Source: Sistotremastrum niveocremeum HHB9708
Taxonomy: Eukaryota; Basidiomycota; Agaricomycetes; Sistotremastrales; Sistotremastraceae
Assembly: GCA_001630475.1 (NCBI GenBank)
Contig: KV419397.1
Location: 128,393 to 192,392, forward strand
Direction of reading: 5' to 3'
DNA length: 64,000 bases
Shown in pieces: positions 1 through 64,000 of the stretch (position 1 is its first letter; each line of letters begins with the position of its first letter). A program made the position numbers and the translations under genes. The notes below the pieces were generated by a model, which was given only the letters and a program-made list of their open reading frames with translations, ran no database searches and was not told the DNA's origin.

Positions 1-285
1 CTAGGGATGAACCTAGACTAGAAGAGGATGAGAATAAATGACTCGAGGACCTAGCGACGAAGTTACGAAGGAAGCCATCTTCCTATCCTCGAAATAACCA
101 AACAGGAATAAATCGGCGGATGCAGCGATGCAGTCACGCCGCAGTGGGTGCGGGATCAATGTATGGAAGGATAAGACAATGCGTTGCGATAGTGAAAGAA
201 ACAATGGAGCAATCGTCTGGATGAACAGACGCTGGAAGACAATAGATAGCGACCCTGGACAGATTGAAACCGGACAAATTTATGA

Positions 286-1158
286 TTATCCTCGTCGACT
301 GACGAAATTCTGTAATATAACAAACATTAGAGAAAAGCACCCTAGGCTAGACAGGGTTTAATACCTCAAGATCTTGCATAGTTGCAACGCCGAGAACAAA
401 TTTTCTTCCCACGTCGGTCACTGTCGCATCACAAGCAAGTTAGCGCCATGATACGATTCACATGCCTCCACCCGAGATGAGCGAGCTGCAACTGAAATAG
501 CATACCCAATGCGAAAATATTGTGGGTCAAGAATTCTTCGAGAACATCCAAGGGCGTATCGGGGGTAATGAGAGTGTAGGGATGTGATGACGAACGTTGG
601 AATTTGACTGTATGCGATTGCACTGAATCATTCTGATACATTGGGGCCCTTGATTAGATATGGAATGACGGTAGCGAACAACTGGAAAGACGTGCGGGAT
701 CGGCAAGACCTTTCTCCCATTTCTCCTTCAAAGTCGCAACCGCAATGTATCCCAGCGGCTTTCGTTCCTTGGACAATACGCTGTGCACATCATTCAGCAA
801 CGCAGGGTGAATCATTGAGGAGGGGATATCTCAATTTGACGATTTCCAAAAGAGGACGGAAACGCACGGGATATGTGAGAAATCTCGCTCGTAGGCTAGC
901 TCAATGGCTCGGGAAATTGATTCATGCTCGGGCAGGCAAAAGGCGGGTGGCAGTTGTAGATCCTAGATACCCGCATCGTCCAAAAGAGATGAGAGCGATG
1001 TCAACCGAAGATCGTCAGTCAGGGATGCGAAGCTCTCAGGGTGGACCCACCTCCACTACTGCACCTCGGTATTTGTCTGATGGTGCTGGGAGTCGAGCAG
1101 GAAGGTCGAATCCGAAAGATGATGATGAGAGCGAAGGGTAAATGGAGGTTGAAGCCAT
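286..1158 (-). CDS. Small protein with a CBS-domain pair
   Basis: Six exons (1158-1051, 962-868, 780-692, 607-506, 420-365, 309-286) join in frame to 157 residues. The N-terminus starts MASTSIYPSLSSS and is followed by KYRGAVVEDLQLPPA. Two CBS halves follow: SRAIELAYERDFSHIPVLS with RKPLGYIAVATLKEKW, then YTLITPDTPLDVLEEFL with LVTDVGRKFVLGVATMQDL. It ends ENFVSRRG. CBS pairs usually bind adenosine nucleotides and regulate partner proteins; no catalytic domain is attached here. Introns are 55-88 bases, longer than elsewhere in the window. The start is the first ATG in frame with the KYRGAVVE block. A 166-codon ORF on the other strand is a shadow. The family call is by motif recognition; the ligand is unknown. 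Confidence 0.8.
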
Positions 1159-3023
1159 TGGATTGTTTGACAAGTTTGTGATGGTGGACTTGGGTTGACG
1201 TGGTCGGACGACGGCGCTGATGGCGCGATGCTTGTTCTCTTGCTACACGACCGTGGCACAATTGGTCTAATGATACACGCTCTCAGGACAACATTGATGA
1301 AAACATGTATTGGACGGCACGCGCTGCTATCTGACCCTATGTCATCCTGATGAACCCTGAATAACACTGCAAGAATTCGCTTTCGCTGTCATACTCATAT
1401 TGCATCCACTGTCGGTCCAGACACCACGCTATACTCTCATAATCGTCTCCATGCGACACAAATATCCCTCCAGACCATATTACGGTCGAGTCCCATCTGC
1501 ACCTATCTGCGCTCGTCAATGAGGATTCAGACTGTTCCACGTAGCGTGGCAGCCTGAGTCGCGTGAAGACTTTGGGATTAATGATCAGAAGTTGGAACTT
1601 CTCAGTAACAGGATAGCAGGTAACAGTCTTGTTCCTTCATGGTGCGTGTATTTTAACATCAATCTTTCCTAGTGATCGCCCTTCGATTTGGAAGCCAACT
1701 GAAAAACACGCGCTGCAGCAGAACTGAAATCTGAAAATGCGGACTTCCCAAAAGAAGTCCAGGACAACGGCAGGAACACTTGAATGGTGCATTGGCTGTC
1801 TTGATACCGCGGCCTTCACAGTGCCAAATATCTAGCCTACGAACCCAAAGGGCTTGCCGAACGTCTTCGCATCTCCTGGACCAATGGCTTTGAGTTCCCC
1901 ATGCCCCTCGGGTTCTAGCCTTTCGGTCTTTCATATTGAGCACGCACGTTGATGCTTGGACCGCGAAACGAACGAAAGCCTCGCTGAAGAATAAAATCTC
2001 ATTCTCGAGTATGTTCACCATCTAACTAAGACATGCAATTGCTCATTGTCTTTGGGCTAGTTTGCTAAAGGCATTCCGGAGTTGATGCAATTCATATCCT
2101 CGCTGTTTACCTGCAGCTAGAAATTCTGGCTTGGCGCTCTCCTATCAATGACGGTGATATGTTCAGCCCACTTGCCAGCTGTTGGACCAGCGAGAAAGGT
2201 ACCGGGACGGCAATGTCGTTGGGGGCCGGCCACAAAGGAGAGATTTCGGTGGCGTGTTCAGACTTCGCGTCACTCATTTCGGGTTGCCATCTTAGTACCG
2301 ATTGAGAGTGCGCTCGTTGTTGGCACTCTGTCCGATCAGTATTGGAAATGAGTCGATCGTCCTACGAAATACGTCTCTTTCTTTGGCTGGAACATCATAA
2401 TATTCGGTATGGATTGTATCGCAAGGATTGTCAGTTCAAGCTGATGCGGATTTAGCAGGGAGCATACGTTCTGTGGACGCAAAAATTTGGAATACATCGA
2501 CGCCGAAAACCTTGTCGACCAGGGTGCTAATGAATAAACCGGCACAACGGAGGCTCGATGAGTACTTGGCTATAGCAAATTAACAAGACGGAGAATCCCG
2601 CCAATGCTGCCGATATCACCCGTGACTGGCATTGCGGCATACGGAGCACGGCGGCCCGCTGTTCTGGCCTCCTCGATTCGGCGCTCGGATGAACTGCGTG
2701 GCGATTCAAGCTTGGAAATGTTGGTTTACATCCAACATATCCGATGATCAACCTTTTATACTAAACGATCATAGATCGCCGACCGGGAGTTCTAGGAATG
2801 AGAGGTGTTCTTCCGTTTATTAACCCATCACACAAAATTGAACTAGAAGTGCCACTCCTGGGCACTGCCAAGACTCTTTGTGAATGGAGCTTTTGCTCAC
2901 CTGAGTGAGCTCGAAAGCTCGAGGCATGTCAGCTTTCCGAGCCTTCCGCTATTGGAAAACTACGTATAAAGGGATTGGCTAACTAGTCGCTGAAGTTTAG
3001 AGCTGTCATCTCAGTCCGCAATC
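1159..3023. other. Intergenic, no gene recognised
   Basis: About 1.9 kb upstream of both the CBS gene and the esterase. Short open frames occur on both strands (for example 1659-2021 minus), but none shows a family motif or joins across plausible splice sites. The last few hundred bases must hold the esterase promoter. Confidence 0.5.
2965..2971 (+). promoter_or_regulatory. TATA-like box of the esterase gene
   Basis: TATAAAG lies 53 bases before the ATG at 3024, a normal spacing for a short fungal 5' leader. Confidence 0.5.
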
Positions 3024-4245
3024 ATGACTTCCAAACGCTCTGGGTTCATCGCTCTGGCCTACGCCTTCACTGTCGTACTCGCACAAACATGTATGTACCG
3101 ATTGAATCTATTAATTATCAGCGCTGATCGTCTTTGCAGGTCCTCCGCAGATTTTCTGCCCCGTAACATACAGCGATGCCAAGCTTCCCGATCCCTTCAC
3201 TTTCTTCGGCGGCTCTCCCGTGCAGACAAAGGCTGACTGGGCTTGCCGTGCTGCAGAAATCGACGCTCTCTTCCAGAAAGACGAACTGGGTGCCATACCC
3301 GGCCCTCCTACAACCTTGACTGCGAGCTACTCCAACAAGGTTCTCACCATCACCGTTTCTAATGGCGGAACTTCAATCTCATTCGCACCGACAATCACTT
3401 ATCCTACCACCGGAAGCGCCCCATACCCAGCCATCATCGCGTATGACGGTGGAAGCATTCCCATCCCCAACACCGTCGCCACCATCAACTTCAACATCGA
3501 CGAGTTTGCCCAGCAGAATGACGGAACTAGCCGTGGAGTGGGCAAATTCTATACATTATTCGGGTCGAACGCATCTGCAGGTGCTATGGCGGCTTGGGCT
3601 TGGGGAGTCAGTCGCATCATCGACGCACTTCAGATCACCCCGTCGGCGAATATCAACCTCTCCAAGATCGGTGTCACAGGCTGCTCCCGAAACGGCAAAG
3701 GAGCCTTTGTAGCCGGCGCCTTCGACTCTCGTATTGCCCTTACTATTCCTCAAGAATCAGGTTCAGGAGGTGCCGCATGCTGGCGCATTTCCGACTGGCA
3801 GTTAGCTCAGGGAACTAACGTCCAGACCGCCCACGAAATCGTCACCGAGAACGTCTGGTTCTCCACCCTCTTCAATCCCTTCGTCAACGTCATCCCTACA
3901 CTTCCCTTCGATCATCATCTTCTCGCCGGTCTCGTCGCTCCTCGTGGTCTCTTCGTCATCGAGAACACGGAGTACGATTGGCTTGGTAGTCAATCGACAA
4001 ACGGTTGCATGAGAGCAGGCCAAGAAGTCTACAAAGCCCTCGGTGCAGCTGACAGCATGGGTTTCTCCCAGATCGGAAATCATCCTCATTGCCAATTCCC
4101 TTCTTCACAGCAAGGAAATCTGACGAACTTTATCAACAAGTTCCTCCTCGGCCAGAACACGAATACGAACATCATTGTTTCGGACGGTAGCTTCACCTTC
4201 AACAAAGCTCAATGGATCGACTGGACTACTCCGACTCTGTCGTAG
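3024..4245 (+). CDS. Secreted glucuronoyl methylesterase (CE15)
   Basis: Two exons (3024-3090, 3140-4245; 49-base intron) encode 390 residues. A signal peptide (MTSKRSGFIALAYAFTVVLA) leads into CPPQIFCP. The serine-hydrolase core has the CE15 signature GCSRNGKGA (nucleophile Ser), the block IPQESGSGG, and a C-terminal GNHPHCQFP that supplies the catalytic His. CE15 enzymes cleave the ester between 4-O-methyl-glucuronic acid of xylan and lignin alcohols, so this is a wood or litter decay enzyme acting outside the cell. There is no CBM1 cellulose-binding module at either end, unlike some homologues. The length fits a catalytic domain alone. The splice join creates TGT (Cys) and restores the conserved N-terminal CPP. 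Family assignment is strong; substrate preference is inferred. Confidence 0.93.
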
Positions 4246-4763
4246 ACGAGTTGCCGTTGCTTGGATGTTCTAGTTTTGCGGTGACACTCAGGCTCGTGTG
4301 CGAGCAGACCAGTACGACATTAATACTTATTGTCTTCACTATCGCTTTTTCGATCTCTTACGAGACCGACATGATTAGTCAGTCATAGTCGTAATGAGAC
4401 GCGCTCATTGTACATGTCGATTCCAAGACCTGAATATCGAGATTATCCGACGCATATATACTTCACTCGTGGACACATGGATTTGCTTCCGCTCTCGATG
4501 TCCAAGCGTCGGCTGCGCTGAGTGTGGTGATATTAATAGCTCAGATTAGAGAATCACTCCATGTGCACATATGTATCCATGTGGCATTACTTCTGATTAT
4601 ATCGCGATATCGATTAGCACTGCTCCTCTGCGAGTTGAAGTCAGTGGCATCCACAAATTTCGACAATATCCAGCCCTCTTTCCAAAAATGAAGCTTTCAT
4701 CTTCAATTGACTTCGGCGCCTCTTACCCCCCGCCCAAGTTGCCTTCAAGCTGTAAATGCCAGG
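4246..4763. other. Intergenic
   Basis: A 3' region of the esterase followed by the leader of the DUF6535 gene. No ORF or RNA gene is recognised. Confidence 0.5.
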
Positions 4764-7372
4764 ATGGCATCCCCTCAGCCATCCAGCTCGGCGATCCAAA
4801 GTCCCGATAACCCGCAAACGCAACTCCCTTCAGAACTATCATCTCTCGTAAAAGCATTCCTCGAAACCCAGACAGAGCTCCTTCGAAGACAAGATGAAAA
4901 TCACAAAGAAATCGCCGGACTACTACGAACTCAAGTCAAATACCTCAGCACTCTCCAACAACAAGTTCTGAGCGGTCAGCCACACACTCCCTCAAGCTTG
5001 ACAGTTCTGATACTGACAAATCAACAGATGAAAAGCCTCTGAATCCGCGTAAATGGAACGACGAGTCGGGATGGGCGGCAGTGTTCAAATCAGCCATAAC
5101 GCAAACCAGAGAAGTCGCAGAGGTGTGGAAGACAGGAATGGATGTCAACCTCGTTTTCGTAGGCCACCTTACTTTTTCTGATACGTCTCAGATCTCATTA
5201 GCTTTGATTTGTAGATCGCACTGTTCCTGACAGTCGTCACGGCATTCTTGATCCCCGCTATACAAAATATTGGGCCTCAAGCTGGTGATAATACAGAAAA
5301 TGCCACAGCACAGCCGTCCCTCTCAGCAGAAATCGCTGCTCTGCTCTTTTACTCGTCCCTAATCATCAGCGTACGTGGCATATATCTCTATCCCTATCAA
5401 TATTCCACCAGCTCAATCCACGACTCCAGATCCTCACAGCAATCCTATCCGTCCTGATGCGTCAATGGATCGGCAAGCTGATCAGCAATCCACCCAGTAA
5501 ACGATACAAAGACCGTGCAATGCGCCACGTCGAAATGCGAGACCTCGCCGAAAAATCAATCCTCTTCCTCCTCAAAATCCTCAACATGTCCTTAATCCTC
5601 TCCATCGGCCTCTTCGTCGCAGGCCTGCTCTACCAACTATGGGCTCTCTCAGCTTCATTCCGCTCTCAACAATCCGTCATTCTTATCACCGCTATTGTCG
5701 GTTCACTCTTTACGGTCCTCGTCACTGTCGTTGGAGGGTTCACGACGGCACATGCGGTGTATCACAAGAATTCTCCATTTTCCAATATCCTATCCGATTT
5801 CCTCCGGAACATCATCAGCCGCTCCTCATTCTGGAGTAAACATCTCCTAGATTCGCCTCAAAAGACATCCTGGACATCCGACTCCAAGCTCTGTTATTAC
5901 CGCCTCGTACAAGAAACGACCGATCCCTTAATCCTTGATTCTGCAGCTCCGCTCCTTCAATGGAACCGCCTGGACGAAACGGTAGCAGGACCTTATCTAG
6001 ATGCAGCTCTCCGAGTCTTAGCTACCGATTCATCCACACAAGCCCGTCTCACAATGACAATGCACCTCCAAGAAGCCGACCTCAAAGATTTCTCTTCACT
6101 CGTTCTCCACCCACCTCTCAAGCCGATATTCAAACAACTAGAATGGACACTCTCAGCACGATACAACGACGCTCTTCGAATTCGAGCAGATCATCGCCGG
6201 ATATACTTTACGGTGATTCTCAAGTTGATGCAATGCCACACCTCGTTCGATCTATGGAAAGAAGGCGACTTATTTGAAGATTCCCTATCGCGCGCTCTTC
6301 GATCTAATGGACGTTCTTTTCCTGACTGCGACTGGTCAGATCATCCTTTCTCACAAGCCCTTCACGAATTCACGATTCTGCGCAAAACACTCCCGAAACC
6401 CGATCTTCTCAGAATCCTCAATCGCGCCGGCCTAACTCGAATCTCACTCCTCCTCTCTCTACTCCATGTCCGGCCTTCCGCGGAAGTCCCCTGGTCGTCC
6501 ATCGAGCCTATTCTGGATCTTATAATCGCAAAAGACGATTACCAAATCCTAGACTCCCTCGATGCCGCCTTTCCTCCTACATCTCCCTCTCAACCCTATG
6601 ACCGAATCCACACCACATCCCTCCGATTCCTCCTCTTCATCACAACACGCATCACTCCCCCATCCTCAATCCTCATCCCCCCATCCTTCGATCCATCCCA
6701 CGCAATCCACACAGCTATCCAGTCCCCTGAAATACTCCGTATGACACGTGCGGAATTAGCAAGACATTTCGACGCACTTATGGGATTTGTGGCTAGGTGT
6801 CCTTTGGAGAGGATTAGCGGGAAGGAGGGGTTGGGGGTTTTCTTGGAGAGGTGTGTGTGTGATGAAGGGAGGTTGTTGCATGTTGGGACTAGGGATGCTG
6901 CGAGGAGGTATTTGGATGAGAATCGTGCGTCCTTTCCTTCTCAGTATTCGGTGGGTGATGCTGATTTTTGGGGCGGGGCGGTAGAGTTGTGGCTGAAGAG
7001 AGATGTGGAGGAACGGGAGACGTATGAAAATTCATCTTGGAGATATTCAGGTGCGCCATTTCAATTTCTTTCTCCTAGGCCCGCTCCGATGATATTAATG
7101 CACATTCAGGCGATCCATCCGCTCCAAGTCCAACGCTAACTACTCTGAATCTAACCCGTACACGAACGCGCACGCGCACGTCATCTATCCACTCCGTGCA
7201 CTCTGTTCATTCAGTCCATTCGGCGCGTTCGGTGAATATATCTCCACCAAGTCCTTCTTCGCCTACCCGAGCTAGACTTCCTACACAATCTCGGGAACGC
7301 GGACACGGACAGCTGCCGCCGCCTTCGTCGTATATAAGTCTGGAGATGCAAAGACCTCAACCTCGGATCTAA
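4764..7372 (+). CDS. DUF6535 domain membrane protein
   Basis: Five exons (4764-4974, 5028-5158, 5215-5370, 5430-7050, 7110-7372) sum to 2382 bases, 793 residues. Residues about 80-250 match DUF6535 as I know it from Agaricomycetes: WKTGMDVNLVFIALFLTVVT, then further helices near ILTAILSVLMRQW and a hydrophobic pair around SLILSIGLFVAGLLYQLWAL. The large following region is soluble and helical. Splicing the last 59-base intron replaces a short dead end by a Ser/Thr/Arg-rich tail with an RTRTRTRT run and repeated SVHSVHS units. The function of DUF6535 proteins is unknown; they are typically expanded in mushrooms. An earlier in-frame ATG was not chosen because MASPQPSSS gives the usual Ser/Pro start. 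Confidence 0.8.
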
Positions 7373-8452
7373 TTTAATCCCAACACCAACATTGTCATCG
7401 AAGTGCGAAACGTTAATGTCAATCTCGAATAAATCGAAACGACCCGGATGGGGAGGAAGACGAAGACGTGCGTCGACGATCTTGGACTACGGACCGAAAT
7501 AGCTGTTAGCTCTTTATGCTCCCATCCGCCCCTTTCAAGACCGGCGTACGTACACACATCTATCTGCATATCCAGAACATGCAGACTGCCAAAAATTCCA
7601 GCTTCCCAGAGATAGACACTGGCGCCCAAGAAACGCCACCCCACAATAAATGAGTACACCTCGACGACGACTTCCCTACCACGATGCTACTCAATCAAGT
7701 CACATGCTGTCTTCACCACAATAGTACTCCTCTCAGTCTCATGCCAGTGTGGAACTCAACGCATCGCCCGATCCATTGTATTCTCCTATTCCTTACACGC
7801 TCTACGCTCCACGCTCCGCGTTCACGTCTGTTTATATGATGGTGGACTTTTGATACTCTTTCGTTTCGAAGATCATGTGAATGTCCCATTTGTTTAGGAG
7901 TGAGTGAGTGAGTCTGTTGCCTTGACGTCGGCCTCCTCTGGATCTGTGCATATGCATATGCATGTACAGGTTTCGTATCCATTGACATAGGCGTGTAGGA
8001 CAAGGACATCATGCGGTGCGCGGTGAACTGGAACACTAAATGTATGTGTTAATCTTAGGAATTCGAAGCGTATATGTTTCTAATGTAATCGTCCAATAAC
8101 AATATATCAATACTCTCATCTATAATCCCACATCGTTACAAATTCCACTCGCACGTAGATCCATCAATCGAACCCATCAATCACCATCCCATTGACAACC
8201 ACTCCAACCAACCCAACCAATCCTAATCAGACTCACGACTCTCACAGAAGCTCACAACGGCTCGACTAATAGTACTCTGAAACTGAAAGTTGATCAAAAT
8301 CAAATGTAAAGCGTTTCATCGTATTCGGTACACATGTACAGTACTGCATTTTCTTCCATGTGTTATACTAATCCACTCAAAACCCGCGTTTGAAGGATAT
8401 AAACAAAGAACGACTCTCGACTCGATTAATAACCTACGCGACTCGACTCGAC
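7373..8452. other. Intergenic between convergent genes
   Basis: About 1.1 kb between the DUF6535 gene and the convergent GPCR gene. It holds low-complexity stretches rich in Arg/Thr-like codons and short minus-strand frames without family signals. I see no gene. Confidence 0.5.
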
Positions 8453-10142
8453 TCATTTCCATCCCCTCCTCTCTTCATACCTCTCCTGCGGTGTCTCAGG
8501 CCTCTGACTCTGAGGTTCCCTCCGCTCAAGATCAACCATATCCCACCTCTCCGATTCCCCACTCTTCAATCCCTCATGGCCCATACTTTCTCTGAGGGTC
8601 CTATCATCATCCCCATCTCCTTCCAAATCGCTATAATCACTCCCCTCATCATGCTCTTCATCGTGCCCATGTCCATGCTCGCCATCCTCCCCATGTCCAT
8701 GCCCGCGCTGTGACCGTCGAGGCGACCGGAAATTGGAAGAACGAGCAGAGTATGGCGGGTGACGAGGTGAATGAGGATCCAGATCTTCAATATCAAACAT
8801 ATACCCATCTTCTACTATTCGCAGCGTCGCACTTCCTCCTGATCCTCCTGAGCCGTCGGTTTTGGATCGTGATAAATCGGCCCCTCCCCTTTCCTCATCG
8901 TATTTCTCGGTGGAAGGGTCAAAGGCGCGAGTTCTAGAGTTGGAAGTGGAGTTGGGAGGGGGAGGGAATGGTTTGACGGGATCCGCGAAGGGGTCGATAG
9001 AGTCGACTCGTGGAGGAATCCCCTGCTCACCATGCTCGTGCTCGTTAACACTCGCAGGCATAACAAACGGCGTAACATGCATCCCCTTGACAAACTCCCC
9101 ACTCTTCCTGGGCGTCTCCAACACCGGCATAGTCTCCACACTCGGGAAAATCCTCCTCGTCGTCAACAACAAAACCGCGTTCACAAACCCATTCAAATTA
9201 AACACAAAGTCCGCCGCTACCGTCCATCCAAACGGCACCCTATGTCCTCCAAATGCAGATAGACGGGCTAAAGCGATAGGGAGGACTAGAAGTGTATAAG
9301 CGACGGGATACCAGATCATGTGAGAGACTGTTTTGAGCATTGCGCTGTCTACGTCGTCTCTGCATAGACGGAGTTCCCAGGAGAGGGAACGGGAGATGTG
9401 GATGATGCGCATTTTACGGCCTTTGCCTATGATGTTGCCTCGCATGCGGAAGAAGACGAGGATGTAGATTAGGAATGAGAGGCCTGCGCTTAGGAACATC
9501 TGCACCAGAGTCAGTAAAGGGGAGGAGAGGAGGGCCTCCCTGCGGTCGCCGAAAGGAGGGACGTACGAAGAGATATTCGAGATAACGTTGGGCTTTGGGA
9601 TAGAGATCTGTGATCCAGCACCAATATCCTGATACACCGAAATAGGGCCCAAGATCTTCTTTCTGAATCGCCACTGGTCCTACGAACACCACGACGCCCA
9701 CAAGGGACCATACGCCACATAAAACGGCTATCATCTCTTTCCTAGTCGAGCGAAAGCGGAGAAAGAGGAGGTTGAATATATGTCCTGCAATGACAAGATT
9801 CCAAAGCGCCGTAGCGACATTCCCCGCATTTTTCCACCCTCCTTGCATATAACATAGCGGGCCATAGGTAACATCTCCAGTTATAATCCATCGAAGGGAG
9901 ATGGTAGAGCCGACGGATTGGATGAGGTTGGCGATGAGGAGGGAGGAGTAGTAGGGAGTGACGTGGGTGCGTGGGAAGAGCGATTCGCCGGAGAGTTTTT
10001 TGTATGATTGGAAGAGGGCGATGGAGAGGACGGAGAGGAGGGAGAGGAGTGCGGAAGCTACCAGAGCTGCGACACTTGATCGTTCGGAGGGAGAGTAGGT
10101 CACTTGCAGGGCGGACTGTTCACTCATCGCAGTGACCGGCAC
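8453..10142 (-). CDS. Seven-transmembrane GPCR (fungal cAMP-receptor/Git3-like type)
   Basis: Two exons (10142-9567, 9499-8453; 67-base intron, phase 0) give 540 residues. About seven hydrophobic helices occur: AALVASALLSLLSVLSIALF, the region around SSLLIANLIQSVGSTISL, ATALWNLVIAGHIFNLLFL, the AVLCGVWSLVGVVVFVGPVA helix, MFLSAGLSFLIYILVFFRMR spanning the splice join, MIWYPVAYTLLVLPIALARL, and VAADFVFNLNGFVNAVLLLT. The basic third cytoplasmic loop and conserved FFRMRG fit fungal nutrient or cAMP-like receptors. The long C-terminal tail is Ser/Asp-rich with a His-rich patch (GHGHGEDGEHGHGHDEEH). The protein should sit in the plasma membrane and signal through G-alpha; two G-alpha genes lie in this window but not next to it. 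The true start may be the internal MSEQSALQ at 10127. Confidence 0.8.
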
Positions 10143-10196
10143 TGGAGAACACGGGGAAGAGCGGGCGAGTATAAGAGCGAGTTGAGATCATTGTTG

Positions 10197-10725
10197 TCAG
10201 TGTTGAGCGATAGCCGGAGTTGCTATGCGATCAGAGAATGGTATCTTCAACAATGCACCAAATGAATCTTGGACTACAATTGCTGATCCCGTCACCGACG
10301 ACGACGAGAGTGATTGATTGATCTCTTGATCGATTGGATGACACGGTGTACGTCGCGGTCCAGCCAGACTAGCCACAGTTATTATCCTGCTCCGAGGCCG
10401 AGAGAGAACATGGGGCGGTAGCAGAATATCCATTCCCGGTGGAGCACTCTCCCCATCCGAATTCACGAATACAGGTCCGGTATCCTCGTCCTCGTCGTCT
10501 TCCACGTCCGGCAGAGCATACACACAACTCCGAGCATCGCACATCCCCCCTCTTCTCACCAGTCCAATCCGGACAAAAATCGACCGCAAACTCGAATTCT
10601 CGACCTCCAGCCTGCATTGCATTACGTAATCCACTCCGCCCCAAAGATTCGTCGCGCTCTCAAAAAAATTCATCGAGCTCGCTGTACGGCGCGACGAGCA
10701 CGTACGTTTGCTTTGGTGATCGCAT
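10197..10725 (-). pseudogene. Unknown ORF with a likely frameshift in an A7/T7 run
   Basis: An ATG at 10725 opens a frame (MRSPKQTYVLVAPYSELDEF) that stops just after a run of seven T on the coding strand (10668-10662). Dropping one T would lead without break into the frame that stays open to 10197 (ESATNLWGGVDYVMQCRLEV, then an acidic DVEDDEDEDTG stretch). I do not recognise the family. The frame lies head to head with the desaturase, 261 bases from its ATG, so it may be a true divergent gene with a sequencing slip, a decayed gene, or chance. Codon use looks natural, but there is no homology evidence. Confidence 0.4.
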
Positions 10726-10986
10726 AGAGGCGTTGAGAGTATTATTTGGGAATTAAGGAGAGTGGAAGACACGGTCTAGAGCGCGCACAGGGCCGAGTAG
10801 AGATCTTTGGGGACCAAGCATTCCGGCAACCCACTCCTTTTCGTTTTACCCCGACCGGTAATATATAGTCCTCCCCAACCTCACCTCCACCACCACACCT
10901 CACTCTCTTCCCTTCCACGCTCCTCCCTCCTCCTCCTCCCTCTTCCACGCCCCCGACGCTCACGGACACCGCTCACTGCGTTCGCA

Positions 10987-12609
10987 ATGTCAACAACGAC
11001 CGACCCCAAAGCATTCGACCCCATCGATCCCCCAATCGACATCAACATTCCCGACAACTACGTCCAACACACTCTCAAATCCACCAAACCCCTTCCCCCC
11101 GTCACCCTCTCCAACTTCTGGACAGAGCTAAACTGGCTTAATGTCGCTATACTGGGTATAACGCCCACCATTGCTCTGTACGGGCTGTTCACTACCAAGT
11201 TGACTTGGCAAACTGCGTTGTTCTCTGTGCTTTATTATTACATTACCGGTCTCGGTACGTCCCTTCCTTCCTAACGAAGATGATTAAAGCTAAGGAAGGA
11301 CAGGTATTACCGCCGGATATCATCGACTCTGGGCACACAGATCATACAACGCCTCCCTCCCCCTCCAATACTTCCTCGCCATAGCAGGCGCAGGCGCAGT
11401 CGAAGGCTCAATCCACTGGTGGTCCCGAGGCCACCGCGCACACCACCGCTACACCGATACAGACCTAGACCCCTACGGCGCGCACCACGGTCTCCTCTGG
11501 TCGCACATCGGCTGGATGATAGTCAATCCAAGACGAAGACCTGGAGTAGCTGATATTAGCGATTTGAGGAAGAATAAAGTTGTGAAATTTCAGCATCGGT
11601 GGTATCTTCCACTTATATTGGGTATGGGATTTGGAGTGCCGACTGTTTTGCCGGGGCTGCTTTGGGGGGATTGGAGGGGGGGATTTTTCTTTGCGGGTGC
11701 TGCGAGGTTGTGTTTCGTGCACCACGTACGCCTTCCTTCTCTACTCTTGTTATATTTATTAATATTCTCGCAGAGCACATTCTGCGTCAACTCCCTCGCG
11801 CACTGGCTAGGCGAAGCCCCCTTCGACGACAAACACACACCCCGAGACCACGTCCTAACAGCACTCGTCACCATCGGCGAAGGATACCACAACTTCCATC
11901 ATCAATTCCCAATGGATTACCGAAACGCTATAAAATGGTATCAGTACGATCCTACAAAGTGGTTTATCGCTACTTGTCAGAAACTCGGTCTTGCCTCCCA
12001 CTTGCGCGTAAGCCCTCCCCTTCTCAGTTTTATTAATTGAGGGAAAGAGATTGATGGGTGTGGGTGTAGGTATTCCCGGATAACGAAGTCCGAAAAGGAC
12101 AACTCACAATGCAACTCAAAAAACTTCGCGCCCAACAAGATATCCTCGAATGGCCTACAGACTCCAACGAATTACCCGTCGTATCATGGGAATCCTTCCA
12201 AGAACAAGCACAATCCCGTCCTTTGGTTCTGATAAGTGGATATATCCATGACGTGTCGAGGTTTATGGATGAACATCCTGGAGGACGTCATTTGTTGGCT
12301 AAGAATATTGGGAGGGATGCGACTACTGCTTTCTTTGGAGGGGTTTATGATCATTCGAACGCTGCACACAATGTACGTCTCCCTCTCTCTTTTTATTTCA
12401 TAGATACTGATGGTGGTGTGTGGTAGTTGCTTGCGATGATGCGTGTGGGTGTGTTGCACGGCGGCTTCCAACTAGCCGAAGATCCCGAGAAATACGAACG
12501 CTCCATCCCTCCATCGCAAAAACTTCGTGTATATCGAGCGACGGAGATGACTAGTCCTTGGTCTTCGGCTTTGAGCGATGGGGAGTCTCATCATGGGCTT
12601 GCTGGTTAA
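10987..12609 (+). CDS. OLE1: Stearoyl-CoA delta-9 desaturase with cytochrome b5 domain
   Basis: Five exons (10987-11254, 11304-11725, 11774-12007, 12070-12372, 12427-12609) sum to 469 residues. The three histidine boxes are present: HRLWAH, HRAHH and HNFHH, which bind the di-iron centre. Four membrane segments flank them in the usual places. The C-terminal third is a fused cytochrome b5 domain with the haem motif HPGG (residues about 375-385), as in all fungal Ole1 enzymes. The enzyme puts the first double bond into palmitoyl- and stearoyl-CoA in the ER, using electrons from NADH through the b5 domain. Introns interrupt between box 1 and the membrane helix before it, and just after the HH of FVHH. 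A TATA-like element (ATATATAG) sits near 10861. Confidence 0.95.
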
Positions 12610-13015
12610 CTTTGAGCTGCCAAGGTTAACGCATTGGCGTTGAGCTTACTTCCCTTGCCGACTGGATTACTACTGGCTGGTTGGGGTTTGCATTATTTTG
12701 TGATTCAAATTATTGATTGACACGCTTCTCAATTTCTTTTCTCTTCCAATTTTTCTGCTTCTGATAATGAAATGCATTGTGATGATGGTGACGGTGATGA
12801 CGAGTGGATGAGGACAAGGAGAGTTAGTAGAGAAGTAGTACTGCATGTAGTAGCTCTGAGCTGGTTAAAGAGCAATATAGATGCTTGATCCCAACTTCCA
12901 ACTCCTCCTCGTGCTCTTCTCGACCGATCACATCCACACTCCAGTTAACAAAAAAAAAAAAGTAAGCTGAACCAGCGAACACTGGAAGAAAAAAAAGGTT
13001 CCTTTTTTTTGTCTC
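12610..13015. other. Intergenic, poly-A/poly-T tracts
   Basis: The 3' region of the desaturase. It has an A12 run near 12950 and a short T run near 13000 just before the mobile element. No gene seen. Confidence 0.5.
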
Positions 13016-13910
13016 GCGGTGCAAGGACCTCTGATAGTGCCGATGACACCCTGATCCGGAATTTCCGATTTTGGGTGCTTTTTACCCTCACAGAAAATCG
13101 CGATTTTGGGGCCCAAAATACCCGAAAATCGGATCTGGTTCGCCGGCATGGCCAATTTTACCCGTTTGGCGGATCAGGGTGCCCAAAAATTGCGAAATTT
13201 TACCCGCAAACGTCGAAATTTCTCAAAAATCGCCGGAAAGGCTCAAAAACGGGTGTCTGGCCTTGTCAAAGTATTTCTTACGTGGTGGAAGGCTAAATAC
13301 ATCATGTAGAATTCAAATTTTCGTTATCGACGACAACACGATATGTATTTCTTGTAAGCAGATGAACTGCCATACCCGGAACATCAGCATCTGCGCATGA
13401 GTTTCACTTTGGTCAGTTGTGATCTTTGAAGAGCTTTTGGCGTTTCTGCTTTAGCTACAGAGACCGCATTTTCAATAGGGGCAAATCGATATTATGTGGT
13501 AATAAACTCACACCGGTAGCAGCTGATGCGACCGCTTGGGCTGCGTTCAGGACATTGCCATCTTCAACAACACCCAAAGCCGGAGCGGTCTTCTTGTATA
13601 GCAGATCCCAAGACAGCGGTAACCGGCACTGTGATGGCTCTGCGGCAGTCGGCTATAACTGCAGTGAAAATATGTATTTATGATATATTTATATTGTCCA
13701 CCTCGAGAGCAAATTGTGCCCCATTTTACCCTATATTGGATGCGGGTTCGCCGACAGCCCTACGGTCTATACCCTACCGAAAAATCTGGGTTTGCGCAAA
13801 ATTTTGGCCTCCATACCCGACAAAAATCTGGGTTCGGTCCGCCCTTCGGGCGGATTTTACCCTACAGCGGATCTGGGATATCCCACCACTGTCAGGGGTC
13901 CTGCGGTGCA
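13016..13910. mobile_element. Non-autonomous hAT-like DNA element with 8-base target duplication
   Basis: The element spans 13024-13902 (879 bases). It is flanked by exact direct copies of GCGGTGCA at 13016-13023 and 13903-13910. Its ends are inverted repeats: the left end begins AGGACCTCTGATAGTG, and the right end read on the minus strand begins AGGACCCCTGACAGTG. The similarity continues to about 36 bases, where both reach GATCCG. An 8-base duplication with short inverted ends is the hallmark of the hAT superfamily. The interior is AT-rich with repeated GATTTTACCC/AAATCTGGG words and no transposase frame, so it depends on a transposase elsewhere. It ends only 30 bases from the 3' end of a tRNA gene. 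Confidence 0.8.
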
Positions 13911-13939
13911 TAGGACACCAACTCCCATAAAAAGAAAAT

Positions 13940-14032
13940 GGACGTTGTGAGGATTGAACTCACGGCTTCATGCAGTCTTCGGCTTCGAGAAGCCAATGCA
14001 AAGCAGGCACTCTACCACTGAGTTAAACGCCC
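13940..14032 (-). tRNA. tRNA-Ala(UGC) with a 22-base intron
   Basis: Read on the minus strand, a 7-bp acceptor stem (GGGCGTT with AACGTCC) encloses a D arm, anticodon arm and T arm (GTGAG TTCAATC CTCAC). The anticodon TGC is at 14000-13998. A 22-base intron (13996-13975) starts after position 37 and carries its own GGCTTC/GAAGCC hairpin. Removing it leaves a five-bp anticodon stem with one C-U mismatch (position 28 with 42). The internal box A and the GTTCAATCC box B are intact, so the gene should be transcribed by RNA polymerase III. Confidence 0.85.
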
Positions 14033-14219
14033 GATAATAAAGATCCCAGACAAAGCGTATATAAGCTGAGCATGGGCTTTTTCAAATGATGTTCTCGGCA
14101 GCATTGTTCGATCAAGCTTTCGATTCTAATTTTCAACTTCAAACTCATGCAACTTCGTTCACTCAAGTTCTCGCACTAGCATCATAATCATCAATTCGCA
14201 CAATACTACTAGTATTCAA

Positions 14220-14650
14220 TCCGCGGCATCCTTTACTGACGTCCGCCCTTCCTCGCGAGGACTGGCCCGGCTCAAAAGGGTATCGCCTCTAAGGTCCACC
14301 TCGAACCAAAATACATCCACTATCATCTATCATCTATCACCTATATATACTACGAGAACCGTGAATCCGCGATGCAAATGAGACGCGTGTTGAAGACCCC
14401 GTTAAAACCTCCCCCGTCGGAAAACCCAGTGGGAAAAATACCAGGGGGAGGAAAGGGAGTCAAGCGTCGTTCGAATTTTGAATTCGAATTTTGGGTTTTG
14501 AGTTTGGGGATGGGGATGGGAAGGAGAATGAGAACCTGGGGGTCATCCGCTCGACTCTCGGGTGGCGAGTCCGAGAGCGAGAGGATTAGGCCCAGTTGTT
14601 GGGGGATCTTGATCCGACAATTCAGAACGAATCCGTAATCTAATCATAAT
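14220..14650 (+). repeat. Low-complexity, hairpin-rich repeat of a type dispersed in mushroom genomes
   Basis: The stretch has a CCTCCCCC ... GGGGGAGG inverted pair (about 14408-14451), a palindromic TTCGAATTTTGAATTCGAA block, and nested GGCGAGTCCGAGAGCGAG words. Its open frame 14372-14638 reads EFEFWVLSLG and ARLSGGESESER. From memory, very similar frames are annotated as hypothetical proteins in many Agaricomycetes, which points to a multi-copy element rather than a gene. I cannot define its ends or class; a solo LTR or Pol III-type element is possible. It lies on the other side of the tRNA gene from the hAT-like element. Confidence 0.4.
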
Positions 14651-16288
14651 TCATCAGCTCGACGTCACAAGATGAAAAGAGAAGAGAAGAAGAAAACGTA
14701 CCAATCCCCCGTACTCGCGAACGGGTCCAAAAGGCCTATCCATTCCTCAGATGGCGAGTCCTCAGAACGAATAACCTTCTCCTCCCTGGAGTTCTCCTCG
14801 GGTCGACCTGAAAACGAAGATAGGTGAATACCAGGAGAACATAACTATCTACTCCCGCCCCTGGTCACAAAAAAGAAAACCGCACTAAAAGGCGAAGCAC
14901 CAAACTCCATCCACCTCCCTGACCAAAAGAGGTTTCCGAAAGCCCAGATGAAGAGTACACTCCTTCCGCTATCCATCCTCCCATCCTCCTCCAGTTCCCA
15001 CGCTGGAGCAGAACGAGAATAGGATAACATCAAGAGACGTACCACGAACAATGGCTCAAATGAGCCGAAAGTGAAACCGGAAACGAGATTTTTTTGGATT
15101 TTGTGACCGGAGTCTTTTTTAGTTTTTTTGTGTTTTTGTGGGGATTTTGGGGAGAGAGAGAGAGAGAGAAAGTGAAGGGAGAAGATAGGATGGGGGAAGG
15201 GAGGGAGGGGACCCTAGCTCGTTTCCGTCCAAGTCTTAGAACCCGGCCGCAGGACTAAGAGAAGGAGTTGGCGAGAGAGGGATGGAGGGGCAGGAGGGGT
15301 GAGGAAGCGGAATTACACTTTTTGGGCCTGTATTTATGCTTTTTCGAAGGCCTTTGGGGTGCATGGCCTGTGCACGCTCATCAAGAGGATTTGTGGATTC
15401 TTTCACATGTTATGTCTGTGAGCCAATCATAGCAGTTCGCGGAGACGATGTGCGAGTGGAAGCTTCGATTCAAGCAAACAAATCACCGCCACTTGAACGT
15501 TGGAGCGCTGGACTCACTGAACCTTCCTGATTTAGCTACACGAGAAGCATTCGGAGCTTCTATCCTTCATTGAAGAACCGTAAATCGACTCATGAAAGTT
15601 TCTTGAGAAGCTTCCATCGTCGTGTTCAAGGCTTCTTGTCACGAGTCATTAGGTCGATGAAGAGGATTTTGCAGCTTCTCTGGAATGTGAAATTGGATAT
15701 TCTGAATTGAAGGAGGCAAAGTATGAACTTCTTTGAGGACTCAATTGAAAGAAGCAAACGCGTACAGTGGAAAGCATCCGGCGCCAACGCCACTCCGGCA
15801 GCAAATCCTGCGCTCAACCTCAAAGCGGCAACTCAGTGAGCTTTCCAACGGAATACGATTCTTCTTTTGATTCCTTTCCATTCGGATAGGAAAGCGACTC
15901 GGAGTTGAAGTCGAAGTGCTGGTTGAAGGGGATTGCAGAGATGTTGGCCAGCTTTGTTGGATTGTTTGGCCGAGCCAAATAACGCATCGAAGCGCCCAGC
16001 AGCTTCCGCGTGATGGCCAGGAAAGGCAAGTCACTGAACGGACTTAGCGGCATAGCAGCCGCTCGCTCTTCTGCTCGCTCATCCACGGTGCCAGCGCCCA
16101 ATGGATCAGGCCTTGCATATGACGATGTGATTTCAGAACATACCCTACTAATGATACATCCCAATGTCAGTATTAATACAACCCTAAAAGATACAAAGCA
16201 AAAATCCGCCAAAGACCCAGATAAAAGGAAGAAGTAGAGAAAATTATGCCGTACAGCACAGACCAAGCCTTAATCCAAGAGCCAACTT
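14651..16288. other. Intergenic, purine-rich tracts
   Basis: About 1.6 kb without a supportable gene. It includes T-rich runs near 15090-15140, a GA microsatellite and G-rich DNA up to 15310. Open frames at 15820-16266 (minus) and 16010-16237 (plus) overlap each other and carry no family signal; the minus one lies in the likely 3' UTR of the WW gene. Confidence 0.45.
15152..15169 (+). repeat. (GA)n microsatellite
   Basis: About nine GA units in a row within a longer purine tract. Confidence 0.8.
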
Positions 16289-18435
16289 TCAGCTCAAAGC
16301 GCTAGCCAGACCAGCAACAGCTCCCAAGAGCTTAACACCTTGAACAGCAATCTTCGCACCAGCAAGAATCTTTTGCGTGTTGATAGGTTTATGTTTCGGC
16401 GCGGCGTTTTGCTGATTATCTTGCGATTGAGTTGCTTGCTGAGATGTAGTCTGGTTGGGTGGAGCCGGAGGTGATTGAGAATGGGGGTTATCGCCCGCAT
16501 GAGACGGTGGCAATTGGGAGGGCGCGACGGGCTCAGATGATTGCGAGAGATCGGGTAGAAGTGGACCACTTTGAGAACTCTGGGTGAAGGTTTGAGTTCC
16601 CTGCGCGCTTGCAGCGGCAACGCCTCCAGTATCGTGATGCCAGCTGGTGCTGGGATGGCCGTGCCACGAGTTACTCTGATAAGCGCCGACCGAAGCATAA
16701 CTTAAATCGACGTTATTGAACGTATTCTGAGATAAACCTGTAAAGAGAAAGCGACGCGCTGTAATGAGATGTTATGGTAGCGTAGTTCATCCTTCTTACC
16801 GAAACCGTCGCCATTCTGTCCAGGAGAGACAATGTTTTGATTTCCATAAGAACCGAACGATGAGTCGGGGGATGCCAAGCTGTAAGAATTAGATCCCGGT
16901 GGATCATACATCCCAGTGCCTTCGCTTCCGACGCCACCCATACCAGACAAGAGACTGGTATCATAACTGGCGTTACCCCCGTCAAAGCCGGCATCTTCAC
17001 TTTCCACGCTCGCAGAGTCGTCGAAAACATCTTCGGCGATGATATCGACGGTGGCACCTGTCACCATCGCAGCGCCGTGCTTTCTGAAGCGGCCGAATCC
17101 GGTGTGTTTCTTGTGCCCTTTGCGCTGTACTTCTACGGGAGGCAGTAAAGATGGCGGTGGAGGAGGAGCGTAGAATTCGGGGGAGGTTGCATTTTGCCAG
17201 TGATGACGCTGCTGTTCATGGTGAGACGACGGGGAAGGCGGGACTTGGAACGTGTTGGAGGGCGTCGACTTGAAGCGCATGTCAGATCTTGGAAATGTCA
17301 TACTGATTCAAAGAATCGACTCACCGGAATCGAATGGGAATGAGTTGAAAATGACGTTGGCGACGCAGAATAATTAGAGTGAGGCGAAAGAGGCGGAGTG
17401 GGTGGAATATAACTGTGAGCAGCGGGATGGGATGTCGGACTTGAGTAAGAGGAGACATGTGATGACTCCGAATACGATCTTGATCGTTGGTCAAGGGAAG
17501 GACTGGCAGGATGCCACGTCGCTTGTGCCTGACCTGATTGTGTCTGCGAGGGGTGGCTGGGTGGACTCCCAGGATATGCGGTAGACGACCCCTGTTGAGC
17601 GGAGGAAAAAGCAGGCCTCGCGACCGGGTTTTGGTTTCGCTCCTGAGCAATGGAGAATTGCGTTTTATGTGGCGGAACGGGTCCCGCAACACCAGCGTGA
17701 GGAGCCTCCCCGAATGACCCGACAGGTATTGCCTCGGGTATAGTCATATCCACGACTGGGCCAGACCTCGCATTCGTATAGGGACTGGAGCCGTCAGGCG
17801 ATCTGGCTGCAACGGTATACAAGAGACGAGGGCCCGTTGGCGACGAAGCTTCAACTTCAGGTGTCGTTGTCGGATAGCCCGAGGGAACAACAGACATTCG
17901 CGCGGGCGGAGAATGATAGGAAGATTCGCTTAGAGAAGACTGACGAGAATGTCGTCGATCGACAGCTGGGACGGTCTTGATCAATCCAGCTGTGAGTCTT
18001 TCGCTATACAGACTTGAAGCGGGTTGACCGGAGCTGGTGGGGAAAGTCTGATCGGCTGATTTGGGGGCGGGATAATTTGGAGGCGCATTCGACTCATGCT
18101 CTATTTGGGGAGTCGCGAGGATAGGGAGAGCAGTTGACGTTTGGGAGCTCAAATAAAGCTGTTGTGCCTTGCTCAGACCTGCGGTACTGGATTTCTCAAG
18201 TTTCAGGTCTGCTGGATGGGTCCAATAACTTTGATTTCCCTTTCGATAGTACCTTGAGGATGTAAATGAGCATTGAGATCCTTGATCAAGAGAGTTTATA
18301 TGTACCATTGTCCTGATCTGTGGAAGAGACGTGTCAGACCCGATTTAACATGCCACACTCGAAGGCTGATAACGTCGCTACTGACTGGTAATCGCAGTGA
18401 CTTGTCCATCCAGCTGGCAATGGCCTAGGATCCAT
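16289..18435 (-). CDS. WW-domain protein with long disordered Ser/Pro-rich tail
   Basis: Five exons (18435-18386, 18317-18306, 18252-17325, 17268-16800, 16737-16289) sum to exactly 635 residues. The start is MDPRPLPAGW. A 12-base micro-exon (Gln-Ser-Gly-Gln-Trp region) completes the WW domain: LPAGWTSHCDY, then SGQWYYRKGNQSYWTHPADL. WW domains bind Pro-rich peptides such as PPxY. The remaining 590 residues are low complexity, rich in Ser, Pro, Tyr and Gln, with a basic HKKHTGFGRFRKHG patch. It ends with a short Gly/Ala/Val segment (ILAGAKIAVQGVKLLGAVAG). It is probably an adaptor or scaffold; the partner is unknown. A longer-looking start MVHINSLDQ arises only by reading through an intron. 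Confidence 0.75.
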
Positions 18436-19054
18436 CTCTTGACTAGTAATGATAGTTTCCCTCAACGTCGTCGAAGGGTGAAGTGAAGTGACTTACTCCA
18501 ATGGAGTTACCTGAGGCAATTCTTATTCTCACTCGTCCCTGAAAATCTAGAGCCCTTGCGAATCTTTCACACAGCCTCATCGGTCGTTCCAGGATGGGAC
18601 CTGAGCAAAGCCCCGATACATCGGTCAGACTCGTAACGGTACGCAGGTCTAGGCGGCACGAAACTGACTGCTGTTACTAGAGATGTAATAGCCCCCGCCC
18701 CCGCCAGGTCGAAATTTATTTCCAGTTTATGCATGGGACTCGCAGTGACCGTCAAAATATGGGATGGCCACAGCCAGGTTCCGTAGAAGAGTCATTCCAA
18801 ATGGTGTATTTTTTCGTATAGTAGCGGTAACGTGAGAGTCGTCGGGAAAGCGGTTTGTGTCCGCTCACCGCTCCGAGCAGCGTCTGAAGTCGGACGTCAT
18901 TGCGTTAACCCTGGCCATCGTGATCTCCCCAGTCTGCGCGCATCGTCATCAAGTCGGCGGTTGATTCCTTATGGATCGCTAGTTTCAATTCTCAGAAAAA
19001 AGCTGCTCGCCATCCGTGGCATTATCAACGCGACCCGCTCGTTCACGGGAACCG
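18436..19054. other. Divergent intergenic region
   Basis: About 620 bases between the WW gene (minus) and the tocopherol-cyclase-like gene (plus). It must hold both promoters, and possibly a 5' UTR intron of the WW gene that ends just before 18435. A short G/C tract lies near 18690. Confidence 0.5.
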
Positions 19055-20220
19055 ATGGCTGCACTGTCATTTCAAAATCTCATTCACGACCTTATCGTCA
19101 AACCCATCTGTGGGCTTCGCGAATTCATCGTCGCGTCCCTATACCTTTCGTCTCCAACGTCCAGTGTTGCACGTTACCTGAAGCCAAGAGACCACTTCGC
19201 AGCCCACGATGGAGTTAGATTTGAAGGCTATTATACGCGCATCCTAACAGAAGATAGAGGCACCATCATAATCATCTTTTCTTCCGTTCCAGACGCGAAA
19301 AACTGCCCGTACTTCGTCCACGCATCCTACACGCCTCCCAGAGTCCCGCCGCAGGGTTTATCCCTCTCGTCTTCAGCGACCAAAATCTGCAAGGATTCGT
19401 TCCCAAACGTCATTCGTTATGTGCCTGGTATCAGTTATGATACCCTGCAGGCATTTTCATTAGAAGCAGAGGGTGTTGGAAGTTACACGATCGAAGAAGA
19501 ACGACAAGGCTACCAAATGGCTTTCGACGATGGTCTCTCAATCTCTGTGAATTTAAGCAAGCGAAGCCCTCTATTCCCTGATGCTCCTTTTCGTCCACCC
19601 CACGGCATATTTGCATCCCTGGGAATACTGTTGCCGCTGCATTGGCATATATTCTCGTCGTCTTCCCAAGCAAACTATGAAATTAAGAAAGACGACCATA
19701 CAATCATGAAAGGCACAGGTATCGCCCACGCAGAGAAAAATTGGGGCAACAGTTTCCCTAAAGCTTGGACATGGTAATCATTGCCGTATGCCGTCCGTGG
19801 CGAATCATTCCTTATGAATTTCCATTTAGGATTCAGGGTATCTCTAAAGATAATCGAGTAACCTTTGCATCTGCTGGAGGTGCTATCTTGGCGGGTACAG
19901 CATATATGATAAACTACCGCTCAGACAAGGTCCATATTTCCTTTGCACCTCCTTGGACGATCATGCTCGGGGGCAGAGGGTTGTTTATATCGGAACGTCT
20001 AGACCCGGAGAAGAAAACAGTCATCATTGATGTCAGCAATTTCACAAGTCGTCTTATTGTGCACGCTTCTGCCCCACTTGTAAGATGTGCTGTTCCCTCA
20101 TTTATCTGCGCTCATGCTTTGGGTAGGACAAGGACACGTGGCTACCATTGCACTGCCCTCTATACGAAGGGCACGGTAATCAAGCGGCTCACGAGTCTTT
20201 CGCCGCTACGATTATCATAG
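19055..20220 (+). CDS. Tocopherol-cyclase-like protein
   Basis: Two exons (19055-19773, 19830-20220; 56-base intron) give 369 residues. Recognition rests on the sequence HAEKNWGNSFPKAWTW, where the last Trp codon is split by the intron and continues IQGISKDN. This EKNWG..FP..W.W motif and an N-terminal FEGYYTRI (residues about 50-60) are characteristic of the tocopherol cyclase / lipocalin-like beta-barrel family (PF14249). Plant members close the chromanol ring of vitamin E; fungi are not known to make tocopherol, so the substrate here is unknown, perhaps another lipid. There is no clear signal peptide; residues 15-35 are mildly hydrophobic. The upstream GTG-led extension was rejected in favour of MAALSFQN. 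Confidence 0.65.
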
Positions 20221-20698
20221 AAGTATTCCAAAGACGCTTTATTAGAAGCAGTTGGATGCACGTCGAAACTACTGTCCTCGAGGACTCTGCGCTTGAATTT
20301 GGGGGTCTATATAATAAATAAATTTTCGAGTTGAGAAACTAGTAATACAATCATGATCGATGACTCTAATCTGAATAGTCTGCCTGAGACATAAACAGCG
20401 TCTATAATCCTAAAAGAAGAATAAATTAGAGGTCCAAAGCCGAATGTCGAGTCAATCGACATCGAGAAGCGATCAACACTTCAGGAGATCATCCATATCT
20501 CTTCTCATGGCTAGATTTTAGGGAGAGGCAACCTGTGGCTCTCGTCACATGGGCGTTCACTCCGGGATGATTTCAAGAGCCGAGACGCGATCCCGAAGCC
20601 TCGTTGACAGGCCAAATGGTGTTGACGGAGTGACCTGAAGAGAGATTGCCCGTGTCCTGATGTGCCTCACGAACTGCGACGTAGTGCGTTTGCTGTTA
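20221..20698. other. Intergenic between convergent genes
   Basis: About 480 bases that hold the 3' ends of the two flanking genes. Nothing else seen. Confidence 0.5.
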
Positions 20699-21466
20699 CT
20701 ACGCCGATGAGTGGCCTCCTTCAAGACATGGACGGCCGAACGACGAGTTTGGACCCCTGCTATAGAGAAGACAACTCAGATTGAAGAACAGCGGGCAAAC
20801 AGGATACCGACGAGTGAAGTCTACCACGGTCTCAGTGCTTGACGGTGAATCGCTTTGAGAAGATTCGGTGTCCTATACGGCCGTGTTAGAGAATGTTCTT
20901 GGAGCGCAAAAGTAACTTACAGACGAAGACAAGTCCTCCGTGCCATTATCAACCCTACTTTTAGGAGGGATAATCTGCTAAAGATAACAAATAAAATGAA
21001 ACAGTTTGCAGGAATCTGGGCCGAGCTCACCAGGATTGGCTTGTCTTCAAATTGAACATCGAGTAGAGATTCCGTCGAAGAGTTGTTGACCAGTGGATAT
21101 TGAAATGTCTCATCGTCCGAGAGCTCCAGTACAGGAAACACGTCTTCGACTCGTACGGCCTCTTCTGCCGTGGCCGCTGGAACTTCTTCTCGCGATCCAT
21201 TATATTCAACGGCCAGGAGCGAGTTCCAAAACGCTTCGAAGAGGTCTCGAGAGGATTTAAACAACTGTGCACAGCGACCGTCAGTTAGATTCTCCAACAG
21301 ATTTGAGACTTACTTCGGGTAGTATTAGAGAAGACGACGACGGACCAGTCCAAGAAATTATGACACCAATAAGTATCGGAATAAATAACACCGACAGAAA
21401 ATCTAAAACGATGTCCACTTTGGATATAAGATCCGGAACATGGCCGAACGAAAGGTACTGTGACAT
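20699..21466 (-). CDS. Small single-pass membrane protein, unknown family
   Basis: Five exons (21466-21314, 21264-21031, 20977-20921, 20872-20808, 20759-20699) join in phase to 570 bases, 189 residues. No single open frame shows it. Residues about 20-40 (IVLDFLSVLFIPILIGVIIS) form one membrane helix; the rest is soluble and acidic, with LFKSSRDLFEAFWNSLLAVE after the helix and a Ser-rich C-terminus. The acceptor of exon 3 has a NAGNAG arrangement, so one codon may vary. I do not recognise a family. All introns are 48-53 bases with GT-AG ends, and the phases agree at every join, which supports a real gene. Confidence 0.55.
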
Positions 21467-24336
21467 TGGCAAGAGCCAGATCTCTTTTGAAGTGAGGCCA
21501 AGAATTACGGATCCACGATACCCTCAGTGGTGGGGATTAAAGGAGGATGCGAACGAGAGGACAGCGAAGTGGGGCATTTAAACCGCGGGAGTCGAATGGG
21601 TTGAGGGATTCAACGCCAGTAGTCGCACCCCGCCCCGTGCAAAAGTCGAGGTTCACGGCGCATCAAACATGCGCTTGTAAGCAGGCAAGACCGACTTGCC
21701 GAGTTTTAACGGCTTAGAGGAGCACCGAGGATAGGAGGGCCAGGTCCTCGGGGATTTCCAGGTCCTGTCCATGCGGACCGACTTCAGCTAACAGTGCGCT
21801 GATTTAGTGGGCTGTACCTAGTCGGCGAGCTTAAGACCGTTCAGAGTGTCCAAGGATGTTCCAATGATGCATAGGGGGAGGCTTGCAAACACGAGGAAGT
21901 GGCCAAATCACGGTGAGGTTTTTTGTGATTTTCTCGGAAGTCCCATTGGGCGCCTGATCATTCCCACTTGGTTAGCTAGAAATTCAATCCGGCTCAGGGG
22001 TGGGGGCCAAAATAAATATTCAAGGGAACATGTCAATTTTCGTGGACCTGGAACGACTCCCGGAATTGCGCCTCGATGATATTATCCTAACAAGAAGGAT
22101 CTGGCTGACTTGCCTGAGGCTCCCGCGCCGCCCATTTGCCACGAGCTAGGGTTGTGTCACCATAGAAAGCAGCACAACCCGACAATGCGTGCTGAGAGCT
22201 CTGTCACTTGGATCAGCGTGCAGGTTTCATCACAGGTTATCCTCCTTCCATCCTTTCTCGACGAAAAGCAAGTCTACGTGTTCGCGTGCACCTACTGGGC
22301 TAGTGTTGCTTGAGATTAGACTGCTGGTGACCATGGCCGTATTCCTACCAACCGGTCGGTTTGCGGCCAGCATTCATGCTTGTTTACATCTCTCGTGGCT
22401 TGATGAAAATCCCTGCAGGGAATTGACGTAAATAAATCTGGATCTACGATTTGATTAAACCTGACAGCTTAGCCCCTGAGAGCCCATGTGGCAAGGTGAC
22501 AAACTAGGAGTCGATTGAAGTTGTAATTGTTGAGGGTAGCGTTGCGTTTGACCGTGAACGACCAATGACCTGGCAGCTGAGCTTGAACTTTCGTCTAAGC
22601 CGATCTTCTGAGAAGTCGATAGGGGAGCTCCGTCGATCTCGATCAAATTTTTGCTTCCGTGAATTTTGTTCCGTGTCGTTGCCGCTTTCGGCGTCGGCGT
22701 CATGGCCGAAACTAGTTTCTGAGTCTCTCAAGCTCGTCAAATTGTCCTTGGATAATTGATTTTTCGAGCCGAACTTTGGACGATGATCGTACTATTTTTT
22801 CACCTCGATCTCTTATCAATAGCATTTGTGACTAATTTTTTTACATCCGTTCTCACGCTTATCTGCACAGCTCGATGCTGTGAAATTGCAGTCGTTACTC
22901 ACAAGACTAGCCCACTGACTTATGATGTGACATACCAGGATCCAAACAGAACCGTGAACTCATTCTCAGATCGCAGTAGGACACCACCCGTTCAGACCCT
23001 CGAGCAACAGAAATTAGTATCGCGAATGAGGCACTGAACCAAACCTTCTCTCATCGAGATCAAACCTCTAGACCGTCATCCATAGTGGGTATGACATACT
23101 TATTGTGGCAATAGGAGTGCCGGACGTACGCCAGGTCACGCGTGGGCAACAGCAGCAGGGGAACATGAGATGATCCTGGCGAACACACAGTGGTCCGTAG
23201 CTATAGCAGCAACGTTTAGGACGACGGTTTATCCCGGACACCGGTGAGGCTGAAGCTCTTTTCTAATTAATCCTCAAGGCCTTGAGAGTTGCAAGTTGTT
23301 TGCCTCAGACCCCGATTCGTAGTGCAATCGCCGGATCAGATGTCGTCAAGATCGAAACAAGAATAAGAAAATTCAAGGGACAGCACGCCTGAAAAAGATT
23401 GTAACACTGCGATGGTCCTTGCGCATAGTATTAATATGCAACGCCGTCCGACGCACTGGCTTTCCGAATGAAACGGGCGATTTTGTGCTTTTCCGCATGT
23501 GCATATCGGTCCCGTAGCTGACGGCTCTTGCGCATAAATGACTCAACGCTTCGGCCCAGTTGATCACCGTGCCCTCATACGGGCAAAGAACCTTAGCGAG
23601 GTTCAGTTACGTCTTCTGTACGGCACAGGGACAAAGAGCATTACCCGACATCAATCAAAGTTTCAGAGGCACTCTCAGGCTCCAGCGACCTGAAGTCAGC
23701 GCGGCGAGGCCGCAGGCCGATATTGAAGGTTACTAGAAGATGGTGACCTTGTAACGCAGCCCCCGTTTTCTCGAGAATGTTCGACCCGTTGTGGGGACAC
23801 GGAATCAACTCATTGAGTTCAGTTGGTGGTTTGACTGGAGCATGTTGGGTTTCGCTTGAGAGTCCGGCAATCGGCGCTGAGCTCGTATTTCCGGGGTGCT
23901 TCTGGAGATACCCTGTTTCGACCGAAGAAGAAACGGATCTCCGAGCCTGGACCGAGTCATTTTTTCCACACTTCGGTTGGAACTGATGAAATTTTTCCAA
24001 ACGTCATTGGCCAGGCGCAGAAGCTTGTCGCATCGATGTCCCAGGACTCAAGATACCATCGAGATGCTATTCAGAAAAGAACAAATGCAGAACAAGGTTT
24101 GACAGATGTAGCACGAAATAGTTGAATGTACAAATATATGGCGTGATTAGCTATAGAACTCAGTAAAGTGATTTGACAACACGGTAAGTGACGAGGAATT
24201 GGACGAAATTGATCCGAGATTTTGACAGCAACGCAAGCAGCAACGAGGGTCGACAAAAGATAACATGATACATGAAGGAGAAAGGGATAGCGCAGATATT
24301 GACGATAGCACGGAGACGGGCAATGGAGAGAACCGT
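21467..24336. other. Long region without a clear gene; possible coding remnant at 23.6-24.1 kb
   Basis: No family motif found. Between about 24060 and 23641 (minus) two overlapping frames look protein-like: one reads KLLRLANDVWKNFISSNRS, and the other carries PPTELNELIPCPHNG down to a stop at 23641. They can be joined by an intron, but no start or upstream exon fits, so I treat this as a remnant or an unresolved gene. The minus frame at 22504-22740 is polar and lacks an ATG. Confidence 0.35.
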
Positions 24337-26401
24337 TCACAAAATTTTGGTGTTCGCAAGTTGGTTGTTCATGATGTGCTCGCGAACTTGCGCCAGGACG
24401 TGGCTCATTGACTTTCGATCCTTTGCAAAGCCAAGAGATCAGACCACGCTCAAAAATCTGACCGCAGGGTTGGAGAACTTACAATCGCCGAGGTCAAATG
24501 AACGCTGCACGGATTACGCCTGCCTCTCGGCGAACAATCTTTGTAAATCTTGAGACAATTGCTACGGACATCTGACTTCGACGTCAGTAACAGCTTGCCA
24601 AGACCCTGCCAGCAATAAAACTCACATTTGACGACTTCTTGGTATTCGTTCGGGCCCTTGTAGGTAGTGATATGATAGTTAACCTGGGTTCCGCTCTTTA
24701 TTTTGGCTTTCAAAATATCGGTCTTCATTCCGAGTTAGTTCTGTAAGATATTGCCAATTCGTGCTCACCTTGTTCAAGAAAAGAATGAACTGCACTTTCG
24801 TAAGAAGGGTGTTACTACATATCTCTCTCCATAATGCCATATTGTCTTCCTAGATATGTCCCTGATAAATACAGAAAGGTTATCTTAGTAGCTTGACGTA
24901 CCATCCGGTTGACCTTGGAATCTTCCTCTAACTGCTGATCGAACGTACTCAATGGAAAAAGGAAAATGATGGCCGTGACTGAAAGGAAATGAGAATGTTT
25001 AGCGCGATGGCAGATAATGTCTGTAATTCGCCTTACCATGTTGGAAGAAAGGCGCCCAAGTGGCTGATCAGAAACTATCAGCAACGCGTAAATCCTCATC
25101 AAGGAGAAAATACGAACCTCTCTAATCAGAAGGGAATCCAGTCAGATCAAAAATAAGATCCGAGAAACCCTGAGCCGGAGATGTGGATTTAACATACCTG
25201 TTTCCGAGCTCCGCCTACGTCAATGATGAGCCAGTCTTTGTTCCTGCTCCCGACACCTGAGAAAGGATGAGCCATCGTTTAAGGAGTCGTGATAGGAGTT
25301 ATCAAGGGGAGAGGAAACTTACCCGTTTCGATAGTGATCCGATGTTCCATCGCCCCGTGGGTCTTGAGACGTGCTTTCAAAACATCATCTGTAGAAACAA
25401 TTCGTACTTGAGGATTCTGAAAGGAACGAAATGGTGGGCACCTTCAGACGGGGAGTACGATTCCGCAGCGATGCGGTCGATATCGTCGAGGAAGCTGCCG
25501 AGAAGATTGTCATTAAAGAAGACGGTTACCGAGAATCGAAAGAAGGAACTCACAAGCCGGAGAGTTCACGCATGCTGATCTTTTGGGCTTTCAAGATGGC
25601 CTGTACGGTCTCGTTCTTCCACAAAGCCTTCATGTGGAGTGCATACTTGCGAATTGCAGCATGAGACTCCTTGATGACTTGTTTCATGGTTGCCGTAAGG
25701 GGTTGGAAGTGGGCGCTGTCAGGACCCATTTTGTAATATTGTGCCGAATGAACCAGAACTTCTGGTGACACAGACCGGTGAGTAGTCCAGACGCCGGGAG
25801 GTGTCGGGTCCGAAGGTACGGTCGGGGATGCGGGCTGGTTATCAGGACAGATACGAAGATGAAGAGTGTCTTCGACAGTAAATAGAGGAAGTAAGATCTC
25901 TCGCAGTTGACGAATATAGGTGGTGACGGTCAAATGAGGTTCGACTTCGGACCCGTGGAAGGCCAAAGCATCCTGCCTCGCCATGGCATCGAGGATCATG
26001 TGAACGGAGCGAAGAAGATTGAGCATGATGACGGCAGTCCAATGGTCGAGCTCGCTGGCGAACGCCTTCGGCGTGAAGTGGCTTTTGAATGCTTTTAGCG
26101 TTGTAGACTTTCCCGACTCAGCTTGACCTGAAGACAAAAAGGTGGCATTAACCTTTCTGACGTTTATAGAATATGACCGCGACTGACCGAGTAGTAAAAG
26201 ACTGAACTGAGGTGCCTTGTTCGCTAACAGCGCTCGTTCTTGGGCCAGCTCCCTATCGATGGCCTGGCTTACGCGAAATGCCTCGCGTTGCTGAGCCAGA
26301 CGACGAAGCTTCTGTTCATGAGTCTCAATGGGAGCGGGAGGCCAGACGACAGAGTGAGGACGAGGGGGGTATTGTGGCTGCGACTGGATAATAACAGACA
26401 T
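24337..26401 (-). CDS. Atypical G-protein alpha subunit (copy 1)
   Basis: Twelve exons sum to 1425 bases, 474 residues: 26401-26188, 26127-25554, 25494-25442, 25388-25323, 25256-25198, 25121-25118 (4 bases), 25063-25037, 24978-24902, 24849-24769, 24722-24626, 24571-24483, 24420-24337. The G motifs are in order: P-loop GQAESGKST, switch I RLKTHGAME, G3 DVGGARKQ, G4 NKTD and G5 TSAID. The usual catalytic Gln of switch II (DVGGQ) is Ala, and there is no N-terminal MGxxxS myristoylation signal; residues 20-60 are a charged helix instead. A Pro-rich insert (about 195-215) sits in the helical domain. It should bind GTP at the membrane side of GPCR signalling, but GTP hydrolysis is probably slow. 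Such G-alpha variants are, as I recall, expanded in Agaricomycetes. Confidence 0.88.
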
Positions 26402-27850
26402 GATGGCGTCGAGGGCCCAGTGGCAACTGGGGGTGGGGAAGGCGAGCTAGGAGTGTCGCTAGATATACAAACGGGGTGTTGATGAGTTGCTTATGTGAGT
26501 GCATTTCGTTTCGCATTTGGAGATCTGCGAGTTGGGCGGCAAATTTTCTCAATTGATGTCCCTGGACGTCGGCTCACGGACCACCTTTCTCGGAGGCGGA
26601 AGTTGAATTGAGAGTTACCCGTTCCGGAAAGAACAATGGCCTACTTCGGCCATAATAATCGCGCTTCTTCAGATCTAGGCTGAAACGTTTAGTAGAGAGC
26701 TCGACCGCTGGATTAACATAGCGTCTGCTAAATTAGAGGTGCGAAGAGCTGATGATGAAAGCTGATGAGAGCTAAACAGTTCGAGCTCGGCATCGTCTCG
26801 TGATAGAGTGCCTTCCCGTACATTTCCGGTTCCTGCAAGAGATCCTGATTTACTTCGGGAAAGGCGATCGATGCCCCTCCTGCTGAAACAAGTCATGAAA
26901 TCCCGCAGATTGGCTCAGTGGCAAGTCGCCGCGTCCCTGATTGTGAGCACATCCCCCAAAAATTGCAGTTGGTGGACGAAAGCAGATTCTCAAATATAGG
27001 TCAACAAACACCGATTGACATGGTGACGTTTACGAGATATATACCTCCAACTATATTCCCCACACACCAAACTCGACACAGTCACAACACTAATCGTAAG
27101 ATGCAAGATTTATGTATGTATCAACAATGCTAGGTGGTATACCTAGGACGCGACGGAAACATGAACAACAAATGAAATGAGGAACCCGTAAAGGCCAATA
27201 TAGAAAGATGCTCAAGCAATGAAGAGACAGAGAGAAGGAATATTGTCACGAGGGGGAAATGGACCACGAAAGTCGAAGGAGAAGTGGCCGACTAAAGCGT
27301 TCACATGTGATGGCCAGAACAGATACGTGTAATGCGTCAACTGTGGAAATGCGGGTGGAAAAATGAGAACGGTGGATGGAGAACAGGACCAGGAAGCCGG
27401 AATGTTGAATCCACCGTCCCACCAAATGATGAATAATATGAGATGTAATGTAGTGTTGCCTCTCTTCGAGATCCTAATGTCGAAAACAATTGAATAGGCG
27501 TAATCAAAGGTGCAGGGCCGAAGAAAAGCTCCCGAGGAAATCGCTCAGGGTCGATTCGGTTACGGAAGCCAAGACCTACACAGTGGAGTACGTCAGTGCC
27601 TGGCTTTTTCTTCCGGTGTCTTCTCTCGGTAAGGAGGAAAGTATGGATGGAAGCCGAAAAGGGGGGACATGCCCCAGGACGCGGCAATTAAGCATCGATA
27701 AATGATGAATTATGATAGCCGAGGATCGAATGATCTCTGCATCGATCTCCCATGAAATTGCAAATATCCAGGATGAAAATGAAAAATATGTCGGAGACGG
27801 CAACCCACCTGTGGCAACGAGAGATGAACGGATGACTGCGGTCGCTGGGA
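26402..27850. other. Intergenic
   Basis: About 1.45 kb between two minus-strand genes: the promoter of G-alpha copy 1 and the 3' region of the La-motif gene. Short frames on both strands have no family signal. No RNA gene seen. Confidence 0.5.
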
Positions 27851-30800
27851 CTAAGGCCGGGTCATCGCCTCATGGTGATGTTCAGTTGTATCCCCTCTCC
27901 CCATGACGAATACAACATCGTCTTCGTCCTCCTCCTCTTCGCCATCGACCTCCGTTTGAATGGGCGGCGAGGGCGGCGGATAGATGCTTGGTCTCGCAGT
28001 TGGCAAGATGAAGACTCTCCATCGACCATTGTTCAAGCGAACATGATCATTTCGTACTTCAAGCAATGAAGAAAGGGACATGACATCCTTGATGAGCTCC
28101 GATGCTGAAGCAGTGCCACTGGTCAATGAACGGACGCGATTGAAGTTAGCAAGAATGCCTATAGGAACCCAGCCTTGGGAATCCATCTGTTGATAGTAAC
28201 ATAGTCAGATGTACAACTCAGAGGGCAATCAACGAAAGAGTTCGTACCTGTTCTCTGAGATACGTGTCTCTTGCCACGTTCTCGTCGCCGAAGTAATATT
28301 CAATCTGGCCTAATAAAGCCCTACGATTCTCGTCGAGAGGGAAACTGGTAGCGGTGACAGGAGGGGGTACTTGAGATGCAGTAAGTGTTCTGTGTGGAGG
28401 AGGAGGAGGTAGCGAAAAGAAGGGCGGTTCAGGGAGCTGTTGTGGCGGAGGAGGGACGAAAGGTGGTGAACGGATGTAGTGCGGGGCTTGTTGATTACTT
28501 TGCCATTGATCTCCTCTTCTCCCGAAGCCCCTGCCACCACCGTAGCCTCTCCCTCCTCCTCCAAAGCCCCTTCCTCTCCTCATACCACGTCGTTCGTTCA
28601 CGTAACCTCCTCCACCACTCATCCCACCGTCGTATCCGTCATCCCGACCTCTGCGCGGCTCTAGTTCCGGGCTCATCAAGTAACCTGCATAGGGGTTATT
28701 TTGCGGGAGAGGCGGGGCCCAAAACGGCGGGTACATAGCAGCCTCAGGAGGCCCGTACTGCATGGAAGGGTGTGCATGCGAAGGGCCAGGATGAGGATGT
28801 TGGGGAAGTGGGGGTAAGACACCACCTGGACCAGTGAAGGGTTCGCCGAATCCATATCCAAAGTTACGAACTTCGAATTCGGATCCGGTTGGCTGTGGAG
28901 GAATATAATCAGGCTGGGATGGAGGGGGAGGAGGAGTCGAGAATGATTGGGACGGGGGACGTCCAAGTGGTTGTGATTGCTCGTGAGCCAATATAGGCAA
29001 CGCTCGGTTGCTGGTGGCAAGAGGAGCTGGCGGAGATTGCGTATCTGGAGCAACTGGTTCGACTGACGACGTGCTAGCAATTGTTCCGAATTCCCACTTG
29101 GGAACATCACCCTCCCTAATGGAACTCAAACCTAGCTCACTCACGCCGAGGGTCAGGTCAACGACCTCACGATCGCTGTGATTCGGTAGACTTTTAGGGG
29201 CACCAGCCTCCTGAAGGTCGCCAAATCCGATGGTAAAGGACTTCGCGGTACCTGGTTGCTTTTCGTTCTGCACATCGGGTGTGCTTCGCGCCTGCTCACC
29301 CCCGAGCTCTAAGCCAAGACCGTCGCCTTCTGCGATATCATTTTCTTCGGCTACAGGGACACCGATGCTACCGAAAGTCATGGGTTGTCTTCTGTCCTTA
29401 CCCTTGACGATAGTTGAGGCGCTGGCCGTCACGGAGACAGGTGCAGAATCTTGAGGAAGACGAGGGTGAAGCGAGTCGAGAATGGGCGGTGTATTGACAA
29501 GTGAGGCAAGTGACGCGGGTGGTGGACTGAGATTCATGAATAAAGGATGTTGCGGTTGATTAGAGTATACATTATTGTTGTTGACCGGAGACATAAAAGA
29601 TGATGGAAGCTGCGATGGATCCTGTTGAGGTGTATAGCGATGTGAGGGGTATTGTACTTGGGGAGCGTGAGGGTCTTGATATGGATTGATAGGATAGGGA
29701 TAAGGCTGTTGAACAGAGCCCGAAGGTGGGCCGTAACCGTGAGGAGGATAGGGATACCCGTACTGGTAAGTGTACGGGTAGGGCATATAAGCGTATGCTT
29801 GGGACTGGATTGGGGCGCCATAGGGCGATCCTTGAGACGGCGGCTCGTCAGAAGTATACGGGCTTGCATGCCTGCTATGCCATGGCTCATTACTTCGACC
29901 ATCGTTATCGAGCTGATAGGCAGGCTCGGGACGGGGTGGTACACCGCCGTAGCCACTGCCTTGGTAATGTCCGTTCTTTCTATACGCCTGTCGATTTTCG
30001 TCAAGGTACTTCCGCCGTGGACTACTCTGTGCGCTTGAGAACTGGGAATGATTACGTGAATGATTTGGTAGAGAAGGAGGACCATGCGGTTGAGAGGGCG
30101 GAACTGGAATTGGCGGACGAGAGGGAGAATTGCGCACAGACGACGAACGAGAAGAACGATGGATAGGAGGAGTATGCGACGGATTGATGAGAACTGGGCG
30201 GGTTGTCGACGGCGAGAAACGCGCGGAATCCGCGGAGGCCTGAAGTTCGGCAGAGGGTATGGCAACCCATTTAATTTTTTCTAGGGATACAAGTTAAACC
30301 ATGATCTACCCCAGAGAATGTCGAAAGATGGAAGGATGGGTTCGGGCACAGGGAAGAAAACGAACCTTTCTTTGGCGTCTGAGGAGGGGTGGGATGGTGT
30401 TCCTTCTCTTTCTCCTTCTCCGCAATTGGTCTAGCTCGGGAACTCGCTCTAGTCGCTGATCCGCTCCCGCTTGCCACCATTGTGCTCACTTCTGGCCAAC
30501 TCTGCTCGTCCAGGGCTCCATTACTGGTAGACCTTTCTCCGGTAGTTGTTGTAGCAGGTAGCACAACAGGAATAGGGACATGATTCGCGGAAGATGAGAC
30601 GGTGGATACCGGTGTAGTAAGAGATGTGGAGACGGATGATGACGGCACAGACGAAACAGGATTTGTCGAGGGCGTCGAAGCGGAAAGAGACGCACGAGCC
30701 TGTGCTCGCTGTGCCCAAAAATTCGGCTTCGAAGGAGGCGCGCTTTGCGGCGGTGGCGAAATGGGAGCCGCGACGTCGCTTACTATCGATGGTGTGGTTG

Positions 30801-31059
30801 AAGGAGCAGTTGTTTTTCCATTCAGATTGGATGGCGATGATGTACCTGTCTTCACAGGAGGGGGTACGGTCTTATGTGACTTCGTCCTGGAGCTATCGTC
30901 GCTGGGAGGTGTGCTGGCACCGGTTGGGGGGATCAGTATGGTGGAAGATGACGGAGTTGTCGACGTGGACGACGACGAGATGGTGGACGGGGTGGCAGGC
31001 GGTGGTGGCTGTTGCTGGACACGATTAGCCTTTGCACGATCAGCGTACGAGACGGGCAT
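27851..31059 (-). CDS. La-motif RNA-binding protein (LARP1 / Slf1-Sro9 type)
   Basis: Three exons (31059-30366, 30280-28248, 28186-27851) sum to 3063 bases, 1020 residues. The first 800 residues are disordered, rich in Ser, Pro and Thr, with tracts of Tyr/Pro/Gly. A glycine-arginine segment (GRGFGGGGRGYGGGRGFG) near residue 800 is a typical RGG RNA-binding stretch. The C-terminal La motif begins at LLGQIEYYFGDENVARDTYL and continues across the last intron with GWVPIGILANFNRVRSL and ends near RWRVFILP. The join after exon 1 gives KKEKIKWVAIPSAELQA. Such proteins bind mRNA, often at TOP-type or poly-A regions, and associate with polysomes. An acidic EEEEDEDDVV tail follows. There is no separate RRM, as in Slf1/Sro9. 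Confidence 0.88.
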
Positions 31060-31533
31060 CGATAGTCGAAGACAATGATAGGAAGATGGCTCGGGCAGTC
31101 ACGCGTACTCTTCGATCTCCCAGGGCAATTCACTTTATAAGAGCTCCAAATGCGGCACAAGCAATGGCCAGCAACAAATCGTGTCCAGAAATGCAGCAGA
31201 AAGCAAGTGTCGACCAGGCAGTCACTCAGAGGCAAGTCGTGCAATAGTTGCTTCGCGGACGCGCAACTCAGAAACGGAGCGTCGATGAAAGGAACCGCGG
31301 AGTATTTCCGTGCAATAGCTTCGCCATTTATTAGGTAAGCATAGCATTCGCGTGGTACGAAAATGCATTGATTTATTTGTAGTGTACAGTGCTAGTACTC
31401 GTGCGTCTCAGTCCAGGCAAAGCAAATGAGATACTTGAAGTTATTCAACAAATGTGGCACAAAGCCGCTTTCAGTGCCCCAGACTGTCATAGCGCCGTAT
31501 CAGCATGTGAAGAGTTCGGCAGTCCCATCGAAC
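31060..31533. other. Intergenic
   Basis: About 470 bases between the La-motif gene start and the stop of the first small secreted protein, both on the minus strand. Promoter of the former; nothing else seen. Confidence 0.5.
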
Positions 31534-31966
31534 TCACCCATGCCTTAGGCCAGCTGCTCGACTTGCATCATTTTCTTTCTGGGGTTGTCCAGCAGGAATC
31601 TGCTCGTCGCTGTCGACAATTGGCTGAGAGGGAGCAGGATTCGTCACGGCCGCCACAATGGGAGCAGCCCCAACGGCGGTAAGGCACTCTTGATGCTGCG
31701 TAGCGCATACTTCCTACAATGCAGTTCAGTGATGTTCAGATCACTACATATGCGCAAGGTCATCCGACCCACTTCAGAGAATGCACCGGCCAGACAGGCG
31801 GTTTGCTACAAATATTCCTCAACATGCGTGTATGCCCGAAAATGCAGGTTCAACCTACCTGCTCGTCGCATACTCGGACCGAAGAGGAGTCTTGGGGTAG
31901 CGGTGATGCCATTACGAATGCCGAAAGAGCGAAGACACAAAGCGTAGGAATGGCTGATGGACGCAT
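31534..31966 (-). CDS. Small secreted cysteine protein 1 (SSP1)
   Basis: Three exons (31966-31859, 31805-31773, 31713-31534) sum to 321 bases, 106 residues; introns are 53 and 59 bases. Signal peptide MRPSAIPTLCVFALSAFVMA is followed by SPLPQDSSS. The mature part has four Cys spaced C-x6-C-x9-C-x6-C (CDEQQTAC, then VCATQHQEC), then a Pro/Ala/Gln-rich tail. The gene is shorter than any single obvious frame and was found by following the leader. SSP3 has the same Cys spacing, and its middle exon is also exactly 33 bases. Function unknown; an apoplastic role is inferred from the leader and Cys pairs. A TATA-like element lies near 32220 on the minus strand. Confidence 0.65.
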
Positions 31967-33287
31967 CTGGGGTCACTATAGCGCTGTACCTGCATGGCCA
32001 TAAGTACGCATCAATCAAACGATTGGTAGGATATTCACGTTGAAAATAAAGGATAATGATATATGAGGTGAAGGAGATCCTGCTCCACGTGATAAGACCG
32101 AGATGAGACGTCTGCAGTAGTTGAGTATCAGTCATGATTGATTGCATGCATACGAAACTCACAGAACGGTTGACCACCTAAGCCTGGGCAATGGATGAAC
32201 AAGAACCCCGCTAGCACCCTTATATCTGTTCTCCAGGCGTCTGCAGTGCTGCCACATCGGCTAAATAGTAGCTTCGCAAAATGAGTGCCTAACGATGCGA
32301 GACCGTGTCTATCATGCCTTCTTGTAGTTCCATGACAAATGGTTACTCGTGTGAAGCTGTATAGAATTCCGTATGTTGATCATAGTCTCTAAGCAGTAGT
32401 GCGGGCAGAGGATTGATGTATCCTAAATCGAGCGTGTCCCGCGGCCACGGCCAAGTCGACGTGAATCTGCCGAAAGCCATCATCGTCAAGACGGTCCTAG
32501 CTTCCCAAGCGCATCAGGTAATCGTTGCTCAGTTTTAAGACAGGCTGAGACCAAGATCAGTTAAACTTGGATCCGAAGGCTGTAGAGTTTCTCGATTGTC
32601 GTCGTTCACGAAAGCCGGCAACCGCCGTAACGCAACTTGAACTGGAAGCTCATCATCATGATATCGATGACCTTTAATCACAGCGCTCCTGGCACAGTAT
32701 TCTGTCAGTTGGGCAAAAATGCTTCTGAGGCACTCGACGTGTATTGAGTGGCTCTCCAATCGTGACATATATCCGGCCTTGGACGTGCTCTTTCAACGGC
32801 GTTGAACACCGTGATTCTCTTCAACTAGAATGCAACGTTGTCATTATCAGGCGCAACGCTAACGCTATGCCTGAAGTTCTCGCCGGCCGCTATATTCTGC
32901 GTCGATCAGCCTCTGTAGGCCATATTAAACCCTCACAACGTGTCCAACTATTTGATTCCGTTCGCTGTTTTATTCTTGCTTCCGCGCCCATGCCGAAAAG
33001 TTCGGAGTCATCAATCAAGCTTCTCGTGATACATCACCTACATTCCCCTGGCTGCGTCTGAGTCTTTGATCCTTACAGAATAATCAGCAGCTCCTCATTA
33101 CTATAAATCGAGTCACAGATGCTTTCTGGCACCTCAGCCCGGCGCCCCTCTCACTTTCAACTTCACATGTAGGTGCCAGAGTGCCGTAACAAATGAAGTT
33201 GCCTAATTCTTCGTCAAAGTTCTGTTTTTTTGAGCAGGCCTCTTTCCATTTCCACTCGTTTCCTTCCCATTAGTATTCCACCAAGTC
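31967..33287. other. Intergenic, divergent promoters
   Basis: About 1.3 kb between SSP1 (minus) and the first expansin-like gene (plus). A minus frame ending at 32535 reads naturally (DDNRETLQPSDPSLTDLG) but has no upstream exon I can attach. TATAAAT occurs at 33102-33108, 180 bases before the expansin ATG. Confidence 0.45.
33102..33108 (+). promoter_or_regulatory. TATA-like box of expansin-like gene 1
   Basis: TATAAAT, 180 bases upstream of the ATG at 33288, in an AT-rich context. Confidence 0.45.
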
Positions 33288-33886
33288 ATGCAGTTGTCAT
33301 TCAGTTTCTTTGCCGTGCTTTCTTTGAGTGGTCTTGTGGCCTCGATCCCCACCCCACAAGGTGCCCCTCCTATTGACATCACAGCCACCCAGACGGGCCA
33401 AGGTACCGCCTTCCCTATTGATCAATTATTGAACTGAGCCTCAATCAATTCTTAATCAAGGCACCTTCTACACCCCAGGGCTCGGTGCTTGTGGCGTCAC
33501 CAACACTGAATCTGATCTCATAGTTGCGATCAGCCAATCCCTCTTCCAAACATTCCCGTACGTCCTCTATCGTTCACCCGCGCCTCTATTATCCTTCGTC
33601 TCTCTGACCGGGGACTAATTTTCAGTGGATTCAATGGAGGAAATCCCAATGCCAACCCAGTCTGCGGCAAGACAATCACCGCTAACTTCCAGGGTAAATC
33701 GGTCACCGTTACCGTCACCGACGTCTGTGAAGGCTGTGCGGCGACGGATCTTGGTTCGTTGGCTGCTTTCCGTCAATCCATCTAACCTTACGTGTATCTT
33801 CAGATTTTAGCCCTGCTGCGTTTGATGAGCTCGCGGATCCCTCTGTTGGGCGTATTTCGGGCATGACCTGGTCTTTCAACAACTAG
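33288..33886 (+). CDS. Expansin/barwin-like secreted protein 1 (double-psi beta-barrel)
   Basis: Four exons (33288-33402, 33461-33557, 33626-33753, 33804-33886) sum to 423 bases, 140 residues. Signal peptide MQLSFSFFAVLSLSGLVAS. The mature protein is a single RlpA-like double-psi beta-barrel: GTFYTPGLGACG, NPVCGKTI, VTVTVTDVCEGCAATDLDFS, ending GRISGMTWSFNN. There is no second expansin (CBM63) domain, so this is the short barwin/papain-inhibitor-like form common in fungi. Such proteins bind or loosen cell-wall glycans or act at the plant interface. Exon sizes 97 and 128 are identical to those of the second copy at 36.2-36.8 kb. Family assignment is firm; activity is unknown. Confidence 0.85.
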
Positions 33887-34418
33887 ATCAGAATCAATAA
33901 TCAGCTGGCTCTCCGTGAAAATATAATGACAGTTCACTGGCATGGCATCTATCCGCGATTTCGCGTTTTGTGAAGAAGTTGTCACACGTCTGAGAGTCAA
34001 TGAGATGACTGTGCTGGCATCTCAACGCTACCCCAAATATTCGTTCACTTTGTTTGTCGTCAAGAGCGAAAACCTCCACTATCTCTTTCAGCTTCGTTAT
34101 ATTTTTCTGACATCCCTAGAATGCAATGAGATCAAGGAGGGCAAGATATCGCTCGGTCTACATGTTTATGATCAAAGCGCCGTTCAATGAGATATTCCGG
34201 AGACAACATGGTTGAAGACTCCTTGTATCGTGCTTTTTTCTTCTGCCCCGGATTTCCCAAGGCGATTTCCCACTTCGCTATGAACTCGTTGCTCGCGAAT
34301 TACATACCCCAAGAGACACGAAGGGAACTACTCGAATGCTTTTGACTTTGTTTTGAATATGCAACTAAGTATACATACAACAACAAAGTATGATCCTGAT
34401 ATTTCCGAATCAATTATC
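33887..34418. other. Intergenic between convergent genes
   Basis: About 530 bases, 3' regions of expansin-like gene 1 and SSP2. Nothing else seen. Confidence 0.5.
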
Positions 34419-34809
34419 TCAGCCCAAGATATCTTCCAACAGTGGGGAGAAGCGATCGCTGTTTTGGAACCCTTCAAGTTCTTGAATCGCTGTTGCACTG
34501 GGGTTAGGTTGCGTAGTAGAGCTACTAGTAGAGCTAGGCTGGCCGGTGCTCAGGACTGCATTGGCCAAATCATGGCCCGCAAGGGAAAGAACTCCGGAGG
34601 GTACTTTTCTGAACCCTCCTCCGATTCTTCCACCTCGGCGTTTCTCGTGCTGCTCATGAATATCGATTAAGCAACGGTTCTTGAATGACAGGGAATAAAC
34701 TTACATCCATGAGGTTTCTCCTTACGGAATCTATTTCTGGTGCTGGCGCGGATGCAACTAAGGCGCTCAGCGCGAATGCGATAGAAACAAAGACGAATGA
34801 AAGCTGCAT
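34419..34809 (-). CDS. Small secreted protein 2 (SSP2), Cys-less variant
   Basis: Two exons (34809-34705, 34649-34419; 55-base intron) give 336 bases, 111 residues. Signal peptide MQLSFVFVSIAFALSALVAS then APAPEIDS. The first exon is 105 bases, the same as in SSP3, but the 33-base Cys exon is absent and the protein passes straight into HEKRRGGRIGGGFRK. SSP3 has the counterpart LLEKRRGRGRGG after its Cys module. No Cys remain. The Lys-Arg-Arg could be a Kex2-type processing site. The tail is Ser/Thr-rich. A TATAAAAG element is at 34962-34969 (minus), about 150 bases upstream. Function unknown. Confidence 0.6.
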
Positions 34810-36203
34810 GATGAAATTGAAGAGAAGAGACTAGCTCAAGAAAAACTGGAGTGCAGAGAAACTCGTCAGTGTGAGGAGTCGGGAAGGAAAAAATGAAGGC
34901 TGACAAGTTGTTCGATTGCGGGTGGTCAACCAACCTGACGAGACAAGCAGAACGCCCCCGTCTTTTATATTATGTCAGGTGTACCCATCGTCTCCCTTTG
35001 CATCCACCTCGACTCACTTCATCATGCCCTACTTTTCGAAAAGAGCCAGTACATCAGAGATGCTGTGGTTGATGATTTCATAGAGCAACGTCGTGGCTCA
35101 AAATGGGAAATCGAAGCATGATCATCGAATATCTTTGGAGCCTTCCATGCATGACAGTCACGAGCGCAGAATCGAGCCATTGATTGGCGACAATTTGAAG
35201 GGACATAACTCAGGGAAACCAACAAGGGACTTCATTGATCAGGATTCTTCTTCCCAAACATCATAGTTACTAGTATGACACTCGGCAGTCATATTGAGAA
35301 TATTTGCCACAAGCGGAAGAAAGACTCGTGCATCAAGGTCAAGACTGGGTTCAGAAAAAGCTGCAAATTATTCAAAATTGGAGAAGGGCCTATGTCAATT
35401 GCACAGTCCGAATTCGGTTTGCTCAGAGACTTTCCAGATACGCCGCTCACTGGCAAGCTGCAGGGCGATGTCATCGATGTCCGAGTCGATATCACACTGG
35501 CAATCTCATAGAAGTCGTGGGACCAAGATTCTATCAAACTTGAAATGAAAGTGAGATGTTGGATAATCAGAACCGTCGACGGATCTGCGGAGTGCGTTGG
35601 CAACCAGTCGTCAGGAAGCTTGACAAGACTGAGGGAAGCTGATAGCTGCCAGTGTGGTGACCATCAATTCTATAATCCAGAACCTGGATGAAGCAGCCTG
35701 GTCATGTCGAAGTCTAAGAGTAGACCATCAATGTACGAGGAGAAGGTGCTGTTTGGCCGCTTTGGCGACGCATCGCCAATTCGCCATCCACGTGGCCGCG
35801 AACAGACTTGAGCGCTTGAGCTTCAGCGCTTCAGCACCGGAGCCATCATCACAAAATGCCATGCGCTAATGTTGATCTCGCTAGTCACACCCATCTTACC
35901 CGTAATTTGAAATTTTTACGAAAGCGACGCTACTAGTACTCATTTTAATCCATATGTCAGGGATGACATCCCAGACGGCCGTAATTATTTTCCACTAGTA
36001 CAATGTACCGGTATACTGCTAATGGCATTGCAGAATTCGGAGTTGACCATGCTTGTAAGTCTGATTTCGTTGAGGACACTCATGGGGGTTGATTTTTATT
36101 TTTCAAACAATGAGGAGCTCCGGAGACGAGGTGGCTATGGGTCAAGAGCAAAAGGAGTTGAGGATACAGCTTCCTCCACGGCCGGCTGTCATATCATCTG
36201 ACT
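34810..36203. other. Intergenic
   Basis: About 1.4 kb: promoter of SSP2 and the 3' side of expansin-like gene 2. The overlapping frames at 35275-35603 on both strands show no family signal. No gene recognised. Confidence 0.5.
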
Positions 36204-36790
36204 CTAGCTATCCCAGACCCAACTAATGGGTATACGGCCGAGGTCGAAATTCGCGAGGGTGTCAAACGCAGCGGGGCTGAATTCTACGATCTATATGAGC
36301 AGAATTCCTGGGCAGTCACGGAACAACGCACGAAGATCGTCAATTTGACAACTAATGCACCTGTCCACCACCATGACGGTGACCTGATTTCCCATGTAGT
36401 AAGCAGTAATCATTTTACCGCATACTGGGTTGTCGTTGGGGTTGTTTCCGGTGTAGCCGCTGTGAGATTTCGAGGCCATGGTAGATGGGAAGATGAGACC
36501 AGGAGAAGGACTAACGGATATGAGTCATATAGAATGTAACTGATTGCCACCACAAGGTCATATTGAGCGTTGATGACTCCACAGGCACCGAGACCTGGCT
36601 CATAGAATGTGCCTAAAAATAATGAGTCTAGATCGAAGAATCTTGGTCAAGATATCGGTTTACCCTGGCCGGTTTGAGTAACTTGACGAGAGATATGTAC
36701 AGCGGGAGAGGTACCCTTTGATATCGCAGAAGAAGCCACTAGATTGCCCAGCAGAAGGAGTGCAGCAAAGAAATAAGCAAGTGCATGCAT
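36204..36790 (-). CDS. Expansin/barwin-like secreted protein 2 (double-psi beta-barrel)
   Basis: Four exons (36790-36664, 36612-36516, 36459-36332, 36283-36204) sum to 432 bases, 143 residues. Signal peptide MHALAYFFAALLLLGNLVAS. The domain is GTFYEPGLGACG, NPVCGKMI, a strand VTVMVVDRCISC, then QFSPAAFDTLANFDLGRIP and ends SWVWDS. Intron phases and the two internal exon lengths (97, 128) equal those of copy 1, so the pair arose by duplication with inversion. The leader is less like the MQLSF type of copy 1. A TATAAAG element is at 36890-36896 on the minus strand, about 100 bases upstream. The true gene is much shorter than the long overlapping frame that runs to 37474. Confidence 0.82.
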
Positions 36791-37880
36791 CGTATAGTAT
36801 ATGATAGGTGGGCAGATCGATGTCAAGGATGCGAGAGCAAATGTGTTGGCATATGCCCCGCTCACACTTCGTCGATCGCAGAACGAAGGCTTTATATGAC
36901 CTAGCCAGGCGCATGCAACAGGCCCGTGGCAGAAGAGAACGCCCTGAGACGTATGGGCATAGCTGAAAAGGCGCGAAGAACAGAGTTCGCTGACGGTATA
37001 CGTACCTCTACCAGAAGCCTCCAGAGAAATGGAGGAAGTATGTTTATGAATGAATAGAACCGGACTATTGCAATGTAGCAGGGCATATTGCGAGTTTCGC
37101 CCGGACCTCAGGTCGGCAGGGATGTGAATGAGGTCAAGTGGACAGACAATTTGAGTGCCGATGCTACAATGACGCAGATGATGACTTTCAAGTTCCATAA
37201 TTGCAGAGAGACCACGAGGTAACTCATCATCCAGCACAAGGTAGAGGACTTCTAGGTCATTCGAATATATTCCCGATGCAACCTCATCTCGAGGAAAAAC
37301 ACTGGAATTTCTAAAAGTGATTTGAGGTTCCCATAGAGGCATTGGGGTCACAGGAGAGCATGAGGGACCACAGAAACATCGGAAACAACACCAGGAGATC
37401 GTGATAGCATTAGTTAGAGAGTATATAGTCGTCATCACCCTTGCGTTGCAATCAGTCAGCCCCAAGTGAACCAATCGGAAGCAGTGAAAATGATACTAGG
37501 TCGCATATCGCATAGCTCTTAGATGTGTGAAAAATCGAGATTGTTGACGCTTCTGCCCAAGCTGCTCAGACTCGGGAGGCTCGGGAGAAGGCAAGGTGAA
37601 GGAAGGCAACTGCTTATGTAATCGCACTTTGAGTCAGGTACGGCGAGATATGCTGCGACCGCCCGACGCCCAACAATGGGTTTGACAAAAACTACAAATC
37701 GGTGAAATCTTCCGCATCACTCAGATTTCCGCCGCAGCAATATGGTACATAGCCGCGCTGATTATGTGCACTAGCGCCGACATAAAGATGAAGTCAAAGT
37801 CTACTCAACTCCAATACGGAGTTATATCCCAAGTCAGAGGCATTCCGGCATCGTAGACGATTGCCTGATGCAAACTGCAA
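36791..37880. other. Intergenic
   Basis: About 1.1 kb upstream of expansin-like gene 2 and downstream of SSP3. An open frame covers much of it on the minus strand, but it lacks motifs and its composition is uneven; I do not call it a gene. Confidence 0.5.
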
Positions 37881-38688
37881 CTAATTTTGTTTCCCCTTCG
37901 ATTGAGGCTTGCTTACCGCTTGCAGCGAGATAGGAATACCGGTAGGCGGGCCTTGGCTGCCAGCACCAGTTGCCGTAGGCTCTGCGTCCCCGTCGGTCGT
38001 TGGTGTATCAGTAGACTCAGATCCACCATCGTCGCCACCGTTTTGTGCAGTGGTCGTGCCTTCCGGTTCTGAAGCAGTCACTGTCGTAGCTCCGGTCGGT
38101 GAGGGAGGGGGTGGTGAGTCGGAGTCTCCTCCGTCCGAATCCGAATCCGAATCTCCATCTCCAGATTCCGAGCCACCAGAGTTATTGAAATCTGGCGTCG
38201 GAGTCGGGAAGGTATTAACGATGACGGAAGCAACAGAAGCGACTGTTTCGATTGTGCCTGGGACGTCGATCGAAGAGGTAGGGGTCCCTTGTTGAGTTTT
38301 AGACTTCGTTTTCGTCTTGGTCTTGGAGGTTTTAGACTTCTTGCCGCCGCCGCCGCCACGTCCGCGCCCACCGCGGCCTCTTCCTCGACGCTTTTCAAGC
38401 AAATTGCCAGAAGCGTCATGTTGACATTGAGATAGATGTGCATTGCACTGAGCCTATGGAAGAGGTTTAGCTCGTATTAAAGTCGACCAGGAAGTTCATA
38501 CCTGAGTCAGCCCTTTAGAAAGGCAAGCTTCATGCTGCAATGTGGTCAGCTACGTTGATCAACGCTCGTCGGGGAATAATTACCTGTGTGCGGCAGTTCT
38601 GAGAACTGGTATTTGCAGGCGCAGGCATCGCTGCCACAAGGACGCTCAAAGCAAGAATTGATGAGAGAAACCCGAACGACGGCTGCAT
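37881..38688 (-). CDS. Small secreted cysteine protein 3 (SSP3) with Gly/Arg and acidic repeats
   Basis: Three exons (38688-38584, 38534-38502, 38453-37881) sum to 711 bases, 236 residues. Signal peptide MQPSFGFLSSILALSVLVAA then MPAPANTSS. The Cys module is C-x6-C-x9-C-x6-C (NCRTQHEACL, then QCNAHLSQC). Next comes LLEKRR, a basic GRGRGGRGRGGGGGKK tract, a KTKTKTKSK run, an acidic Asp/Ser stretch (DGDSDSDSDGGDSDS), and a Thr/Gly-rich tail. Exon 2 is 33 bases, as in SSP1, and exon 1 is 105 bases, as in SSP2. A possible Kex2 cut after Lys-Arg would release the charged tail. TATA-like DNA is at 38888-38897. Function unknown; secretion is inferred from the leader. Confidence 0.7.
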
Positions 38689-39934
38689 GATGAAAAAGAG
38701 GAGAGGGCGATTTGGAAAATAGGTAAAGACTGGATGGGTTCGAGGAAGAGACCGGCTCTCTGCAAATAGACGAAAACTGGAGATGTCTGTGTCAGATAGC
38801 TGCGAGCCGAATGAGGGACAGTGCGCACTGTTTTGGTGAGAATTGAAGAGTAGCACCAGGCTGGCGTTCCAACACAACATTGAGGCTCCTTATATACCTG
38901 TTCACTCGTCCCCAGTAGACTTGCCAAGCTCATGTTAACATTCAACTGAGCCAGTTCGACTCTACGGCTTGATACAGGGACGCCGAAAATTCATTCTTCG
39001 ATCATAAACTCCAGCATGTCATGGACGACTCAATACACTTGCCAGGCACTTGGCACTTGGGCAGGCAACTATTAGGGCCCCGCTCGGTCTGGCGATGCGC
39101 TGGAGAACGCGGACTGTTGGATTGGCCGTACGCTGATGCCTCCACACGGGCTTAGTGTTGCAAGGTGAACATTGATCAGTTCAAGCGCATTAGAGACATC
39201 AAGACAGACGTAGTGTGATATTGCTTCGAATGAGAATGGCTAGGCCATTGAATTCGTCGAATGACTGGAGGAGCGAGGCATCAACCATGTTCACTGTTGC
39301 AAGGCTAACAAGGGTGGCAAGTGGGATAGCCTCACAAAGAGAACGTTTATCGTTGTTGAATCATGGACGATGTCAAAAGAAGAGCTTGGGCGATAAGAGC
39401 TGTCGCCTCGGATCGGCCTCCAGGGCTTGAATGAACGGTTGGCACGCCCTCGAACATTGCGCTGGTACCTTGTTCGAAGCATCTCAAGAACGCGCATCAT
39501 TCTCGGATTTCACCTTCGACACAGAAACGTGATACGGATTATCCGCACTATAGTATTGGAAGGCAGGCAGATAGGACAACTTGAAGATTTGTTGCAGATG
39601 AGAATTCGCATTCGATAGCTCGGGCTGATACTTGCTTAGAAAATTTCCGGAGAGCATGTACATTTCCGGGAATCAGAAGCATTTCTTCAACGATATCAAA
39701 GGGTGCGTCGACAAAGAAACGGGGGCATGATTGTTATGATAGCTGCGACGAGATGGCTGTTCGTGCCAGTGCCGCGCACAGAAGCAGCCTTGGGACAAAC
39801 ACGCGCATACAAAAAGTTCGAGAAGCAGAAACAAAGAGAAACAGAAAGAGTACACGAAAGCAGGGAAGAAACAAATACAAATAACGGCAGATAGAACGGC
39901 GATGAAACGACAAGACAATTTCGCCCGTGAAAGA
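38689..39934. other. Intergenic
   Basis: About 1.25 kb between SSP3 and the 3' end of MLH1. Short frames only; no motif or RNA gene recognised. Confidence 0.5.
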
Positions 39935-42917
39935 TCAACACCTCTCAAAGACTTTATAGAGGTCAGGAAGATTGGCGATCTGAACAACGTCTTGATCGAG
40001 AAGAGACTCAGTGCCGGCCAAATATCGCCTCATACTTGGGAAAAGGACGTGTTGAATCTGCCATCTATCTGCTTTCTCACCCGCCGACATCGTCGCTTCT
40101 TCTTCGGCAGTCTCTTCGGCAAGAGGTCCGATTGGCCAAGGTGCGTAGAAGTGTGCCAGTTCTCGAAGGAATGTATCGAAACATTCTTTCTCAGACGTCC
40201 AGTTGACCTTCAGAGGAAGTTAAGGTGTGCAATGCTCAGGAGTTTGGTCGGCTTACCTGAGGTCCTAGTCTCATCAGAAAGAGTGGAAGTCGATCAAGGT
40301 TGGGGGTGTAGTCGCGCAAAAGTATTGGCAATGTCTCGAGTTCCCCACGTGAATTGATAGAGACTTTGAAATATTCTTCAAGCATATCTCGCCTAGATAT
40401 CAACATCTTGGTGATTCTCTACATATAAAGTGAGCCGGAAAAAGGACACAAAGCGATTTGGAGCGTACTTTGACAACATCCTTAGGATTCAGGCCTGATT
40501 GGCCAATCGTTCCATCCACCTTGACGGCGAGTTCTATCAATCTCGAGATGGGAGGGGGTGGATCAAGCTTCAAAGGACGGAAATTTCCAAATTGCCTGAG
40601 ACCGAGCTGATAGAAAAATTCTTCGCTGGAGCCTATTCAGTATCGCAATTCCCATGTGAAAGTGGCAACGTACGCGAGGCTTCCGTGATTGACGAGATAC
40701 AGTTTCGTCGAATGTTGTATTAGGGACATGCATTTGTAGAGATCCACAATGCCAACAAAGACATGTTTCTCGAATATCTCAGTCAGCCCTGCAAAGCACA
40801 GATCAGTTGAATGTTCACTACAATGGCGAGGAACTGACCTTCGTGTTTACTCTTCAAGATTTTAGCGCGAAGGCTTTGAATAGACGCCAGGTAGCATTGA
40901 GATTCAGGTATGTCCTTCAGATTCGTGGTAGTAGGGGTTGGGGGCGTTTCCATGTCAACATCAATGACGGGCGCGGTCTGACTTTGTGATGGATTGACGA
41001 TTGGAAACATGGAATCTAGCGTTCGATCCTGTTGAGACGACCTAATCTTGTGCTGTGGCGCTGAAGACTTCCGTTGAGGAGGTACATCTGGAGGACTGTC
41101 GATTCCAGCAATGCTTGATGAGCTGCTGGGATCCGATACGGCTGGCTTGGTACGATATTTGCTAGGTACTTGTGAATTTTCGGATTGCGCCACGCCTCCA
41201 GTCAATAATGTCTGTCGTGATGTTTCAATATCCAATCCAATAGTATTACAAAGACCATGCTTACCTGATACTCGAAGACCCGTGAACTATTGACATTCGC
41301 CAGCGCTGCGGTAAGCTTTCCTGCCACCTGGTCCGTGATCTGCTCTTCGTCGAGAAAATGAACCTCGCGCTTGGTGGGATGTACATTGACGTCCACAGAT
41401 TTCGGATCGATGTTCAAGCTGTCAAACCGTCACCGCCAATTATTATCTCAATTAGTGAGATGAAATACCTCAGATAAATAAAGGGGGATGTCCCTTTGGG
41501 CAGGATACCATTGTATACCCCTTCACAAGCGCGTTTGATCCTCGATGAATCGACTAAGCGGTCTATAGGTATGATGAGCTCCATCAATTATGACAAAATC
41601 AGATAAATAAAGAAAATACATACGATTGATGAATAACAAAAAGGTCATCTTTTTAGCATGAAAATTGGCGCTGCTAATCCAGGCCTCCGCTTTCCACGCA
41701 ACCTCGTCTTCTTCGTCATCTTCGTGGATTGCATCTTCATCTAGGTTCATATCGGAAGCCTTCCGCTTGCCCTTCTTTTTCGGACTAGAATGCGATCTAG
41801 CTAGAAAAGGTCAAGTCGAATAACGGGAAGATGGAAAGACCGCGCACGTCGAGATATATTACTTCCCGATGCGTTTACTTCCAATAACTCTCGAGATATC
41901 ATCCCTCCATATAACAGTTTGATCGCATTCACCGTCGTCGAGGGATGTCCAGGTGTCGAGATATCGGGATTTGTAGACCCTGCCTGTGTGGTGCGCAATC
42001 ATTATGAGCTTCAGGGGCGAGAGGGGTAATATGGACAAGAACCTTTTTGCATGTAAATGATACGTGGGCGTTATGAACTGCATATTTCGTGACGACGTCG
42101 AGGATGCGAGCGTATTCTTCTGTGGAGTTGCGTAGGGCCGAGAGACGAGTTGGAGTGTTGTAGAATAGATCTTCAACCTATCTTTAGCAATTGAATATGG
42201 GTGATGTGAAAGGTGACTGGTAGATGCAGACTTACAGTGATTGTCGTGCCGTCGTTACCAGCACAGGGTTTGGGATCGGCAGTTTGGCCAGACTTTGGAG
42301 GAGTGAGTTCACCATCTTCATATTGCGCTCTGAAAGGATCCAGGTTAAGAGTGATGTCAGCAAAACGAGCGGCACAGTGCTTACTTGCAAGCGCATGTCT
42401 CGTCTTTAGTTTTCGTGACCACGGACAAGTGGGCGACGTGGGATACCGACGCCAATGCCTCTCCACGAAACCCATAAGTGACAAGTTTCGAGAGATCAGA
42501 GAAAGTGGTCAATTTAGACGTTGTGAAACGTTGGGCCAAGACTGGCAAATCCGCTTTCTGAAGTCAAACGAGTGGTCAGCTCAATACCACGAGACAAAGA
42601 CGCATAGGAGACGAACACGAATGCCACATCCATTATCTTGTATCTGCAGCAACTTCAATCCACCATCTTTCACCGTGACTCGGATAGTCGTCGAACCGGC
42701 ATCCAGGGAATTCTCGATGAGCTCTTTCAAGGCCGAAGCAGGTCGGTGGATGATCTGAAATATGTGCCTTAATACAATACACGAAGAACAGGACGGCTTT
42801 TCGACGTACTTCGCCTGCAGCGATTCGATTGATTAAAGACTCTTGAAGTCTCCGGATCGGCAGTGGTCCTGCAGGCGGTGGGGACGGCGAGCGAGACTGT
42901 CGGGCCTCGCTGTTCAT
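39935..42917 (-). CDS. MLH1: DNA mismatch repair protein MLH1
   Basis: Fourteen exons sum to 2289 bases, 762 residues, the normal MLH1 size: 42917-42810, 42754-42617, 42557-42385, 42329-42236, 42177-42043, 41983-41848, 41800-41624, 41562-41469, 41418-41265, 41211-40839, 40788-40674, 40625-40469, 40418-40257, 40207-39935. The N-terminal GHKL ATPase shows [15 protein letters not shown], the catalytic-Glu block [25 protein letters not shown] and [11 protein letters not shown]. The transducer domain has FINHRLVDS and [15 protein letters not shown]. The C-terminal dimerisation half has [23 protein letters not shown] and the invariant FERC end. MutL-alpha partners Pms1/Pms2 after MutS binds a mismatch. 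The middle linker is Ser/Pro-rich. The helix-start version [11 protein letters not shown] replaces the usual VIHRP. Confidence 0.96.
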
Positions 42918-43324
42918 TTTGACAGTTGGAAGTGACGTTAATGTCGGTACATATGTCTTGGATCAGAAGTCGAATCAGGAGGAACTCGAATGAAGGCACA
43001 CAAATTGACGAGAAAGTGACAACACGCCAGTCACCGGCGCTTGCTTGAAACTCGATTCAAAAATGCCAGAAATAATCGCATTATATATTCTAAGAAATAT
43101 ATAGGGACCCATGTACGTTCCTCACCCATCCATCCATTCATATCGGCCGAGATAACCAGAGATGCACACTACAATTGTAGAACATCCCTCGTCCAAACCG
43201 CTTCTCGACATCTCCCAGCGCTCCGCAGGAACGGCACGCCTTGTCGACCGAACAAGCAAAGCGTCCATCGCCCAATGCCACGATGACCCTGATCCACGTA
43301 CAAGGATAGTTCATCGATCATCGA
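42918..43324. other. Intergenic
   Basis: About 400 bases: promoter side of MLH1 and 3' side of the RRG7-like gene. Nothing else seen. Confidence 0.5.
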
Positions 43325-44335
43325 TCATCCATTCGCCAGTGACAGATTCTCATCTCCATCTACCCAGCTCTTCAATTTCGTCCCCTGAAACCACAACCCC
43401 GGTCTTCCAGCTGGTTCCGTCCCTGAGATCGACGATTTCGAACTTCTTGAATCCCACTCCCATCTCAGTTCGAATTCGCCCTTGAGCAAACCAGAGCGTC
43501 CGCCGAGGGCTGGATTCCAGACTGCGGAACCTATCGATAAATTCTGCATATCAGGGTCGAGGAGAGTCGCTGGCGATGGTGGGGAGGTTTGAAAGTCGGA
43601 GTGATCTGGAAGGTGGAGAAGGAAGAACGGGATAGGAGATGATTGAGCCTGAAGAAGCGTCGCTTTCGTGAAAGCGGACTGTGAAACAAGAATTGCAACC
43701 AGATCGGTTTGGGTTGGCTGGTGTATTGTAGAGTCTTCGGGAGAGGAAGGTTGGGGATGCACCGACGATTGTGCATCGAATGTCCTTGGCATGGCCATAA
43801 AGCGAGAGACAACGCCTTCCATCTCCCTAACATTTCTAGGTCCCAATTTCTTCTTCTCCGCTTTACATTGACCAAGCACACGAATTCTTCTTCGACCTGG
43901 CGTACGTGTATGTGATCGCAATGCAGAAGCCGAAGCAGACGTTGTTGATGTCGATGTTGAAGATATCGAATCCTGACTATCGACTAGCGAAGGAAGCCAC
44001 CACCATCCTTGAAGGTCAATCCCACCGTCCGATTTACCGCCGACTCTCGTGAGAGACATAGATAAAGATTTAAGGGTCTCAAGTGCTCGAGACTCGAACG
44101 CGGTTCCCCGTGAAACTGCGGAGAGACGCCCTGTAGCCAGTTGCTGCATGTGGTGAAACGTCGTGATGCGGTTCAGCAAAAAGCCTGTCAGTAGGCGCCC
44201 AATTGGTCCCGAAATAAGGGCGGTCGTCGGAGCGGAGATACCAGTCCGGGCCCCGCAGTTGGGGGGCGCTTCGTCGAGTCTATGCGAGATTGAGAATGAC
44301 ATCGGATATTGGGGAAGATGAGTTGTTGGGAGCAT
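43325..44335 (-). CDS. RRG7-like mitochondrial protein (DUF2034, nuclease fold)
   Basis: A single exon of 336 residues. The core has RGTAFESRALETLKSL, then MSLTRVGGKSDGGIDLQGWW and RIRVLGQCKAEKKKLGPRNV. This is the PD-(D/E)xK restriction-endonuclease-like arrangement (Asp of GGID, Gln-Cys-Lys on the next strand) of the DUF2034 family, which includes yeast Rrg7, needed for respiratory growth. The N-terminal 75 residues are basic with few acids, as in a mitochondrial targeting peptide. The C-terminal part (GSAVWNPALGG) fits the same family. Two in-frame ATGs (44335 and MSFSISHR 33 bases later) are possible starts. Nuclease activity in this family is not proven as far as I know. Confidence 0.8.
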   Translation of the reverse strand: MLPTTHLPQYPMSFSISHRLDEAPPNCGARTGISAPTTALISGPIGRLLTGFLLNRITTFHHMQQLATGRLSAVSRGTAFESRALETLKSLSMSLTRVGGKSDGGIDLQGWWWLPSLVDSQDSISSTSTSTTSASASALRSHTRTPGRRRIRVLGQCKAEKKKLGPRNVREMEGVVSRFMAMPRTFDAQSSVHPQPSSPEDSTIHQPTQTDLVAILVSQSAFTKATLLQAQSSPIPFFLLHLPDHSDFQTSPPSPATLLDPDMQNLSIGSAVWNPALGGRSGLLKGEFELRWEWDSRSSKSSISGTEPAGRPGLWFQGTKLKSWVDGDENLSLANG

Positions 44336-45683
44336 GGTCTTGTAGTGTATTGGTCGATTGAATGACCACTATGAGAAAATCTTCGATATTCTTGGATTTA
44401 TTCTTGAAACAGGACCTAAAATTCCATATAGACCGTTGGAAGAACGTCGCGAGTACGGCGATTTGACACACTATCCGGGTACTACCCCAGATAATAGCAT
44501 AAATCCGGGGCGATGCGACGTGCATGAGAAAACGGGTGAAAGATCTTGCAGTCAATCTTAGATATAGCAGAACCGGACGGGTAGCTAGCTTCTGTTGCAA
44601 GCTTCGGACAACACGAGGCAGAGAATTGAGCAGAATAAACAAGGCAAGGCACGCTGAACAATAAATAGATGAGAACATCGTCATCGGAGGAACAGAGCCA
44701 AGGGAAACAGATTCTGTTCCGGAGATGGTTTCGGCGGGAAGGGCTCCATCGATGCGGGAAAGTGGTATAGATTCCAGATGACGACCCGGATCACCTGAAC
44801 CATGTACTCATTATCGATGTGTGTGGCGTCTAGGGTGCAAGGGTGCTCTGCGGTTGAATTCGGAAATCATGGCGTGATGCATTACAGAACACTGACCGAG
44901 CATTCCCTTTCTGTTAGCCAACATCGTGATCGTCCAGTCAATGGAGAGGGGTCGCACTAGACAAGCGAGCGGAATTTTTGTCGTGTGAGCCTGGAGAAAA
45001 ATACGCGGCCAAGCCGTCGACCAAGGGGTGTTTCGAAGGCCGCGAAATGGAAACTGGTGCCCGAAAAGGGCCGTTCGGAATACAAAACCACTAGAAGCAG
45101 GATCAAATGCGTAGGATAGGGCTTGCATAGTGGGAATCGGCGCAGAACATCTTGTCGGCGTGAGCTGTTCTGATGGCTTTCCGCTGTTGCCAGGCGAGCA
45201 GTGACGAGAAGGCGAGTCTCCGGACGTGGTAAAGTTGCCTTTGACTGCAGGGTTCATCAGCATAAGAAAACATGGATATACATGGATAATTGCCTGATGT
45301 CGATTAGGACGACCCTGGTAGAGCCGCAACTCTCCGACGGCAAGCTAATGTGAGCTGCTACCCTGTGCTCTGCAAAAAAAGCAACAAGACAACTTTGGTC
45401 GGCTGTCGGCATCGTTCAGCAAGCACTGGAACATTCTGAATGCAAAAGCGGTTATCAGAGCAGAAAAGGGCGGAAAATCCTGGGAAAATGGACGAGAAGG
45501 CAGCTTCGCCAGATTTGCATCTTTGTTCCTTTCGCCATCGTCTCGGTTCAAAAGGCCCACTCTCCACTCTCCCTTAATTAGGTCGTGCTCGTCCGACGGC
45601 CAGCGTCGCTCCTTCGTCCTCTCTCTCATCTCCTCGCCTTCGGCGTCGTCTCCTCGTCGTCCATCCTGTCTCGCTTCGACCAA
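44336..45683. other. Divergent intergenic region
   Basis: About 1.35 kb between the RRG7-like gene (minus) and G-alpha copy 2 (plus). It includes one questionable minus-strand ORF, listed separately. Both promoters must lie here. Confidence 0.45.
44811..45263 (-). CDS. Questionable ORF, unknown
   Basis: A frame with ATG at 45263 encodes about 150 residues (MLMNPAVKGNFTTSGDSPS onward) with a natural-looking amino acid mix and no introns. I recognise no family, and the C-terminus (HPRRHTHR) looks random. It may be chance in a 1.35 kb promoter region. Confidence 0.25.
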   Translation of the reverse strand: MLMNPAVKGNFTTSGDSPSRHCSPGNSGKPSEQLTPTRCSAPIPTMQALSYAFDPASSGFVFRTALFGHQFPFRGLRNTPWSTAWPRIFLQAHTTKIPLACLVRPLSIDWTITMLANRKGMLGQCSVMHHAMISEFNRRAPLHPRRHTHR

Positions 45684-47731
45684 ATGCCCACTCGGACAAG
45701 AGCCCGCAATGACAGCGATCCATTCGAGGAAGCTCTTCGACCGCCCAGCGACGAGACCCCAGAACAAGAGCTCATCAGGAAGAGGAAGGAGACAGAGGCA
45801 AGGAGGGTGAACGATGCGATCCAAGAGGAGATCGATAGGACCGCAGCCTCGGAGAAGAAATTAACGACAATTAAACTTCTCGTCCTGGGTTCGTACTATC
45901 CCCCCTTGCATGCATCGTAAACCACTCATTAGCAACCATCTCCTTTGCAGGCCAGAGCGAATCAGGTGCGCATCCATCCATGTTCGATATGCATATATAT
46001 GCTAATCATTAGCACCATCCAGGCAAATCTACCCTCGTCAAAAACTTCCGCCTCAAATATTCCTCTCGAGTCAGTTCTCAAACCCGAACGTCTTTGGGAC
46101 GATAGTCCTTCATGTTATTGACTCTGTCATTCCTCAGGAATTTCGACAAGAGAATATAACATGGCGCTCCGTCATCCAACTCAACGTCGTACACTCAATC
46201 CTCCAGATTCTCGACGCTCTCTCCACACTCACTGATCGCCCGTCCACCTCCTACTCACCTATATCACCTCCGTCCCCCTCGTCATCTTTTTCGACGACCG
46301 ATACCCTTCCCCACTCGCGCTCAAATAGCAACGTCCAGCTGACGAACGAACAACGGGCTTTGAAACTGCGTCTAAGCCCCCTGATCCAAGTCGACCGTCT
46401 ATTACGAGATCGCATAGGCACGGAAGAGGATCAGGAATTAGGCGGCAAGTTCAGCGAGTTCGTCGTCAGAGCCGGGTCAGCTTGGAAAAGCGCCATCCAT
46501 CGACAACCAGGACGTCAGATTGGCGACGAGAATGGATCCGTGGACCAGATCTCCCATTTGATGTCAATGTGCAAGAATGATATGATCCAACTTTGGAACG
46601 ATCAAGTCATTCGGGGGTTGCGTGTTGTTAGAAAATTACGCCTTGAAGAGCGTTCTGGATTGTGAGCACGTTCAGATTGACGATGAAAAGCTAGGTACTC
46701 ACGTTGAATAGTTTCTTAGACTCGCTGGACCGAGTTTGCTCAGTGGGCTATGTCCCTACCGACGGTATGTGTGCCATTCCATATCCCACCACTCAGCGAC
46801 GCCTTCCAATTCTCATTATTTTTGCGCAGACGATGTGATAAAAGCAAGATTGCGAACATTAGGCGTGAACGAGACACGATTCAACGTGGTGTATGCACCC
46901 GGTTTGACGACTCAGTGGAGAGTATACGACGTGGGCGGAATCAAGAGTCAGGTTAGCTTTTTCCTCTAAAATTTCACATTCAGTCCCGCTAATCCCGGTT
47001 CGAATACCACTAACAGCGAGGTACGTCGTTCGTCTGAACAATTCATCACTTTGGCTGATTACTCACAGTGTACTGGGCTTCATTCTTTGACGACGTCGAC
47101 TGTATCGCTTTTATCGTCTCCATCGGCGCCTTCAATCAATATTTGGAAGAAGACCCCGAAGTCAATAGACTTGTCAGCGATTATCCTCTGTCTCTCGTCC
47201 CACTGCTAATATTTTACTCGCAGGCTGACTCTTTCGACATCTGGCATAAGATCGTAAACGCAAAGCTCCTCGCGAAAGTCCATTTACTCGTCTTTCTCAA
47301 CAAATACGATCTTCTCGAGCGCAAACTTGCTAGTGGTATACGTTTCAACAAGTATATAACGAGCTACGAGGGTCGATCAAATGATGCCACGTCTTGTACT
47401 GCATGTGCGTGCCACCCTTGTCTTCAATTCTTGCTCTCAGGCTTATGCTTGCTACTTCATAGACATCAAAACTAAACTACATAATCAATTAAGCGAATCA
47501 AAGCACGAAGTACAATCGTTCATCTGCCACGTTACATCTCTAACTGTAAGATATATGCTTCATGGTCCAATACCGTCTGATCATTCTTCTATAGAATACG
47601 ACTTCAAGTGGCCACATCTTGGCTGCAGGCGAGTCCCTCGTCTAAACATCCATTTACTCAACTGACAGTCTGACCCAGTGACCGAGCTACTTGTAACAAA
47701 GGCCCTCTCGCATACTCAACTCATCAACTGA
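45684..47731 (+). CDS. Atypical G-protein alpha subunit (copy 2)
   Basis: Twelve exons sum to 1425 bases, 474 residues, exactly as in copy 1: 45684-45888, 45951-45965, 46023-46069, 46138-46661, 46712-46764, 46830-46951, 47017-47020 (4 bases), 47069-47172, 47224-47404, 47463-47545, 47595-47628, 47679-47731. G motifs: P-loop GQSESGKST (partly on a 15-base exon), switch I RLRTLGVNE, G3 DVGGIKSQ, G4 NKYD, and G5 region TSLTN. The catalytic Gln of switch II is Ile, and the Asp after the TCA-type loop is Asn. The last intron has a GC-AG border (47629-47678); without it the C-terminus ends early, with it the protein ends TKALSHTQLIN, alignable with copy 1. There is no MGxxxS myristoylation site. Only the 966/970 and 1074 coding-base boundaries coincide with copy 1, so the duplication is old. 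Confidence 0.88.
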
Positions 47732-48962
47732 TTCCCGATTTTCTGCCGCCCAGACTTACAAAGCTCTTCAACGGAGCAAACTCTTATAACTTATTCGTCC
47801 AAGACTTTCTATCTTATTTCCGCCATGACATTCTTCTCGACTCTTCTCATTTCGCACTTCGCATTCTGTCTGTGAATACTTTACAAGCACTGTCGATCTG
47901 TCAATTTTTTCAATATTCCTGTTGTTGTAAACCTAAGCTAAGGAAATGCAAACATCTTAATGCCGGATTCGTTCGTTCGGTCACGAGAACCTGATACAGT
48001 GGCCCCACTGACCTCATTCTTGGCCTTGGTCGTGGAAGGACTGGTTCTCCGCCGAACACGAAGAAGGGTTGATCAACATAACACATGCGACTCCACCTGC
48101 CCTGAAATGTTCCTCTGTCTTCCACGCTCGAACCGTGTTCGGCTTGGTGGGCGTCATATGCAAGGTGCACCCTCACTCAATACTCAGTTCCCGGAGCCCC
48201 GTTCCTGAATTCGGACCCGACACGCATCCTATTCGAGTCTCGCGTTTCACCGTGCTCGGCAACTAGTAGCAGTTACCAGACAGCAGGGCGTCAGAATCAT
48301 AGAATTACAGATACAGATTCTGGCATTCGACGCTGATGAAGATCCCAGATTTCAATTAATCTGTGCTTGTCTTGCGCCGCGCGATCCGGGATCTTCTCCC
48401 AAGTTCTATCTGAGTCAGTTAGCCGCTAGACTGTCAGGCTGTCACCGACACATCGTGGCTGCGTTTGGCGTATGGTTCTTCCACTAGCGCTTCCTCAGAT
48501 ACATGAGATTCGCATGAAAACGAGATCGTGGAGACGAGATTGTGAGTGTGAGAGATCTTGAATCTTGGCTCAGTTGGCTGGCTTCTTGAGCGTCCGTTGT
48601 TTTAGTCGATTCAATTGATCATTGGCTTGGGTGAGAAGATGCTGTCATCCTTATGGATGTTCCTGAGGTACCTGATCAGGTGGCGCGGCGTTTGCCAGCT
48701 ACAATTTTCTGCCACGCGGTTCTGGGACGCTTGTTTCAATGTTTGTGTTGGGCGCTGGCTCGTCCATTTTTATCGACCTGGGGGCAACCAATATAATAAA
48801 TTGGGGTTGCTTCCCTTTGTTATATATATTCAGACTACGAGCAAGACATAGCACATCGTGGCGCAGATCTTTCCCCTGTCATTGGTTTGGCCAGTATCCG
48901 CCTCCGACTACTGATCCTTCCCGAGCATCTGCATGGCCTGAATATACTACAAACTGACGAAG
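47732..48962. other. Intergenic between convergent genes
   Basis: About 1.2 kb holding the 3' ends of G-alpha copy 2 and the DUF6534 gene. Only short frames; nothing recognised. Confidence 0.5.
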
Positions 48963-50869
48963 TTAGACAAAGTTATGGTTCGACTGACGCGGAGCCCCCA
49001 GCATCGATTGCTCGTGGGTCAGAGAAGGCACAACGAACACGTCGTGCCTGGCATCGGTTGCTTCGGATTGGGCGATATCATGCTGCACATTTTGAAGGAG
49101 TATACCTTTCGTATGGGGCGGTGGAGCTGTTGCTTTATTTTCTTTGAGATCCGACAATCGCTCCCGGAATTCAGATCGTGAGTTCAATCTGTTTGTTTCA
49201 TGAGGTCAAGTGCAGGTTGCTACGCGCTGAGATCTGAGAGCTTACGAAGTCAGAACCGCGTTGGCATACACTTGGATAAATTCAGTGCTGTCATAGATGA
49301 GAAATCAGAAGACGATAACGTACGAAGCGGTGTCACTTCGAATGGGCCGAAGAAAGCAATCGTGCTCGGCATCACTTTGAACTACAACAGGAATAATCGG
49401 TTTTATGTCAGGATGCGTGGCAAGAACGTCACTTACCATGACGAGGACGATAATATCTCCCACCCTACACCGGCGTCAAATACTCAAGCCTAAGATAAAC
49501 AGATGGTAACCTTACACTGTCAAAAAACCATTCCCGACGGTGTATCGTATGAGAGTTGTTATGATGCTGTCGGTCCTAATTTCGTTGTTGAGCACTTTAG
49601 CAGGTGCTGTGGTGACGCTTGAATATCCACTCACCTTTTGTACCCGGTGCGAGATCGACTTAGATAGATACAGATGGTCCCACTGATGAGGACATCGCTT
49701 ATTATAGTAAGTGTTGAGGTGGAGAGAAACATGTGCTGTTAATTTATTGATCTTCGGTTTCGTCCTCGAGAGAAAATTTCGGCCTACTTTAAAGGATGGC
49801 TTGGTGACCAACTCTTCCCAAGTAGATAGCCGGAGGCTATAGCGGGGCGATACTAATAAGGCGAATGGAGAGTCCTTTGCTGGAAATTATCTTACGATTC
49901 TATGATCATTCCTTGAGAATAACAAATCAATATTAAACCACCAAGAGATAATGCAAACATACTAAGCACAATTCCTAGATGAGAGCACAGATCAGCAATA
50001 AGCTCTACGTTGCTGTTCACCGAGAACCGGCTAACCAGTGCGTGAAATCTCTAAAGCGATCTATTATACAATAATTTCTATTAGCTAGTTTCAACAGCAA
50101 ATAGTTGCCAGCGCACTGACAATACATAAAGGAACACCCCACTTCTTTCCGCTCACTATGAACGTCAGCCAGGATTCAGTAATGGAGTGCATAAATTAGT
50201 CTTACATTTCCAAATCCTGGCCGCGGCAAAGAGATGACACAACATTTCCGCGAGTGACTGCAGACAGTCAGATTGGCCGGCTTGAAAGATGCCCTGTTCC
50301 ATACCTTCACAAACGGCGTGATCTTTTGTTGGTAAATTCGGTTAAGTAACTCAGGTCTTCACGGAGCATGTTCAACTCACGACTGCGGACCTGGGATCAA
50401 ATATAAGATCCACGTCAAAGGGACAAAGACTTGTTTCACTCACCAAATCGGAATAAATAGGAAGCCGGGCTTGTTCCAAATGGCGATGAAATAATGATAA
50501 CTGAAATGAAGGCAAAAAGCAAGATGGATAGAATCGATGATCCTGTCAATGAGGGAAAGTTATTGTCATTAATCCCCGTACATCCCCATCAACGACGCAC
50601 ATAATAGCGACCACCTGTTATAAAATGTTTGGTGAATTGCAACAAAGTTCGAATGTTGAATCACTAACCAAAGATTTGAGGTACCACCCGTCTGTCGGGA
50701 ATCTACGGAAATACTCCAAGCCCTGAAAGGAAGTGAAGCCATAAAGCCTAGAGAAATCTGATTAATCTAGAAGTCGCGTCAAGCAGGTTCTCACGTACAG
50801 TGAGCAGACGAGACTTCCGATGAACGGAACCTCGAATCTGTAGAGAAGGAGCAAAGGAGCCGCAGACAT
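48963..50869 (-). CDS. DUF6534-type multi-pass membrane protein
   Basis: About a dozen short exons; in-phase joins can be followed for most of the gene. It starts MSAAPLLLLYRFEVPFIGSL, continues LLYGFTSFQGLEYFRRFPTD and WYLKSLVVAIM, then DSIHLAFCLHFSYHYFIAIW. A helix reads SLAEMLCHLFAAARIWKLSG, then ISDVLISGTICIYLSRSRTG. The family signature RTDSIITTLIRYTVGNGF and YANAVLTSLNSR near the end are typical of DUF6534, seven-helix proteins expanded in Agaricomycetes with no known function. The polar tail (from EFRERLSDLKENKA) is cytosolic by analogy. Exon borders between 49810 and 50080 are not resolved, so a defect there cannot be excluded. Introns are about 47-60 bases. Confidence 0.65.
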
Positions 50870-51530
50870 CACGGGAACAATAACGAGGAGAGAGAGGTGG
50901 CGCTCCAAGAGCATGATTTTTCGTGGGATAGCCCAAGATATAGAGAATCCGCGATGCGTTGACGGGATCAGCACACCGTGATGTGCGGTGAGACTACCAG
51001 AAGGTTTAGATAGTGCCTTGTTCCGTCAGATTAGTTTGCCGTGAGGAAGTGAGACTTGCATCGCCCAAGCCAAGAGCTTTGATGGGGAAGTCTCCCGAGT
51101 TGAGAGTTCCGAATCTGGGACCCCAACGTGAAAAAAGTGATGATAAAGTATTTCCACATCGGTTGGAAGACCGAGATATTTGTCATAGAATGACTACGAG
51201 GGAAATAATCATGCCACCAGTTAATATCTTAAGCAATCCAAGGTGCGAAGATGTCCATCAAGGTCAACGGCTTCAAAGACACCGATCACCGGCGTGCCAG
51301 TGACCTCACATTGGTGATCTTGGCTGTGCACATCAAGGGGTTCATTCCTTGATTGAACGAGGAGGCTGATGTTCTGCGAGTCAATTTCAAGAGTCGCACG
51401 ACTGGAAAATGGAAAAGGGCAACGATAAAAACCAGAAAGTCGACATCAACAAGAACGAAGAGCTTCGGCGAACTCCGTCGATGGTCAAGAAGGTGCTGAC
51501 TAAGCAGGCTCACCCTCCTCAACGCTCGTC
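50870..51530. other. Divergent intergenic region
   Basis: About 660 bases with the promoters of the DUF6534 (minus) and DUF1770 (plus) genes. Nothing else seen. Confidence 0.5.
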
Positions 51531-52153
51531 ATGACGAGCCTCGACCCAACACATCTTACATTCGGCCGTCAAAAGGACTCACGAGCCCAAGCCGTCTATC
51601 GAACGTCGGACACACACACCCAACATGGAAAATTACGCCTGCCTCCCATCCCAGATCTCCGCTTCGAACAAGCTTACCTCAAAAGCCTTGCTCCTTACAT
51701 CCACAGTCAGAAGGCCGGCGAGTCATCATCTGTCCCACAAACACAGCTTGCATCAGTAGAGAAGGGAAAGAGTACTAGAGAGCAAGAGGTTGAGAAGGTT
51801 GATTTGGTGTCAAGGGTCGATGTGCCGGCGGAATATAGCATCGAATGGGATAGAGTGGCCTACATCACTCTTCGAGATCAAGTGATCAGTCCTCTACTTC
51901 AAGGATTTGCTTTGTAAGTCCATCCCTGTTGTTTGACAAAAGACTGACACCGGTGTTTTCTCGAAGTGGTGTGATAGGCTACTATATCAGACCCCTTGCT
52001 CGGTCGGTATTCTGGCAATTCCAGAGCTGGTCAGGTCGAATATGGAAGCCTACGAAAGTCAAACAAGAAGGCGGAGATTTGACGAACTGGCTTAGATCAT
52101 GGGCGAGAGGGTTCATGGGCGGGGTCGAGACTAATCTCGCGCTGGCGAAGTAG
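51531..52153 (+). CDS. DUF1770 / Atg43-like protein
   Basis: Two exons (51531-51913, 51967-52153; 53-base intron, phase 2) give 189 residues. The conserved part is LPPIPDLRFEQAYLKSLAPY, then WDRVAYITLRDQVISPLLQG and, across the intron, FAFGVIGYYIRPLARSVFWQ. This matches the fungal DUF1770 family, to which, as I recall, the fission yeast mitophagy receptor Atg43 belongs. The segment GFAFGVIGYYI is a likely membrane helix near the C-terminus, consistent with a tail in the outer mitochondrial membrane. No clear Atg8-interacting motif was identified by eye. Family call good, mitophagy role inferred. Confidence 0.75.
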
Positions 52154-52363
52154 ATTTACGCATTCATCAGGAGATTCGCTTCGATTTCAAGGGTTCGGAA
52201 AGGGGAAGCTCATCTTCCAAGATCTGGCCACGGTGTCTGCATAATAATATCCAGTCGCCTTTCTCTCGTTTGTATTAAATTTATTCGTATTGTCAGATGA
52301 CGCATCGCCTGTTGTTCGATGACCAAGTTTTTGAGTGGACAACTGACTTCCAATTTAACAGTT

Positions 52364-53308
52364 TTACAGTGCCGAAAGAACTTCATTCCATTCGTTGACG
52401 AACATGTACCTCGAAAACAAAACATAAAGATATCTGAACCAGACAAGTTGAGATCGGTGTTGAGCCATAGCCTTCAATGACGTGAGATACCGTGTTACGG
52501 TAGTAGTCGTGGAATAGGACGACAGGATGATTGGTGGGAAGAGGCCGCCGGTAACAATGGACATGGGTCCAGTAAATTTGGCGAGACGAGACATGGAGCG
52601 TAGGCTGTACAGGGAGGGCCGTTTGTCCATCGTCATATTCCTGAGAAGATGAGAAGCACCAGCGGGGAGAGATGCGTGATTAGGATGTCCCGATACTCCA
52701 TAAGAGTCAAAGGTGAGTATCTGTCAGTCCATTAGGAAGCTAGTGTAGAATGGGCGGTCGCGCGTACGGCATTAATGTTGTAGCTCAGAACGGGCTGCAA
52801 CAACACCGACGCTATGATTTCCGGGTGCCAAGCGAGCGAGATATTATCTTGGAGCTGGCTGAGATAGCATCAGCTGGGCATCGCCATAATTCAATGCTGA
52901 GGATGCCTCACGGATGATCGAGTACGATGCCATTCGCAGCCCCAATCCCTAAAACATCCAGACTGTGGCTCAATTCATTTCTCCTTATCTCTCCGAGACC
53001 ATCTGCGTTTCCTGTAGGTTATGAGCTCGGCAAAATGCACCGTTGAGTTACTTCAACACACCAGTTGACAAGCAGAGGGAAATGACCGTGATATTTCGAG
53101 CTAACAGCTCAAATATTGTTGGGGAGAAGAACATGACTTCATCGTCGGGATGAGCTGTGAGAAGCAATACACGCAGAGGTAGCGTAGACTTGAAAGGTAC
53201 ATTGCCTAGGCCACCAGTTGCGGGACCAAAGCAAGCAGAGAGAACGACGGACAACAGTAAGGCGACCAGAACGCCGGCTTTACATAGCAGGGTGACGAGA
53301 TTGGCCAT
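52364..53308 (-). CDS. GPI12: GPI12 / PIG-L N-acetylglucosaminyl-PI de-N-acetylase
   Basis: Exons joined on the minus strand from ATG 53308 to the stop at 52364. An N-terminal membrane anchor (VTLLCKAGVLVALLLSVVLS) precedes the zinc-site motif TAHPDDEVMFFSPTI. After the first intron comes GNADGLGEIRRNEL, then LQDNISLAWHPEIIASVL, and the second conserved metal block TFDSYGVSGHPNHASL. The C-terminal third (SLYSLRSMSRLAKFTGP) ends VNEWNEVLSAL. PIG-L removes the acetyl group from GlcNAc-PI on the cytosolic face of the ER, the second step of GPI anchor synthesis. The last exon is 52636-52364 or slightly longer. It is divergent from the next gene, with only 171 bases between the two ATGs. Confidence 0.92.
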
Positions 53309-53479
53309 GCACGGTCACTAGCACATTCAGCGCTCTCAGCAGTATCGACTTCAGCTTCGTGGATATTGTACCAATATTTCTGGTGGCGGCGTAGAGCAAG
53401 AGCAGCCCGGAAATTGGACTCCGAGGAAACCAACCCTTTTGGTCGCTAGCTCCTGCATCATGGCGTCACTAAACTTACC

Positions 53480-55163
53480 ATGTCTCCATCTCAAGTATCT
53501 GAGCTAGGACCTGTCGACCCTTCCTCTTTGCCTGGCGAACACTGGGACGAGACAGAAAGCAAGGCGCCATGGATTGTCCGCAAACTAGCTGGTGTCTGTT
53601 CTTACGTCGCTCACTCTATTACTCGCAGCTGATCAGCAACATATGACGGTTCTAAACCATGTAGTCGCTCACGGGAAGAGTGGTCATGTCATCATACGAG
53701 TCTTTTCGTGCAGCAGGAACTTCCGTGCTCTGTCTATCTCCTGTTCGTCCCATCACTTTTCTCTTGAGATCAGAAAATAATGACTGAAGTGTCTTTGATA
53801 GTGGGGTGATTCGTCACCGTTACTTCTCCCATGCATACGATTTCGAGATCTAGTAATGCACGCTGTGATAGCAGGGACAGGTGGCATGGCTGCCGTAGCT
53901 GCTCCAGTGATGGGCCCCGTATCTGACGCTGTCGTCTCGTCTTTCGGTGACACTATCGTCGTCGAGATGGGCCTTCATGCAGGTTTTGATGTCGGGTCGA
54001 AGGTAGCTATCCCTCCCTTCTCATCTCGAGGACTCTCTAAATTCACGGATTTCTAGATTGCAGACGATCTCATCATCGAAAAGTCTATCAAAGCTGTCAT
54101 CCCCACGCACTCCTCACGACTGCACACGACCTCTGTGAAGACATTACTCGTTACTCTCAAATATAAGCATACTATGAGCGACGCATCTCTTGGCTTCTTC
54201 CGAAGCTCTTTACACAAAGATCCCTCTCTCTTTGCGACTGTGAAGGATTATCTGGCAGTAGAGAAAGGGTGGTTTTCTCCCTACCTATTCGCATCGAATA
54301 GGAGGCCGGTCATCCCTCGAACCATGCAACCAGATGTGATCTTCTGCCACGGACCTTTCCTTGCGGGTATGAATACCCTCCCTAACAATCACGAATAGCG
54401 CTGAATGTAGCTTACAGGCGACTATCAAGTGGGCGAGAAGCTACTTCAAGAAAGCGCTGCCATCGTTCATCTTTGTGAGGCGCCTCCCCAAGTAGAGCTC
54501 CCGCCCCCCGCAGCGGAGAAACCGAAAGATCCATATCCCAAGTATCGACCGATCTCCAATTTTATTGCTCGACATCGCACACCCGAGCCTCCATCTACGC
54601 CACCAGCCGAATCTGCATCAGAGGCGCCTACAATTCTTCCTTCACCTCCTGAGCGCAGAATGGTGATGCTGCTTTTAGGACTTAAGCCTCATCGAACTCT
54701 TTGGTCAACTTCTCATCGTCCAGACGAATCAGTAATCAATTATATGCTCCTAAACGGATGCCCAGCCGTGGTCCTTCCCGCAAAACAAGGATGTCCCCTC
54801 GTAGCATGGGACACTATCACTCTCGAACAACTACACAAGATTGGAAAATCTGAGGGCGGTGTCGATGGAACGAAATTCAAGGGCGTCGTAGACGTTCTCT
54901 TCGAATATCTTTCGCTTTGCGTTGATTGGTCGAGAATCATTGTTCCTCGGGACCTCGAGGATGATGTGAGGCAGGAAGGTGACTCGGAGAAAGTCGCGAG
55001 CAACAACGTTGAGGGGGAAAATGTTGAGCCCGGGTCGAAGCACGCGGTGCGCAGTGCTATCGAAGTCCTTGTTGCGGGCGCAGTGCGCAGTTGGGATAGC
55101 AAGGCTGTCAAGGAGGACGTTGATTTGGATAGAGCAGGAATCGCTATCTTCAGAATACCGTGA
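53480..55163 (+). CDS. Conserved-looking protein of unknown function
   Basis: Starts MSPSQVSELGPVDPSSLPGE, followed by several exons. A central part has a Gly/Ala-rich hydrophobic stretch (VIAGTGGMAAVAAPVMGPVS) and FRSSLHKDPSLFATVKDYLA. After an intron ending at 54418 a long exon reads AGDYQVGEKLLQESAAIVHL, a Pro-rich linker, then LLLGLKPHRTLWSTSHRPDE and VDVLFEYLSLCVDWSRIIVP. The large exon (54419-55163) and the join before it are well supported; the exon limits between 53575 and 53800 are not. The protein might be membrane-linked through the Gly/Ala stretch. I do not recognise a family and assign no function. Confidence 0.55.
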
Positions 55164-55312
55164 AACAACTATTGGTAGCTCAACATGTACTGATGTCGTA
55201 GCGTGTATATTGATTATAAGACAAGAACGTAACAGAAATGTGTCCCTTCATGACATTACAACTCTTTCAAAGCAGGCAGACAGGAGAGGGGAATAGAAAA
55301 AGAGTAACATAT

Positions 55313-55843
55313 TTAGTTGCCACCGGTAGCACCATAGTTGGGAGCATACCCAGGAGGTGCAACGGGGGCACCTCCTGATGAGTAGACAGGCTCGTACGTG
55401 CCGTTTCCAACGTCTAGAAAGCGAATGAATGAGAAACGATTTCTGAGGTGTCAAAGCCGCGACACGCACATTGGTATCCTCCACGGCCATACTTCTCTTC
55501 GGCATGAATCTTCTTGTAAATCAGCCAGAATGCATGCTGTTTAAATCGATGTCAGAGTCAGGATAGGATGAGCATGGGTGCCATGACGTACGATGTGACC
55601 AGGAATGTAGCCCAAACTGTTAGTTATTCGTGAGCACGTTTCGAATAGAAGTAAATGGTGCAGTAAGACTCACATCGTCAAGAGAATGTTGATAAGGAGA
55701 TCACAGCTGCATCCTGTGATGAAGGCAGCAGCGGCAGGGGGGAAGATGATGGCGACCTGAAAGCCGACATTGTAAGACACATTTCTTTGCAGAAAACGGG
55801 ATTCATTGACGATGATGAGAAGGATATCTGAAGACTTGACCAT
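55313..55843 (-). CDS. PMP3/SNA-like small membrane proteolipid
   Basis: Five exons joined from ATG 55843 give about 102 residues: MVKSSDILLII, VAIIFPPAAAAFITGCSCDL, LINILLTILGYIPGHIHAFW, then LIYKKIHAEEKYGRGGY and a Gly/Pro/Tyr tail (APPGYAPNYGATGGN). The PP...GC..DLLINILLT.LGYIPG..HAF.. core is the signature of the PMP3 family (UPF0057), plasma-membrane proteolipids with two helices that affect membrane potential and salt tolerance. The long tail after the second helix resembles yeast Sna proteins rather than the 55-residue Pmp3. Introns fall inside the helices and are about 50-57 bases. Confidence 0.85.
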
Positions 55844-56188
55844 GGTGATGGGATGCGAAGAGGAGGGGGTTACGGTTGTTTTGGCAGGAGGCAGGGACGA
55901 TGGCTGCGCTATAAGACTCCGCAGAGGGGTCTGACGTCAGCCCCTTTTCTGAGCGAAAATAATCGACGTCCCAATTTTTTGGAGCCTGGGCCCTGCGCTC
56001 AGCTATGAAGTCATCACAAATTAAAGCATGTTTTTATTACAAAGGGTAGGAGAACAACATGGAACAAGAGAACCGGCATGGGGAAGATAGCATAATGGAG
56101 AATGCATAGCGAATACTGAGCAATAAAGAGAAGATGTAGAAAACTGTACAGAAACCCCTTCACTCTGGAGATTTGTTGGTCATACTAC
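55844..56188. other. Intergenic
   Basis: About 345 bases between two minus-strand genes. A CT/purine-mixed promoter region for the PMP3-like gene; nothing else seen. Confidence 0.5.
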
Positions 56189-57204
56189 TCAAGATATATT
56201 TCGCCCGGGATTTTGGATCCTAGCTGAGCGTAACGCCAGGGCAATGGCAGGTCCCAACCTCGGAGAAGAGAACGAATTGGATCGCGGTCGACCTCGAAGC
56301 ACATTGTTGGCGGTCGAGGAGGTCGAGGTCAAAGTTGCGAAAGAGAAAGATGAGCTCGATGATAGCGTAGAGTTCTCAGCTATACTTGGAATAGCGAAGA
56401 TAAACTGATTAAGAGCGAGGAAGTCCGGGGAGAGGGGGTCTGAAAGCTTCGGCATCGTGGCGGAAGTGATCATGAGGCTAGGGGCTTCGTGTTCGATTAC
56501 AGGACACCCGGGAAACCAACCAGGCATGGGAACATCTGGGATAGTATTCAATACAGAACGAGGAAAGAGAAGAACGTCACTCACTTGAAACGTTGACATC
56601 CATGGAGCCGAGGTAAGGACTGTCTATCCACTGGAGGGTAACACCAAAGTCTCCGGGAACAGTAACATTTTCATCATCCAACTCTGTACGAATGAGAACA
56701 ACGAAGCTAGGGCGCATGAAGAGCTTTACCTTCCAAGAAATCTGACTCGACTAGGAATAGTCTATCCATGTCTAACGGGGAAAGCGCTCTTTCTATCGCG
56801 AGACAGAAACAAGCCAGGGGTACGAGTGCGTAGTTGGCGACGATCATCAAAGCCACGAAGGGAGAGGATAAGAGAGTTTCTAGGAGACTGGATGGGCTGT
56901 CTTTCGAGCTTTCGGGCGCGTTCATCTTATCCACTAGGCTGAGTCGTTTCAGCTTTTTCGGCTGGACCTGCGCACGATCTCCTGGGCTCCAGAGTGTGGA
57001 CATGATATACGAGTGAATCGTCGATGCACTGGATGTCTTGTACATGACAGCGATGAAAACGAAGATATTGAACGCTAGACCGGTCGAAAATCCCAGGATG
57101 AAAGAGCGAAAGTCCAACGGTCGAGCGAAAGATTGGCTGACACAGGAGTCGATAGAGTGAAGGAAAACATAGAAAGTACAGATAGATGATTGGATGTTCC
57201 CCAT
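56189..57204 (-). CDS. Multi-pass membrane protein, unknown
   Basis: Exons joined from a likely ATG at 57204 (MGNIQSSICTFYVFLHSIDS) to the stop at 56189. Hydrophobic segments are LGFSTGLAFNIFVFIAVMY and ALMIVANYALVPLACFCLAI, separated by a basic/Ser-rich loop. Two introns follow (in the GAA G / AG TTG and TCA A / AT GTT codons). They connect to an acidic stretch (ELDDENVTVPGDFGV) and a Ser-rich C-terminus with RGRPRSNSFSS, a probable phosphorylated tail. The frame is open upstream of 57204 to 57291 without an ATG (SLSTAASTPDTSRH), so another start or 5' exon is possible. I recognise no family. Confidence 0.5.
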
Positions 57205-57527
57205 GCCGATGAACAATGCGTGAACAAAGCAATAAAGCCTCGTTGGGTGCCTTGAGGTATCTGGCGTGGACGCAGCTGTTGAGAGCGACAACGTAGGCGC
57301 TCAGATGCTAGGCGAGAGCCAGTCTTTTTCTTTGACAAAATATTCACATCTGCTAAGCCCTACTTGCACACAAATGAACAATCGTGAAGCGTGAAGTTCT
57401 TCGTAGCACGGACAACTTTGTATCATCAATCAAATTTTATTCATGATTTTCCCTTCAGTCGGGTTCGCTGCTTCATCGTTATCTTCTTGCAATTCAACCC
57501 ACCGCGAGAAAAAGAGGGACAGTATGT
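57205..57527. other. Intergenic
   Basis: About 320 bases with the upstream region of the membrane-protein gene and the 3' end of the HbpS-like gene. Part may belong to a 5' exon of the former. Confidence 0.4.
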
Positions 57528-58336
57528 CTATGCACCCATCTTGGGGATGATATCTGTCAACGTGTCGACTACCACTGGTAATGACGAGCCGATCAGCAAG
57601 TAGAAGAGCAAGGAGTAAATTGGAAGGTACATTGATGATCTTCCTCCTGAGGTAAGCCGCTCACAATGATCACTGCAACGGGGGCTACAGTGCTCCCTTT
57701 GATGTAGACAGGGAAGGCACCTCCATGTGGTGCGAACTCAGGGAAATGAAGACCAGCATCTTCGGGAGTCTGATGCACATCAGAAGGTGAGACTGCGTAT
57801 ATGTGTATGATTGACTGAAGATACCTTGCCCTCAGCCGCAAGTTTCCTGCCGACATAGAAAGAGCTGTGATTGAAACGAGCGACGACTCGTTTCTTCGCC
57901 TCGACCTTGAAGCACGATGAGCCATGTAAATCGATGATGGGATCAAACCATGATCGTACCCAAAGCCAGTTATTCGCTACAGCCTCTGCATCATTTCCAA
58001 CAGCAGTTACGAATAGGGTGTGCCCCGTGAATGTGGAGATGGAGATCACAAGTCCTCGATTCTCCCAAGCCGGATTCTTGAGAAAGTTGGCACGAAGAGC
58101 CGAACCAATGGCTATGAACAACAGCTGGATCAGCAAACAGTGATTGATGACGAAGAATAGAATCACGAGAACGTACTGAAAGCATCGTCAAAAGTGAATC
58201 TCGGAAATTGCAACGTCTTTTCCTGTATGATAGAGATTGAGCAAGTACATTCACAGATCGTCGAGGAGGCTGTTCGTCGTACTTGCTCCAATATCAAAGT
58301 CGTCAATTCCGCATCGCTCAATTTGTTGGGACTCAT
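57528..58336 (-). CDS. HbpS/GlcG-like protein (UPF0303)
   Basis: Several exons from ATG 58336 (MSPNKLSDAELTTLILEQ) joined in phase to EKTLQFPRFTFDDAF, then AIGSALRANFL, ENRGLVISISTFTGHTLFVT, VVARFNHSSFYVGRKLAAEG and HFPEFAPHGGAFPVYIKGS, ending VSGLPQEEDHQLVVDTLTDI and PKMGA. The pattern RF.HSS.Y.GR and AAHGGGFP...VSGLPQ..DH is that of the UPF0303 / HbpS-like (PF03928) family. Relatives in bacteria bind haem or cofactors; the fungal members are small, cytosolic and of unknown role. The first exon is short (54 bases). An insert (about residues 75-105, with WFDPIIDLHGSSCFKVE) is longer than I would expect in the family and could include an unspliced intron. Confidence 0.7.
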
Positions 58337-58912
58337 CCTGCTTGACTGTCCACGTAGAAGAAGATTCCAGCGTCACGTTTGGCCTTTGCTGTCTTACGGG
58401 CATCCACCGCGTGAACCAATGTACCATGACGCCATCCTACTTTCAACAGCAAGTTTCAATTGCAAAGGCAGCTCGCTCTTCAGTGCTAAAGTGTTTGAAC
58501 AGTTGTCGGAACACCTGATATTCGAAGCCTCGGATCCAGTGGATGCTCGATGTCGATATGAATGAGGATAAGTATCGAATCGGCTATGTCCCTTCCTAAC
58601 GCCGAGCTGCTCTTTCCAACCGACGAGACTCGAAATCCATACGTGAATCAAGACATCATGTTGCAAGCCCGCTCGAGAAGACGGTTGTAGTATTATGATT
58701 AAACACTAAAACAGAAACATTATACTACCTAGTATAGCGAACAAGTAATGAGAGGATTCTACAATCGAAAAAGTTAACATGAAGGTATAAGTAGCACTCG
58801 AGCAACAGCGCAAGAGGCTGAACGGACAACTAATGAATCGCATTTCGCAATGGCCTCGCACAATAAAGACCTTCCCCCATCACTAGGACTGCTCGCCGCT
58901 GTGCATCTGTAT
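58337..58912. other. Intergenic
   Basis: About 575 bases between the large unknown gene and the HbpS-like gene, both minus strand. No motif seen. Confidence 0.5.
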
Positions 58913-61900
58913 TCAGCGGCGTGCATTTGAGTTTCTCCCCCAACCAGCCTCAAGCTCTTTCTTTCTCTCCGCTTCTGTCTTCTTCCCTGGTCGGTCTCTT
59001 AATCTCCGCGAAGTCGAGGTGCCCGCGACTGACGAAGCCCCGCCACTGGTGCCTGATCCAGTCGAAGCCAATGACCGCTGCGAAGCGGCGGAAACAGTCC
59101 GTTGGGACTGTTTAGGCCTTTCCGGTTGCGTTACTTCAGGCTTCTCGGCTTTTGCAGCAGCAGCAGCATCTTCAATGACCCTTTCGTTACGATTTGCATG
59201 TGATTGACGAGGCCGGGGAAGGGTCGACTCTATCGTTGCGCGGTAAGACCGACCGGCAGGGCGTGATGCTGTGGAGGAAACGGGTCGTCGGGGTGGATCA
59301 GCATCCTGCGCGGGTGCCTCGGGCCCTTCGGAGGTCACAGTAGAGGGAGCGCTTGTCTGGTTTTGTGTCGGATCTGTGACAGAACGGAATATAGGAGGGC
59401 GTTCGGGAGATCCATTGACATCGGGTCTGCTCTTCGGCTGGAAGTTGAGACGATTGACTCGGGCTCGGGAGGTAGGATACGGTGTATGCACCGTAGCCCG
59501 TGACGGGGACTGGTCCTCGTCGTACGTGCTTTCATCTTCCGTGAGTTGAAGGGAGTCATCGACGTCGTATCCGAAGGGATCCATTCGTGTACCCCGCGGT
59601 GTTTGAGCCGGCAGCGGCCGCTCATCCTTGATTCCCCCTGGGGTTTGGCCTACCCATTCCCTGGGTGGCGAGGACTCCCCGCTCAAGGGACCGAAGTCAT
59701 CCATATCTGCAGCCTGGACACGCAGGCGTTCCTTGCCTTTGCCTTTCGATGGACGAGGGGAGGGCGGGAGTGGCGAGATGGGTGGTGGTGTAGGCGCCGG
59801 CGCCGGCGGGGTCACTGGCGCACTCAGCGGCGCAAACACCGGGGCTGGAATCCGATGCTCTACCGGACTGCGAGCCAATCCGCCAGCAGGGGGAATTGGT
59901 TCAAAATATTCAGGATTTTCGGAGAAGGACGGCGGTATCGCTTTGACCGGACTCCTAACGAATAAAATATGAGAAGAACCAGCGGCAGGTTTGGATGCCG
60001 GCGGCGGTGGAGGAGGAGCAGGAGGAGCAGGAGGAGGAGAGGGGGGACGCTCAATCGCAGATTTTGATGCGGGGCTCAAGGACATGATGCGGGGTTTTTT
60101 GTTCTCCTCTGCCAAGGCGTGATCTGATGGTGACAAGCTTAATATTCGCTTGTCGTTCCGGGTGGAGGGAGTCTTTGTAGCTTCAACCACATCCATCGCC
60201 ACGTCCTGACTCTTTCCTTCGTCGATTTCCTCAACTTCTTCGACATCGCCACCACCAAGCTCTTCTGTCGCCATCCCATGTGATGACCCCTCGCTGAGTC
60301 CCTCTGCTTCTCCCTTGCGCGTCTCTTCGTCTGCTGGCTCACTCGGAGCTTTCGTGACCGTTGCGATGTCGAGAGGCGACTCGTCCTCTGCAGTACTGGA
60401 GGCGGTGACTGGAGAGGAAGAGGGGTCCATGTAAGTTTCGACGCGGGCTGAAACTTCGGGTTCTAGAGGCTGCACTTCGGCCTCGGCAACGCTGCTTCTC
60501 GATGGTGCAGATTTGAAGTCACTGGCTGGCGTATGTTCAGGTGTCGCTGACTCAACCTCTTCAGCTTGAGGCGAAGGCACAGAGGGGATAAGAATTGAAG
60601 CCTTGAAAACGACTTCAGTATCACTATATGCAACGTTGACCAGATGAATGAGACTTACAGACGAAATAGGCGAGGTTAAAGTAGGTGAGGGCGAGATGTG
60701 CGACGGCGAGGCAGGAGCTGGATGAGGCGCAGGAGAGGGAGGCGCGGAATTCATTTCCGCATCGACAATGGGTGAAGAGAATTCTTGATGAAGATCAGAG
60801 CCTTGATTGGCGTGAGGCAATTCTGAACGCCAAGTCAGTATTCGTCATCGATTGCAGGAAAGGGGAGAAAGCCTTACCGAAATTTGAGCCGCTCTCGACG
60901 AAGTCGAGGGGGTTGTCATCCACAAGATCAGATTCGTCTCGGTGCCAGTGGCTTCCAAACGAGACCCAGCGCATCTTCTCATGAAATGCGTCGTAGGACG
61001 TTCCAAGAACCTCAGTCCTCAGTTCTTCTTCGGAGAAAGCGGAGTAGAATTGCCTTGGGATTTCGCTCCTGCGGACCCATTGCCTCAGGGCTCTGGCCTC
61101 TTTACCGTTGATCTATTGCATACATGAGCACGATGTTCAACATTAGCACTGGCTTTTAACATACCTGGTGCAGATCCTGTGCGTCAGCAATGGTAGAGAG
61201 GTTACATTGTACACACAGCGAGAAAGAATCCCGCGTCAGCTCAGCAAATTGCAGCAGCGCAGGAAAGGCCGCTTCGTGTTCCCATGAATAAAGATGTAGA
61301 GAATCGCGGCCGAATCTCGCGAGCGGGGCTGTGCTGAGGTCCCAGCCGGCGGCTACCATTTTCTGGGGCAATGTATTGATGAGGTCGGAGAAGACATAAC
61401 ACAGTTCACAAATGCCAGACTTGTGGATATTCTGCACTTCCGACGTAATGTCGGTGAGGAAGATGGTTAATGGGATGACAGCTGTTGAGTCCGACGAGAG
61501 GCGTGCAACGGCAAGATCCAAGCACGTCTTTGAAAGGTCTAGGCGGACCGATGCTTGCATCATGGCGCCGAAGATAAGTTGACTGACGGCATGAATGCCA
61601 GCGCATATAGTCGTCGAATTTGAAGATTTGTCAAGGGAGCGGTCGAGGAGGCATTCAATGGCAGCGGGAAACAGACAGGGCCACCTGTCATACGGGAGTT
61701 GGAGAAGAGCGGGGACGACTCTGTAGGTGCATCAACGCAAGCTCAATAGGCGAGAAACAGAAGAATCTCACTTTCGTTCAAGAAACTTGCCGAGTGACGC
61801 GTTTGTGCCTTTGAATCCTGCAAAGACAAAATCGAACAAAGTTTGTACGGCGGACTCCTGGTCCTGCTGTCGTACGTCTTTCAAATCATCGAGGAGAACG

Positions 61901-62238
61901 AGTGAATGGGATGCCAAGAAATCATCGAAAAGCAGTCGATCGGATTGTGAGGCAGAGTTTGACGTATTCTTGACTTTTAATGCAATGTGGCGTCGAATTT
62001 CGGTCGCCATTTCTAGATGGAGGGTGCTTTGGGAAAGTATCTGAAGCCATCGGAGAGCGACGGCGAGGTCCGCGGCGGAACCTGATGAAACGGAAATCTG
62101 GTAAAAATATTTGAGGATTTCTAGTGGTAGCTGCGACTGGTTTTCCAGCAACGGGGTGGCATCCAAGTCGGTCCACTTTTCAATAAGGGAAAGAGGTGTC
62201 GCTGAACGACGTGAGGGAGTGCCTGCTTGATGGGCCAT
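58913..62238 (-). CDS. Large protein with helical N-half and Ser/Pro-rich C-half, unknown
   Basis: Exons joined from ATG 62238 (MAHQAGTPSRRSATPLS) to the stop at 58913. The first part is helical and repeat-like (EILKYFYQISVSSGSAADLA, LVLLDDLKDVRQQDQESAVQ, then VVPALLQLPYDRWPCLFPAA), suggesting an alpha-solenoid of about 480 residues. After GKEARALRQWVRRSEIPRQF and an intron comes a 600-residue disordered tail rich in Ser, Pro, Glu and SP sites, with a poly-Pro block (APPAPPPPPP) and a basic end (RLRDRPGKKTEAERKKELEA). The frame also contains an in-frame ATG 12 bases upstream (62250), which may be an intron edge, so the start could be further upstream. I do not recognise the family. The SP-rich tail suggests phospho-regulation in the nucleus, an inference only. 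Confidence 0.55.
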
Positions 62239-63521
62239 ATTCTGTAGCATATATGCATGAAAAGGAGCCTCTGAACAGACGCAAAGAGGCTTACGAGTGC
62301 ACGGGTACTTTTGTGGAGGTTCGATGTGTTGCTCGCAATGGTTCGGCGGGCAGAGGCAACAGAAGAATTGAATACTCAGGTGCGAGGCCTAGGAGGACAA
62401 AGAGCGTTGAAGATGAGAGTCGAGAGCAAGCCAGTGCCGACTTTTTCCTTGTCTTGCGCTTTGGCCATTTTCCAAACGCGATCCCGTGACCGTGGTAAAG
62501 GAGGATCCGATCCTGCGTACTCATGATGACGATGTCCCATCGAAGCACATCCATTTTGGGACGATCATCGGGTTCTGGACATCCAATCGTCGCAGGTGGT
62601 GTGAGAGGATTAGCAGGCGCGCAGTGATTCACAGAGACGACGAGTGGCTAGCGTTTCGAGTCAGAATTGATATCAGCCCTAAACAGGAGTAGTGCGATAC
62701 GAGCCAGAAAAAGCATACCATCTCATGAGTCAACGAGTCATCCGTCCAGAAAATTTCAGCTGGATTTATGGCGTGGAGTAACAAGAGCGCGCAGAGAAGC
62801 GTCGGAGGGGCGCGGACACAAGAGTACTTCTATAATGGCATCAATTTGGGCCTGTCAAGTCAAAGGGCATCAGATCGAGCACGTAGCCTGTTGGCCTAAA
62901 GACGGATGGCGCACTACCTGAGAGGCACGATTTGAGAATATTTTTCTTCATCTTTGAAGGAGGATTGACAGTGATTGGAACTAGACTGTACTACAGAGCA
63001 CGCGCTCGCAAAATATCGAGCAATACTGTCAGGCGACACGTCGCAGAGCGGCAGAGCTGCAAAGTGAACTATAGTGAACTCCCGCGGGTGAGGGGGAAGC
63101 CTGATGCGGAGTCTGAAATTGCAATCTGAGAAGACTGGCGTTCTCGGCACGCGGATCCGACACGGAAATCGGTGTTTGAACGGGTGCCCGGATTAGAAAT
63201 GTTCCCGACTAGCTCTTCCCGACTGTATCGTGGAAGCTACTATACCGTGAGCGAGGCCGACATGACCGACCTGCTTGAATCCCGCCGCCCCTTGAACTTG
63301 CAGGCATCTCAACTGAGGTATGAAAAATCTCCTGATAGCTTTGACTGCCGGTACTATAGAAGGTTCCATTCGAACTCCGCTTTCTATTCTCGCGCAAGCA
63401 GCGACATGAAACTACCCAACACGTCCAAGAGTGCTTGCTCGTCAGAAATGCTGAATAATCTAAGGAGACAGTCAGCTGCAGCAACCGTCCTCTTCAGGTG
63501 CAAGTGGGGCATGAAAACAAG

Positions 63522-63586
63522 TCGGGGCTCGAATTATGCGTACCTTTCCATAGAGTACTGCACTGACCGTCTGCGAAATCCCCATA
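63522..63586 (+). repeat. Diverged direct repeat, copy A
   Basis: Begins TCGGGGCTCGAATTATGCGT and includes CTGCGAAATCCCCA. It matches copy B 292 bases downstream over about 60 bases with gaps. Confidence 0.5.
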
Positions 63587-63813
63587 GAGAAACCAGACAC
63601 AACAACAAATGCGGAAGGGACGTCGAAGCTTGGGTCGCAGAACCGGTCCGGAAGTCGGCTTTCGGCAGCCACTCCGTCGAAGTCCGATCCTCTTGACGTT
63701 TCAGTTACTGGCGACCATTGCTGGTAACCTTCACAGACTCTGGAATTTCCAGCAGGGAATACAATATTCTACTGGACGAATCCCTTCACGGTAGAACGGA
63801 GCCTGAATAATAG

Positions 63814-63876
63814 GTCGGGGCTTGAATGATGCGTCAGTTTCTATATATTTCTGAACGCCTGCGAAAATGGTTCCCC
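63814..63876 (+). repeat. Diverged direct repeat, copy B
   Basis: Begins TCGGGGCTTGAATGATGCGT and includes CTGCGAAAATGGTTCCCCA, parallel to copy A. Confidence 0.5.
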
Positions 63877-64000
63877 AGAACTTCCTTCAAGCGACATCGA
63901 GGCCACCTCACGGATACGGGGGGGTGATGCTCAGGCCCGTACGGGCAGGATACCGTGGTCAAGATGTCGGAGGTTCTCAAGATAGAGGGTGAGGAGAAGT

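Follow-up and report, generated by a model that had tools for sequence, protein, structure and literature searches.

Two G-alpha genes of Sistotremastrum niveocremeum HHB9708 contain, with a probability that we put at about 0.9, a real protein-coding micro-exon of 4 bases, which is most likely present in all productive transcripts. The computed basis for this reading consists of the exon anatomy, the reading frame, homology, and the recurrence of the exon in paralogues, and from these we infer both the splicing and its constitutive use. The two genes, termed copy 1 and copy 2, lie on opposite strands of the analyzed 64,000-nucleotide stretch of contig KV419397.1 (the window). In each of them, two introns (A and B) flank the 4 bases, which fall into the region encoding switch II.

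Gene models of copy 1 and copy 2

The features of copy 1 are as follows.

24337 to 26401, minus strand: G-alpha copy 1, 12 exons, 474 amino acids, CDS of 1425 bases
25198 to 25256, minus strand: exon 5′ of the micro-exon, ending in ..DVGGARKQ
25122 to 25197, minus strand: intron A, 76 bases, phase 0, GTATGT..TTAG
25118 to 25121, minus strand: micro-exon AGAG, the sixth exon, in the best-scoring splicing
25064 to 25117, minus strand: intron B, 54 bases, phase 1, GTTCGT..TCAG
25037 to 25063, minus strand: exon 3′ of the micro-exon, TWAPFFQH..

The corresponding features of copy 2 are as follows.

45684 to 47731, plus strand: G-alpha copy 2, 12 exons, 474 amino acids, CDS of 1425 bases (with a GC-AG last intron)
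46830 to 46951, plus strand: exon 5′ of the micro-exon, ending in ..DVGGIKSQ
46952 to 47016, plus strand: intron A, 65 bases, phase 0, GTTAGC..ACAG
47017 to 47020, plus strand: micro-exon CGAG, in the best-scoring splicing
47021 to 47068, plus strand: intron B, 48 bases, phase 1, GTACGT..ACAG
47069 to 47172, plus strand: exon 3′ of the micro-exon, YWASFF..

The AGAG of copy 1 consists of the Arg codon AGA and the first base of an Ala codon, and the CGAG of copy 2 consists of the Arg codon CGA and the first base of a Val codon. The predicted joined readings are ..CAG-AGAG-CCACTTGG for copy 1 and ..CAG-CGAG-TGTACTGG for copy 2. A first-pass annotation of this DNA had proposed the exon AGAG at 25118 to 25121 between introns of 76 and 54 bases, a 4-base exon CGAG at the same site of copy 2, and a coding content of one Arg plus the first base of the next codon. 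All of this was reproduced, including the GT-AG ends of the introns, which measure 65 and 48 bases in copy 2. The annotation had also placed the end of the micro-exon at coding base 970 of 1425 in both genes, and we arrived at the same position with start codons at 26401 (copy 1) and 45684 (copy 2), both of which were picked by eye, and, in copy 2, with the GC-AG last intron. This last intron (47629 to 47678) was found by eye and appears to have the boundaries ctgcag/GCGAGT..CCCAG; with it the CDS of copy 2 comprises 1425 bases (1389 without it), and the C-terminus resembles those of other G-alphas. The model of copy 2 does not contain a 57-base 5′ intron, an aligner proposal that was dropped by hand.

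Switch II and the predicted proteins

With the micro-exon, copies 1 and 2 read DVGGARKQRATW and DVGGIKSQRVYW, which align without gaps to DVGGQRSERKKW in L009 and L011, two canonical paralogues, and an ungapped DVGGxxxQR..W switch II is restored in both proteins. The Arg encoded by the micro-exon is kept in all 12 G-alpha genes of the genome, copies 1 and 2 counted, and its counterpart in G-alpha-i1 is the second Arg of DVGGQRSERKKW, which by numbering we take to be Arg208. As modelled, the micro-exon would provide the Arg aligned with Arg208 of G-alpha-i1 and, with it, one member of a Gly-Arg-Glu triad. In excerpts of two studies, the Gly203-Arg208-Glu245 triad is described as coupling GTP binding to the release of G-beta-gamma (PMC10862895, PMC12873954). 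An acidic partner for the triad is found in 12 of 12 genes, as Glu in L009 and L011 and as Asp in the other ten.

The P-loop, the switch-I Arg, and the DVGG and Arg of switch II are the defining marks of the G-alpha family. The P-loop reads GQAESGKST in copy 1 and GQSESGKST in copy 2, and both proteins contain AR..T and DVGG....R. Against a cut-off of 48.8 bits, the Pfam profile PF00503 (333 positions) matched copy 1 with 291.7 bits over positions 2 to 333 and copy 2 with 287.3 bits over positions 2 to 331. When the micro-exon of copy 1 was skipped, the product ended after 340 amino acids and the score fell from 291.7 to 133.2 bits. The Gln that stands immediately after DVGG in canonical GTPases, where it has a catalytic role, is absent from both proteins, with Ala at this position in copy 1 and Ile in copy 2. 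It is present in 3 of the 12 G-alpha genes of the genome and missing in 9, including copies 1 and 2. The excerpted text of PMC12873954 likewise describes this Gln as catalytic.

Tests of the predicted splicing

Splicing was modelled with a custom splice-aware aligner that works without a minimum exon length. The query of the first pass was derived mainly from L010, and that of the second pass was a profile of eight paralogues without a micro-exon at the switch-II site. In both passes, the aligner picked, unprompted, the 4-base exon in copy 1, copy 2, and L014 and an exon of 7 bases, GGGACAG, at the same place in L017; in all four genes GT-AG introns are found on both sides of the micro-exon. 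Masking the splice sites of the 4-base exon lowered the score by 18.5, 20.5, and 21.9 units in copy 1, copy 2, and L014, respectively, and masking in L017 lowered it by 15.0 to 25.2 units. Three other very small pieces returned by the aligner were rejected. The 5-base exon placed in L010 is an artefact, since the reading frame continues uninterrupted across the introns assumed there; the other two, an exon of 3 bases in L014 and a piece of 4 bases at an edge in L015, were seen in the first pass and had disappeared in a later full run.

Splicings with zero, one, or two introns between DVGG and the conserved Trp were enumerated, GC donors and intron retention included. They were scored with a splice model trained on 99 introns predicted in these genes, from which the switch-II-site introns of the four micro-exon genes were withheld and in which one 83-base flank of the L010 artefact, within the training length range, is included; the intron-rate and intron-length priors were chosen by hand. 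The micro-exon solution led the next-best splicing by 17.3 bits in copy 1, 21.2 bits in copy 2, 16.2 bits in L014, and 9.0 bits in L017, and a single-intron reading was best for L018 and L012. L013 was left out of the valid results because its intron begins within the last Gly codon, before the anchor. The intervening DNA of each micro-exon gene was also subjected to 1000 dinucleotide shuffles, in which the outer splice sites (6 bases at the start of the upstream intron and 8 at the end of the downstream one) were kept fixed and micro-exon solutions of up to 15 bases were counted. The observed micro-exon score was matched in 0 of 1000 shuffles for each of copy 1, copy 2, L014, and L017. The 4-base exon is supported in both genes of the window: among the enumerated splicings, it alone combines an intact frame, the invariant Arg, and good splice sites.

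Paralogues with both, one, or neither of the introns

Searching the genome (34.7 Mb, 111 contigs) with Pfam yielded 33 matches, which were grouped into 12 G-alpha genes and one gene that, judged by its motif, is presumably an ARF. Five genes (copy 1, copy 2, L014, L017, and L018) have intron A, in phase 0, at the switch-II site, and four (copy 1, copy 2, L014, and L012) have intron B, in phase 1. L014 is the third gene of the genome with both introns and has an AGAG exon at the same site. L018 contains A without B and L012 contains B without A, with profile position and phase unchanged in each case, and these single introns attest A and B independently of each other. L017 (minus strand) has intron A together with another intron seven bases upstream, between which the GGGACAG exon lies. 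Other introns close to the switch-II site are found in L013 and L015, and L009, L010, L011, and L016 have no intron at this site. Judged from these sequences, the 4-base exon seems to be what is left between two distinct introns that stand four bases apart, and not the result of one slid intron.

One genome thus holds five states: no intron, A only, B only, A plus B (4-base exon), and A plus C (7-base exon). The most useful feature of the case is this presence of intermediate states within a single genome, as the set forms a natural series on the origin of a micro-exon and is also suited for asking how the spliceosome copes with introns four bases apart. In a search for relatives outside the genome, one composite query of viral_contigs returned 5 pattern-matching stretches and one composite query of genome_contigs returned 73 stretches, of which 0 were confirmed in either case.

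Proposed mechanism of micro-exon splicing

In the mechanism that we propose, introns A (phase 0) and B (phase 1) would split switch-II codons four bases apart, and the bases left over between them would form the exon. Both introns could be recognized by intron definition because each of them is short and has its own splice sites; the median length of the 122 modelled introns is 56 bases. The two introns are probably removed sequentially, in either order, since four bases cannot plausibly hold two complete splicing complexes together. In copy 1, copy 2, and L014, the three exonic bases that belong to the intron B donor, GAG, all lie within the micro-exon, and pairing at this donor would therefore be independent of the order of removal. 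Four bases are no whole number of codons; when the exon is left out, the frame shifts and the protein ends shortly after DVGG, and correct inclusion is therefore required.

Alternative explanations

Copies 1 and 2 might be pseudogenes or mis-spliced genes in which the four bases are skipped and a truncated protein is formed, and very small exons are described as prone to skipping in the excerpted text of PMC4674806. Both genes, however, are otherwise open over 474 amino acids, with the P-loop and switch I in place, and the same exon is kept in three genes although the identity of copies 1 and 2 to any other paralogue does not exceed 46% in the Ras-like domain. We consider this explanation improbable.

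An equally slim chance is given to regulated inclusion, according to which skipping would serve to switch the G-alpha off by unproductive splicing, or a second GT at position +4 inside the intron A donor would be used to produce an Arg-less form. The argument for it is one of frame logic only: in copy 1, skipping truncates the protein at 340 amino acids and the +4 donor restores the frame. The +4 GT, however, is absent from copy 2, and where it is present this is because the donor has the common GTAYGT form.

The first-pass annotation had also held that the frame needs AGAG. The micro-exon is indeed the best solution, but a frame-keeping alternative formally exists in copy 1, namely one long intron without a micro-exon, reaching from the +4 GT to the acceptor of intron B. 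The +4 GT is found in copy 1 (GTTAAA) and in L014 (GTTTCC), and its use in copy 1 gives a full-length product of 474 amino acids with Val-Ser instead of Arg-Ala and a Pfam score of 287.1 bits, over which the micro-exon protein is favored by 4.6 bits only. This splicing is nevertheless the least credible of the three alternatives, as copy 2 has GC and not GT at the +4 position, training donors as weak as the +4 site or weaker number only 2/99 for copy 1, 0/99 for copy 2, and 1/99 for L014, the +4-donor model of copy 1 falls short of the micro-exon model by 21 bits, the intron required there would be 130 bases long compared to the median of 56, and the Arg kept in 12 of 12 genes would be lost.

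Origin of the exon

A tree was calculated from the Ras-like domains of the 12 G-alpha genes. In this tree, whose bootstrap had not settled, nine divergent genes were split from three canonical ones with a support of 100/100, and within the nine only one fork stands, that of L010, L016, and L017 (94/97). Of 200 bootstrap trees, 0 placed the genes with the 4-base exon on one side of a branch, apart from the A-only and B-only genes, and the 4-base state required 3 changes, a number that was as low with shuffled labels in 500 of 500 cases. As the 4-base genes are not grouped in the tree, a single recent origin is not supported by it. Two histories are conceivable: an A-plus-B state may have been ancestral with later losses, or the introns may have been gained stepwise with some repetition. 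If the exon was inherited, the low identity of copies 1 and 2 to their paralogues would suggest that it is old.

A wider proposal is that the exon was ancestral to the whole divergent G-alpha subfamily of these fungi, which lacks the Gln after DVGG, and was later reduced to single-intron and intronless states in other members, in which case this subfamily would be mis-annotated at the switch and dependent on exon inclusion. We regard this as possible but rather doubtful. Loss mediated by reverse transcripts would tend to take both introns, and the single-intron states are accordingly more readily understood as stages of a gain, which weighs somewhat against an ancestral exon. If the proposal is true, a whole signaling subfamily relies on the inclusion of four bases for its triad Arg, and the exon has survived deep divergence of the paralogues.

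Comparison with known small exons

The precedents in this section are taken from excerpts of the cited papers. The closest case in fungi is a 1-base exon in the CYP621A P450 genes of Fusarium (PMC12940212). There, too, a tiny exon lies within a conserved motif of a fungal nuclear gene, was deduced from clashing phases and from a relative that lacks introns, and was flagged by an apparent intron of more than twice the median length (PMC12940212). The Fusarium case concerns one base in a P450 gene and was established with ascomycete orthologues and sequence reads (PMC12940212), whereas the present one concerns four bases in G-alpha genes, draws on paralogues of one genome with both single-intron states, and is predicted from genomic sequence.

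A 4-base micro-exon validated by RT-PCR is described for a rice gene (PMC8831610). The plant micro-exons of 1 to 15 bases share with ours the size class, the need to keep the frame, the gaps in annotation, and the existence of relatives with and without the flanking introns; they differ in the genes concerned and in being proven by RT-PCR and RNA-seq, whereas ours are predicted (PMC8831610). Among basidiomycetes, the P450 genes of Phanerochaete chrysosporium also combine short introns with very short coding exons, the shortest of 6 bases (PMC1184071), and an 8-base exon of this species is cited in PMC12940212; these cases differ in concerning P450 and not G-alpha genes and in comprising at least 6 bases (PMC1184071). 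Arabidopsis APC11 has a 1-base exon (PMC4674806). Xlr2 of Trichoderma virens provides another micro-exon in a filamentous fungus, one whose inclusion is alternative and depends on glucose (PMC11121469). None of the titles and abstract openings searched, which cover part of the literature, names a G-alpha gene with an exon of 4 bases. The 4-base G-alpha exon is a clean new example of a class, as exons this small are already known elsewhere. Gene finders likely miss such exons, and those with a minimum exon size would mis-join the flanking exons or split G-alpha genes, and would do so at the defining switch. The first-pass annotation had suggested that models of G-alpha genes of this type may be wrong in many cases.

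Additional observations

The length of intron B is divisible by three in all four genes that contain it (54 bases in copy 1, 48 in copy 2, 84 in L014, and 51 in L012). Divisibility by three was found for 37 of the 122 modelled introns, the four B introns included, and the lengths of the latter may reflect chance. If retained, intron B introduces an in-frame stop in copy 1, copy 2, and L012; in L014 it is open, and its retention would add 28 codons inside switch II.

Copy 2 contains a second tiny exon of 15 bases (45951 to 45965, plus strand), which encodes the core of the P-loop (QSES). A 15-base exon is found at the same two intron positions in L018.
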